A DNA stretch of 64,000 bases from Eucommia ulmoides (taxonomy: Eukaryota; Streptophyta; Magnoliopsida; Garryales; Eucommiaceae), in NCBI GenBank assembly GCA_016647705.1, contig JAENRU010000488.1:499501-563500 (forward strand), in the 5' to 3' direction. The first letter of the stretch is position 1. The number at the start of each line of letters is the position of its first letter. Positions 1-64,000 of this stretch are shown here, piece by piece. Made by a program: the position numbers and the translations under genes. Under the pieces are notes generated by a model. The model was not told where the DNA came from, made no database searches, and saw only the letters and a program-made list of their open reading frames with translations.

Positions 1-571
1 ATTGTTTGGTTTTTGAATTGTTGAAAAATGTTGGGTTTTTTGGGTTTAGAAGTGTGTGTGTGTGAAATCTTTATGTTTGAATGTGTTATGTTATATTATT
101 CTAAGGGTTGGATTTCTGTAGAAAGAAAAGTAATGAACCATTGGCCAACTCAAAAAGGTTAATTTACTTCCTTTTTTTCAATTGATTTCTTCACGATTTT
201 TACAAAAAAAGAAAATTATATAAAAAAAAATATTAAATTAGTATTTTTAGTGACCTATAATATCTAAGATTTTATTTTTCATTAACTATTTTTTTTTAAT
301 CTTTATAAATTAAAAAATTGGATAAAAATAGCAAAAATATTTGTTTTAGTAACTTATATTCTAGTTATTTTCAAACTAATTATCAACATAACACTATATA
401 AATTTTTTTTTACTTTTTTTCAAAAAAGAAAAAAAGAAAATCAACGGAAAATTAATCTTCATGTAAAATATACTCTATATAGTTACAGATACACTTTTCT
501 TCTACAAATCCCCATATATATATATATATATACAGAGAGAGAGAGAGAGAGAGAGAGTATATCTATCTATA
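1..571. other. Downstream flank of gene copy 1, with TA and GA microsatellites
   Basis: AT-rich non-coding sequence. Positions 1-170 resemble 14240-14470 and positions 215-500 resemble 15555-16000, so this is the 3' flank shared by both copies of the segmental duplication. A TA run (about 513-532) is followed by a GA run (about 533-557) just before the gene's stop codon. No gene seen. Confidence 0.7.
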
Positions 572-1831
572 TTAGAAAAGCTTGCTTGATCCACTTGGTA
601 AACTAGAGTTGGCATCATCCCTCATTTGGGAAAGACTCCTCCCAAGTTGCAGAGCCACCTTCATCTCAAACAACTCTCCATTCTCTCTCCTTTCATACTC
701 TCTCTCCTCCAAATTTGACTCTATGAACTCCTCCATGTACCTAAAGAACCCTGCATTCCCTCTATACATCTCCACCACCATCCCCACCTGCACACCATGC
801 TCCAATGTGTTGACTGCACTTGCTAGGGCCCCACCGACCACCCCGAGAACGGTAGCCCACCACCCTCCAAACCCTAAAAGGGCCGATCCAATGGCTGCAA
901 GGCCAGTTAGGGTTGGACCGGCAATGGCCAAGATCTTGTTAAGCCTCATTTTATCCTCACCCAACCTCAAGTAGCCTTCTTTATCACTCTTTATAACCCT
1001 AACCATCTCCCTCAATTCCTCCTCCAACTTCAAATTCCAACCATTTTTTCCACTTTCCAAATTTACCCTTTCCGCCTTTTTCCGATCGTGTTTAGGCCAC
1101 CAAATCGCGGGCTCCAATTTCGCTGGAAATTTCTCGAGCATAACGCCGATTAGGGGCAGCGGGTAGGCCTTGTCTAGGGCCAAAACCCTCTCCATTGCTT
1201 CATTCACATCGCTCTCACAAGGGTAAGTTTGGTGTTTCCTACTCAATAACGAGGTTTTGATTTGTTCATGCAATTGCTTGAACAATCTAGAGGCATTCCT
1301 TTGCTCCTCAACAAGTTGGGATGGTTGGATCTTGTTCATGATCACAAGCATCCCAGTGGCTGCCATGTACAAGATTGTAGAGGAGAGTTTTAGGGCAAGT
1401 GTAGAGGATCCGGCACCGGCGCCAGTAGTCGCGGCAATCCCTGCAATTGTAGATGCAAAGAGAGTGATTGTGTTGATAGATGTCAAGAGGAGGGTATTCC
1501 AGTTGTTCCTTTGTTCTCCAATGTTCCTGTGAATCTCAAACCTATCTCCAATCACCTCCAAAATTGCATACATTTTTTCCAAAACCAAAGGGTCTGGAAA
1601 ATTCGGGTCCTTGTTTGCAAAAATAGATTTTTTCTCTTTTGGTTTATAAGTTCCATTTGAGTACAAGTGATCAAATGAAGCTTGTACGGAGATAGAATTG
1701 GTTGGCCGGAGCTTTGGGAAGTAGTTGTTGCCGGTGGCCAAAACAAGCCCTCTTGATGATCTCCGGTTGATCATGGAAGAACAAAAACTGGGTTTCGAGG
1801 TAGAAAAACTTGAAGATTGAATCATTGCCAT
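572..1831 (-). CDS. At4g22030-like plastid-targeted membrane protein, tandem copy 1
   Basis: Single-exon gene of 419 residues, biochemical role unknown. It matches the plant family usually labelled 'probable F-box protein At4g22030', but I see no F-box in this protein, so the label is probably inherited from a longer relative. Residues 1-50 are rich in Ser, Arg and Asn and poor in acidic residues, as in a chloroplast transit peptide. The conserved block MYAILEVIGD (87-96) with NIGEQRNNWNTLL (103-115) opens a hydrophobic Ala/Gly/Thr-rich region (about 113-166, one or two membrane segments). LALDKAYPLPLIG (217-229) follows, then a second hydrophobic Gly/Ala pair (about 299-344), then RRENGELFEMKVALQLGRSL (381-400). 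The start fits because the transit peptide begins directly after it. A TATA-like run lies about 130 bp upstream (1955-1976). The tandem paralogue at 16066-17325 differs at 24 of 419 residues. Family assignment is from memory; plastid location is inferred. Confidence 0.88.
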   Translation of the reverse strand: MAMIQSSSFSTSKPSFCSSMINRRSSRGLVLATGNNYFPKLRPTNSISVQASFDHLYSNGTYKPKEKKSIFANKDPNFPDPLVLEKMYAILEVIGDRFEIHRNIGEQRNNWNTLLLTSINTITLFASTIAGIAATTGAGAGSSTLALKLSSTILYMAATGMLVIMNKIQPSQLVEEQRNASRLFKQLHEQIKTSLLSRKHQTYPCESDVNEAMERVLALDKAYPLPLIGVMLEKFPAKLEPAIWWPKHDRKKAERVNLESGKNGWNLKLEEELREMVRVIKSDKEGYLRLGEDKMRLNKILAIAGPTLTGLAAIGSALLGFGGWWATVLGVVGGALASAVNTLEHGVQVGMVVEMYRGNAGFFRYMEEFIESNLEEREYERRENGELFEMKVALQLGRSLSQMRDDANSSLPSGSSKLF

Positions 1832-1980
1832 AATCCACTTCTTGTTTTCCTTAGGGTATAAAAAAAATGTTGGGTTTTTAGGGTTTAGAGAGAGAAAGAG
1901 AGTTTGTGTTTTGTTTGGAGATTTAGAATTTTGATATATGGGTTTTGAAGGTGTTTATGATATATATATATATATGCGAT

Positions 1981-4412
1981 GGGTGGGTGGGTGGGTTGAA
2001 TTAGTGAAGATGGAAAAGAGAAATCTGAAATGGTCTATTGTTCAAAGGGTTGAACAATATTGCAAGGAACTTAGTCTTTAGAGTATATAATATAGTGTAG
2101 ATATATTAAGGGATGAAGTCAAGTTGAGATCTTGTAATGCTCCTTGTGTTTTCTTTGGGGTTGATTGTAATGCTCCTTTTGAGTATTTGGTGTGTTTGTA
2201 GAGGGACTTGTTGAGTCTTGCGGACTACATTGCTAGTTCGTATGATTAATAACAAGGGAAACTCTTTCCCTTATTAATATATAATATAAATTGCCTTAAA
2301 AAAAACTGTTAGTTTCAAACTTATTGGGTTAGATTGCACCCCCTCAATTATGCCATAATTTTTAATTTTTAGTCCTTACAAGTACAAGTTTTTGTCTAAT
2401 TGGCCCTCCAAATTGTGTTATAGGTTTCAATTGTCAAACTTTTTTAATCCTACTTTTTTGTGTTTTAATGGTGATTCATAGGTCCATACTGTATACCAAG
2501 GTATCCCTACCTCATTTTCTATTTTTAACAAAACTCTCATTTCATTATTAGATAATATTTTTTGTTAAAAAAAAAAATTAAAAAAATCACTGTTGTCGCT
2601 ACCATCACCTACCACCGTCATTGCCACAAAAAAACATTACAACCACAACAAATTTTTTAAAAAAAAAATATATATGTATTTATTCTAATATAAAAAAAAA
2701 TAGAATCTAATTTTTTATAATTTTTTTGGGTAAGCGTTGTTTATATAAAATAAGAAGAAGGGTCTCTCTTACTACATAGTACAAGCATACCATGTAGTCC
2801 TCACACCAGAAAAAATTTATATTTTATGCACACTCACAAACCTAGAGAAGAGACTAATTGTCCAAAACAGGGGAACCCACTTATAGTGCCCACATCCTAG
2901 CACCAAACATGGGGTCCTTGGTTGAACACTACAAAATATAAGACACCCAATAATAGACAACGCATCTAACATTTTTTTTCAATAGACAAATATTATATAT
3001 AAAATGAGGGAAATGGTCTTTTTTACTACACGATAACAAGTTGTCGTGTAGCCTGCAAGACCCCAAACTAACAAAATACACCAATCATTTGCAGACAAGG
3101 ACCCAATGTTTAAGCCCAATTAGTGCCTATATCGTAGCACCGATCGTTCTTTATGCCCAAATTGGCCAATCAAAATAAACAAGTTACACATCAAAATTAT
3201 AAACAATAGCTAAACAACATATCTAAACAATATGGGGGTGGGTGGGTTGAATTATTGAAGATGGAAAAGAGGAGTGAAATGGTCTATTGTCGAAAGGGTT
3301 GAACAATATTGTAAAACTTAGTCTTGAGAGTATATAATATTAGTGTACGGGGCTGAAGTCAAGTAGAAAGAATGAAAAGGAGGAGCCCACACGGACATGG
3401 AAACTTGTTGAGGAACATGTAATTCACGTTTTTACTGTTGTTTTCAAAGTATGCAATGTCTACCATCAATTCGGTGGTCGGTAGTGTTTTGGGTAAGATT
3501 TACGGGTGTTTTATAAATATTTTGGAAGATCTTATAATGCTCCTTGTGTTTTCTTTGGAGTTGATTGTAATGTTCCTTTTGAGTATTTGGTGTGTTTGTA
3601 AAGGGATCTATTGTGTCTTGCGGGCTACATAGTTAGTCCGTAAGATTGATAGCAACAGAGACTCTTCCCCTTTTATTAATATATAATATAAATTGCCTAT
3701 AAAAAAAATGTTGTTTTCAAACTTATTGGGTTAGATTACATATTGATCCCTCAATGCCAAAAATTTTAGTTTTTAGTCCTTAAAAGAACAAGTTTTTGTC
3801 TAATTGGCTCTCAACTTGTGTTATAGGTTTCAACTATTAAACTTTTTTTAATCTTACTATTCTTTATTTTAATAGTGATTCAAAAGTCCATGCCGTGTAT
3901 ATCAAGGTATCCCTACCACATTTTCTATTTTTAAAGAAACTTTCGTTTCATTATTAGATAATATATTTTGCTAAAAAATTCTCAATTATTTTCTGTCACA
4001 TAAAAAATCAAGGCCGTCGACCATTGCCTACCACCGCCACTTCCACAAAAAAACATTACAACCACAACTAATTTTTTGAAAAAAAAATATATATGTATTC
4101 GTTCTAATATAAAATAAAAAATTATAATCTAATTATTCATAAAAAATAAAAATAAAATAAAAATTGGTGAGTATTATTTATATAAAATAAGGGAAAGGGT
4201 CTCCCTTACTACACGGTACAAGCATACCATATCATTCGCAAACCACACAAAATATATAGTTTATACATAGCCACAAACCCAAGGGAGAGACTAATTGTCC
4301 AAAATAGGGGAATCCACCTAGTACCAACATCCTAGCACCAAACATCGGGTCCTTGAGTCGAACACTACAAAATATAAGACACCCCTAATAATAGACACCA
4401 CATCTAACATTT
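1981..4412. repeat. 1.25-kb tandem duplication upstream of gene copy 1
   Basis: The block at 1981-3230 recurs at 3232-4412, offset by about 1251 bp. Matching landmarks in order: the ggtgggttgaatta block (1990 and 3241), gaacaatatt (2053 and 3301), the ctccttgtgttttctttgg stretch (2140 and 3541), and the block naming cctagcaccaaacat (2896 and 4331). Units have drifted by substitutions and small indels. The inner part (gccataatttttaatttttagtcc, 2353 onward) also occurs upstream of gene copy 2 near 18880, so the internal doubling happened only in copy 1 or was lost in copy 2. No gene is seen here; short open frames are not supported. Confidence 0.8.
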
Positions 4413-4711
4413 ATTGAACACCAAACAAGATAAAAATCAACTCCCAAAAGGCAGATGATTCAGATGCAAAATCCTAGCACAAACCAATGTTGTTGTCGAA
4501 TTTCTACTATTCTCTCTTTCTTCGAAAGATTGGGAAAATTCTCTTACTGGTGTTTTCTCTGGATAAATTTACCTCTTTTTTTTTTCGATAGGCTCCTGAT
4601 AAACTTACCTTTGTGTCTAGAAAAGGCACATATTATACATTTCTTCATGTAGCTCGCAAGATCCCAATCAACTGTCCATACACACCACCTTAAAATCCAC
4701 CAATGTTTTTA
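4413..4711. other. AT-rich spacer, no gene seen
   Basis: Short stretch between the duplicated upstream block and the LINE remnant. A 65-codon open frame at 4455-4652 is Phe/Leu/Cys-rich, resembles nothing I know and is not called. Words such as tgtagctcgcaagatccca echo 3044-3066, so part of it belongs to the same dispersed repeat as 3000-3200. Confidence 0.5.
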
Positions 4712-4786
4712 TTTTTTATTTTTTATAAGCAAAGTTATATTCAATAGGGAAAACCCCGGGCTACATAGTAGCAATACAATGAAACG

Positions 4787-4817
4787 TATTTAGTGACCAA
4801 AAGGTGGTCACTAAATA
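4787..4817. repeat. Perfect 13-bp hairpin near the LINE 3' end
   Basis: tatttagtgacca (4787-4799) and tggtcactaaata (4805-4817) are exact reverse complements around a 5-base loop. It lies about 75 bp inside the 3' terminus of the minus-strand LINE remnant, where the RNA would be recognised by the element's RT. Confidence 0.85.
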
Positions 4818-5261
4818 CCACAACTGCCCAACTAAACCAACACGAGACTCATAGAATAGACCCTTACAATTAGCTAGATAAGAGAAAACAAAAAACCAAC
4901 ATAGCACAATATTAATTTGGCTCAACTGCAGTGAGCACAAACGATGGACCAAGCAATCATCCAAGTTCCTTCCACCTCAAGCAGTAAGATGTCTTGCTAA
5001 AACCCATTCAAAAATGTGGATATTCTATTGCATCCCATATATCTCCAAATAGAAAATTAAACAGAATCAACTCAAAGGAGTTGTTGATTCTCCTCAATTC
5101 TTCACTCTTGGTGCCAACCAACGCAAAATTACAACAATTACTAAATTCCTAGAAAAAACGCTTGAGCCGCATCAATTACTTTCTGAATCACTGACTGCTC
5201 AAAAAAAATACTTCAGCAAAAGACTTCTTCGCCTTACCATTTTGCAATTAAATGATAAATA

Positions 5262-6242
5262 TTAATACACCCAGACAGTTAAGGATTTCTTTTTCCCTTT
5301 CTTTTTGGGAATTAAGAACAACTTATTTTTAGTCACCACTCCTCCAAGGACAGAGAATATCTCATCAATTTCATCCAAACCTTTATCAGAGTATCCATGA
5401 GTTGACAAACTTTTATCTTTGACTCCTCGAACTAGATTTACTGATACCGATTCAACAGTGTCTGCTGAATCAAAATTTACTTCATCCTCAAACACTTTTC
5501 TTTGATCAAGGCCCAAAGTAAAATCATCCTCCCTCTTCACAAAATCTTCAAGTCAATCCTCACAAACAGAAATTGGAGTTTCTCAAGGTTTAGAGACTAC
5601 ATCTACAACGTCTTTTCTAACTTCCACCCCATTTACCACAACTTCTTTGTAAGAAATATGTTTAATGGAATCAATAAAGTTCATATTATTTTTCACCCCA
5701 TTGACCATTTGCAAATGATTGAGATGGCTTCCGATAGTAGCATCGAGTTCTTCTTTAATGTTAATATTGTACGTTTTACCTTCACAATTAACCAAAAAGT
5801 TCTCATCGATAAAATATTTTGTATTAAAATTGATAATAATTCTACCCTTATCGCGTACTTGGACAAGGGAATCCTCAATAGGAAGAAGATCGTCATCATT
5901 CTTCCTTTCCACATTTTTCCTCTCAAAACTCCTGCGGTTAGACGGTCCAAAAGCTGCAAAACGAACTTTCAACTTTGTTCTAAAAGTAACTAATCCATCA
6001 AGGACTCTTATAGCCCTTTGAGTTTCAAGAAGAGTAGCAAATCTCACAAATCCAAATCTAGAATTCGTGACAACTCTTCTCTTGGTTGGTATGAACACGT
6101 CTAACACACAACTATGCCATGGAAAGACTCGCTTAAGCCAATTACTATTAACTCTCTCCGAAATAATATCCGCAAAGTAGTTCGCCTCTGTTCCGAATAT
6201 CTCTCCTTTGTTGACTGCTAATTCACGTCCACACATCCACAC
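5262..6242 (-). pseudogene. LINE ORF1 with RRM-like domain, one in-frame stop
   Basis: One reading frame runs from 6242 to 5262, broken by a TGA at 5583-5585; the next ATG in the same frame is at 5540. The first 219 residues carry an RRM-like fold: an LDVFIPTKR strand (about 48-56) and SRFGFVRF (61-68), an RNP1-type motif, followed by a helix region up to about residue 100. The rest is acidic and lysine-rich with no known motif, ending in KKKGKKK. Such RRM proteins form ORF1 of one group of plant L1-like LINEs and bind the element's RNA. The 3' tail nearby on the same strand supports LINE origin. A decayed host RRM protein is possible but less likely. Not expected to be functional. Confidence 0.6.
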
Positions 6243-6382
6243 AGGAAGTTAAACTAATTCCATTCGGGATACGTGGTTGTCTCTTCCCCTAACAAGTATT
6301 TTTTTGCAAGTTCAAATTCCTGATCTTGCAGAAATCCTTTAACTACTTTAACTCAAGCGGATCTTATCACTTGAACTACACT
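6225..6382 (-). repeat. Dispersed repeat family R3, copy a
   Basis: On the minus strand this reads 'ttcaagtgataagatccgc' then 'cttgagttaaagtagttaaa' and on to a 'ggaagagacaaccacgta' block. The same order of blocks occurs at 18645-18795 (plus) and at 58961-59011 continued at 61361-61475 (plus, split by a solo LTR). Superfamily unknown; no terminal repeats identified. Confidence 0.65.
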
Positions 6383-6410
6383 ATATTAGTTAGTTAGAAC
6401 CAAGATGGAT

Positions 6411-6477
6411 GACAAACATCAAACCACCTTAACTTCCTCCACTTAAAAGTCACCTTGGTCGGATTTTATGACCCAAC
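6411..6477. repeat. 66-bp dispersed repeat, copy 1
   Basis: The block 'atcaaaccaccttaacttcc' through 'cttggtcggattttatga' recurs at 22543-22608 with two or three mismatches. Both copies run into an A-rich stretch, which suggests the end of a retroposon, but too little is shared to classify it. Confidence 0.6.
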
Positions 6478-6666
6478 CCAAAAAAAAAAAAAAATTGAAT
6501 GTAATTAGAAACATAAATTGAAAAAAAAAAAAAATAGAGTGAAATTTTGAATTAGATCACACTATACTTCTCGAAAATCCAAAATCGGTGTATTATATAA
6601 AAATTACTAAAATATTAGAGTCAAAATCACTTTAGTGACATTTGATCGAATTTCATTACTATAAAC

Positions 6667-7545
6667 TAGGCTGTAAACGAACCGAGTTGTTCATGAACAG
6701 CTCGGGCTCGACTCAAAAAAAGTTCGTTCGAACTCGTTTATTAAAATAAACGAGCTGAACTCGAACTCCAAGAAATGATCATTTAATAAACGAGCCGAGC
6801 TGAGTTTGTTCGGGAGCTACTCATTTGTTGTTTGCGAACAAAGCCAAAACGAGCCGAGTCTGTTCGCGAGCTCATTTTCATGTTCGCGAACACTAAAATA
6901 TTGTTTATTTATTATATATAGAGACTCATTATTTGTAAATTTATATTGATTATTTATAATTTTTTTATTTTGTTTCGCTCATTATTTAAATATTTAAATT
7001 TTGTCCCATGGATGGGACCTTCGATCAGGAGGCTCCCCTTGATCGATTGAAGGGTGAAAGCACAAACTCTTCCTTTGACTTGAAGTCGGCTACCGATACT
7101 ACTAAAGGTGATTGTCCTGTTTTGATGTTAAAGGATAGAATGTTCTTCCTATTTGATGACTCCTTTGCGGCCGCGAGCATGGGTCTGACCTTTTGTGGTA
7201 ACCTCCATCATGTTCCCTTTTAAAGGGCTAAAAAGTGGTATTTGCTCGGTTGTAGAATTTCAGGTTGTATAGATTTTTTTAAAAAAAATTATAAATAACT
7301 AATTTTATTAAAAAATTATATTATTGATGTAGTTCTTAAACATTAAAATTTAATTAATAAATATTTATAAAAAAATAAAAAATAAAAATAAAAAAACTTG
7401 AAAAAGCTTGCAAACAACTCGATTATTAAACAAATCAAACTTGAACATAAGGTTTCATGCTCGGCTCGAACTCGAATAATTTAAAAAATAAATTAACCAA
7501 GCTTGAACACTTAATACTCGGCTCGGCTCGGCTCGTTTACAGATA
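6667..7545. mobile_element. hAT-like TIR element with an unrelated insert
   Basis: The left end 'taggctgtaaacgaaccgag' and the right end, reverse complement 'tatctgtaaacgagccgag', form inverted termini. Both arms are rich in the gagctcg / cgagccgagc words seen in a common plant hAT MITE group. Arms are about 250 bp, with AT-rich sequence inside. 7000-7275 is of different, more balanced composition. I could not recognise a clean 8-bp target duplication. Non-autonomous: no transposase frame. Confidence 0.65.
7000..7275 (+). other. Exon-like insert inside the hAT-like element
   Basis: About 275 bp with mixed composition and an open frame (7008-7223, 71 codons), in the middle of AT-rich arms. 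The frame contains FDQEAPLDRLKGEST and ends in HHVPF; I recognise no domain. It could be a captured piece of a host transcript or of a LINE ORF1. The composition switch is visible; the capture is inference. Confidence 0.4.
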
Positions 7546-7870
7546 GATTGCATATGTAATTATTTTTAATTTAAAATTTATGAATCCTTCCAAGATTTAT
7601 TTATTTATTTATTTATTGTTAAAGAACATAAAATAATTAAAATATTTTTTAATTTATATTATAAATGGACTTGAGATATTATTTTTTGTTAATAAAATGA
7701 CTAAATTTTATTAAATTACTTGTGAAGCAAATCTTAACCATTTAATTGTAGAAATATTTTCATCCATCAAAAACTATACACTTGGAGAAATCTTATAACA
7801 TTTTTAGTTATTTTGTGAAATGCACCCTATTCATAATATAAATCAAATTATTTAGGAGAAGTTAATTAAT
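7546..7870. other. AT-rich spacer, nothing recognised
   Basis: About 80% A+T with a short (ttta)n run near 7600-7618. No gene, terminal repeat or RNA feature seen. Confidence 0.5.
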
Positions 7871-9771
7871 TATATTCAAGGTCATTCGCTAGATAATTGT
7901 CGTAGGAAAAACCCAATACTTCGCAAGGAGAATACACCGATGAAAGAGAATATTGTTAATAATAATCAAGCCGGGGTTTCTCGTTCTTCAAGAAAACGTC
8001 GAAATAAAGCAGCCCTAAATGGTCAAGCTACTACCAGAACAGACCCATCTTCTTCTAAACCTTCCTCACATTCAAACCCGCCAACTGTTCAGCAGGAGAA
8101 AAATCCACTGCAGTCGTGTGGTATGTTTCCTGCAGTACAGCCATGTTGAAGGCTTGGAAGAAGGGGAAATTGAAAAAGATCATTCTGAAGCTCATCAAAA
8201 TATTCTGAATATTAGCCCAAATCAGTTTGGAGCCTTGGAGGTTGTCGAACATAATCCCCCTATCCATGTGGTGGAATCCGATAAGGGGGAAAAAAATATC
8301 AATGCCCAGGATGTTCCCGTTCTCCAAGTACCGTTTAAGGAAGACAGGAATCGGACTTCCAGTGTGGAAGTGGCTTCTCATTCAGCTCAAGATGATTTAA
8401 TAGCTCTGAAGATACAGGTGTTGGGTATTCTACAGAACATCGACTTCTGAACTTGATTTGGAAGGCTTCCAAATGGTGAGGTGGAAAAAAGGCAGTGGTA
8501 AATCTCTGGAGGTTGATGGTATAATTTCCAGGATTTCTAGAATGGTCACACGTAAACAAGTAAAATTTAATAATGTCTGATAACTTTCTGTTTTGGAACT
8601 GCAGGGGTATAGGAATTCCTTGTACCTTTGCTCGTTTAAAAAGAATAGTTAAGCATTCTAAAATCTCTTTTGCAAGAATCATTGATCCGTGGATTGATGA
8701 TTCTAATATGGGAAGAGTTAATAAATCTATTAGACTCCATAATGCTGCTTCCAACCAATCGGAAGGCAGCAAAATTTGGATTTTGTGGAAGAATAATTTG
8801 GAGGTGCGTATAATTCGTTTGCATCGTCAGTTTCTTGGTTAAACTTGAATTTTTTAATTGTCATTATTTATGCTAGCTGTTCTCAAATTGAGAGACGGAT
8901 TCTTTGGTCCGATATTCTCCAGGTTACTTCTTCAGTCTTTATTCTGGTAATTTGGGGAGTTGATTTTAATATTGTCAGAAATGATACGGAAAAGCTTGGA
9001 AGGCTTTAGCCATCCTGGGCAGCTATGCAAAAATTTAACTCGTGTATTAATCAAGTTGGGCTTGTTGATCCTTCTTTTTGGGGATCGAGTTTCACCTTCT
9101 GCAACAACCGTCAAGGGCTTTCTCGACAACATTCTCTCTTGGATAGAATACTGGTGTCTCCCATGATTTGTAATTTCTTTGATGGGCAAGTGGAACATTT
9201 GGAGAGGGTAAATTCCGATCATTTTCCTTTGGTCCTCCATTCGTCAACGTTTGTTTATAATGGCCCTCGTCTTTTCGGTTCCAAAGAATGTGGACCCATC
9301 ATGTGGGTTTTCTTGATGTTGTTAAATCTACGTGGAATTCTTCTCACCCTAATGCTTTATTTCATCGTAGCATGAACATTAAAGCCACGAGGTTAGCCTT
9401 GAAGCATTGGAATTCTCATGTATTTGGAAATATTTTTGTTGAATTAAATATTTGGAAGGATAAGGTTGAGGCCTTTGATAATCTTCTCCAATCCAATTAG
9501 GATCCTTTTGTGGCTGATTCATTGGCTCAATCTACAATGACTTATAATGATTGTCTTTTGAAGGAAGAGATTTTTTGGAAGCGAAAATCTAGGGAACATT
9601 AGCTTTGACTTGTGTTCATAATAGAGTTCTTGACGAGTTGGAGAAATATTTTGCTAATTTTTTCTGGGGACAACATTATCATGGTAACCGGAAGCATTGG
9701 ATCTCGTGGTATAAAATTTGTCGAGACGTTAATGGAGGGGTCTTGGTTTGCGGAAACTTAGAGACATGAAA
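7870..9771 (+). mobile_element. L1-like LINE, 5' part (ORF1 tail and endonuclease)
   Basis: Continues at 12636 after an LTR insertion. 7870-7915 translates to GHSLDNCRR, the end of the CCHC knuckle that follows DUF4283 in plant LINE ORF1. A Ser/Asn/Lys-rich tail runs to about 8450 with breaks. At 8573 the endonuclease starts with FWNCRGIG, the usual N-terminal motif of plant EEP endonucleases, and its end is visible near 9070-9230 (SLLDRILVS, NSDHFPL). A linker with LKHWNSHVFGN (about 9400) and EEIFWKRKSR (about 9565) then jumps directly to FFWGQHYHGNRKHWISW (about 9660), which normally lies after the RT. So the whole RT core is missing. Several stops and frame changes; non-autonomous. Confidence 0.8.
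8573..9245 (+). pseudogene. LINE endonuclease/exonuclease/phosphatase domain, broken
   Basis: Begins with ATG and the motif FWNCRGIG near residue 8, the Asn-containing first catalytic motif of apurinic-like LINE endonucleases that nick the target DNA. The frame ends at 8842 and the domain continues in other frames. From about 9040 INQVGLVDPSFWG, FTFCNNRQG, LLDRILVS and NSDHFPLVL are recognisable; SDHFP is the final catalytic Asp-His motif. At least two frame breaks lie between. No longer functional. Confidence 0.75.
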
Positions 9772-12278
9772 TGTCACACCCCACTCTGGATTCCTGTCAC
9801 CCTGGGGCTGGCGTGACGCCGACATGACATCACCTAACTGACTAGACAACCACAATTATGATAATGTACAAACAAAAGATCTATACAACATATACATAAT
9901 TCCAACTGATAAGGACACACCGTCCCAAATATAAGCACAACCAAACAAATCCCATGAATCTCACCTAAGTTCATCTCTGACACCTCGCCTCAAAATTCCT
10001 CTCAAAAGACTCAATCGCATGACCCGCATAACACTATTTAGCACCAGTAGGGGATCGACCAACTCCTAGCTATTTCACCTGTGAGTGTACTGCCTTCTTA
10101 GTAAAAATATTTGGTAATAATAAATCATTATACAGCATCTAAATAGATCAAGCGTAAGTATGTAAACAACACGTAACTAGTAAGATTCTCCATAATATAA
10201 GTAGTAAAAATAAACCAATAAGTATAAGTTTCATCCAAATCCATCTAGTACAAAATCATACCAATCACCATAATAAATAATAAATCACTTAATATAAGTA
10301 AAACACCACATCTCAAACACACATCTCAAACCACCACTCCACCACAACACACACTGGCTAGCCATAGTGATCATTTTAACCTCACGATCGGGAGTTGCAA
10401 CGGTACCGTAACATCCGCAGGCATGCCTTCCTACGAAATATCCACACCCCTTCTGATGAGAAATATAATCCACATCCCTTACGGGGTAAAACCACACCCC
10501 TTTTGGGGAGAACAACCATGGTATCGTCAAAATCAAATACAGCATCATCGAATTACAACTCAATAAATATCGTCTACTCAACATCGTCAAATCACCACGT
10601 CTATCTCTTTTCCTCAAAACCAACTTTTAAATCCAAAAATCATATTTCACACTTTCTTTTAAAGAAAACGTCTGATTCTATCAAAACCACTTTTCCATCC
10701 CTTATTTTTAGAAAATCAGGCATTGTTAGAAAAACAGATATTTTCTATTCTATTTTAAAAACATCGTCTCATTTCACCAAATCCAACAAAAAATCATTTT
10801 TAACTTCTTTTTGAAAACTATCGAAATTTTCCGAAAATCCAGTTTACCAACTCACTCAAATCATGCTTGATCCATATCATTTATAAATTCATACAGTTTA
10901 AGTAATCACAAATGTCATCTTATATATATAGAAAATAGTTTGGCAAGAAGACAGTACACTCACCTAGCTAACCGTTCCAAACAGCTTTTACAGATTTCTC
11001 TTTACCGATATCTCGGTGCCTGCGAACCTATTAGTTACATGGTCTAAATTAATATTTTATGTAAAACAACTTAATCATGCAATGCAGGCCCTAAGTTTTA
11101 CAATTTTTCCATTCCCCAATTGTTTTATTGTGAAGGATTATTATTTTGTCCGTCTCGCCTCGTTAATATTTACTATCCCGATTTATTCAGATTAGCGATT
11201 AATAACATATTATTACGATTACAAGGATTACTATTACTATTGTGAAACCGTTAATGCTAATAATTTAATTTAACGAAATTAAAAATCGATTTAGACTTTA
11301 CCTGTTCCGAATCGTCCATCAGCAGTGAGATGGGTTTTGGATTTTATTGGGGTTGTTTATGTAAAAAAAAATCTTTTTCTTTTTTTTTTTTTCCTTCTTT
11401 TTTTTTTTTCCTTTTCTTCTTTCTTTTTCTTTTCTTCTTCCTCGTTTCTGCGTCTGGTTCGGTCCTGCCTCAGCCGCCGACGAAGAGCTCCGATCACACC
11501 TCCCTCATTTACCCCTCTGCCGGCCGGTCGAACGACAATACACACACACTACGGTGAACGAAATACCGCCAGAAAAAACAGACAGCACACACCCACGACG
11601 AAACCATGCCGACGACGCTGAACAACCACACTCCCTCCGTCACCAATCCGAACACACACTCACATCACAACGATCAACAACATCCACCCACACAGCCGAC
11701 CAACCACCCAGAGCCGATCACCTGTCGACAGACAACCCACACCGTCGGACCGAACTCCTCTCTCTCTCTCTACCCACTCCGGCGACTCACCTACAACCGG
11801 AACCACACACACACACATTCATAGCGGTTGGACACACACACACACACAGAACACACAAACAAACACAAACCCACATTTAATTTTCAGAAAACACACACAC
11901 ACACATTGTCGGTCACTGTCGACGACTCCCACACCGCAGCAGCGGCGACACTGAACAGAGCACAAACATACACACCCACATGCTTGAACACGGCAGAGGT
12001 GATCACACCCTCTCACACCCACAGCCTACCGGAGGAACACGACAGTGGCGACGATCATACCGCCCCCTCACGCCGGCCGTCCGAACACTAGCCCCGATCC
12101 CCTCTCTCTCCTCTGTTTTTTTTCTAGATTTTTCTTTTGAGATCTCTTAATCACGATATGCATGAGCATATATATATATGTATATGCATGAATCTAGTGG
12201 TTGGAGACTTGATCCCTCGTTACCACGTCGCTACTCACTCTCTTCCTCTGTCCCCGGCCGATCTCAGATCACACCCAA

Positions 12279-12370
<92 letters not shown>

Positions 12371-12635
12371 ATCTTTTATTTTTAATTACTCTTTTCTCCC
12401 CTTAATTCCTTAAAATCTTTTTTTTTTAGTCCAAATTTTTCACATTTGTAATTTCACCCCGAAAAGTTTCAATTCAAAAGTTAAATGCCAATCTTGGATA
12501 GAATGTTTTCTAACTTTGAAATTTGACCCCTCAACTTTTTAATTTGGATTTTAATTGACCCAATTTTGCCCCGAATTTTTCCAATTACTCTGAAATGCAA
12601 CTAAAATGACGTACGTGCTATGATGAGGTCTTACA
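9772..12635 (-). mobile_element. Solo LTR A (long-LTR family, probably Ty3/gypsy), inserted in the LINE
   Basis: On the minus strand the unit starts TGTAAGACCTC and ends GGGGTGTGACA, i.e. TG...CA. It is flanked by an exact 5-bp target duplication, tgaaa (9767-9771 and 12636-12640). The LINE reading resumes across it. The unit is 2864 bp with no coding domain, as expected for a solo LTR left after recombination. A second member in the other orientation lies at 59012-61360, sharing the termini and a core near 10365-10410 that contains cggtaccgtaac. The TGTAAGACC start and length over 2 kb are typical of Tekay/Del chromoviruses; clade is inference. It carries AC-rich, polypyrimidine and long TA tracts. 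The insertion is younger than the LINE. Confidence 0.82.
12282..12370. repeat. (TA)n microsatellite in solo LTR A
   Basis: About 44 TA units with one interruption near 12354. It explains the Ile-Tyr repeats in all frames here, which are not a protein. Confidence 0.95.
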
Positions 12636-14150
12636 TGAAACTTGTTTCTCTTTAAAGCGTATTTGGTCTCTAGTGAATGGCGATTCGTTGTGGGGTCGTT
12701 TTATGCATTCTAAATATACAAAAGGCCTCCCTATTTCTCTTTGCAAAAATCACCCGGGTAGTTCGAAAATTTGGAAGGACATGATAACAACTAAGGAATC
12801 GTTTCTTAGGATGTTCAAATGGAAAATCGGTGACGGATCATTGACGAGTTTTTGGCACGATGATTGGGGTCTTGGAATTCTGGCAACAAATCTCTTTCAA
12901 ATTGACTGTCTTTTTTCGGTTCATGATTATGATTAAGGAGAAGAGAAGTCGTTGTCTGATTTAGGACCCAAATTGCAAGATTTCTTGCGCACTTCCTTCC
13001 TGCTGTGTTCGTCAGAATCAGATCGGCTTGTCTGGCTTCCGAACAAAAACGACAATTTCTCCATTAAATCGGCATGGGGTCACAAGCTCCCTTTAAAAAT
13101 TAAAATATTCTTATGGAAACTTATGTAGAATCGTGTGGCGGTGGATTCGGTGCTGATACAAATGGGTATCAATTTTACCTCGGGCTGTAACAGCTGTGCG
13201 ATCCGTACTCAAGAAACATTGAGGCATCTTTTTGTGGAGAGCGAGGTGGCAATTAAAACTTGGAAAACTTTCAATGCCTTTTTTAACATTCTTTATTTGG
13301 AACAACCGATGTTACATAGGCTCACTCTTTGGTGGACTAGGTTGAGAAGTGGATCTCAGTATCATAATTTGGGAGTATTGGTCCCATCCTTAATCTATTG
13401 GAAAATTTGGTTGAATCGTAATAGATCTATTCATAACAAGGTACCTATGTCGCATGTTTGGGTCGTGTTCAAAGTGCGGTCTTGGAACTCTGCTCTCAAT
13501 CGGGTTCCGGTAAAGACTGTTTCTTCTGCTTTTGGGATCCATTCTCTTTCATTGTTGGGATGTCCTTTAAAAGCTATCCACGTTCGTCGCCCGATCCCTT
13601 GCGTTTGGACCCGTCCTCCGGAGGGTTACTTCGAGCTTAATGTAGATGGGGCTTTCAAAATACCCACTTTACATGCTTCTTACGGGGGGGGGGGGGGGGG
13701 GGGGTCATTCGGGATTTTAGAGGTCAAATGATTTTTGCGTTCTCTTCTTCTCTCTCGATCCATTCGAGCTTTCTTGTAAAGTTACACGGTTTATTCATTG
13801 GAATTCAGATGGCTCTCCTTTTGGGTTTCCATCCGCTTCTTGTGGAAAGTGATTCATTGGATCTTGTGCAATCCATAAAGAAAGATTGTCCTATTTGGTT
13901 GGTGTCGGTTCTTTGGAATACCATTACATTTTTTCTTTTATCTTTTGATATTTCCATTTTCCACGTCAATCGTGAATATAATTTTGTGGTGGATTGTCTA
14001 ACCAGTGTCACTACCAATAGTGTTGTTTTCTTTCGTTCTGAAAGTTCTTTATCTCCTTCCGTTTGTTCGCTCTTACGGGAGGATTGTCAGGGACATCCTC
14101 GAATCAGGATGTAATCCTTCTTTTATCAATAATATGCCATTTCTTTAAAA
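12636..14150 (+). mobile_element. L1-like LINE, 3' part (zf-RVT and RNase H)
   Basis: Continues the element at 7870-9771. 12673-12936 gives LWGRFMHSKY, then WKIGDGSLTSFWHDDW, the spacer between RT and the zinc-binding zf-RVT region. 13080-13300 gives LKIKIFLWKL and GCNSCAIRTQETLRHLF (zf-RVT). 13620-14020 gives FELNVDGAFK (first RNase H Asp) and LLVESDSLDLVQSI (second Asp); the Glu usually found in the AELHAL motif is replaced, since VKLHGL is read. A 21-G tract interrupts the RNase H frame. The 3' end lies near 14140, with A-rich sequence after it. Old and broken in several places. Confidence 0.8.
13684..13704 (+). repeat. 21-base poly-G tract inside LINE RNase H
   Basis: Twenty-one consecutive Gs follow 'tac' where the family reads about two to four Gly codons. 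Likely slippage expansion of a GGC/GGG run; it also shifts the frame. A second tract of 16 Gs is at 14320-14335. Confidence 0.9.
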
Positions 14151-14239
14151 AAATATATATATATTTAAAAAAAAATAATTTAAATATAATTAAAATCATA
14201 TTAGAAAAACACGAGTAATTTTATTGTTTCGTTTTTGCA

Positions 14240-14469
14240 GGGTTGAAAAATGTTGGGGTTTAGGATTTAGGGGTGTGTGTTTTTTTTTTTTGTTTTTTGT
14301 TTTTTTTTTTTTTTTGGTTGGGGGGGGGGGGGGGGTTGCGGCGCTGGGGGGTTGAAGTCTTCAAGATTGAAAAGAAAAGAATGGAATGGTCTTATTTTAT
14401 TCTAAGGGTTGAATATATGTAGAGAGAAAAGTCAAAAAACATTGGCCAACACAAAAAGATTAATTTATT
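14240..14469. repeat. Left flank of duplication copy 2
   Basis: Reads in the same order as 1-170: ttgaaaaatgttggg, tttaggggtgtgtgt, ttattctaagggttg, cattggccaac, aaaaagattaattta. Poly-T and poly-G expansions (14281-14335) were added in this copy. It marks the near end of the duplicated segment. Confidence 0.7.
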
Positions 14470-15555
14470 TCCACACAAAACACCAATCGAAACAAACAAA
14501 AACACGTGTTTATCAAGATCGAAGCCACAATGACTGTACAATAGGAGACGAAACACGTGTTAGCATAATAAAACAGAACGCAACAAAGTAAGAAAATGGA
14601 AAGGGAGACGAATGTACTAGAAACGACACAATGATGGTCTATACAGGTCGCCGTTTGATTTCCGAGACTATCCACTGGTTGCATGCGAAGATTTTTAGGG
14701 TTTCACAGTGAAAAAAGACAAAAAAAAAAAATCATGTCTATTGTGCACAGAGCGTAAAGGCAAGTCGAAATCTCAAGAACGATAGTACTTACCCAAGTCT
14801 ATCAGATTTAAGGCAGTAGCAATAGTATTTCGGTTTCTAGCCTTCATCCTATGGCGCCTAGTCAACATTCTTCATGTATCAGAGAGTATTTAGAGTGCCT
14901 CGCAATTGAAATCGCCGGTAGAAGTGAAAATATGGAAAATGTCTAGAAAGATTAGGGCTTTGATCAGGAATGAAGGGTGTAAGGACTCCAAATCAAGTAT
15001 GGAAGGCTATGCGCGGCAAGTTCTAAAACCATCACCTCACGTCGCAAAAAGTGCGACACGTTTGAAAGAGGCAATACAATGGGAATAATTAGGTGCTTCG
15101 CATTTTTTGAAAAAAAAAAATGTACAACATGCTGGTGCTTTGGATGTTACATTCAACATTCCCTTTGGATGTTGCATGTAACATCCACACAAAACACGAT
15201 TTACTCATCTAAAAAATATGATTAGCATATCATAAAAAAAAATGATATTTTATTGATTAATATAGTGTAAAAATATTACATTTTTAACATTAAGAATCAC
15301 GAAAAAATCCTTGTGTTTTGTTGTTCATATTATGCGATACCATGCGCCCAGTTTTTGTGGTGGATTTTGAGTGGTCTGTTAAATGCGGTATACTGCGCCG
15401 CAAAAATGGGAATCCCAAGTAAGCTGATGTACACGTTTAGTAAAGATATTTTGGTCAGAAAAACACAAAAGTAACGACCAGTGCATAAAAAAACAATTGG
15501 GCTGGATCAATAGGTTGCAAAGCCAAATATTACCTCTCAATGCGCGCCTCATAAA
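14470..15555. other. About 1.08 kb present only in duplication copy 2, unclassified
   Basis: In copy 1 the flanking words (ttaatttacttcc at about 160 and aatattaaattagta at about 229) are only some 60 bp apart; in copy 2 they are 1.08 kb apart. So this is an insertion here or a loss in copy 1. The insert is less AT-rich than its surroundings. A 60-codon frame at 14906-15088 has no recognisable domain. No terminal repeats seen. Confidence 0.55.
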
Positions 15556-15699
15556 AAAATATTAAATTAGTACTTTTAGTGACCTATACGCTTTTGGTTG
15601 ATATTATCTAAGATTTTATTTTTCATTAACTATTTTTTTATTTCTCTATAAAAATAAAAAAATAGGATAAAAATAGCCAAAATATTGGTTTTAGTAACT

Positions 15700-15962
15700 T
15701 ATACTCTTGTTATTTTCAAGATTGCGTTTCGTAACAAATTATCACCATAACTCTATAAAATAATTCTTTTTAACATTTTTTTTTCAAAAAAAAACATGAA
15801 AATCAACACAAAATTAATCATCATGCAAATTATACTCTTGTTATTTTCAAGATTGTGTTTCGTAACAAATTATCACCATAACTCTATAAAATAATTCTTT
15901 TTAACATTTTTTTTTTCATAAAAAAACATGAAAATCAACACAAAATTAATCTTCATGTAAAT
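15700..15962. repeat. 131-bp tandem duplication downstream of gene copy 2
   Basis: Units 15700-15830 and 15831-15962 both begin tatactcttgttattttcaa and share ttcgtaacaaattatcacca. They are nearly identical (a handful of changes) and a third unit starts at 15963 but leaves the pattern. Copy 1 has a single version near 355-475. A recent local event. Confidence 0.9.
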
Positions 15963-16065
15963 TATACTCTATAAAATAAAGAGTGGAGTTACATATACAT
16001 TTCTCTTCTACAAATCCACCCATATATATAGAGAGAGGGGGGGAGGGGGGGAGTATCTATCTCTA

Positions 16066-17325
16066 TTAGAAGAGCTTGCTTGATCCACTTGGTAAACTAG
16101 AGTTGGCATCATCCCTCATTTGTGAAAGACTCCTCCCAAGTTGCAGAGCCACCTTCATCTCAAACAACTCTCCATTCTCTCTCCTCTCATACTCTCTCTC
16201 CTCCAAATTTGACTCTATGAACTCCTCCATGAACATAAAGAACCCTGCATTCCCTCTATACATCTCCACCACCATCCCCACCTGCCCACCATGCTCCAGT
16301 GTGTTGACTGCACTTGCTAGGGCCCCACCGGCCACCCCCAGAACGGTAGCCCACCACCCTCCAAACCCTAAAAGGGCCGATCCAACGGCTGCAAGGCCAG
16401 TTAGGGTTGGACCAGCAACGGCCAAGATCTTGTTAAGCCTCATTTTATCCTCACCCAACCTCAAGTTGCCTTCTTTATCACTCTTTATAACCCTAACCAT
16501 CTCCCTCAATTCCTCCTCCAACTTCAAATTCCAACCATTTTTTCCACTTTCCAAATTTACCCTTTTTGCCTTTTTCCGATCTTGTTTAGGCCACCAAACC
16601 GCGGGCTCCAATTTCGCTGGAAATTTTTCGAGCATAACGCCAATTAGGGGCAGCGGGTAGGCCTTGTCTAGGGCCAAAACCCTCTCTATTGCTTCATTCA
16701 CATCGCTCTCGGAAGGGTAGTTTTGGTATTTCCTGCTCAATAACGAGGTTTTGATTTGTTCATGCAATTGATTGAACAATCTAGAGGCATTCCTTTGCTC
16801 CTCAACAAGTTGGGATGGTTGGATCTTGTTCATGACCACAAGCATCCCAGTGGCTGCCATGTACAAGATTGTAGAGGAGAGTTTTAGGGCAAGTGTAGAG
16901 GATCCGGCACCGGCGCCGGTAGTCGCGGCAATCCCTGCAATTGTAGCTGCAAAGAGAGTGATTGTGTTGATAGATGTCAAGAGGAGGGTATTCCAGTTGT
17001 TCCTTTGCTCTCCAATGTTCCTGTGAATCTCAACCCTATCTCCAATCACCTCCAAAATTGCATACATTTTTTCCAAAACCAAAGGGTCTGGAAAATTCAG
17101 GTCCTTGTTTGCAAAAATGGATTTTTTCTCAATTGGTTTGTAAGTTCCATTTGAGTACAAGTGATCAAATGAAGGTTGTATGGAGATAGAATTGGTTGGC
17201 CGGAGCTTTGGGAAGTAGTTGTTGCCGGTGGCCAAAACAAGCCCTCTTGATGATCTCCGGTTGATCATGGAAGAACAAAAACCGGGTTTCGAGGTAGAAA
17301 AACTTGAAGATTGAATCACTGCCAT
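16066..17325 (-). CDS. At4g22030-like plastid-targeted membrane protein, tandem copy 2
   Basis: Single-exon gene of 419 residues, the paralogue of 572-1831, with which it shares length, start and stop with no indel. I count 24 residue differences (about 94% identity), among them V/A and V/G in the last hydrophobic segment and R363M/Y364... near the C-terminus, where this copy reads GFFMFMEEF. The transit-like N-terminus (1-50), NIGEQRNNWNTLL block, two hydrophobic regions (about 113-166 and 299-344) and C-terminal RRENGELFEMKVALQLGRSL are all kept. The preserved frame suggests both copies stay under selection, or that the duplication is young. A TATA-like run lies about 130 bp upstream (17453-17466). 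Homology extends upstream to about 19012, interrupted by a TIR element. Function unknown; plastid membrane location inferred. Confidence 0.88.
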   Translation of the reverse strand: MAVIQSSSFSTSKPGFCSSMINRRSSRGLVLATGNNYFPKLRPTNSISIQPSFDHLYSNGTYKPIEKKSIFANKDLNFPDPLVLEKMYAILEVIGDRVEIHRNIGEQRNNWNTLLLTSINTITLFAATIAGIAATTGAGAGSSTLALKLSSTILYMAATGMLVVMNKIQPSQLVEEQRNASRLFNQLHEQIKTSLLSRKYQNYPSESDVNEAIERVLALDKAYPLPLIGVMLEKFPAKLEPAVWWPKQDRKKAKRVNLESGKNGWNLKLEEELREMVRVIKSDKEGNLRLGEDKMRLNKILAVAGPTLTGLAAVGSALLGFGGWWATVLGVAGGALASAVNTLEHGGQVGMVVEMYRGNAGFFMFMEEFIESNLEEREYERRENGELFEMKVALQLGRSLSQMRDDANSSLPSGSSKLF

Positions 17326-17636
17326 GATCCTCTTCTTGTTTTCTTTAGGGTATAAAAAAAATGTTGGGTTTTTATTGTTTAAAGAGAGAGAGAGAGTTTG
17401 TGTTTTGTTTGTAGATTTAGAATTTTGATATATGGGTTTTGAAGGTGTTTATGATATATATATATGGGCTGGGGTGGGGTGGGGTGGGGTGCGGGGTGGG
17501 GGGGTGTTTGAATTAGTGAAGATGGAAAAGAGAAGACCGAAATGGTCTGTTGTTCAAAGGGTTGAACAAGTAAGGACTGGCTAGCTAAGAAGTAGTCTTG
17601 AGAGAATATATTAAGAGCGTGTGTGTGTGTGCGCGC

Positions 17637-18480
17637 AATGTTTTAAAAACCGGAGCGAACCGGCCGGTTCAACCGGTTGGACCGTCAACCGGCTTAGATT
17701 CCGGTCCGGTTATACTCCTAAAACCGGTCAACCGGCCGGTGTTCTATGAACCGTCCGGTTCTTCTTCATTTCTCAAGAAAAAGATGAAATCGATTTACAG
17801 AGAAACGGGAAAGATGGGGAATGAATGAGAGAGAGAGATGTACCTACGGTACTCCGAAAACGGCGGTCGGCGGTGGGCTGTGAGAGCGATAGAGAGAGTA
17901 GTAGTAGTAGGAAGTGACAGGTCTGAGAGGAAAGCCATCCAAACCATCGCCGAACTTCAACCGCTGCCGACCATCAATATTCAGACCCTCACCGAGCTGC
18001 ACCGTCATCGCCTAATTAAGAGATTCGAGCAATAATCACTCTCTTTTTGCAGGCCTCGTTATAATCTTGAGATTAGAGAAGGTGTGGATGAGATTGAAGG
18101 TTGAGGTTGTTGATAAGGTTCATAAATGGTTGCAGAGACTGAGAGAGAAACGGCGAGAGAGAGAGGGCTGTACACAATTGGGAAGGAGCGGCTGACACGA
18201 AATTAATTCTTAATTGGTATATCGTATTCATTAATTGGCATATTGTATTCATTGACACAATTTGGGTTAATTCTTAACCAGTCTTAAAAATAACTTCATG
18301 ACATATTTTTAGGGTATATTTTATTTTTTAATATTTTTTATTTAAATAAATATATATATAAATATTAATAACGTAATTATGACATCACCGGTTCAGCAGC
18401 GGTTCGCCTACTGGTTGAACCGGTGACCTGTGACCCAATGACTTTTTCGGTTCGACTTCCAATCCGGTTTTAAAAACATT
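17637..18480. mobile_element. TIR element with CCGG-rich ends and a gene-like interior
   Basis: The left end aatgttttaaaaaccgga and the right end tccggttttaaaaacatt are nearly perfect inverted repeats. Subterminal sequence is dense in aaccggt / accggtt words on both sides (17650-17765; 18385-18475). The interior (about 17780-18190) is GC-richer and has GA runs like a plant 5' leader, but no recognisable protein. Non-autonomous DNA transposon; superfamily not certain, as no clear target duplication stands out in the GT-rich flanks. It lies upstream of gene copy 2 and is absent from copy 1. Confidence 0.75.
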
Positions 18481-18590
18481 ATGTGTGTGTATATATATAT
18501 GCATGGATTATATATATCATACATTTTGGTTAGTCAAGATCCTTTATATATTTGCGTGTGTATATCTATCTACATATATATATATGCATG

Positions 18591-18593
<3 letters not shown>

Positions 18594-18639
<46 letters not shown>
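18594..18639. repeat. (TA)n microsatellite
   Basis: About 22 TA units upstream of gene copy 2. Confidence 0.95.
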
Positions 18640-18642
<3 letters not shown>

Positions 18643-18644
18643 AT

Positions 18645-18795
18645 AGTATAGCTTAAGTAGCAATACTTGCTTGAGTTAAAGCAGTTAAGGAATTTTTGTA
18701 GAAAAGTACTTGTTGAGAGGGACAGTTACGCACTCCAAACAAAGATTAATTTCACACCCTGTATGTGTGGGTCTGTATGTGTGGGTGGAGGGACG
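18645..18795 (+). repeat. Dispersed repeat family R3, copy b
   Basis: Contains 'gcttgagttaaagcagttaa', 'tacttgttgagagggacagt' and 'tacgcactcc' in the order also seen at 6225-6382 (reverse strand) and at 58961-59011 with 61361-61475. Repeat of unknown class. Confidence 0.65.
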
Positions 18796-18809
18796 TTTAC
18801 ATGTAAATC

Positions 18810-19012
18810 AATTCAGTGTTTTTATTATTGTCTTTAAACTTATTGGGTTGGTTTTCATATTTGGCCCCATAATTGTGCCATAATTTTTAATTTTTAGTCC
18901 TTAAAAAAAGTTCAAGTTTTTGTCAATTTGGCTCTCCACTTGTATTATAACCTTATAGGTTTTAATTATTATTATTATTTTTAATTCGAATATTCTTTAT
19001 TTTAAGAGAGAT
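18810..19012. repeat. Far upstream part of duplication copy 2
   Basis: Shares 'aaacttattgggtt', 'gtgccataatttttaatttt' and 'aagtttttgtc' with 2310-2450 and 3718-3870, upstream of gene copy 1. It marks the outer limit of recognisable homology between the two copies. Confidence 0.65.
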
Positions 19013-19766
19013 TTAGGGTATGTTTGATAAAAAAAATTAAGTACTTAATACTGATTAAATTAAGTACTTAATTAATTAAGTGTGTTTGACAAATATAATA
19101 AAAATTATTTAATTAATTAAGTTAACTTAAAAATTAAGTGAAATATTAAGTAAAAAATTCAGTAAAACCTCCCTTACTTATTTTTTTTTTTTAGAAAGCG
19201 TTCCGCACTTTTCAAATTAAAAAAAAAAAAAAGGAATTGACCGTTTTGCCCTTAGGATTGCAGGGTTCTGTTGTTCTGTTCATTCAATGGTCTTTCTCGT
19301 TTTCATTTTCCAAAACAGCGAGCTGAGGCGATGGAGGCAGCGGTCGATCGATCGAGAGGTGACGATATCAATCGATCTTTGTTGAGTAGATAAGAGGCGA
19401 CGATCGATCAATCTTCGTTGAGGCGATGGAGGCAGCGAGCTGAGGCAATGGAGGCGGCGATCAAGATTTTTGTTTTTCGTTCAGATTTTTGTTTTTCTGT
19501 TCTTCAACAAATTTCTATTTTTCGTTTAAATTTCGTTCAAATTTCTGCAAATCTGAAATTTATGTTTTATAGTTTGGAGTGTTTTAACTGAGATTAGAAA
19601 ATCACGATTATTCATCCGATGAAACCCTAATTCTTGGAGAAATTTTTTGTTGATTCACTGAAGTTCGCAATCGCCTTGGTTAAATTCTCTTCCGTCAGCC
19701 TTTGATTTTGTCATTGCAACTCTAAATCGAATACGATTGACGTTTCTCACAACTCAAATCCCAGCC

Positions 19767-19809
19767 ATGGATGCACAGATAACTTTGCTAGATGAACTCA
19801 TGGGCTCTG
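19767..19809 (+). pseudogene. LUC7-like gene fragment, first coding exon
   Basis: Reads MDAQITLLDELMGS, close to the start MDAQ.xLLDELMG of the plant LUC7-like protein of the At5g51410 type, a U1 snRNP-associated zinc-finger protein that helps 5' splice-site choice. It ends at a plausible donor (ctctg|gtact). About 150 bp of leader-like sequence precedes it. A captured fragment, not a gene: later exons are damaged or missing. Confidence 0.7.
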
Positions 19810-20094
19810 GTACTTCTACTAAAACCTATGTACTAATCTTTATACGCTCTTGTCGAACTCAAACTTCATATCAGATATTCATCTGCTGGTTTTTTTTTTT
19901 TTGGCGTGATTTTTATATACTTGGGTTCATACTCCATAGCTTTAAGGAATGCATAGCTTTTGATTTTAGTTATGGTGCTTCTTATTTGGAATGAATTTGT
20001 TTGAAGATAATGGCTCCCATTGCCATTATTTGTTCATGTCATTTTACTCCATCAAGAGGTTCAACTAACGAATTTTGGCTTTGAATTTGCTTGA

Positions 20095-20216
20095 AATCTT
20101 ACCAAAGAAAAGAGGAAAGGCTACAAGAAAATCAAATGGGATGATAGGGAAGTATGTGGATTACATGGTTCGATTTTGTCGTCATGATCTTTTCGTGAAC
20201 ACTTGGAGTAATCTAG
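20095..20216 (+). pseudogene. LUC7-like gene fragment, zinc-finger exon, frameshifted
   Basis: The first part reads NLTKEKRKGYKKIKWDDREVCG in one frame (positions 20095-20160). The second reads YMVRFCRHDLFVNTWSNLG in another (20161-20216). Together they follow the LUC7 N-terminal block in which a Cys of 'EVCG' and Cys-x-His of 'FCPHDLF' begin the first CCCH-type finger. Here Pro of CPHD is Arg. One frameshift between the two parts shows that the fragment is not translated as LUC7. The exon ends at a possible donor (ctag|gtgtg). Confidence 0.75.
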
Positions 20217-20515
20217 GTGTGTTTTTGTTGGGTTTCTTCCTGTTTAATTCATGGGCTTTGGTTTTGTACAATATGTGGACCGATTTACGTTTATATATGC
20301 ATACGGATTGTTTTCCACCATTAGATCACATTTTGTTATCATTTTTGTTTTTGTTCCCATAAATATAGGAACAAAAAAAATTGTTTATTTTCTATCGTTT
20401 TTGGTTATGTTTGACATATGAAATTGATTATTTCGGTCTCACTATTTCTCCAGTGTGTGTTAGGATGAGTCTGACCTTGTGCTTCGTTGTCCTTTCTTAT
20501 ATTTATGTTATGCAG

Positions 20516-20617
20516 TAGAGGGTGGACTTACGATCGAAGGCGATCTCCCCCGCGCTATGGGAGATCTCGATCACGCAGCCCGGATAACTACCCTTCGAAG
20601 AGAAGGGAACCATCAAG
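20516..20617 (+). pseudogene. LUC7-like gene fragment, RS-domain exon
   Basis: Preceded by an acceptor (ttatgcag) and followed by a donor (catcaag|gtatgt). Reads RGWTYDRRRSPPRYGRSRSR then SPDNYPSKRREPSR, an arginine-serine domain like the C-terminus of plant LUC7-like proteins. The open frame and intact splice sites suggest either recent capture or no time to decay; the middle exons between it and the zinc-finger exon are absent. Confidence 0.65.
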
Positions 20618-20723
20618 GTATGTGATGTTGTCTTGTTACTCTGATTTTGATGTCATTAGGGTGTATGACTATTTATATGTTAATTAAATTTCTCTTTCTT
20701 TCTGTTGAGTTTATGCATCTCTC

Positions 20724-20905
20724 TTTACTTTGATATGGGGTTGTATGCAGTTTTTCTTTCACCAATAACATTCTTAATTGTATGTTCCTTTTACTCTGAT
20801 ATGGGGTTGTATGCAGTTTTTAATTGTATGTTTCTTTTACTCTGATATGGGGTTGTATGCAGTTTTTCTTTCACCAATAATATTCTTAATTATATGTTCC
20901 TTTTG
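20724..20905. repeat. Tandem repeats in captured intron, each with a splice-acceptor-like end
   Basis: Three units share 'tgatatggggttgtatgcag' (20731-20750, and again about 20797-20816 and 20844-20863), followed by tttttctttcaccaataa in the first and third. Period about 65, then 47. Each unit ends in a polypyrimidine-to-tgcag sequence. Confidence 0.85.
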
Positions 20906-21082
20906 TTAGGGGCATGGCATTACTGATTTCTTCCTCACACGCTATTGATCATATGGACTACCAGATGACACCCTTTCTATGTTCTGCTACGAATTGTATT
21001 CCTCATGTATATTTCCTCTATTTTGCCGTGCCTATCATGTTTGGATTATAGATCATAAACTTGCTTCGATTTTGCATTACAG

Positions 21083-21139
21083 GAAGATCATCATCTCGAT
21101 CTTTTCATTATGCGCCTCGCAAACACTCTCCATCACCAG
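21083..21139 (+). pseudogene. LUC7-like gene fragment, second RS exon
   Basis: Between an acceptor (cattacag) and a donor (caccag|gtatca), one frame reads GRSSSRSFHYAPRKHSPSP, again RS-rich. Its phase does not match the end of the previous exon (20617), so at least one exon or part was lost in between. Confidence 0.55.
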
Positions 21140-22066
21140 GTATCATTTACGTCAGTGTTATGAATTTTGGAAATTCACCAATATTCATCTAGGTTGCATT
21201 TGGATGGCTGAATTTGAAATGAATGGATTTACCTTTAAAAATTATAACTTGAATTTAAACTTTGAAATCGTTTCCATTTCGTTTTCAATTGTTATGTCTT
21301 TTTTAAACTCTGAAATTACCCTGTTGTTTAGTTCCTACATTGTCGTAATCAAATTACATTCATACATCAATATCAAATTTTTGAAATGATGTTTTTATTC
21401 ATCTCGTCTAATGGTTTATTAAGGGTTTTGAGACATTAATGACTGGCTTTGAACACTTATTACAACAATCGTAAACGCTTTCCTTTGTAGTTTATGATGA
21501 TATTTTTTTTGTTCTAAAATTTTTAGATAATTATTAGGACAATTGATGAAAATGATTGTGATCAGATTCTTCCCCACGAGGATGATATTGATAACAGACT
21601 CCAATCATCGAACGACTTGGACTTGAACGTCTAGCAGGATAATCACAACCCTAAATCTTCAGATTCTAGAATGTTGATTTCAATCAAACTAGTAGTAGAA
21701 ATTGTTGAATATTGTGGTTGTAATCAGATGGTCCCGTTTCGGTCCAATCTAATTGGTTAGATGATAAACAGATCAAATATGTATTAAACTTTAACCAATC
21801 TGTTGAATTTTATGTTATTGTTGACTTGTGATAATTTATATATTTAAACTTTTTAGAGTATTATTGATATTTTTATTTTATTGTTTTGTTCATCATCATC
21901 TTGATTCAAGGGTAGTTTTGTAAATTAACTAATTTTCAGCATTTAAATTTTATAATTATCAAACAAACAAAAAAAAATCAGCACTTAATTTTCAACATAA
22001 TTTTATCAAATCACCTACGTAAATTGTCAGCACTTAAAAATTAAGTCGTTATCAAACAAGCCCTAA

Positions 22067-22659
22067 GATAATTAAATGAAGGGCTAATTTTGTTTAGACA
22101 TTTATATAATTCAGGGTATCAGCCGAGGGAGAAGAAAGAAAAAATGGTTGAAGGAGGAAGAAAAATAAAAATGAAAAAATACACTTTTTATCCTTAAATT
22201 TTGGAAGCATGTTAAAACGTTCCCTACTAAATTAGTTAAAGTGTATAAATGTTAATTAATAATTGATAATTTATTAATTTTGAGTTTTTAAGTTTGACAG
22301 CTAACTTTAACCAAAAATTTAATCGTTGGACAAAGTACAATTCGGTTAAACTACAACGAAATAAAGTGTAACTAACCAAATGTAAATAAATAATTAAATT
22401 AAAAGAAGGTGATTTTGTAATTCTTTTACATACACACATTATATATATTTAATGGGTCAATTTTTAAATAATATAAAGATCAGGGCCATCTAGAACGAAG
22501 ATTGGTAAGTACCCACCGGAACCGCTAGCCGGTAAACAAACAACTATCAAACCACCTTAACTTCCTCCACCTAAAAGTTAACCTTGGTCGGATTTTATGA
22601 CTCAACCTTAAAAAATAATTTAAAAAATCCACAAAAAACAACAAAAAATTGAGGGCCAA
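22067..22659. other. AT-rich spacer with second copy of 66-bp repeat
   Basis: No gene seen. 22543-22608 matches 6411-6477 (see there) and 22490-22540 is a short GC-richer patch. The rest is about 75% A+T. Confidence 0.5.
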
Positions 22660-25235
22660 TTTCATATATATACTACAACAACAACAAAAAAATATTTGTC
22701 CCACTTATATAGGGTCGACTACATGAATCTATTTACGCCATAGAGATCGATCAAGGATCATTCCCTCTATCAAGTTTAATGTCGTCAAATCATTTATATC
22801 ACCTTAATTTTCTAGACATGATTCGTTTTTACCGCCTAATATTCTAAATCATAAAGAAGCGTTGGTCTTATAACAGTTTTGTAGAATTTTCTTTTAAGTT
22901 TCAACGGAATTCTACGATCACAAATCACCACAACTGTACTTCTCTACTTTAACCAACTTGTCTTGTATCTATGCATAATATCCTCCTCGATTTCGCCATT
23001 ACTCTTAATCATTGAACCTAAATATCTAAAATGATCAACCTTCGGCACCTCCTCATCTCCAATTTTGATTGCACCACTGTCTCTTCGGGCATTATTAAAA
23101 TTGCAATGAATGTATTCCGTCTTGCTTCTATTAACCTTCAAACCTTTAGACTCTAACGCTTCTTTTCATCTTTCTAATTTAGTATTAAGATTTACTCTAC
23201 TTTCGTCCACTAATACGATGTCATCTGCAAACAACATACTCAAATGTACTCCATCTTGAATATGTTTTGTGAGCTCATCCATCACTAGAACGAAGAGGTA
23301 AGGACTTAAAGATAATCCTTGATGTAAGCATATATAAATAGAAAATGCACAAGTATCATCTCCTCATATTCGAATACTAATGACTATACCTTCATACATA
23401 TCCTTAATTACCTCGATGTACACATTGGATATATGTTTCTTTTCTAGCACCCACCACAAAACTTCTCTGGGTACCCTATCATAAGTCTTTTCTAGGTCCA
23501 AAATACCATATGTAAATCTTTCTACTTTTCTCGATATTTTTTCATTAATTTTTTGCGTAAATAGATAGCTTCAGTGGTTGATCGATTAGGCATAAATCCA
23601 AATTGATTCTCTTCTATGTTTGTTTTATGTCTTATTTTATATTCTTTTACTCTCTTTCAAAATTTCATAGTATGACTCATAAGTTTTATGCCTCGATAAT
23701 TCGTGCAATTTTGAACATCTCATTTATTTTTATAAATAGACACTAAGATACTCCTCCTCCAGTCGTCAAGCATTCTCTTCGTCCTCAAAATGTCATTGAA
23801 AAATCTAGTCAACCACTATATCCCAATATCTCCCAAACTTTTTCACACCTCCATAAGGATTTCATCTAATCTTACTGTTTTTCCAATTCGCATATTCCTT
23901 AGTATTATTTTAACTTCCAAAATCCTAATTCTTCTATAAAATCTATAAATCTTATCTGAAGATAAATTAGGCAACTCTAGTCTAGACTATTCGACGTCAT
24001 TCTTCATATCTCTCATCTACAAACTCCTAAAATTTCTCTCCATATCTCTCTAATATGACACACCATATCAATCCATATTTTATTCACATCCTCATGTCTC
24101 TTTCATAACTCATCATTGCTAATTTTATCCTTAAACAACTCCATCTTTTCACCTCTTAGATCTCTCCAACATATTTTTGCTTGTCTACTTATCTTAAACT
24201 CTCGTTTTCACCCCTGAAACTTCAGATCAGTTACCATTACTCTATGTTAGGTAGAAATACTCTCTCTAAGTATGACTTTACAGTTACATATTAAACGATC
24301 ACTCGTCCTAATAAGGACAAAATCTATTTGGCTATTCCTCTTACCACTCTTAAATGAGATAAGGTGTCCATCTATCTTCTTAAAGCATGTATTTAGAATA
24401 ACTAAATCATACATCATAACAAAATCTAAAACCATCTCACCCATTGCATTCTTCTCCCCAAGTCCATAACCACCATGTACTTTCTTGAAAGTCTCCATTT
24501 CCTTCCCGACATGTCCATTAAAGTCTCTCCCAATAAATATTTTTTCTTGGTTGTATATTTTGAACGACTTTGTCCATCTTCTCCCAAAATTCTCATTTAA
24601 TATTTTCTTACAGTCTAACTTGGGGAGCGTACACACTAATAACGCCAATCACCAACTTCATAACCATCATCCTATTGCCAATTCTCCTAATATCAACAAT
24701 GTTATCTTTTAAATTCCTATCTACCATGATGTCCACCCCTATTCCTATTTTTGTACTTCCCCGTGTACCATAATTTATATCTCATAGTACTCTCAATTTC
24801 TCTAGACCTCTCTCCAACCCACTTAGATTTCTACAAGTATAGAATATTAATCCCCATCCTACTCATCACATCCACCAATTCTCAAGTCTTACCGTCAGCA
24901 TTTTTATATTCCAAGTTGCCAACCTAAGCCTATTCTCATAGACTAAATTTTTTATCTGCGCCCATCTACCATAATGCGGCAACTTTCTCTCATTTGACAC
25001 CGTATTCGAGCGAAAACACGACACGTTGCTTTCGGGTGACGCCCTAGCCCACCCTCTCCCATTATTCATTACATTCGGTCGGTGGAAATGTAGCGCATTG
25101 CTAGTAGGGAATGCCCCACCATTTAATATCTTTAGATTCATGTTATAAAAGTTCTGACAAAATTTTTCACTGACTATCAGCTACCTAACGCAACCCTCAT
25201 CTTTTACCCGAGCTTGGAACCGGCTATGTGTAAGG
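22660..25235 (-). mobile_element. RTE-clade LINE, degraded, nearly full span
   Basis: Read from 25235 down to 22660. The start, with 'agccggttccaagctcgggt' and the frame GGAFPTSNALHFHRP (25141-24866), is the usual 5' part of plant RTE elements; the endonuclease opens with LATWNIKMLTVR. 24648-24247 gives RDFNGHVGKEME, GYGLGEKNAMGEMVLDF and NSQIDFVLIR, the diagnostic RTE endonuclease end. The RT core is seen at about 23250-23190 (LFADDIVLVDES, the catalytic Asp pair) and 23141-22944 gives KVNRSKTEYIHCNF and FRYLGSMIKSNGEIEEDI. The 3' end is a TTG-type tail (acaacaacaac on the plus strand near 22675), a hallmark of plant RTEs. Many stops and frameshifts; about 2.6 kb against about 3.2 kb when whole. 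Confidence 0.88.
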
Positions 25236-25277
25236 AATACAACATATATATATATATATATACATACATACATATTA

Positions 25278-26943
25278 GGGTTAATAGCACTTTATCCCTT
25301 GTGGTTTGGCCCATTTGCACTTTACCCTTTGTGGTTTGAACTTCGCCATTTACCCCCCCATGGTTTGTGGACCTAAGTGCAATGCTAACTCCGTTGACGA
25401 AAATGTTAAAATGTCGATTTTACCCTTATGTAATTATTAACATTTTTTTGGGGTGTAAAGTGTAATTAACCCAATTGCCTGAGGGAGAGCTTCTCTCTAA
25501 AAAAACCTACACGATGGAAGCGGCGGCGGAGATATCTCTGCCACCGCCTCCCTTCCTACCATCGCTCTCTCATCTCATTCTTACTTCCCACAAGATCTTA
25601 CTATCTCTCTATCTCGCTCTCGCTTCCTCTCCGATCTCGCGCCATCACTCCTCTGAGCCGTTGGAAAGACGACGGCCCTCGCCGCCGATCTTGACATAGA
25701 TCTCACCGCTTACCTCGTTCTCTCTCTGATCTGGCGACGACTCTTCCAATTCAACATCATCACTCGTCGTCGTTCATCATTCTAGATCTGAGAACGATAA
25801 CCCTAGTTTGTTCTCAAATTCTTCTAATTCGAATTGTGTCGATTTATTCTCAGATTCTTAAGATTTTAAACGGCTTTTGTTTGATTTATTCTCATATCGT
25901 TTGATTTTAAAAACCTTTTGTTCGATATCCAGGTTATCGTTCTCAGATTTGCTCTCTGCGTTTGATTTCGATTTCGGAATCCTTGACCAGAATCAAAGGT
26001 TTTGACTTCAAGATCTATGGTTTGCTCATTGAATCCCGATTTTCATTTGGGCTCCGGGCTTTTGAGCCATTGTCAAATCTCCATTGGCACCTGTTTAGGC
26101 GACCTTTGATTTTCTAATCCTCTTCCAGTTCATCCCCTAAAATCGATTCAGCCACAGCCAATGCTCTAAACCTAGTTTGGATTGGTTGCGTCTTACCAGA
26201 CTTTTGGCATTCACTTGCTTATAAATCCCTTTTTCAAGCATTGGCTCTTGGTATTCCTTCTTTGCTCTAGAACGTAGGGAATCCCGTTGAAGTTTAGCCA
26301 CCTGCTGATATTCTATGGAAGCAAACCGTTTGAATTGAATAAAGTCATTGTTAGGATAGTGTTTTCTAGCTTTTTAATCAATGAATTTTAGTGGATAGTT
26401 ATTGAAGTATTTTGATGAAAAATTATTTATTGCCATGGTATATTATGGTGTAAATGTACTTATTGATGTATTTTGATATTAAATTGGTATATTGTAGTGA
26501 AATTGTGCAATTTGAGATGTATTAGACAATCGTATATTTTGAATTTCATGGATGATAGGTTAACAAACGATTTGAATCTTTACTTCTAATTTTTTCAATT
26601 GTTTTTTGAAAATGTGTGAGAAATAAAAATAAGAGAGGGAGAAGAAAAAATAAATGCGAAGGTTTGGTATAATGTAGAAAATGTGTAAGAAAAATAGATA
26701 TTATATAGATAAATAGTGAGGGTAAAATGGGAACATCAAATAGGTAATTTGGAGGGAAAAAACACCAAAAAACATGCTCATATTTATAAATGGCGCGTGA
26801 GCAGCACATCTGTCAAACTTGATATAAAGTGTTAAATTTACACTTAGGTCCAAGACCACAGATGAATAAGTGGCGAAGTTTAAACTACAGGGGGGTAAAG
26901 TGAAAAAGTGCCAAACAACAGGGGGATAAAGTGCTATTAACCC
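25278..26943. mobile_element. Long-TIR Mutator-like element 1 (non-autonomous)
   Basis: The ends are inverted repeats of about 125 bp. Left reads gggttaatagcactttatcc; the reverse complement of the right end begins identically, and both continue through 'gtggtttg', 'acttcgccact/att' and 'ggacctaagtg'. A 9-bp target duplication, tacatatta / tatatatta (one mismatch), fits the Mutator superfamily. The left 196 bp also ends in ggtgtaaagtgtaattaacc, an internal inverted copy of the terminus. The interior (25480-26100) is CT/GC-rich and gene-leader-like, with an ATG frame MEAAAEISLPPPPFLPSL (25514 onward) I cannot assign. No transposase. Confidence 0.78.
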
Positions 26944-27164
26944 TATATATTATTATTTATTTTTTCTTTTTTTGGTATATTCACGAGTGTCCCCACACCC
27001 ATACAAGATGTGAGACCAATCTCGTTCGGAATTTCATGGCTACCATTTCTAACAACAAGTGTTTTTCCTCAAGTTTAAACCTCTAACCTTATAGAGGCCC
27101 CTCAACTGTTTAACTCAAACAATATTTTGTCGTTTGAGCCACATTATGTTGGTACATATATATA
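26944..27164. other. Spacer between the two Mutator-like elements
   Basis: About 220 bp. Contains 'gtgagaccaatctcgttcgg' and 'aacctctaaccttatagagg', which look like part of a dispersed repeat, but nothing classifiable. Confidence 0.4.
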
Positions 27165-27829
27165 GGGTTAATTACACTTTACCCCCTTGTGGTTTGGCCT
27201 ATTTTCACTTTACCCCCTTGTGGTTTAAACGTCACCACTTACCCCCATATGGTTTGTGGACCTAAGTACAACACTAACTCTGTTGACGAAAAATATGAAA
27301 TGTCAATTTTGCCCTTCCATAATTATTCACAATTATTAGGGTGTAAAGTGTAATTAACCCTTAGCTCCTTACCATTTCTGTCACCCACCTAAAAAAAACC
27401 TCTCTCTCTTGTCTCTCTCTGTTTCCATTTTCTAGCCTCCACTGAGATCGTCCGGCAGTGATCGGATCTGCACGAGATCGTCTCCGCCACTGAGATCGTC
27501 TCCATCACTAACGAATCATCGTCGCCTTCTCTAGTCACCGTGGCCGTTGTCGTCTTCTCTAGCCATTGTCGCGTCATCGTTTTCACCTTCATCTTCGTCG
27601 TCTCCACCACCACCATGGTCGTTGTCTTTACCGTCATGTGTAAGCTAGCTCTCTCTCTCTTTCTCAAATTCGATTTCGATTTCCTTACTAAAATCGATTT
27701 CATGATTCAATTTTTATTTCGTTGCTAAAATCAATTTAGGGTTTAGGGATGAAATCGTTGTTGAAATAAAGAGAAGCTGTGGCCATTTTTAATCATTTTG
27801 AAGAATACCAACTGTCTTGATCCATTGCT

Positions 27830-28257
27830 AAAATCCACCGCTTCATCACCCAAGCCGGTGTCGCCGCCAACATCGTCATCCACAACCTCCTTATCAGCGT
27901 CTACATGGATTGCCGCCGACCCGATCGTCTATAGCTATTTAATCTCTGGCCAGGCCAAGAACTCAAACCCAGATGGGATTTTCGCATTGTACGAGGAATT
28001 GAAGGAGAAATTGGAAGGAATTGTTACAGATGAGGTAGTGTATGGAGGCTTGATGAAAGGCAATTTCTTAAAGGGGATGGAGCAGGAAGCCATGGATTGT
28101 TATCAAGAAAGCTGTAAGCGAGAATTCAAAGATCAAAATAAGCTTTGTTGCATTCAATTCAGTACTGGATGCATTGAGCAAAAACGGGAAATTCGACGAA
28201 GCACAGAAGTTGTTCGATAAAATGAAAACAGAGCATAATCCTCCCAAAAAACTCACC
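27830..28257 (+). pseudogene. PPR gene fragment (EMB1796 / At3g49240-like) captured by the TIR element
   Basis: Three coding blocks in order: [19 protein letters not shown] then [11 protein letters not shown] (27836-27927), then [36 protein letters not shown] and [21 protein letters not shown] (27923-28109), then after a one-base shift [20 protein letters not shown] and [15 protein letters not shown] (28120-28257). These are consecutive pentatricopeptide helices like those of the organelle RNA-binding protein EMB1796. An internal deletion joins CRRPD to DPIVYS, and the fragment stops at KKLT, just before the copia insertion. The gene's N- and C-terminal parts are absent. PPR class is clear; the exact orthologue is from memory. 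Confidence 0.78.
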
Positions 28258-28275
28258 GATTGTGTCATGTTTTTC

Positions 28276-29190
28276 TGTTGAAACAAATGAATTTTAATTA
28301 AATTTTTAGAATAGAAAGTGTCAAATGTGCAATTTCCTCTAACCCTTTTATCCCACATTGGTTGGGAGATGTGAAATTAATGAGGATATCTAGGGGTATG
28401 TGAGACACTTGAGGTGTGCCCCAAGGGGTACCCACATTTTGTGGAGGGGAGAGGAGTTACATCCCTACCGGTTTACCACACACGCGCGCGCCGCCGCCGC
28501 CGTCCGTCCGGCCGGGCCGGGCCGGGCCGAGTCTCGCGTGTGATGAGGTGGCACTTATTTACTTTTTAGAAAAAATTTATTTAAAAAATATTTTTTTTAA
28601 AACAGTTTAATTAAAAAATTAAAAACGTTTTTGAACCATTAAAATAAAAATAAAAACGTTTTTGAACCGTTAAAATAAAAAAAAAATGTTTTAATTTATT
28701 AAAACCGTTTAACGTTTTAATAAAAACGTTTAAAATAATAATTAAATTATTTAAACGTTTTTTTTTTTTAATTTCGGTTTCAAAAATTCAAACGGTTTAG
28801 TTTTTATTTTCTCCTATAAATAATGCTTTCTTCCTCAGTTTTATAAACACAGAATAGTCTTCATCTTGATCTGAAACAGTAAAAGAAAATTGCTTTCAAT
28901 CTACTTCTTCATCAGAAATAGTTTTATTTCTTTTCAACTTCGATTTTCGAGCAGTCTGTTTGTTTGTTCAAACAGTGAGTGGGTGTTTAGTATTCAGACC
29001 TTCTGTTGTACAAAGAAGGTTCTAGACAGAGGTGATTCTGGACTGTTTTATCCTGAGGACGACGGGGTTGTTACACTGCTTGCACGTTCTTGGGCAGAGC
29101 CGCGAAACGTCTTAAAGAGAGCAACCTGGTCCGCGACTCATCCCAAGAAATTTTGGTAAACTCGTTCTTTATTTGTTTTCTGTTTCAACA
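28276..29190 (+). repeat. 5' LTR of the copia element
   Basis: 915 bp, TG...CA. Contains a CG-rich patch (about 28490-28545) that differs in copy number between the LTRs, and a TATA-like ctataaataatgc near 28815, the likely transcription start region. Confidence 0.88.
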
Positions 29191-29199
29191 ATTTTAAGA

Positions 29200-30160
29200 C
29201 GTCCAATATCTGCTAAGATGTCTACTGATCACGATTTTAAACAAGTAACTGTTGATCTCAACAAACCCTTTCGTTTCAAAGGGTTTCATTTTAAAAGATG
29301 GAGACAGAAAATGTTATTTTTTCTTACTATCGAAAAAGTAGCATATGTCTGTACAACCGAAAAACCTCAATTACCTCAAGTTCCTACAGACGCTCAGATT
29401 CAAGAAGTTAAGTCTTGGGAGGAAAATGATTTCCTTTGTAAGAATTTTATTCTTAATGGTATGTCTGATGATCTGTATGATTATTACTGCTCTAACAAAA
29501 CTGCAAAGGAAGTTTGGGATGCTCTTTCGAAGAAATACGACACTGAGGAGGTTGGAAGTAAAAAATATGTTGTTAGTCGGTATCTGAAATACCAAATGAT
29601 CGACGACAAATCAGTGGAAGTTCAGTCTCATGAACTTCAGAAAATCGCTCACGAAATAATTGTTGAAGGTATGTCCCTTGATGAACAATTTCAAGTTGCT
29701 ATTTTAATTGACAAATTACTCCCCTCTTGGAAAGATTTTACGAATACTCTGAGGCATAAAACTAAAGAGTTTTCTTTAGAAAGTTTGATCACTCGTCTTC
29801 GAATTGAGGAGGAGACCCGAAAACAATATCAGAAAGATGAAGTGTTTGTTGTTTCTAACAACGCTCACAAAAAATCATCTTACGCTATTCTGAAACCTAA
29901 AGGAAAAAATATGAAAAATCAAAATCAGAATCGCAACCACAACAACCAGAACAGAAATGTGCATCAAAATCATAATAGAAACAAACTCCCTTCAAGAAAT
30001 AATTCTGAACAGTTTACTTGTTATAACTGTGGGAAGGCGGGCCATTTGGCTCGGAACTGCCGGCAAAGACGTTGTCCTGTTCCACAGGAAAATCTTACCG
30101 CGGACCAACTTATAGCTATGATTTCTGAAATCAATATAGTTGGTGGATCCGAAGGGTGGT
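29200..30160 (+). other. gag region of the copia element
   Basis: Capsid-type protein of the fossil element. The UBN2-like part carries FRFKGFHFKRWRQKM near the start and LIDKLLPSWKDF in the middle. An Asn-rich linker follows, then one CCHC knuckle near the C-terminus. Confidence 0.85.
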
Positions 30161-33100
30161 AGGTAGACACTGATACTTCACGCTATGTCTGCTATGATCG
30201 TACCATGTTCAAGTCTTATTTTGAAAGTGAAGACAAGAAAGTGTTGTTGGGTGATTCCCACTCCACTATTGTTGCCGGTTCTAGTGAAGTGGAATTAAAG
30301 TTTACCTCTGGAAAGACAGTCATCCTTAAAGATGTTCTGCATACTCCAGAGATGAGAAAGAATTTGGTTTCGAGCTATCTTCTAAACAAGGCGGGGTTCA
30401 CTCAAACTATTGGGGCCGATTTGTACACCTTAACCAAAAATAATATTTTTGTTGGGAAGGGATATGCAACTGATGGAATGTTCAAACTGAATGTTGAAAT
30501 TAATAAAATTTCTTCTGCTGCTTACATGTTGTGTTCTTTTAATATTTGGCATGCTAGATTTTGTCATATTAACAAACGCATTATTAAAAACTTAAGCAAC
30601 TTAGAACTAATTCCTAAATTGTCTTTGAATGATTTTGAAAAATGTGAATTTTGTAGTCAAGCTAAAATTACTAAAACCCCTTATAAATCAGTAATTAGAG
30701 AATCTGAATCTCTTGACTTGATACATTCTGATATTTGTGAATTTGATGGAGTCTTGACTAGGAATGGTAAACGCTATTTTATTACATTCATAGATGATTG
30801 TTCTAATTTTACTTATGTTTATCTCATGAAAAATAAAAGTGAAGCTTTTGATATGTTTAAAAATTGTGTAACTGAGATTGAAAATCAATGCAATAAGAAA
30901 ATTAAGAGATTACGTAGTGATAGAGGAACAGAATATGATTCTGATATTTTTATTGATTTTTATAATTCTCATGAGATTATTCATAAAAAAACTGCACCGT
31001 ATTCTCCTGAAATGAATAGTAAGGCTAAAAGGAAAAATAGAACTTTTGTTGAATCAGTAGTTGCTATTTTACTTAACTCCGGTGTAGCTTCTCACTAGTG
31101 GGGTGAAATTTTATTAACGGTTTGCTATGTACTTAATAGAGTTCCCAAATCGAAAAGTAAAATTTCACCTTATGAAGTTTTCAAAAATAAGAAACCAAAT
31201 TTGTCTTATTTTAAAACTTGAGGTTGTTTGGCATATGTTCGAATTCCTGACCCAAAAAGAAGAAAACTTGTCAGTAGAGCTTATGAATGTGTTTTTATTG
31301 GTTATGCAGTAAATAGTAAAGCTTATAGATTTTATGATTTGAAAGATAGAGTTATCATTGAATCAAATGATGCTGATTTTTATGAATATAAATTTCCTTT
31401 CAAATTGAAGAATAATGGGGGCTCGACTTCTAGTAATGAACCTATCATTAGGATTAATTAATCTAATAAGAAATTAGATATTGAACCTAGAAGGAGTAAA
31501 CGACCTCGTATAGCTAAAGACTTTGGTTCGGATTTCTATGCATATACCTTAGAGGAGGATCCACTTACCCTCCAAGAGGCATTGTCTTCTATAGATGCCA
31601 ATTTATGGCAAGAGGCTATAGATGATGAGTTAGACTCTCTCGAGTCAAATAGAACTTGGCATTTGGTAGATTTACCTCCTGGTTGTAAAAAAATAGGATG
31701 TAAATGGATTCTTAAGAAGAAATTGAATCCTGATGGAACCATTGATAAATATAAGGTTCGTCTTGTAGCCAAATGGTTTAGACAAAGAGAGAATGTAGAT
31801 TTCTTTGATACTTTCTCACCTGTCTCTAGAATTACATCTATTCGTGTACTTTTATCTCTTGCTGCAATTCATAATCTTATTGTGCACCAAATGGATGTTA
31901 AAACTGCTTTTTTGAATGGTGAATTAGAAGAAGAGATTTATATGGACCAACCTGAAGGATTTGTTATTCCTAGTCAAGAAAACAAAGTATGCAAATTAGA
32001 TAAATCTCTTTATGGTTTGAAACAAGCACCTAAGCAATGGCATGAGAAATTTGATAATCTAGTCATTTCACATGGTTTTAAAGTAAATGAAAGTGACAAA
32101 TGCATTTACTATAAATCTGAAAATGATGTTTGCACTATTATATGTATTTATGTGGATGACTTGCTAATTTTTTGTTCCAATATTCATGTTGTGAATAATG
32201 TAAAATCCATGCTATGTGCTAATTTTGACATGAAAGATCTTGGTGAAGCAAGTGTAATCCTTGGTATTAAAATAACTAGGTCTAAATATAGAATTTCTTT
32301 GGATCAATCTCATTATATAGAGAAGATTCTAAAGAAATACAATTATTTTGATTGTAAACCAGCATGTACTCCTTATGACCCTAGTGTGAAGTTGTTCAAG
32401 AACACCGGTGATGGTGTTAGACAATCTGAGTATGCGAGCATCATAGGCAGTCTTTGATATGCCACTAATTGCACTAGGCCCGATATAGCGTATGCAGTTG
32501 GATTACTATGCAGGTTTACAAGCAGACCTAGTATTGAGCATTGGCATGCTATTGATAGGATTATAAAATATCTAAAGAGAACTATGAATCTTGGATTACA
32601 TTATCAGAAGTTTCCCGCTGTTCTGGAAGGATATAACGATACTGATTGGAACACCCTTTCAGATGACTCCAAGGCAACTAGTGGTTATATATTTAGTATA
32701 ACTGGTGGAGCTGTTTCTTGGAAATCTAAGAAACAGACTATTTTGGCTCAATCTACTATGGAGTCTGAGATGATTGCACTAGCTTCAGCTAGCGAGGAAG
32801 CAGGGTGGTTAAGGAGCCAGCTTTCTGATACCCCTTTATGGGAGAGACCGATTCCAGCTGTCCTGATCCATTGTGATAGTACCGCAGCTATTGCAAAGAT
32901 TCAGAACCGTTATTATAACGGAAAAAAATGACAAATACGTCGCAAACACAGCACTATTAGAGAGTATATCTCTACAGAGGCTGTGAGAGTGGATCATGTA
33001 CGGTCTGATGATAACTTAGCCGATCCTTTGACGAAAGAATTAGCTCGAGAAAAGGTTTACAAAACCTCGAAAGGAATGGGACTCAAGCCCATAGATTGAC

Positions 33101-33657
33101 GAGTTACTTGTGAGGAAAACCCAACCTATAGACTGGAGATCCCAAGAAATAGGTTCAAATGGTAATAACAAACTCATGAAGTGATATGAGAAAAATCATG
33201 CTATAAATTTTGAGTTCTATTTCATAAATGTGCTGTTTGAAGCATGATATCTTGAAGCGATAGAAGATTGAGTTTTTATTAACTCTTAATGAGATCTATA
33301 CTCTATTTGGAGTGGAGTACCTAGTTACAAGAGTACTCTTGATAGATTCACCTATGTGAATGTGGAAGTGTGGCCGCTTCCTATGGAAATTTAGGCAAAA
33401 TTCTCTAGAGCATTCACTATACTAGGATACACGTGCATGGCCGTAAAGCACGGACTTTTAGACTACACCCTGATAGGTTTGTGTGTGTGATGTTGTTAGG
33501 GATAGAGTTCAAAACTACGAGTTACTCTAGTATAATCTAAAGCATCTTCACTATGTAAAGGTTCAAATCGATAGACACCTTTTCTTATGCACAATCTTAT
33601 ATTTAATTATACTGCTCGATGAAAAAAATTCGATGAAAAAAATTTCAAGTGGGGGAT

Positions 33658-34572
33658 TGTTGAAACAAATGAATTTTAATTAAATTTTTAGAATAGAAAG
33701 TGTCAAATGTGCAATTTCCTCTAGCCCTTTTATCCTACATTGGTTGGGAGAGGTGAAATTAATGAGGATATCTAGGGGTATGTGAGACACTTGGGGTGTG
33801 CCCCAAGAGGTACCCACATTTTGTGGAGGGGAGAGGAGTTACATCCCTACCGGTTTACCACATACGCGCGCACGCCGCCGCCGTCGTGCCGTGCTGTGCC
33901 GAGTCGAGTCGAGTCGCGCGTGTGATGAGGTGGCACTTATTTACTTTTTAGAAAAAATTTATTTAAAAAATATTTTTTTTAAAACAGTTTAATTAAAAAA
34001 TTAAAAACTTTTTTGAACCGTTAAAATAAAAATAAAAACGTTTTTGAACCGTTAAAATAAAAAAAAAAAAAATTAATTTATTAAAACCGTTTAACGTTTT
34101 AATAAAAACGTTTAAAATAATAATTAAATTATTTAAACGTTTTTTTTTTTTAATTTCGGTTTCAAAAATTCAAATGGTTTAGTTTTTATTTTCTCCTATA
34201 AATAATGCTTTCTTCCTCAGTTTTATAAACACAGAACAGTCTTCATCTTAATCTGAAACAGTAAAAGAAAATTACTTTCAGTCTACGTCTTCATCAGAAA
34301 TAGTTTTATTTCTTTTCAACTTCGATTTCCGAGCAGTCTGTTTGTTTGTTCAAACAGTGAGTGGGTGTTTAGTATTCAGGCCTTCTGTTGGGCAAAGAAG
34401 GTTCTAGACAGAGGTGATTCTAGACTGTTTTATCCTGAGGATGACGGGGCTGTTACACTGGTTGCACGTTCTTGGGTAGAGCCGCAAAATGTCTTAAAGA
34501 GAGCGACCTGATCCGCGACTCATCCCAAGAAATTTTGGTAAACTCGTTCTTTATTTGTTTTCTGCTTCAATA
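33658..34572 (+). repeat. 3' LTR of the copia element
   Basis: 915 bp, matching the 5' LTR along its length. Differences cluster in the CG-rich patch (33865-33920). Confidence 0.88.
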
Positions 34573-35955
34573 AATTCATCTTCCAACTGTTCTTGCAGAT
34601 CAGAGTTCCGGTGAATAATTTCAACCTTCTTCCGGTTCTTCTGGTTGTCATATTCCAACTGTTGTTATGCACTCTCCCTAATTTGGGAGAAGACATTTTA
34701 GAGGGAGACACAAGTGGGTATGATGGTAAATTATATGTTTTACCCTCAATGTTTATATTTTTTTCACCTCACAGCATAAACCTTTTAAATGTAGCATTTT
34801 GATCTTTGAATCTTTAGAATTACTTTTGGATCGAAAGACCAAAGTTTGCAACTTTTGCATAAGATTGGTAGAACATGGACTATGTACTGGTAAATTTGTT
34901 CTTGAAGTTGGGAGGTGGGCCAATTTAATATGGATTAAGAGATTTTAGAAGCAATGTGATAATTTAAATTTTTTGGGTTTAAGTAAAATATTTAACAAAT
35001 AGTGGGGTCCCAAAAGAATTTTTTGGCTTTTGATCACTTGAGTAGAAGTGGAGAGACGAAGTTGTAAAATGGAATCAATACACGGGGTTATGTAATAAAG
35101 TCAAGGGTTATGTTTTAAAATTGTAATTGATCAATTGAACAATGTTTTAATATTGTTATCAATCTTTATTGTTTTCCTATTTGTGAATTTGAGAATTGAT
35201 CTGGTTGTGTAACTCCAAATTAGGTGTTCTGTGTATGGAAATAAATTACATTATCACCTCTCAATTTATGTTTGAATTTTGAATTAATAAATAAGTAATA
35301 TTAATTAAAAGATATGAAAATCAATAAATACTTGAATAAAAAATGTGATATTTGAATAATCAAATGAAATTAATAAGATTAATTGTAAATAAAAAATTCG
35401 ATATAATAATAACTGAAGTCTTGAAAATAAAGAATAAATTAAGAATTATTATAGTGAAATAATGTAATTTAAATTGATATTATAATGTGATCGAAAATAG
35501 ATTTTTTTTATATTTATTTCATATCATGGTACATCACGATGAAATGTAATTTTTTTTTATGTATTTTAATATATTTGGATATATTAATATGGTGTATTTT
35601 CGTGAAATTGTGTTTAAAATACTTGAAGAAGACATGAAAAATAAAAATAATGGAAAAAATGGGAATAAGAAAAATGTATTTTGGAAGGAAAATGGGAACA
35701 AAAAATTATATTATTGTTATAGAGACATATGGGGGTAAAATGGGAACAAGGAAAATGCATTTTGGAGGGAAAAAGCACAAAAAACAAGCCCATTCTTGTT
35801 TCAGACGCGTGAAGCCCAAATCTATTAACCTTGACAGAAACGGTTAGATTTGCAGTTAGGCCCAAGGCCACAGGAGAGGTAAGTGGCGACGTTTGAACCA
35901 CAGGGGGGTAAAGTGCAAATGGACCAAACCACAGGGGGTAAAGTGTAATTAACCC
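34573..35955. other. Right part of TIR element 2
   Basis: Begins with an intron-like end (gttcttgcag near 34602) and about 130 bp of mixed composition containing GEDILEGDTSGYDG in one frame (34686-34727), perhaps a second captured piece. AT-rich sequence then matches element 1, and the right TIR closes it. No gene called. Confidence 0.5.
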
Positions 35956-38900
35956 TATATTTATATTAAATCAAGACGGAGATAAAGAGGACCGTCAGAT
36001 CAGAAACAAACTTATCTACATTTTTAGACCGTTAGATCATTTTAACCATACTATAGAATGAAAAGTTAAAAATTAGGGCTAAGATCTCAGTCGATCCTTT
36101 GTCTGTATCCCTCACACTTTTCAGCTCAGCCGTAAGGTTTCAACAGCATAGAGAAGGAAATTTTGTGCTCCCTCACTCTTGATGACGACAGTGTCTTCTC
36201 CTCACCCTCGACGACGACGGCGATGCCCCTCCCTCAACGACGACGGTGACACTCCTTCCCTCAACGGAAACGACAACGCCCCCCTCCTCGACATCGACGC
36301 CTCCATCTTCAATGACTCGAAAAATGATGGCGTATTTCGTATTTCATATTTCGGCTCTAATTTTTTTTTCTCAGATCAGATCTGAGTAGTTCTCATCTCT
36401 CTCCCTCATCCTCTCATCCACTCCATCTGCTCTCACGTCTGAGTTTCTCTCTCCATCTCTCTTTGTATCTCAATTTTCTTTTCTCTTGCATGTCTCCACC
36501 ACTACTATTGAAATCCTTCTGCCTCTTTACACATAACGATTAGCTACCTACCAAACCATCACAGATCCAGCCCTCTCCACCACCACGTCATTGCCGATCT
36601 AAGCCTTTTGCCCTTATCAAAGATCATCCACCCAATTTCCACAGTAGATCCAATCTGAGATTGATTTGGTTAGATCTAAATTGCATGGATCTATCCAATT
36701 GTAAGTTTCGAATTCATTACCTCTCTCCCTCTTTCTCTCATTTTTGTAATTTCCCTATTTTGATTTTGCAATTGATTTCTACTTTCACTTATTTCTATTC
36801 TTTAAACCATGTGCATGCAATTGGGTTTTAAAATTCAAATAACGTGAATTTGTTGCCTTTTGCATTAGATCTAATGTGAATTTGTTGTTTCAATGCGGCT
36901 TTCCTGAATGGTGGTTGTTTACAGCACGTATTCAGTTTCGTATCCCCTATTCTAGGTACTTAATTTTGTTTATAGTTTTACTTTGATTCTTTAAAAACAG
37001 CCCATTATTGTTTAGTTCGGATCTGCAAATCGCACAATCTTTTCTCCCTTATCTCCTGCAATTTAGGGTTTGGCAACCGTTATTATTTGATATAAGTTTG
37101 AATAGTCCATTATTGTTTGATTTAGTTGTATCGTTTGATTTTCTTCCAGATTCAATTCACTTTCCATCGAACTATTTCTTGGCCACTAACTGACTATCGC
37201 CGAGGTTTCATCCCCCACCACACAGGTTCATTTTTTTTTCCTCTCTCCACTCTTGGTTTAATGTTTTGAGTTTTTGGTTGACTGAAACCCTAGATGCATC
37301 CTCTTTTTCTATTGATGAATTGGTTTATTGTTCCTCAATTGAACTTAACAGGACATCAAGAAATTATGTGTTTAGGACATTTCTACTGCAATTTGTTTCT
37401 CAAATTCAGTGTGTTTTAGAATGCCATTCGTCATTTTTGTTTCCTCTTCATATCCGAGAAACTCATCCTATCTCCCTGTTTAATTTAGCCCTATTTTGTA
37501 GCACACAAATTCCGATAATGGTTGATTAATATGATTTTTGTCTCTTTATTAGATGCAGACATTCTTGAAGTTTTTTTCATGCTAGAGATGTTGTGTGATT
37601 TTGACTCAATTGCATTGAGTTTTGGGGGGCTTATTTATTGATTTGTTGTGCTCCAGTGTTAAGGGCTGACACTACTTTGTTTCTAAGTTTCCATTTTTAG
37701 AATGTGTGTTATTAAATTGAAGACGAAAATAATATTACGAAAATAATATTCTCATTCCTTTCTATATATGAAAAATCATGTCATTACACTTTGCTCAAAT
37801 TTCGATGCTAGCTCATATTTTACTGAGGTGGTCTTCATTTTCATGGTAAAAAAACATTCAAAGAAAGTCCGGTAATCAATTGGCTGAAGTTTTTTTTTCC
37901 TCCCGCATTTCTTCATACAACCATATATTTGGTTGGCCTTGGGAACTACAATTCGAATATGTTGTAGTACAAATACAGTTCTATTGGATTTAGTAGACTA
38001 GAATAGCATTTTCTTATACACCAGGTAAAATATGCATGCCTATATGATGAGATTTCTTTACTAGGAATCATGTTTAACTAGAGTCAACTTTTATAGAAAA
38101 TAGATTCTTACCATGAAGATATTAGTGATAAACAGTCACAAGATATTACATGCAACAGAATCAGCTTTTATGCTTTGCGAAAATTAAATTGAAAGTCCTC
38201 TGTTTACATTCTTGATGATTTCTGTGTTTTTTCATTTTGGCTCGACTTTCTTTGTCCTCCAAAATTAACATGAAATCTATGTTCTTCAGGGAACCAAACT
38301 GTTTGAAGTATTTACTTTTGGGCTCAAATTTAGTGTTTACAAACAGGATTTAGTGAAGTAATAAATACTAATACTCAATTGATGGTGTATTATGTGAATT
38401 ATGTCAATAATGAGGGGAAAAAATCACTGAGAGAAAGAAGTATCTGCAAGATTTGGTACTTGGGGTGCAATAAGGATTGATATAAGATTTGGTACCAGTG
38501 TATATCTTCTTTTTGTCTTTGTCATTTAAGTGGAGCTTAGATGTCATTTTCTTTTTTGTAATGTAAATTCATTAACATAGAGATATATTTTGATGGGTTG
38601 ATTTTTTTTCTTGGCATATTGAAAACTAAAACTAAATGATATACACTATAAATACTGGAATATGTAGGAAAATATATATGAAGTCTGAATAATTTGGTTT
38701 ATTAAGTTGTTTTGTCTCTTCTTTAGCGTCGATTTCCAATTTTCTATTTCGGTCTCATGATTATTGAAGTTTTTTTTCCTATTTGTTTTACATGCAGTAA
38801 TTATTGAAACAAGATTTGGATTGAGGAGGTAGTGTCATTCTCTCTTAGGTAATGCAATTGATTTTTTCTTTTGTTTTTTTAATTATTTTTCTTTTCTTTT

Positions 38901-39980
38901 CTTTTCTTTTTCCCTGTTTTTGGTTTTTTTCAATTCTTTTTATTTTATTTTATTTTATTTTTTATGTTGCGCTCTATTCCAGTATGGAAAGGATGTTAGA
39001 TGTCAATTTTGTTTTTTCTAATGCAAATTCATTGAGAGAGAAATATATTTGGTTGGAATATATAAGTCGAAATAAAGGAATATTGGAATAAATAGATGAA
39101 ATTAAAAAAAAAAAAAAACTTTGGTTTATTAAGCTTTTGTTATCTATTTTATCATTGGGGTTCTATTCTAATTTCATAATTATTGAAGTTTTTTTTTTTT
39201 TTTTTTTTGTTATGCAGGAATTTTTGAAAGAAGATTTGAATTGTGGAAATGCTATCATTCATGTAGTGAGATTGTCATTACAATCAATCAATTTGGTAAG
39301 GTAAAATTAAGATACTAATAGATTTATTTTTTTCAATTTTCAAATGTTTCTTCAAGTAAAGTTGTGTTGTAATTATTGATTTATTTATTTTTCATATTAA
39401 TCCTTTATTTTTTAATATGATATATTATCAATAGTTTAGTTATATTTTTTATTTGCTAGGATGGTTAAGAGACATTTTTTGAATTAAATGGTATCAATGG
39501 GTGATAAAATTTAAAACCCTAAGTTCTCTTTTATTTCCATGTAATTTTTGCCTAAATTTGTTTGCTTTTCATGTAATTACATGATAAACGAAATAGAGTG
39601 ATGTTTGAAGTAGAAAATAGAATCTATTAGAAGTTTTATGTAGGTATATAAAGAGTGTATTTGTAAATAATGTAATCTCTCTTTTTGGAAATCAATAATA
39701 TTGGTGAAATGGTGTTTCTTTTTTCTTTTTTTTTTAAATTATTTATGGTGTAAATTATTTATTACTACCATTCAACGTGTGCTATGTTCCCTTATATTAT
39801 ATCACTACAAGTTTTAATATTAATTGTCAAGTATTATTGATGTTAAATAGCTATAGTATGTTGTGTAAACAACTTACCCATCCAAAAAAATGTTATATAA
39901 ACATAGATAATGTCAACAAAATTAAAAGATATTAATATTTTTTGTTTGTTTTTCATTCGTGTCTTCAGGCACGGGTTATA
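35956..39980 (+). other. Gene-like non-coding stretch, unassigned
   Basis: 36100-36680 resembles a plant 5' leader (CT-rich, with aggtttcaacagca and a GACGAC-rich patch), followed by a donor-like aattg|gtaagt near 36700. Long T-rich intron-like sequence follows, with acceptor-like ends near 38798 (acatgcag) and 39218 (ttatgcag), and a 3'-end-like aatcaataat near 39690. The longest frame near the start (36179-36385) shows no domain. It could be a long non-coding RNA gene, a decayed gene or the cargo of another transposon. No coding potential is supported. Confidence 0.35.
38535..39300 (+). repeat. Imperfect 0.45-kb tandem duplication with acceptor-like sites
   Basis: The block 38541-38860 recurs at 38998-39300 in the same order: agatgtcatttt / agatgtcaattt, aaattcatt, agatatatttt / aaatatattt, ggtttattaag, attattgaagtttttttt, then tgcag followed by aatt-ttgaaa-aagatttg. 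This duplicates an intron end and the first bases of a putative exon. Confidence 0.75.
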
Positions 39981-39984
39981 CGCT

Positions 39985-39985
<1 letters not shown>

Positions 39986-40031
<46 letters not shown>
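39986..40031. repeat. (TA)n microsatellite
   Basis: About 22 TA units. Confidence 0.95.
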
Positions 40032-40033
<2 letters not shown>

Positions 40034-40569
40034 TACTAATTTAACGAAAAGTTCAACAATTTTATCAAAAAAATTAAAATCGTTGCATTAGAGGTTTTTC
40101 CACTTTGCACCTTTAAAGTTTTGGAGAAATGTCATTGTAGTTCCTGTATTTTCAATTTGATCAAATAAAATCCTGAAATATTTAAATTGTATCAAGACAA
40201 TCCAAATTGGGAACTTTGTTAATTTTATGACGAAAATCAACTACGTGTTAGATATGGAATCACACACATACGTGAATTTCATCATAAAAATGACGGAATG
40301 ATTAACTTGACATGATCTAAATACTTTAGAGTTTAATATGTTTAAATTAAAAAAAAACAGTGACAAATTTCTCTGAAAGTTCGAGGATGGTATTGTATAA
40401 AAGTCAATGAAATATTAAATTCAAAATCACTATCGTGACATTGTACTATGAGCGTATAGTCTGCATAAGTAGAATATCATGATTTTAATTACTTTATAGG
40501 ACCATATTATTTATAATACAGATAAAATTATTTAAAATAATTAGTTAATCATATTTTAAAATTTGAAAT
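40032..40569. other. AT-rich spacer
   Basis: No gene. 40470-40569 resembles 43680-43770 (atatcatga-tttaattactt, aactaattatattttaaaattt). Confidence 0.45.
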
Positions 40570-40936
40570 TGTAAACTAATGCGGAATCATTAAAACGGAA
40601 GCATACCTTTTAGATTCAGAAGATCCATTTATAACCCGCTCTTCATTTCTTCTCTCGTCAGAAAGAAAAATATTACTTATTTTTCAATAATATTCACACA
40701 CTCACTAATCAAGACTACTCAAACTTTTTGTAATCTGATAGGATTAGAAACCTCGGAGGTATCAATACCTATTTATAGAGAAAATCCCAAAAAGTGTGTC
40801 CTTTCTAATAGGTGTCTACCGAATGGATATGATCCTTAAGACCAAGTGGTGCATTCATTCACATTATGACTATTCCTAAAACTTGTGGCCATATGGACGC
40901 TCCACGGGTCGATGCCACCAGCTTTATAATCCAACA
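40570..40936 (-). mobile_element. Small solo LTR, copia-like
   Basis: On the minus strand it starts TGTTGGATTATAAAG and ends CATTAGTTTACA (TG...CA), 367 bp, with a ctataaatagg TATA region in the middle (about 40775-40785). Size and TGTTGGAT start are typical of small copia LTRs. No second LTR or internal domain in the neighbourhood. The 5-bp flanks (gaaat / ataat) match only partly, so it is old or the ends are off by a base or two. Confidence 0.6.
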
Positions 40937-42821
40937 ATAATATAAATTGCATAAATTTATTTTTTACAAAAAAAATATTCTATTTTATTTTTTATTTTAT
41001 TAATATATCTCAATCATTTAATTGAAAATATATTTTCATATGTTTGTATTATACATTTAAAAAAGGGGATTTCATTATTTAGTCCTTATAAGATAGTGTA
41101 TTGAGAAAATGATCCTTCAAATGCCTACATTAAATTTTTGGTCCCCGTGATCTTCTTAGAATTTAGTCTCTGGTCATTACCCATTAATTGTGTTATATTT
41201 ACAATTTATGTCATTCTGTTAAAAAATGTAAGTGTTCACTTTTTCAAACCCCACCAAATCATTAAAATCAGCCCACGCGATTAACGGTTGATAGAAAATT
41301 TTAAAAAAAATACACCAAATTAATTTTTAAAAAAATCCTCTTTCCGATGATATGAATTTCAATTTTTTTGGGTAATTTTTTGCTAATTTGTGAATGTTCA
41401 TGTTTTTGAAAAAATTAATAAAAATTTAGATCTATTCACCGTTGATAGAAATAAAAATAAAAAAAAATACATCAAAATAATCTACGAAAAATCATTTTTT
41501 CGACGATATGAATTTCATTTTTTTGGGTAACTTTTTACTGGTTTATGAATGTTCATGTTTTTTTGAAAAATTAATTTACGAAAAATTATTTTTCCAACGA
41601 CATGAACATTTACATTTTATTTTTGTTTTTTTTTTTAATATTTAATACATATTTATACTAATTATATTACTGTGAATGTTCATACTTCCACGAAACACAT
41701 CGAAATATGTAATTTCACCAAAACATCAACAAACTACGGAAGAAATTGATATGAACATGAACATGAACATTTCATTTTTGTTATTTTTTAATATTTATAC
41801 ATATGTATACTAATTGTGTTGTTGTAAATGTTCATACTTTCAACCAAAACACATCGAATACATACTTTCACCAAAACACAACGATATGATCATTCACTAA
41901 AGTACACTGATATGAACATTCACACAAACAAATGAACAATCACAATCAATAAACCAAATTCCACTAAAATCACAACCGCAACACCAAAATCAAACAATGA
42001 ACATTCAATAAAAAAAAAAAAAATCTAACCACATGAATATTCACAAAAAAGAATCCTGAATCAAATCTTCACAAACACAAACCGATCAAACAAGAGGTTC
42101 GTTGTGAAGATTCACATTATCCCAGATCTGAAAAATTTCAGATCTGAGTTTTTGAAAAGATAAACTTGATTCGGCTATATTTGGCAAAGACGAATACGAA
42201 CCAACGACCAACATGAGAAAGAACGATCTTCATATCAACACAAAATCACCACCGCCGTTCGCCACTACCATTCGCTGTTGTTGACGAACTAGTCACACTA
42301 CCGATTTAGCTCCACCCATGTCGTTTCGCCACCAACGTCCACCACTAGCCACTAGAGATCACCGACGGTAGTGGCGTACCAGATCTGGACTTCTCAGATC
42401 TTGAGAGAAAGAGAGGAATAAAGAGAGACGAATTGATAAAGACAACCGTCCGCCATCGATGCCATCTTCAATCGATCACCACCGAATTCGTCCACCACCT
42501 GTTCGTCCACCACAATCGTCCCGCCATTTGCCTATCGCAATCATTCCTGCCGTTCGCCCACAGATTGAGCACCACTACAGCTGACCATATATATCGAGAG
42601 AGAAAGGGAGAAAAAGATAGACGAATAGAGAAGACGACCGTCCGCCATCATCAATCGACCACCACCGTCAATTGATCACCGCCGCAATCATCCATCACAA
42701 TCGTCCCGACCATTCGCCCATCGCAATCGTCATCTTCATGTGCAAGTGCGGTGGGGGTTGGGCGCAATTATTCGGCGGCGGTGGTAGGTGGCCGTTCGAC
42801 TGTGGCATGGAGACTCGAGAG
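40937..42821. other. AT-rich region with short imperfect repeats, then a leader-like block
   Basis: 41275-41600 holds two imperfect copies of a block with acgatatgaatttca and gaatgttcatgttttt. 41690-42000 is rich in gaacattca / catcgaa words. agatctgaaaaatttcagatct (42125-42146) is a palindrome with 10-bp arms. 42230-42810 is less AT-rich with ccaccg words and GA runs, like the interiors of the non-autonomous elements elsewhere in the window. No gene supported. Confidence 0.45.
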
Positions 42822-43382
42822 TAGGGCTGGCAAAATAGGTATTTACACAATGACACGACACGAGACCGACACGAAATTATCAGGTCTAAGTTTTGCTTAT
42901 CAGGTATCGGGTCGTTATCGTGTCAGACCCGATAACTCGATAAGAAATAGTGCAAGTTATCAAGTTGACCTATCCAATAGATTACACGATAAGACACGAT
43001 AAGAATTTCGTGTATTTAGGTTACACGATAACTTGAAATCTAATAGGTTACCTGTTAATTTAATAAATTATTTTTACACCCCAAAATTATCAAATATTAT
43101 AATTTAGTACCTAATATATATATTCATATTTTCCTAACCCTACTCATTTAGTCAACTTAACAAGTTAACAAGTCATTAACATGTAATGGGTTAATGTGTA
43201 ATGAAAACCTTTCAGGTTTTATCGTGTCATGTTTACCTGATAAGTTTTGTGTCATCTTGTGACACAAAAAATTATCGTGTCGTGTCGTGTTGACACGATA
43301 ATTTTCATGTCGTGTTCGTGTTTGGGTCTTATCGTGTTTCGTGTTATCGTGTAATGACCTGTTACCTATTTTGCCAATCCTA
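42822..43382. mobile_element. hAT MITE with 8-bp target duplication
   Basis: 561 bp. The left end tagggctggcaaaataggt and the right end acctattttgccaatccta are inverted repeats with two mismatches. Target duplication ctcgagag (42814-42821) and cttgagag (43383-43390), one mismatch. The interior is full of cgtgtcgtgtc and cacgataa words in inverted order, a group common in plant genomes. No transposase. Confidence 0.88.
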
Positions 43383-43390
43383 CTTGAGAG

Positions 43391-45185
43391 AGAGGTTTGG
43401 GGAGGCGGCTGCAATGATTTTGGAAATCTAGGGTTCAAATAGAGAGGAGATTGGAGAGGCGGCCAATGGGATGAAAATATGATTCTCAATTTAGGGTTTC
43501 ATGTATATATAAGGGGTATATTTGTCCATTTCTTTTTTTCTAATTTGTAAAATAAATTTTTTATAAGAATATTTTTCAAAAGGATTGAAAAATAACTTTT
43601 TTCAAAAAAAGAATTAGTGAGAAAAGAGAAAGTTAAAAAGGATTCAAACAATCAAAAACCCTTTTAAAAAAGGGTAACTCTTATATCATGAATTTAATTA
43701 CTTTGTAATATAGATTAAATTATTAAAATAATTAACTAATTATATTTTAAAATTTATAATTTAATTTACATTAAATTATTTTTATATCTAATTGAAAGAT
43801 TTTACCTAGATTGAATAGGAATGCTCTATGCAATACTTGCTTTTGGTGAGTTTGTTATTTTAAGTTTTTAAAGATAGTTAAATTTCGCCTATTGAAAAAA
43901 AAAATAGATAGTAAAATTTTAATAGGATTTTATTATTTAAATTGATTGAGTCCCTCTTACTTATATTATTATTATTATTATTAATATTATTCTAATTAAT
44001 TATCTAACCAGATCAATGATTTTCTTTTAATTCAAAATATATGTCTATTTTTTTAATAAATATGACATATTAAATTAACCAAAATAATTATATTCTCTCT
44101 TGATTTTTTTCATTGATAAACATTATTAAAATTTCTAATAATGCTAAACAACATTAAACGGGAGCAATTACCTTAAACGAAATTGAAAAAAAAATAAAAA
44201 TAGATAAATAAATAAAATTGTCATTCAAAAACACATTAAAATTTAAAAAAATTAGATATCTCCTCTTGGAACTTAATACTTAAATTTATTTATATTTTTA
44301 TTGTTTATTATATTGAGGAGTGAAAAGAAATGAGAGTGGTCGAAAATTGTAAATTTTTTAATTTTTCTAAATGTATTTTTTTTATTTTTTGAAAAATATT
44401 ATTAAATATGAGATTAAAAGAAACAATACTCTAAATATTTTATGTGTAATGTCATGTTAAATATCTACTGATATAAATTTTATTTTTACTTTTCTAATCC
44501 CGCACGATATGCGAGTCTAAAACGAATAATATTTAAAAAATGGATAATTATTAATTTGTTTTTATAATTTCTATTTTACTAGTAATAGTAAATTACCTCT
44601 ATTAGTGAATATTTAGGGGATAAAAGGAAAATTTGCACTTTTGGTCCTTTAAGTTCGGGATAAATATTTAAGTGGTCTCTGAGATTTTTTAGTTAACGCA
44701 TTTGATCCCTCAACTTATAATTCTACTTCGATCTGGTGAAATTGGGCGGATTATCATTTGTGCAGGGATCTTTTCATCTCTTAAGTACCAAAACTTGTTT
44801 TTCTATTTTCTATTTTTCATTTTGGCGCCATAATCTTCCATTTTACCTGTCATATATCCATATTTTGTTTATTAAATTGCAACTTTTGTGGGATAGAGAG
44901 TGCAAATAATAGACAATGATCAAATTTTGCAATTGTCACAGGATATTGAGTTTAAAAATGACGCATATAGCCTTTGATTGAATTAGTAGTACAAGCGAAG
45001 GATTGCTCGAATGAATGATCTGAAATAGATCGAGCATCAAACCACAAACCCCTTGCGATCGAGGTTTCTGGATTCAGTAAGCGACTGAGAAAACCAGTGG
45101 AGTGATTTACCAAAAGTTTCATGGATTTTGAGATTTCCCTAGTTAGCAGGTCATGTGTTTCGTCCAATTTTCCTAACTCGGTGGA
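43391..45185. other. Intergenic region upstream of the BAP31-like gene
   Basis: Mostly AT-rich. 43680-43800 repeats 40470-40569 plus 40937-41030. 44640-44760 resembles one arm of the foldback at 48970-49430 (tttggtcc, atttgatccct). 44930-45185 has balanced composition and a minus-strand frame of 71 codons (44952-45167) with no recognisable domain. Confidence 0.45.
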
Positions 45186-45479
45186 CCCGATTGAAACTAA
45201 ATTGTAAGTTTAGGGCCAAAAGGGCCAAAAGGAATAGTTATATGAAGACCAACAATAAGAAATTTTTTACTCTATAGTCCCCACACTTCTTTCTCATTTC
45301 TTCTTCCTCCTCCCTCCCTCCCTCTTCTTCTTCCTCTGAACTGTCAAAAATCGAAATCGAAATCGAGATCCAAATCGAAATTCATCTTTCATCGTGATTG
45401 ATTCAATAGCTATAACAATTGACGAACCTGAAATCAAATCGATTGAAGAAGTTCCGAGCTTTGAATCGTAGCTTTCGCG

Positions 45480-47401
45480 ATGATTCAGCTTCTGTTCGCA
45501 CTTATTTTCGCCGAGATGGCCCTAATCGTGGTCTTCGTCTTCAACACGCCCCTCCGGCGGCTCGTGATAATTGGACTGGACCGGATCAAGCGCGGACGAG
45601 GTCCAATCGTCGTCAAGACCGTCGGTTCCACCGTGTTCGTGGTGATGGCATCGAGTGTGTACAATGCGGTGAAGATTCGGAACCGTTGGATTGTCGATGG
45701 CGATGTAAATCCGACGGATCAGGTTCTCTTCGCCAAACACGTTCTTGAAGCTTCTCTCATGGGTAAAAACTTCTCCCTTTTTGTTCTGCTTGATCCGATT
45801 TGTGATCTGTTTAAGCTTATTTCTGAAGAATGAGGTCTGAAATGTCCAAATGATGTTGAATTTTTGAAATTTTTACAGATGTGAAGCTTTAATTTCAACG
45901 AACCAGAATAATTTGCTATTGTTAATTCTTCTAGAATGAGATAATTGCTAATTGCATTGAAATTCATATGCATATATACTCATCAGATAGCAATATGGCA
46001 TTGAATTTTCGATAAAAATGTTTGAATTTCTGAGAAACTATAACCTCTTTCTGTTTTAATCTCCATTTTTGTAAACACTTATAAATTTAGTCAATAAATT
46101 TCTTCATCTTGAAAAAAATTTAAGCAAAATTGATCATATAATGCAGATTCTCCTTCCAATTTCAGGACTTCTTTTATTTATGTCTTGATTAGGTTACAAA
46201 TTGACACATACTTATGTTATGTCAAAATGATTGAATTGAATTGAATAGCTAAGATATTTGAATTTCAGATTCTATCATTTTAGGCTCCATTTGGATCAAT
46301 GAATTTAAAACTAGGGTGTGTTTGGATAAGGTATTTGAAGAAGATATCTGATTTTGAAAAAGAGATATTTGTATATTTTTATTCACCAAATTTCTTAAGA
46401 AAATTACAAATCCCTTCTTGAAATCAAGTACCTTAGGTGGCGTTTGGTTAGTGTTTCTGCTTTTGTGTTTCTACTGCCAATAAACTGGGATGGGAATTTT
46501 GCTTTCGTTTTGGAGTATTCCGAGAATAGAAACATGTATGGTAACAACCATTGTCCTGGAATTGTTTCTTTTAATTTATGAGAACAAATACAAGAAACAC
46601 GTTTAGTTGCAATATTTGTCCTTTTTTTCTTTTCTTTAAATGTTTGATGGCCGGCAGAATGATAATGGGAATAGTTTTGTGGGAGTGAATAGGAATCAAC
46701 ATTTTTTTTTTTCACAGATTCTTAAAAAATTCAAGAATTACTTCCAAATACATCCGGCCATGGACGGAGCTATTAAGGGTCTAGGGAACTCAACCCCGCC
46801 CCCAACTTTTGAAAATTTTCTCTATTGCCCTAATATTTTTAGAAAAAATAGATCACCCCTTCAAACTTTACATTAGCCTCCTTGAATTATAAAAATATCT
46901 AATAAACTCCCTAAAAAAAGATTTAATCCCCGCTCAACCAATTTTCTGAATCTTCCGCTGCATTCATCGAGTCAAATGCAACCATTAATTTACCCAATCA
47001 TGGGTAATATAAATGCAGGCTTCTCTCTTTTCCTTGCACTAATGATAGACCGATTACACCATTACATAAGAGAACTCCGGGTTCGAAGAAAAAGCATGGA
47101 GGCAGTAAAGAAACAAAACCAAGCTTTTGAAGACGGTAAAAATGGAGGCCAAGAGGAGATTAAATCATTGGAGGAAGCAGAAATCAGATTACGGGAAAGA
47201 ATTAATCAACTCGAGGAAGAACTCGAGGCAAAGGCAAAAGATGCCAACAATGCAGAAGCCAACGTGATTGCCTTAAGAAAGCAATCTGAAGGGTTTCTTC
47301 TTGAGTATGATCGCTTGCTCGAGGAAAATCAGAATCTGAGGAACCAGTTGCAGTCACTAGACCTCAGATTGTCGCATTCGGGCAGCAAAAAAGTCATGTA
47401 A
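45480..47401 (+). CDS. BAP31-like endoplasmic reticulum membrane protein, two exons
   Basis: Coding exons 45480-45762 and 47019-47401, intron 1256 bp with GT...AG ends (catgg|gtaaaa; aatgcag|gcttc). The product is 221 residues, the usual length of plant BAP31/BAP29-like proteins, which sit in the ER membrane and are thought to help sort membrane proteins for export. Three membrane segments (about 2-22, 43-63, 94-112), with the family blocks FNTPLRRLVI, LDRIKRGRGPIVVKTV, NPTDQVLFAKH and LMIDRLHHYIREL. A long coiled coil follows (about 120-212). The C-terminus KKVM fits the dilysine KKxx ER-retrieval signal. A CT-rich leader lies upstream (45290-45345). The splice preserves codon phase (MG|FSLFLAL). 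The intron holds MITE sequence. Looks functional. Confidence 0.92.
46433..46755. mobile_element. MITE remnant in the BAP31-like intron
   Basis: Starts ttaggtggcgtttggttagt and shares 'tattccgagaatagaaacatg' type blocks and 'ttgtttcttttaatttatga' with a fuller copy at 47932-48317. The right end is lost. The next 200 bp (46757-46960) belong to another repeat resembling 48850-48930 (ggagc, ggactcagcccc). Confidence 0.65.
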
Positions 47402-47785
47402 GAATAAAATTTAATTTTTCGTTCCTCAAATTTTATTTTATTTTTTTGCAGTGCTTGTTTCGTTTTTCGATTTTTGTTGATTACTATATATAGATTATTA
47501 GTTATTTATGCATATCGGCGAGGTTGTAAGAATTAAAAAATGGTTTTTAAACAGGAGAAAATTGAGTGTTTTGTGGATTTAAGGGTTCTTTATGATCAAG
47601 AACAATGTAAAAGTTAGTTAATCTGATAACATTATATTTGGCGGATCAAGAAGCTTGAGGAATTATTTGTTTTCTTGAGGATATGTCCTGCAAAAATTTA
47701 CTTTGAGAAATTTGTTGCCTTAGCTATATTTGATTAGTTCAAATTTATTTATTTTTTAATTTTTCTTCATATGTGGAAACAGTCT

Positions 47786-47890
47786 CTTGCAAAAAGTAAG
47801 GTAAGACTGCGTACAATAGATCTAAGTGGTCCAACCCTTCCTCGGACCTTGCGCATAGCGGGAGCTTTGTAGCACCGGGCTGCCCTTTTA
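47786..47890 (+). mobile_element. Au-type SINE, 3' fragment
   Basis: 'gtaagactgcgtacaataga' and 'cgcatagcgggagctttg' followed by 'caccgggctgccc' are the conserved 3' part of the plant Au SINE family. The tRNA-like head is missing. Confidence 0.75.
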
Positions 47891-47931
47891 TGTGGATAGA
47901 GGTTAAGGTTTAGTTAAGATATTTATGTCGC

Positions 47932-48317
47932 ATTTGGTTAGTGTCTCTATTTTTCTATTTCTACTTCTAATAAATTGGGATGGGATGGAAATTCTTTTTC
48001 CATTCTATAGTATTCCGAAAATAAAAACATGTTTAATAACAACCATTGTTCTGAAATTGTTTCTTTTAATTTATGAGAACAAAAACAAGAAACATGTTTA
48101 GGTGCAACATTTGTTCTTTTTTTTCCTTTAAATTTATAGTAGGCGGCATGGTGGTGGGAGGAATAGTTTTGTGAAAGTGAATGAGACTCAACATTTTTTT
48201 GTTTCTCAAATTCTTAAAGAATTCAGGAAAGTGTTTGATAAACACGTTTTTATTCCCAAAATTTTGGGAGCGAGAACAGGAATCAAAGAACAGAAACTGT
48301 AACTAAATGGGGCCTTA
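47932..48317. mobile_element. MITE, fuller copy of the intron family
   Basis: About 386 bp. The left end 'gtcgcatttggttagtgtct' and the right end 'gaaactgtaactaaatgggg' form a loose inverted pair. It shares its middle with 46433-46755. Confidence 0.65.
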
Positions 48318-48560
48318 GGGTCTGTTTTGGTTTCGTTTTCAAAAACAGACAATATTGAAAATTGTTTTTGAAATTATTTGGTTTAGTTAAGAAAAAGTTC
48401 TGGATGTTTTTATTTTTTTTATTTTATCAATAGTAAGTTGAAATTTTGAAGAGTAAAAGTATTGTGATTGATTGAGATGTGATGTTGAAAAAGAGAGATG
48501 GAGAAAATTGTAGAGAAATGAAATATAGGATATAGTGAAAAAGTACTAAATCTGCAAATA

Positions 48561-48743
48561 ATAAAAAAAGCAGTCCGGTGCTGTAAAGCTCCCGTTAGGC
48601 TCAGGGTCTGGGAAAAGATCAAACCACTTGAGTCTATTGTATGCAGTCTTATTTTGCGTTGCAAAGGGTTGTTTCTATGATTCGAATCCGTGACCTCCAA
48701 GTCACACGGCGACAACTACTATCATTACGCCAAAGCTCCCTTT
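48561..48743 (-). mobile_element. Au-type SINE, near full length
   Basis: On the minus strand it begins 'gggagctttggcgtaatga' (A-box region), has 'ggtcacggattcgaat' (B box) and ends 'cgggagctttacagcaccgg'. A direct repeat ctaaatct lies at 48546-48553 and 48744-48751, likely the target duplication. Derived from tRNA and transcribed by RNA polymerase III in the family. Confidence 0.8.
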
Positions 48744-48890
48744 CTAAATCTATAACTAATAAAAATACAATATTAAAAATAAGTAATCTGACAAATTAAG
48801 TGGTGTAAAAATTGTTTTTGAGTTGTGTTATTAAAAGAATAGTGGTTGTATTCAGTGATGGAGCCACGTTAGTCTGAGGTGGGACTCAGC

Positions 48891-48903
48891 CCCCCCCCCC
48901 CTT
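48891..48903. repeat. Poly-C tract in a dispersed repeat
   Basis: A run of about 13 Cs after 'gggactcag'. The surrounding words (gatggagcca, ttgaaaattctt) recur at 46762-46820. Confidence 0.7.
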
Positions 48904-48969
48904 GAAAATTCTTATTTTTATCCTTATATTTTAATAGAATGCAAGGGAAAAATAAACTTTTGGTCCTAA

Positions 48970-49430
48970 AATATGGGGTGAGTGTCTATGTGGACCTCGA
49001 GGTTTATCTAACTGTACATTTGATCTCTTAAGTTCTACATTTGTTTCAATTCCACAAATTTGAAAACGTTGTTAATGATTTTAAACGAAAAATGGGTTAT
49101 GTTCAGTACGCGGCCTTCTAATGAGAATATTTTTGTCATTTGATCACTACACTAAGTGTAAAACGTTGTTCCTTAACAATGATTCAGATTTTTCTCTCAT
49201 TCTTCAGACGAATCATTGTTAGAAAAAGGTTAAACGACAAGGTCTTAAGTTAGTAGAGTGATGAAATGACGAAAATATCTTCGTTAAAAGAAAACGTGCT
49301 GAGCACAACTCATTTTCCGTCTAAAATCATTAACAACATTCTCATTTTTTCAAGATTAAAATAAATGAAACGTGAGGGATCAAATGCGCCAACAAACCTA
49401 AGGGCCAATATGTGTACACATCTGATATAA
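48970..49430. mobile_element. Foldback element with arms over 200 bp and a nested inner hairpin
   Basis: The left arm (gtacatttgatctcttaagt, gttgttaatgattttaaacg, tttttgtcatttgatcacta) is matched in reverse complement by the right arm (gcgcatttgatccctcacgt, gttgttaatgattttagacg, tttcgtcatttcatcactct). The centre folds again: taacaatgattc against gaatcattgtta around a short loop (about 49175-49220). A transcript would form one long hairpin. Partial arms occur at 44640-44760. MITE-like; no coding capacity. Confidence 0.85.
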
Positions 49431-49579
49431 TCTAAAAAAAAATTGTCCCGCCTTCAATTAATTTTCTAGAGCTACCGTTGGTTGTATTTTATGTTTTTGA
49501 AAACAGAAAATGGGTTTTACAAAACATAACCAAACAACCCCTTAAATTCTCATTTTCTCTCTCTAAAAGAGTAATTTAC
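49431..49579. other. Short spacer, nothing recognised
   Basis: AT-rich with a short CT-rich patch; no feature seen. Confidence 0.4.
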
Positions 49580-51189
49580 TTAGGACATGTTTGATAATCA
49601 AATTCAGTACTTAAAATTTATTATATTAAGTACTTAAAATTTATTATATTAAGTACTTAGTTAATTAAGTTTGTTTGATAAATGAAATTAAGTTCACTTA
49701 ACAATTCAGTCAAAATTTAAGTAAAAAATTCAGCCAAGTCCTTAACTTAATTCATTCTGAAGAATGTGCATAGCAGATTGTATTTTCGCTCCCTCTTCAC
49801 TGTCTGATCTGCCAACATTGTATTAATAATAGTTTTTTATATTAGTTTGTAGTTTAAATTCAATTTTATCTGGGATTTTTTGAAGCTGCTTGTAATATTG
49901 GGGTTGATCTGTTTTCGCTTCTTTTTTTTTTTTTTTTTTTTTTGAGTCACCTGAAATCTGCAATCCATGTTTGAATTGATTTTGATTATACACATATACA
50001 TACATATATATGTGTGTACGCGCGCGCGAGCGCAAAATATACATCAAGGCTATCCAACTGAAACTCTGGTGAGGTTTCTTAAACTGGAGGATATAGAATG
50101 AGATCAACAATATATTAACGGTGAGTAAAAAAATATATATATTCTCGATTTTTTCTTGTATTATCTTGATAGAAAAATTAAATTCAACAGTTTTCAGTAT
50201 TCGAATTTTGTATTTATCAAACAAATAAAAAGTATATAGCACTTAAAATTTTAATTTTATCAAACAAATTTTTTATATTTTCAGCACTTAAAAATTAGGA
50301 TTTTTGAGAGAATAACTCATTTTTAGACAATAATTTAGAATGGCGCCATAAATCATGGCCCAATACATTAAAACACCTAACTATTATTTTTTATTCGAGA
50401 AAACCCCAAAAACAAAACACATTCGCTCCTACCCCAATTCCTTTTTCCTTTTTTCTCTCCCTCCAATGGGCCCCACTTCCCTCCCTCTCTCTCTCTTGTC
50501 TCTCTCTCAATCTCTCTTTATATCCTCTCCATTTTATTTTCTAACACTCTTTCCTCTCTCTCTCTCTATTCTCACTTTATTCTCTCTCTCACACACTCTC
50601 ACTCTCCATATATATATCTATTTCTTTATTTTTATTTTTTTCCTTTTTTGTTTGTTTTTTTTATGTTTTATATTTTTTCTTCTTCAAACTAAAATAAAAT
50701 AAATTATGTAAATTGCAATATGAAATTAAATTTTGTGAGGAAAACGGTCACTGTAACAACCTTCGTCTCTTCACCCACAAGCACCACCGTCGTACCGAAT
50801 GAAGTCCACCAAGTATACAGAACAAATGCAACCACCGTAGCACTGTTAGTAGATTCACAAAAAAAATTGATGAGCCGCAAATTTTCAAGAATTTTACTGT
50901 ACAATAACATTTTCACAAAATATTAATATACAGCAATTTTTCACAAAAATTACAGTGTAGCAACATTCTAAAGCACGAGTAATACTATCAATGCGTATAG
51001 AACCCTAATATTATTTTCAACAATCCAACAAAATGACTGAAATTAGCAAAACTAAATCAAAAGTTGAAAATTTTGAGAAATAAAATCCAAAATGTGCAAA
51101 TAAGATGCACATAATAGCAAATAACAAACCTCCACAATGGTATCATGTACATGAACACGGTATATTGAAAATCTTTTTTCTCAAAATTT

Positions 51190-52010
51190 TATTGTACAGT
51201 AACAAATTTAAGTACTCAAACATCACTAATGTCATGGAATAAAATAGCAATCAAAAATCTTGACTTTAAGGGTAGATTCTTGTTGTACAATAACAATTTC
51301 AAAGAACTCGAACATCAAATGTAATGGAAGAAAAGCAATCCAAAATTTGACTTGAAAAGTAAATTTTTGTTACACAGTAACAATTTCAAGACTCAAACAT
51401 CACAATGTCATGAAAGAAAATAGTAATCCAAAAATTGACTTGAAATGTGAATTTTTGTTACACAATAACAATTTCAAGAACTCAAGCATCACAAATGTCA
51501 TACAAGAAAATAGTAATCCGAAAATTTACTTGATGGGTGGAGTTTTGCTACACAGTAACAATTTCAAAAACTCAAGCATCACAAATGTCATGGAAGAAGA
51601 GGGGAATTAAATACAACTTACTAAAATTGGTTGCTAGGGTTTTTATTACCTTTGTGTATCTCTGAAATTCAATACAACTCATTACATTACTCATGTAATG
51701 GAAGAAAATAACAATCCAAAACTTGACTCGAATACTGAATTTTTGCTATACAGTAACAAACACAAAGAACTCAAACTCCACACAATACCATGGATAAAAA
51801 TAATAATCCAAAACTTGACGTGAATAGTTGATTTTTAGTTGTACAGTAACAAATACAAAGAACTCAAATATCATTCATGTGATGGAAGAAAATAGCAATG
51901 CAAAACTTAACTCGAATAGTGAATTTTTGTTATACAGTAACAAATTCAAAGAACTCAAATATCACAAATGTCAAGGAAGAAAATAGCAATACAAACCCTG
52001 AAGTTTTTCA
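51190..52010. repeat. Tandem array I, period about 90 bp
   Basis: About nine diverged units. Each has 'tttttg(t/c)ta(c/t)acagtaacaa', then 'aagaactcaa(a/g)catcacaaatgtcatggaagaaaa' type sequence, then 'gcaatccaaaacttgact'. Unit starts lie near 51190, 51283, 51366, 51452, 51541, 51739, 51832 and 51924; the unit from 51541 is twice as long because of an inserted stretch. Confidence 0.8.
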
Positions 52011-52464
52011 CTAAATATTAATGTACAATATTTTTTGTTAAATATTAATGTACAGTAATTTTTCACAAAAAATACGGTGTAGCAAAATTCCAAAACACAA
52101 GATAGCAACGACAAGGACGGAGGTTGCGGCCGCAGAAGATGGTTAATGTTGATCCAAACAGAGTTCCACTTAGAAGAGTAAGTGTTGTTCAACTTGAGAA
52201 AATGAAATTGGAGAAGCATCAAAAGCAGGATTCTCCCCCTCTACGTACCTAGTCATTATCCCAATTTCAAGCCAAATCTTCCCCTTTATCCATAAAAAAA
52301 AAAAAAAAAAAGTAATATCTTGCTTTTTGACAGAAAAATTCACAAAAAATCAAAGAAAACATAATACATGAACCGAATTTTAAACAAAAAAAATGATGCA
52401 AAACCATAGTCTCACCTTAGTTGTCGTCATCATCGTCATACTGATTAGTCTACCTTACTCGTAG

Positions 52465-53100
52465 CAAACTTTTAAATGTCAATTTTTGCTACACAGTGAT
52501 TATTTTCTCAACAACCCCACATCAAAAATAAAAAGTAACAAAATGCTAACTCAAGCAAAACTCAATTGTTGATTTTTACTGTACAGTAAATAATTCAACA
52601 ACTCAAAACATCAACAAGAAAAAGGAAGAAAATGAAAATTTGGATCAAGAAATCAACATCGATTTTTGCTACATAGTTATTAAACGTTAATTTTTGCTAC
52701 ACGTTAATTATTTTCGCAACAACCTCACATCAAAAATGAAAAGTAACAAGATATTAAACCAAAAAAAAACTTCATTGTTGATTTTTTATAAACAGTAACA
52801 ATCTCAATAAGTCAAATATCAACCAGAGAAAAGGAAGAATTTGGAAATTCAAACCAAGAATCAACATCATTTTTTGTTACACAATAATTAAATATCAATT
52901 TTTGCTACACAAGAATTATTTTCTCAATAACACCACATCAAAAATGGAAAGTAATAAGATGTTAATTCAAAACAAGACTCAATTATTGATTTTTGTTACA
53001 CAGTAAAAATCTCAATAAGTCAAATATCAACAAAAGAAAAGGACGAATATAGAAATTCAAACTAAGAAATCAACATCAATTTTTGCTACACAGTAAATAT
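52465..53100. repeat. Tandem array II, period about 200 bp
   Basis: About three units built from 'aatttttgctacacagta', 'aataaccccacatcaaaaat' and 'caatctcaataagtcaaata' blocks. They share the 'tttttgctacacagtaa' core with array I, so both arrays come from one ancestral repeat. Confidence 0.75.
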
Positions 53101-54242
53101 GGATACTCGATGTAGAATTGTTGATGCATCATAACTTGGTGGTTATTTGTATATCCACCAAGTCTGTTATTTTAATTTAATTTCAAACAATTCTACTGTC
53201 TGTTTGAGAAGGCCTTCCGTGAAAGGACTTTCTTGCCTATCTTTTATCTGCTATTTGTTTGACTTTCTTTCTTGATTTTATTTCTCTTGTTTGAAATTTA
53301 GAGGCTATACCTTTTCTTCCTTTTTAGTGAATACTATAATAATATTTGAAACGAGGAATATGAGATTTATTGTGTATTAGTATTCATGTTCCACTTTTGA
53401 ATCTTAGATTCTTAATCAAGTACTTTTGTGATACCATAAAATGTAGAACAGAAACAGTAACCAAAAATTGGATCCATAGAGAGTCTCTACTGGAAGTACT
53501 GTAAATGGTTTTCTCTGCATTTACAGTGTGGAATGTTCAATTCAAATTTCAAGCTTCAAAGTTCAAAGCGAGGGAGAGAAACAGATAGAGAGAGAGAGAG
53601 GCTGAGGTTAATCAAGAAATAATTAAGTGTGAGGAAAGTTCAAGAACAATACTTCAATATGAGATTTTTGTTACACATTAACCTTCTATACAACCAAAAC
53701 ATCAAACACCGGTTGAAGCTAGAGTTTTATTAAACAACCAAAACATCATACAACCAAAGTGAAATCCAAAACTACTAAAAAAATTGGAAGCTAGGGTTTT
53801 TATTATTACCTATGTTGTCCGTTGTTGAAATAGAAGACAATCGATTGAAGTAGACAACGGCGTTGCAAGGTAGACGATGCCAAAAGGAATGGAAGGATGC
53901 GAAGAACAACGGTGAAGAATGGACGGTTGTGAAGACGAAGGCGAGAAAAGAAAGACGACAGTGACAGGCGGTTTCTCGGATGTGAAGGAACCCTTGCTAA
54001 AAAGTAATTATTAAAGGAAGGAATGTTGCTTTTCACTCCTCTTTGAAGCTTTCCCCCCAAAACTCAACTTCCAAGTTTAGACCAAATCACGTGCTTCTCT
54101 CCCTATTGAAAACTCACAGCTTAAGCTTGGGGTTTTGATTAATTTCCTATTGTTATTAGGAGATAACTCTAATACATGGGTGGGTCTTGAGGCCTATATT
54201 AAAAAAATTCAAAAAATTAAATAGTTATCAAACATGCGTTAA

Positions 54243-55526
54243 CCAAAGAGGCATTTTATACTTTTGCCTAGATGTAAGATGACTCGTCGTATAGCCAATG
54301 AAAAAACTAGTAAGTTGAAGTACGAGGAAGCATATAAGTGGAAGTCCCCCTCATGACTAAGCAATTTTTTGTGGCTCGTAATATGTTTGGAAATCATACC
54401 ATTAATATGCATAAACCCTTGAATTTATGAATTAATGTGTGGTGAGTGGTGACCTAACCATTAAATTTTGCTTTTATTGCCTCTTTTCCTTTTTTTTATT
54501 TTATTTTATTATATAATTCTCAATTTAACTATGATTTTAAATATATGGAGTTTTGACATTTTGCACTCTTGACGTTTGACTAAAATCTTGTTTGGTCCTC
54601 AGAGTTACAATTTTTTGAACATGTAACACCATAAAATTTCTTAATCATCGCACTACAATACAAGTCATTGTCCTTATTACAATTTTGAACGAAAAACAGT
54701 TATTTGTCATGCAACTAACTGGTTTAAAGAGATTTTATAGGCAATTACAACATCCTTCTCTCTCATTTTTGTTCCCGCCCAAATACTAAGAAATATACAC
54801 ACACATACTTGTTTGGTTTTAAGAGGTTTTATGAGCAATGTCAGCCTCTTCCTTATCTCTCATTCTCATTCCTGCCAAATACTAAGAAATACACATGCAT
54901 GCACGTGCACAAACATATATATATGTGTGTGTGCGCGCGCGCGTGCGCGTGCATGCGTGTTTTTGTAAGGGTGAAAGAAAGAGGATGAAAATTCTCATAA
55001 AATCCCCTAAAAATTTTGTTAGGTTTTTCCTCACAATTATAACCTGACCATAAGTCATTTCCACATCTGATGTGAGATAAATATAACAATTTCTCCTCAT
55101 ATATCGGGCCTTTGCTCGACTTACTCTCAACCAGTCTCTCCCTCTATAGATATTGGGCCAAAGATGTGTAACATGTGCTCTGATACTAGTGTAGGGTAGT
55201 CTTAAGTCTCTCTCAACCCCAAAAGTTAGTTCATGAGGTGAGATTTTCCCTCACTCTTATAACCTGACCACGACCCCCTTCCACAGACAATGTGGGATAA
55301 ACCCAACACATACACACAGATATATTCTATGAATCAGAATATGTTTTACATCATACATATTTTTTACCATTGGATAGTTTGAGATATTTTCAACCGTTGA
55401 TTTAGATTTGTTGAGAAAGTAAATACTAAACACCCAACAAAATTTCTTTTCAGGGTTAATATATTTGAACTAACTATATGATATTTAAGATTATTATATT
55501 GCATTAAAAATTAATGCCTTTAGGCA
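54243..55526. other. Intergenic, several unclassified repeats
   Basis: 54545-54720 resembles an arm of the foldback type. An alternating purine-pyrimidine run (about 54915-54955: tatg, gtgtgcgcgcgcgtgcgcgt) could adopt Z-DNA. The blocks 'cataacctgacca' near 55037 and 55259 repeat within 55015-55310, with 'gtgggataaacccaacaca' at the end, a motif common near the ends of plant MITE/LTR repeats. No gene seen. Confidence 0.45.
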
Positions 55527-55736
55527 CAAGGTTTAGCCCAAGAGGTGTTAGTCTAGCTGAGAAGAGAAGGTGTCTCATTTCCTTGTCAACCATGGTTCGA
55601 TTCTTTTGGAGAGCACTTCAGGAATTAAATCTTGAATTTATCATGAGTGCACCGGGTCAATGTGGGGGAGTATACCCTTAAGATCGTCCGGACAGATAAT
55701 TAGTCGAGGTACGCGTAAGCTGGTCCGGACACAACT
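55527..55736 (+). mobile_element. tRNA-derived SINE next to the SLAH1-like pseudogene
   Basis: 'tagcccaagaggtgttag' (A-box-like, 55534 onward) and 'catggttcgattctttt' (B-box, about 55590) are spaced as in a tRNA-type promoter. The 3' part 'gtcgaggtacgcgtaagctg' and 'gtccggacac' is a known plant SINE tail form. It ends about 10 bp from the stop codon of the pseudogene on the other strand. Confidence 0.65.
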
Positions 55737-55745
55737 TCACAGCAT

Positions 55746-57222
55746 TCATTTTTTGGCCAAAAGATTATCAATATTAATTGCTGTAAAAATCATCAAGCCA
55801 AGAAAAATAGGAACAGAGAGTGCTGATAAGAAGATCATGAGTCCTGAAGCTGCCATTGTTTTGACCTCCACTGCATACTCAGCTGAAGCCATGGCAAGGA
55901 ATGTGACTGGAAAAGAGTATGCCCACCAGGCAACATTGAACCTCTTCATTGATTTCTTGAATAGTGCTGGCCTGTAAGCCTGTAAGATAAAATGTATATA
56001 TATTTTATATACTTACGTGTGATATAGACTAAAAATACTGGTGCGCTTGGAATTTTTGGAGGGGCGGTCGCCACCCCTAACCCCACCCCCCCCAAAAAAA
56101 ATGGAAAAAAAGAAAAAGAAAAAAACCAATAGGTTATGTGGCGTTTGGTTAGTGTTTATGTTTTCGTTAAATATGTATATTGGGGAAAAAAAAACTTGAA
56201 ATTGACAGGTTGTGGCGGTTAGTTAGCATTTCTATTTTTGTTCTTGGAAAACAGAAAAAAAAAAATTATATTTTTGTTCTGAGTTGACACTAACAAATCA
56301 CCACCTCGACGACAAAGATACGAATTAGGGCATAGATAAAAGGGTCAAAAAAAGGCCACAAGCTTACCAAAGATGTGAACAAGAAGAGGGATAGAAATAA
56401 CAACATTTTGCATGGGGTGTCAAACACCCCATTTATGGAGTTCCAAGCTAGGCTAGCCATGCTAGGCGCCGCCACGAATAAGAAGAAAATCGGTCAGAGC
56501 TCTGCCGAAATCGTTCCTCCCCCAGACAACCATTGATAAAGGGTAACAAAAACCACCAAATAGTGCGTTAAACCTAGGGTAAACATGCACACAACCGTCT
56601 CCCTCGACCCCATCTTGGCAGCTGCCCAGGTGCCCATCACATTCCCCATTACTGAAACCTGGCTTGTCGGATTCGCCACCACTGAAAGATACCGCTTCTC
56701 TGATGTGAACTACTGACCATAGATCTTCACATCCAGAGCCACCACGGGAGCCACCGTAGGCCACCACGGAGCCCCATGGCAAAAAGTGTTGGGATCGATC
56801 ATCGAAGTCGATATAAGCAAAATAAGCCACGAGATCCAGGGTGCAAAAAAGTAATTCACCCCAACATTGTCAAAAAATTCTGCCTTCACCATGTCGAAGT
56901 GAAAAATGCACTTCGACACATATAGAAGGGTCAATAGAATCAGAGAGAAGAGGGCGAGCCACCACAGCAATAAAAAAGTTGCCGAGAAGAATTTGTGGGA
57001 GAGATCATGGATTGGTTTTGAGTGATCATCAAGATGGTGAGTTATGGTCTTCCATGGCAAAGCTTGGGCACCCATGGAGAGGCTTATTGTAAAATAGCCA
57101 ACATGGAGTCTAGTCAAAATGGTGGGTGAAAATGGCTTAAGAGAATGACTTTGTGCTTCATTTTGTTCTTGGTTTGTGAGTATCAAGTCATCCACAACCA
57201 CCTTGATTGGCTCTTTAGCCAT
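55746..57222 (-). pseudogene. SLAH1-like S-type anion channel, two premature stops
   Basis: Exon 1 57222-56368 and exon 2 55979-55746, with GT...AG intron of 388 bp (tctttg|gtaagc; cttacag|gcttac), 362 codons if read through, near the family length of about 375. SLAC1/SLAH proteins are plasma-membrane chloride/nitrate channels with ten membrane helices. Family blocks: RLHVGYFTISLSMGAQALPW, KCIFHFDMVKAEFF, GVNYFFAPWISWL, DVKIYGQ, ANPTSQVSVMGN, TLGLTHYLVVFVTLYQ, AAPSMASLAWNSI, KKSMKRFNVAWWAYSFP. TAG replaces the expected Trp codon 171 (56710-56712) and TGA the expected Arg codon 243 (56494-56496), both in an otherwise open frame. The C-terminus ends early at LLAKK, next to a SINE. A TATA box lies at about 57323-57330. 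With two stops it is probably non-functional; a sequencing cause for both is unlikely. Confidence 0.88.
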
Positions 57223-57321
57223 TGCAAATTTTCAATCCACCCTTAGTGGAGAGATGAGTTTGACACAAGTATGGAGAATATCTTAACTTATTTCTTCTTT
57301 TTGGGGTTGATCACTAGAGGG

Positions 57322-57331
57322 TCTTATATAG
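57322..57331 (-). promoter_or_regulatory. TATA box of the SLAH1-like pseudogene
   Basis: On the minus strand reads ctatataaga, about 100 bp upstream of the ATG at 57222, a normal plant TATA-to-ATG distance. Confidence 0.6.
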
Positions 57332-57683
57332 GAACTTTGGAGAATAGAATTGATATCATAATCAAGCTATTGAGGATTTTATGAATTTTATACTTTGGGT
57401 GTTTTTTAGGTGTGTGTTTGATCTAACTTGGATTTAGTTTAGTTTGACTAGGGTTGAATACATATGCCCAAACAGATAAATTATTTCTAAAAATTTTATA
57501 CTGTGCTGACCAACCTTATTAATAATTAATTATTCATTTGTCACAAATTAACTATATAATAAGCTATAAAATGGCAGTCTGTTGCATGATGGCTCCTACA
57601 AATTTAAGATCTGGAGAGAGTCCAAAGTATTTTGTATATAGTCCTACTCATATATGTAGAGAAACTGATTATGAGATTTGAAC

Positions 57684-58246
57684 TAGGGCTGTTCACAGGT
57701 CCGAGGGACCACCCAACCCGTCAGCCCATTGCCTTGTTTTAGGGCCTTGGCTTGATTTTGAGTCCATGGGCAAAGCTAGAACCCCGAAATTTAGGCCTGT
57801 TCATTTTTAGGACGGGTTTGGGAATGACCATTTTTGTTTAAGGATGGGCTGGGTCAGCCCGACTATTTATTAAAAAAATTATATATATAAGATCGATTAA
57901 TAATTGTTAAGTGAGATAACCCCAATTAATAAGTGAGATAATCTTAATTAATATGGAATTATTGAAGTATTTTATTTTAGTGTGGAATGCGGACGAATGA
58001 TTTTTATTTTATTTTTATAAAAATTAATATTGGTAATTACTTATGTAATGCATTTTATAATTTTAATTTATTACTTTAGTGGTTATTTAAAAAAAAGAAA
58101 AAGAAAAAAAAAAAAAAAAAAAGGTTATAGGGCTAGGATAGCCCTAGAGTCAGGCTTAGATTTGAAAATTTTTGTTTAGGGCCGGCTTGGGCATGATAAT
58201 AGAGCCCGGCCTGAGCCCGGCCCAGTTCAGCGCATGACCACCCCTA
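57684..58246. mobile_element. hAT MITE with 8-bp target duplication
   Basis: 563 bp. Left end tagggctgttcacaggtc, right end in reverse complement taggggtggtcatgcgct. Target duplication atttgaac (57676-57683) and ctttgaac (58247-58254), 7 of 8 matching. Arms are rich in gggcc/ggcttgg words; the centre is AT-rich. No transposase. Confidence 0.85.
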
Positions 58247-58254
58247 CTTTGAAC

Positions 58255-58960
58255 AATACCTATAAGTCACAGTAAAACAAGCTTTACTTAGTTTTAACTA
58301 TTTTTCCATAAATAGTAAAAAATAATTTTTCAAAATTACAAAATTAAATCTAACTTGAAATTTTTAAAATTATCAAATTTAATAATAATGTTTATAAAAT
58401 CAATAAGATCATACCTAATATTTTTATTATTAATTTACAATTCCATGTATTCACAATAGTCATTCTCTAAAAGCAACACCAAATATCTAAAATACAAAAT
58501 TGTTTTTCACTAAAAAAATCACATTTATAATTTTTCTATAAGAATGACTTTCAAAAAAAAAAAGCCAAAATAAGTCCAAACTAAATCAATATTTTAACAT
58601 ATCAATAGACGTCTTTATTTTATAATTTATAGTTGGGCGTACAATGTGTATATAACTCAATGTCAAGTGTATTGGAGAAAAGTTTTGGAGATTTTGACAT
58701 GGCTACAAATTTTGTAATCTACTATTCACAATCCACTCCAAACAATAATTTTTTTAAGAAATTTAATAATTTTATCAAAAATCCAAAATAATTTAAAGAC
58801 ATGAAAATTACAGTAATTTTTTACTTTCATGTAATGCAGTACAGTAAATTTAAACTTTTTAAACAAATTATTGTAGTTCGTAACCTAAATGTGTGTGTCT
58901 ATATATATATATATGGATAAAAAGGTGACAAGCCTTTTATCAAGAGTGGGTTTGTGTACC
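58255..58960. other. AT-rich spacer, nothing recognised
   Basis: About 75% A+T; no gene or terminal repeat seen. A short TA run lies at 58899-58914. Confidence 0.5.
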
Positions 58961-59011
58961 AATATAGTGTAATTCAAGTGATAAGGCTCACTTGAGTTAA
59001 AGGAGTTGAGG
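58961..59011 (+). repeat. Dispersed repeat family R3, copy c, left part
   Basis: 'gtaattcaagtgataaggct' and 'cttgagttaaaggagttga' match copy a (6225-6382). The repeat continues at 61361 after the LTR. Confidence 0.7.
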
Positions 59012-61360
59012 TGTAAGACCCCGATTTCATGTTTATGCGCCAAAAAAAAGAAAAAAAAAAAAGAGACAAAGGTAAGAAAAATTAGAAGTTTGGGGGAGGA
59101 AAGAGTATTTTTTACTAAAGATATTTTATATATATATATATAAGTGTGCATGTGTGTTTGTGCCTTGAGACCACGACGCGAGGAATGGGAGAGAGAGAGA
59201 GGAAGTGGCAACGTGGCATGGTTTACTCTACAAATCCATATATATATATATATACACACACACATAAACGTGGTAATCAAGGATCACCATCATTCTAGAA
59301 AAAAAAAACCAAGAGAAAGAGAGAGAGAAGAGCGAAGGAGAAGAAGCCATCGGAGAAGCTGCCGGAGATCACTGGTGATGGTTCAGGGTGTTTTCTCAGG
59401 GTTGATGGTCGTCTGGACTGTAGGAGTATGTAAGTGTGACATTTTTTGGGGGTCATATGGAAGTTGGTATGTGTGTGTGAAGGGTGTGTGCTCTATTTTG
59501 CTGTTTGGGGTTACAACCGGTGGGGTTAGGGTGTTGTTTTAGTGGGTGTTTTAGTTGGGTTGAAGGGAATGAGAATGGTAGTATCAGTTGTAAATTTAGG
59601 ATGGTTGATCGTGGAGGTGGAGTGAGGAATTTAAGGGACGGAGCTGGTGACGCGAAGGGATAAAGGACTGGTCTGTTCTGTTATGTTATGTTAGGGATGA
59701 AGCAAGTTTCGCTTAGGCGGTGGAAGTTCGCTTAGGTGGTAAAAGAACAGAGAGTAAGAAATCGCATGATCTCTTAGGCGGTAGAAGTTCGCTTAGGCGG
59801 TAAAAGAATAGAGAGCAAGAAATCGCAGGATCGCTTAGGCGGTGGAAGTTCGCTTAGGCGGTAAAAGAATCAAGAGCAAGAAATCGCATGATCGCTTAGG
59901 AGGTGAAAGTTCGCTTAGGCGGTAAAAGAACAGAGAGCAAGAAATCGAATGATCGCTTGGGCGGTGGAAGTTCGCTTAGGCGGTAAAAGAACAGAGAGCA
60001 AGAAATTGTCTGTTCGCTTAGGCGGTGTATTTCTGCTTAGGCGGTAGGGAGAAGAATCATATTCTAAAGAATTTCTAAGAGAATCGACAACCGTTCCGAA
60101 GTAAATAACGTCTCTTATTAGTTTTTATGATTCACTAAATTAGTTTTATAGCCTTAACATATCAAATGAAGAAATCATATCTTCAAATGACAAAATGTGG
60201 GGTTTGGGAAATTAATAAACGTAGGGCTTGCATCACATGATTAGGTTGTTTTTCGCTACACTATTAATTTAGGTCCTGTCACAAATAGGTTCACAATTTT
60301 CGAAGACTTAGTAGCAGGGAGTCAGGGAAGCTTGCAAGTACAAATTTTTCAGGTGAGTGTACTGTCTTCTTACTAAATATTTTTCTATGTACATATATGA
60401 TGACCTAAGTGTTTACTTAAACTGCATGATTTTATAAATGTTGTGGATCGAGCAGGTTTTGTATGAGTTGGTAAAATGAATTTCCGTTGAATTGTTAGGG
60501 TTTTAAAAAGAAAGATATTATAAATAATTTTGTTGGAAATTGACGGAATTTGATTTGACGATGGTGTTATTACTTTGATTAGTGTTATTGGTTAGACTAT
60601 GCCATAGTTTATGTCCTATCCGGAGGGTGGTCCGGCAGGTGGTGGTTTATATTATGGCCTCCGGAGACGTCCGGTAGGCGGTGATTTGCGCAGTTAGGTC
60701 CGCTAGGAAGGCATATCCTACGGATGGTTACGGTACCGTTACAACTCCCGATCGTGAGGTTAAAACGATCACTATGGTTTAGCCGGTGTGTATGTGGGTG
60801 ATAAGTAAACTTTGAAATGTGGTAGTTTTACTAAGATTGCCGATTTATTGCATATAGTGATTGGTATGGTTTTACACTGAATGGATTGAAAAGATATTTA
60901 TATATATTTGTTTATTTGTTTTCACTGTTTGTTTTAAGAAGAGATGTTTATAGTATGGTATTCGTATAATTACGCTTGATCCATTTTAAAAGGTATTGAG
61001 AATGTATTATTATTTCAAAAATATGTTTTAAATTACTAAGAAGACAGTACACTCGCAGATGCTGTAGAGAAACTTTTGTCCCCTACTGGCAGTAGGTCGA
61101 ATCCGGAAGGACCGTAGCGAAGAGTATCTTGACAGTGATTTTTGTTTTGGATTGTATATGTTGGTTGGTTAGAATGAATTAATACTTTTGTTGTAAGATC
61201 AAGAGAATTCCCCATAGAAGGGGTATATGAATTTTTGTTGGCCTTAGTAAATAATATTTTTATGTGTAAGTTATTTTAAATAGTGTTAGTCATATTCGGA
61301 TAAGTTGTGTCGTTGTCACACCGGCCCCTGTGGATCGGGTAACCGGGGTGGGTTGTGACA
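59012..61360 (+). mobile_element. Solo LTR B (same family as LTR A)
   Basis: 2349 bp starting TGTAAGACCCCG and ending GGTTGTGACA (TG...CA), with an exact 5-bp target duplication tgagg (59007-59011 and 61361-61365). The interrupted R3 repeat reads straight through once the insert and one tgagg are removed, which confirms the boundaries. It shares with LTR A (reverse orientation) the termini, the core 'ggttacggtaccgttacaac' / 'cgatcgtgaggttaaaa' (60728-60768) and an inverted-repeat pair (60353-60378; 61033-61056). A 61-bp minisatellite is unique to this copy. The family is probably Ty3/gypsy Tekay-like by end sequence and length; inference. Confidence 0.85.
59709..60050 (+). repeat. 61-bp minisatellite in solo LTR B
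   Basis: Five full units and a partial sixth, each with two copies of cgcttaggcggt about 22 bp apart, then aaaagaacagagagcaagaa. Unit starts near 59709, 59770, 59831, 59892, 59953 and 60014. Units are about 90-95% alike, so expansion is recent. Not found in LTR A. Confidence 0.92.
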
Positions 61361-61475
61361 TGAGGGACCTCTGCAAATTCAGGAGTCAGAGCCAGCAGAA
61401 AAATATTTTTTGAGAGCGACAATCACGCACTCCGAATAAGATTAGTCTTACATCTTATGTAGTTGTGGGGACCAC
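61361..61475 (+). repeat. Dispersed repeat family R3, copy c, right part
   Basis: 'gagcgacaatcacgcactcc', 'gaataagattagtctta' and 'gttgtggggacc' match the second halves of copies a and b. Confidence 0.7.
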
Positions 61476-62091
61476 CGTGGGTACCCATAAAAAATAAAAA
61501 TAAAGTTGGGTTTGTGCACTTTGTGCGCTTGTCATGCAAGGAGAGAGTATTGTAGGAGTATGAGACCTAAACCTAAATGAAAATGGTTAGTTACAATATT
61601 ATGATATGCCAAAAGGATAATGTTGGCCATGGGTATTTTATTTTATTTTTTAGTCAATTTATATTTATTTTCATAAAGTTTTATTTGTGAGGTGCTTATG
61701 AACCTCCATTAGGTATTCGTTTGACTTGGTTTTATTTTCTTTTTGAAGATAATAAATGTGGGCCATTATCATATCCTTAATTTTAATTATCCTTAATTTT
61801 GAGGGATTTTTGGGGCAAAGTCCTGGAATTTAAAATTTTAATCTATGTAGTCCATGTGATACAATAATTTTTTTTAGAAACATAAAAATTTTGTACTATA
61901 TAAAAGTCACTATAATTTTTCTATATAAAAAAGTTATGCCTATACAATTCACACGCTTCCAAAATTATTGTAGTCATTAAAAATCACTATAAATTTTAAT
62001 GTAAATAATTGCGATAACTTTTATTGCGTTCAATGACTCTAAATTTTTTACAAAATTATTAAACTTCTCACAAACTTATTGTACTAAATAG
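61476..62091. other. AT-rich spacer
   Basis: No gene or repeat structure recognised; over 70% A+T. Confidence 0.5.
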
Positions 62092-62455
62092 ATTGGATAA
62101 ATAGCGAACTACAAAATTTAAGATCATGACAGAAAATAAAATAAAATAAAATAGAGAGAAAATGTTAATTTTTCCCTTTTATTACCATTAAATATTGAAT
62201 TCAAATTTAAAAAAATAATAATTATTAAATCATTTTATATTTTTATCTTACATTCCTCACTTTGTATATGAGGTACTCGATAAAGTGAACTGGAAAATTT
62301 AAGGTCATGACCCAAAAAAAATTAAAAAAAAAATAGACAAAAAAAAGTTAATTTCGCCCTTTTATTACTATTAAATATTGAATTCAAATAAAAATAAATA
62401 AAAAATAATTAAATCATTTGATATTTTTATCTTACACTCCTCATTTTCACAATGA
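62092..62455. repeat. Tandem duplication of about 180 bp
   Basis: 62092-62268 and 62276-62455 share ggataaatagcgaactac / cgataaagtgaactgg, aatttaag(a/g)tcatgac, cccttttattac(c/t)attaaat, and tatttttatcttacattcctc in the same order. Confidence 0.8.
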
Positions 62456-62671
62456 TATAAAATAAGATAAGGCAGTCCTTATTTTGTATTTTTTATTAAC
62501 TATATTCATTTGTACTCACGCACCTGAATTAGGAAGGGATTAGAATCCCACGTCTATAATTGCAGTGGGAGATAATCACTCCCTTCACCGCGAGTGTGGG
62601 AGGGTGAACGCATTGCGGCTCAGGTCAACACCAAATCCCACCAAAGACCAAAGAGATATAAGATATAATAT

Positions 62672-62831
62672 TGTTAAGATAATTGAGAAGTGGGAACATG
62701 AACGATATATTGATATTATGCAAAAGAGATACCAGAATACAATGAATATATACAAATATTTATAGGGGAAGTGGGGGCTAGGATTTTGCCCTAATAGGCC
62801 ACATGGATCAAGCCCATATAATATATTAACA
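62672..62831 (-). repeat. Short LTR of the right-edge copia element
   Basis: On the minus strand it starts TGTTAATATATT right after a purine tract (gagtttgagggagga) and ends ATTATCTTAACA, 160 bp, with TATA-like cccctataaatatt near 62760. Terminal bases TGTTAA/TTAACA are inverted repeats. This is the 3' LTR. Confidence 0.7.
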
Positions 62832-64000
62832 TCCTCCCTCAAACTCAAGACGGTAAGTGAGAGGTGAATTTGAGTTTGAAAACCAAAGAGTGAAAGCATT
62901 CGAGTGGATGAGTATTAGTGAAAATGTCTGTTGTTTGATCAGCTAAACTGACGGATTGTAGACGAACTGTATTCTGGAGAATGTGATGACTGATGAAGTG
63001 GCAATCAGTCTCGATATGTTTTGTACGCTCGTGGAATATATCATTGTGAGCGATCTGAATAGCACTCCAGCTGTCATAGTGTAGGATAGTGGCAACAGGA
63101 GAAGAGATACCCATGTCAGCGAGTAGCCATCGAAACCAGAGAAGTTCTTAAGTTGCATCAGTCATGGCACGATATTTAGCTTCAGTATTAGAGCGAGCAA
63201 CCACAATTTGTTTCATACTACACTAGGAAATAAGAGAATTGCCCAAAAAAAAATAGTAACTAATAGTTGAACGTCTGTCGGTGGGGTCTCCGGCCCAGCA
63301 TCAAAATAAGCTTGTAAGACGGGAGCAGACTGAGTTGAGAAATGAAGCCCATGAAATAAAGTACTTTTAACATACCGAAGAATCCGAAGAACAGCCTAGT
63401 AATGGGTGGTCCGAGGAGCGAAAAAAGATCTAGTGGACCTAATGGACGGCATAGGCAATGTCAGCCATTGAGGCATTTTTTGGGTTCAGAAATGCGACGC
63501 AGATCATTTCCAGTAATAACTATATCATACACATACAGTAAGAGAAGGATAATATCATTGGTAGTATAACAAATAAACAGAGTCGAATTATAAGCACTAG
63601 GTGTAAATCCAAACTGATGAATAATAGTGCTGAATTTGGCAAACCAAGTACGTGGAGCTTATTTCAAACCATATCGGGCACGGCGAATGTGACAAACTTT
63701 ATTCCGAGGGACAGCCAAGCCAGGAGGAATATGCGTATAGACTTCCTCAAGAAGATCTCCGTTGAAAAATGCATTTTTGACATCTATTTGAAAGAAATTT
63801 CATTTTCGAATGACAACGACGGCAAGAAATGTACAGATAGATGTTAGCCTTACCACTAGAGCAAATGTATCTTCATAGTCAATGCCATATTCCTGAGCAA
63901 ATCCCTTGGCAATAAGTCAAGTTTTATATCATTCAACAGAGTTATCAGAAAGCGTCTTGATCTTAAACATCCATTTGCACCCAATAGGAGTTTTTCCAGG
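62672..64000 (-). mobile_element. Copia retrotransposon, 3' part, broken, continues past the window edge
   Basis: Read from 64000 down: the first part of the RT domain (GCKWMFKIK, about 63980-63960), the central RT (about 63770-63500), then RNase H (63114-62845) ending in SAIQIAHNDIFHERTKHIE, then the polypurine tract and the short LTR. The order and motifs are those of Ty1/copia. Several breaks interrupt pol, so it is a fossil. gag, protease, integrase and the 5' LTR would lie beyond 64000. Confidence 0.82.

Follow-up and report, generated by a model that had tools for sequence, protein, structure and literature searches.

In grapevine, the PIF element Pifvine-3 has captured exons together with introns, and it has been described with ORF1 and transposase regions (PMC2528002). 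Pack-PIF and other Pack-TYPE elements with cargo from several loci are known from maize and rice (PMC8903248). The cargo of Tgm-Express1 from soybean gives rise to a spliced chimeric RNA (PMC1947982).

The element analyzed here lies in a 64-kb stretch of Eucommia ulmoides DNA, which will be called the window. Like Pifvine-3, it belongs to a PIF family with a 3-bp target-site duplication, it contains host exons and introns, and its captures are common to several copies. In contrast to the described parts of Pifvine-3, no ORF1 and transposase regions were found in the window copy, and the cargo consists of LUC7, SCL33, protease, and CHCHD2 pieces (PMC2528002). The similarities to the maize and rice Pack-PIFs are the probably non-autonomous organization with TIRs, the mostly TTA/TAA flanks, and the multi-locus cargo, but the genomes and the TIR families are different, and in the maize Pack-PIF cluster depicted in that source the gene DNA amounts to no more than 163 and 58 bp, unlike in the element analyzed here (PMC8903248). 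Like Tgm-Express1, it carries fragments of several unrelated host genes in which exons and introns are usable, whereas Tgm-Express1, as outlined in the source, is a CACTA element of 5.7 kb that resides in a gene intron and is spliced into the RNA of this gene (PMC1947982). The TIR of AndroPIF from melon, GGGCCCGTTTG, follows the same GGGNNNGTTTG plan, but the pertinent part of the source describes no captured host genes for AndroPIF, unlike the situation in the window (PMC11161486). A LUC7-bearing transposon was not among the literature matches listed, and literature searches with the TIR strings and with the LUC7 N-terminal string gave no match. The process, gene capture by PIF and Pack-PIF elements, has been published, and the element itself is a new example, clear but ordinary.

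We are highly confident that the locus is a PIF/Harbinger Pack-TYPE element of 3048 bp that carries sense fragments of four host genes, which would have been captured in a stepwise fashion. The features are compiled in Table 1.

Table 1. Features of the Pack-PIF element and of a second family member in the window
Feature	Position	Strand	Remarks
Pack-PIF element, whole	19016..22063	+	3048 bp; sister copy L010, flanks not shared
Left target-site triplet TTA	19013..19015	.	Site of identical triplets in 15 of 19 copies
Left terminal inverted repeat GGGTATGTTTGATAA	19016..19030	+	
LUC7 fragment: 5' leader, exon 1, intron 1, exon 2, start of intron 2	19602..20251	+	Donor on C12
LUC7 exon 1 (MDAQITLLDELMGS)	19767..19809	+	GT donor intact
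LUC7 exon 2, start of first zinc finger	20090..20216	+	GT donor intact
SCL33-type SR gene fragment: 29 nt of RRM exon, intron, RS exon, start of next intron	20253..20663	+	
SCL33 RS exon (RGWTYDRRRSPPRYGRSRSRSPDNYPSKRREPSR)	20516..20617	+	AG and GT intact; first RS exon of the initial annotation
Intron fragment of a papain-type (RD19-like) protease gene	20655..20968	+	46-bp tandem duplication inside; L023/C17
CHCHD2-like fragment: intron end, exon 2, start of next intron	21010..21259	+	L033/C17
CHCHD2-like exon 2 (GRSSSRSFHYAPRKHSPSP)	21083..21139	+	AG and GT intact; second RS exon of the initial annotation
Right subterminal region and terminal inverted repeat (TTATCAAACAAGCCC at 22049-22063)	21868..22063	+	
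Right target-site triplet TAA	22064..22066	.	One base different from left TTA
Second, short family member	49583..50297	+	Left 156 columns 73.7%, right 123 columns 74.8%

Ends, superfamily, and copies of the element

The region from 19016 to 22063 is a single mobile unit that is bounded by the inverted ends GGGNNNGTTTGATAA. When the ends were set to 19013 and 22066, 16 of the 18 end bases agreed after inversion. The motif TAGGGNNTGTTTGATAA occurs without mismatch and in facing orientation at exactly two sites in the window, which are the two ends of the element. Both ends were recognized in 19 of the 29 loci compared, including the window. Directly outside of GGG...CCC, the 3-bp flanks were identical in 15 of these 19 copies, compared to about 2% that would be expected by chance, as estimated from the base composition. 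The identical pairs comprised 14 cases of TTA or TAA and one case of TTG, and the four copies with unequal triplets were L015, L016, L028, and the window copy (TTA/TAA). The right end of L016 was probably misplaced, and it resembles a subterminal repeat. The initial annotation had proposed ends of the type TTAGGG...CCCTAA; their inverted nature was verified, but the outer TTA and TAA turned out to be target-site triplets and not parts of the repeats. The subterminal parts of the two ends, taken alone, are not significantly alike, as local alignment of the 200-bp ends yielded a score of 39, while shuffled sequences had a mean of 24.6 and a maximum of 48. The evidence for the ends comes from the terminal motif and from the copies, both of which are significant, unlike the subterminal parts alone.

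The element is a member of the PIF/Harbinger superfamily of the Pack-TYPE sort (Pack-PIF), because the 3-bp flanks are mostly TTA/TAA and the TIRs follow the plan GGGNNNGTTTG, a form that is present at both ends of the window copy. The 3-bp TTA/TAA target-site duplication is a property of the family, although the two triplets of the window copy are not identical. As in other Pack-TYPE elements, host gene fragments lie between the TIRs, and their four donor genes are present in the genome. The transposase that mobilizes PIF/Harbinger elements is of the Harbinger type and acts with a Myb/SANT partner, while hAT elements have target-site duplications of 8 bp and MULEs of 9 bp. The TAGGG/CCCTA ends are hAT-like in appearance, but with the boundary set at TAGGG, 3 of 8 and 5 of 9 flanking bases agree, and the best 9-bp agreement over the four boundary choices tried was 6 of 9. 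Hence, neither the 8-bp duplication of a hAT element at the TAGGG boundary nor the 9-bp duplication of a Pack-MULE at the four boundaries was observed. The identical 3-bp flanks of the copies also argue against both types, and the assignment to hAT or MULE, which is most improbable, was ruled out by the length of the target-site duplication.

The genome (946.7 Mb in 391 contigs, with the window on contig C54) was searched with the region 19740-20220, which resulted in at least 15 matches at at least 14 places. The 14 places with a LUC7 block are the window, 11 copies with the left end of the element, and two LUC7 genes, of which that on C12 is the donor and that on C4 a paralogue. Analysis of the 13 other places that were fetched revealed the left end in all of the 11 copies (L010-L018, L020, L021), and in 9 of them the right region extended to position 3010 or beyond. 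Other loaded members, which the initial annotation had advised to look for, do exist, with 11 LUC7-bearing copies besides that in the window. The sister copy L010 is located on a different contig, is 95.7% identical over 3040 aligned columns, and has TTA/TTA outside of its ends. The divergence of its LUC7 piece from that of the window copy is 2.0%, gaps excluded, and the 500-bp flanks of the window copy have no matching stretch of at least 60 columns with L010.

The one-base difference between the flanking triplets of the window copy would also fit two separate TIR insertions on both sides of a degraded resident gene, which the initial annotation had named as the case that would overturn its reading. 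However, the whole unit is found on other contigs with matching triplets and in unrelated surroundings, as exemplified by L010 and L011, and self-comparison revealed one left end and one right end within the unit. Two separate insertions therefore have virtually no probability. In contrast, the proposal that a TIR transposon holds captured gene DNA is backed by the inverted ends, the sister copy, and the other copies.

The longest stop-to-stop ORF within the element has 146 codons (ORFs of at least 80 aa were considered), and the element is probably non-autonomous. Inside the element, the Pfam scan covered the LUC7 and RS peptides and a short 3' peptide. An open stretch at 21545-21635, which has an NDLDLNV end before the stop and is partly shared with L014 and L016, is perhaps an old ORF of the element; its only Pfam match was below the cut-off.

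The window contains further features. For the second, short family member, no match to the LUC7 part and no right tip were found. Two ORFs of 460 aa on the minus strand (572-1951 and 16066-17448) are of equal length and have look-alike stretches; they likely represent a duplicated Chloroplast_duf (PF14476) gene, as judged from a domain scan that covered the ORF at 572-1951. Copia-type gag and reverse transcriptase ORFs are present at 29116-32454, and thus a plant-type Chloroplast_duf gene and copia pieces occur in the same 64 kb.

Donor genes of the captured fragments

The joined LUC7 exons 1 and 2, with X at the stop and at the deletion, matched the Pfam LUC7 family with an E-value of 6.3e-18 and 65.9 bits (cut-off 33). 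Yeast Luc7 was a weak match among solved structures (E=0.0043), and scans of genome_contigs and viral_contigs with LUC7 peptides found nothing. The source of the piece is a LUC7 gene on C12 (L019) without element ends, in which exons 1, 2, and 3, the middle exons, the region for the second zinc finger, and a portion of the RE-rich tail were matched in order. The alignment of the element with this gene, including introns and leader, comprises 652 columns when gaps are counted, and 562 of the 620 aligned bases agree. Therefore, the parent gene that the initial annotation had advised to look for exists, and its view that the 5' part of a LUC7 gene was captured with introns is correct. The paralogous LUC7 gene on C4 (L009) was rejected as donor, because it matches the exons only (80-82%), whereas the C12 gene matches with introns. 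The divergence between the donor and the 12 LUC7-bearing copies is 8.1-11.3%, gaps excluded. In the window copy and the 11 other copies, the left breakpoint of the LUC7 piece is located at positions 3357-3405 of the donor stretch, while the right breakpoints vary from 3811 to 4241. Because the left breakpoint is nearly common and the right breakpoints differ, the pattern fits one capture that would have been followed by trimming. A further locus, L025, retains only 109 bp of the LUC7 piece.

The initial annotation had regarded two RS-rich blocks as additional exons of the same LUC7 gene. The first block is the most RS-rich of the 24,978 stop-free 30-residue windows in the 64 kb, and scans with the RS peptide gave no match in viral_contigs or among solved structures. 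It maps to a gene on C5 (L022), with identity at all 29 aligned bases in an RRM exon and at 359 of 381 aligned bases in the following intron and RS exon; 151 donor bases between the two matched parts are absent from the piece. The C5 gene encodes an RRM (Pfam 7.8e-8) and an RS tail, and we take it to be of the SCL33 type, a name fitted to the RRM match. The second block maps to a gene on C17 (L033, at about 12.25 Mb), with identity at 218 of 248 aligned bases. Later exons of this gene encode a CHCH domain (8.7e-11 with two joined exon pieces), and it is presumably CHCHD2-like, again a name fitted to the domain match.

These results bear on the possibility that a single LUC7 gene was captured with its introns, that middle exons were lost later, and that both RS exons stem from LUC7. 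LUC7 exons 1 and 2 indeed come first and in gene order, and the LUC7 genes of the genome do have an R-rich C-terminal tail. However, the RE/RS tails of the genes on C12 and C4 are different from both blocks, and the blocks match an SCL33-type gene, intron included, and a CHCHD2-like gene. The single-gene explanation, refuted here by the donor genes, is extremely improbable. Thus, the order of the first two exons was described correctly, but the other blocks come from other donors, and instead of lost exons of one captured gene there are four donor genes on three contigs, namely LUC7 (C12), SCL33-type (C5), papain-type protease (C17), and CHCHD2-like (C17). LUC7 exon 3 or later exons had no match inside the elements of the 29 loci (plus strand).

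The protease piece is situated between the two 'RS exons', i.e., between the SCL33 and CHCHD2 exons. Its alignments with L023 (C17, at about 1.0 Mb) had identities at 114 of 138 and 114 of 133 bases. The L023 gene encodes an I29 domain (Pfam 1e-16), and we assume it to be RD19-like, a name fitted to this match. The match is 83-86% identical and is confined to one intron, and the true donor may be a paralogue. A 46-bp tandem duplication comprises positions 20771-20862, where L011 and L012 seem to have a single unit, as judged from their alignments. L013, L015, and L018 carry a different piece of the protease gene, which was read as exon in L013, with a Pfam score of 16.8 bits that is below the cut-off of 20.7. 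In L012 (C3, at about 34.288 Mb), the SCL33 pieces have an SF3A1 (SURP) fragment between them (oriented 4108-4775), with Surp matches of 3.2e-6 and 1.3e-9 and, for the joined pieces, a match to the SF3A1 chain with E=4.4e-25. Both strands were searched, and each of the four pieces in the window has the sense orientation relative to its donor gene and to the other three pieces.

Damage of the LUC7 piece and probable order of capture

A CGA codon of the donor is replaced by TGA in exon 2 of all 10 copies that hold exon 2. Because this stop is common to the copies, the LUC7 piece was dead in their common ancestor. A 2-bp deletion is present in the window copy, L010, L011, and L012, the same four copies that contain the SCL33 piece. 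The acceptor of exon 2 is TTTG in the window copy and in L010, compared to TTAG in the donor gene. The GT donors have been kept after all four exon pieces, and of the internal exons, which number three, two still have an AG acceptor, LUC7 exon 2 being the exception. The initial annotation had noted intact splice sites and one frameshift: the splice sites are indeed partly intact, but the damage exceeds one frameshift and comprises the TGA, the 2-bp deletion, and the lost acceptor. In the fully spliced window copy, the frame would end at codon 16. Skipping of exon 2 would leave a frame of 67 residues open, but the SCL33 exon would not be read in its own frame. An ORF of LUC7 across both zinc fingers is absent because of the stop, the 2-bp deletion, the lost acceptor, and the lack of later exons. 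In line with the earlier view that this is not a working copy, the window element is no functional LUC7 copy and yields no LUC7 protein.

The four pieces differ in their frequencies and in their divergences from the donors. Among the 29 loci, including the window, the number with a match was 24 for the CHCHD2 piece, 17 for the protease piece, 13 for LUC7 (the window, 11 copies, and L025), and 4 for SCL33; these counts refer to matches of at least 50 columns on the plus strand, and they are not unbiased, as 17 of the 28 other loci had been picked by a match to the part after LUC7. The divergence, without gaps, is 14-17% for the protease piece, 12% for CHCHD2, 9% for LUC7, and 6% for SCL33. Because divergence and presence/absence run in the same direction, we infer that the protease and CHCHD2 pieces were captured first, LUC7 next, and SCL33 last, with the qualification for the divergence values that the donors differ in constraint. 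The addition of each piece would have involved DNA copying or repair, either in the course of transposition or afterwards. Where the SCL33 and protease pieces join, their matches have nine bases in common, as might be left by microhomology repair, which for one junction is only suggestive. The loaded element would then have been moved by a transposase supplied from elsewhere. If it is transcribed, the kept splice sites could yield short chimeric RNAs, which would most likely be functionless.

Possible RNA effects and implications

The twelve LUC7-bearing copies, with 8-11% divergence from the donor and partly kept splice sites, could be imagined as a source of small or chimeric RNAs that regulate the parent LUC7 or SCL33 gene. 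However, such a role seems very unlikely, because at this divergence long stretches that match the donor perfectly are few, and because all four pieces are in sense, so that antisense RNA would need a promoter facing in the opposite direction. It is also highly doubtful that the family is biased towards keeping sense fragments of splicing factors. When the fragment in L012 is included, three of the five donors are splicing genes (LUC7, SCL33-type SR, and SF3A1), and all five pieces have the sense orientation. If the bias were real, the captured exons might act as decoys or as chimeric RNAs that feed back on the host splicing machinery, or, alternatively, introns of splicing genes might be hot spots for PIF-mediated capture. 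The bias was dropped as a claim, because it was noticed after the fact, the donors are few, and LUC7 was preset by the finding.

Taken together, the locus offers a well-resolved case of what would be stepwise gene capture by a PIF element, with the donors, differently loaded copies, and common lesions in one genome, and the order of capture and the junctions are thereby open to study. It is also a warning that the cargo of a transposon may look like a single gene and yet be pieced together from several.
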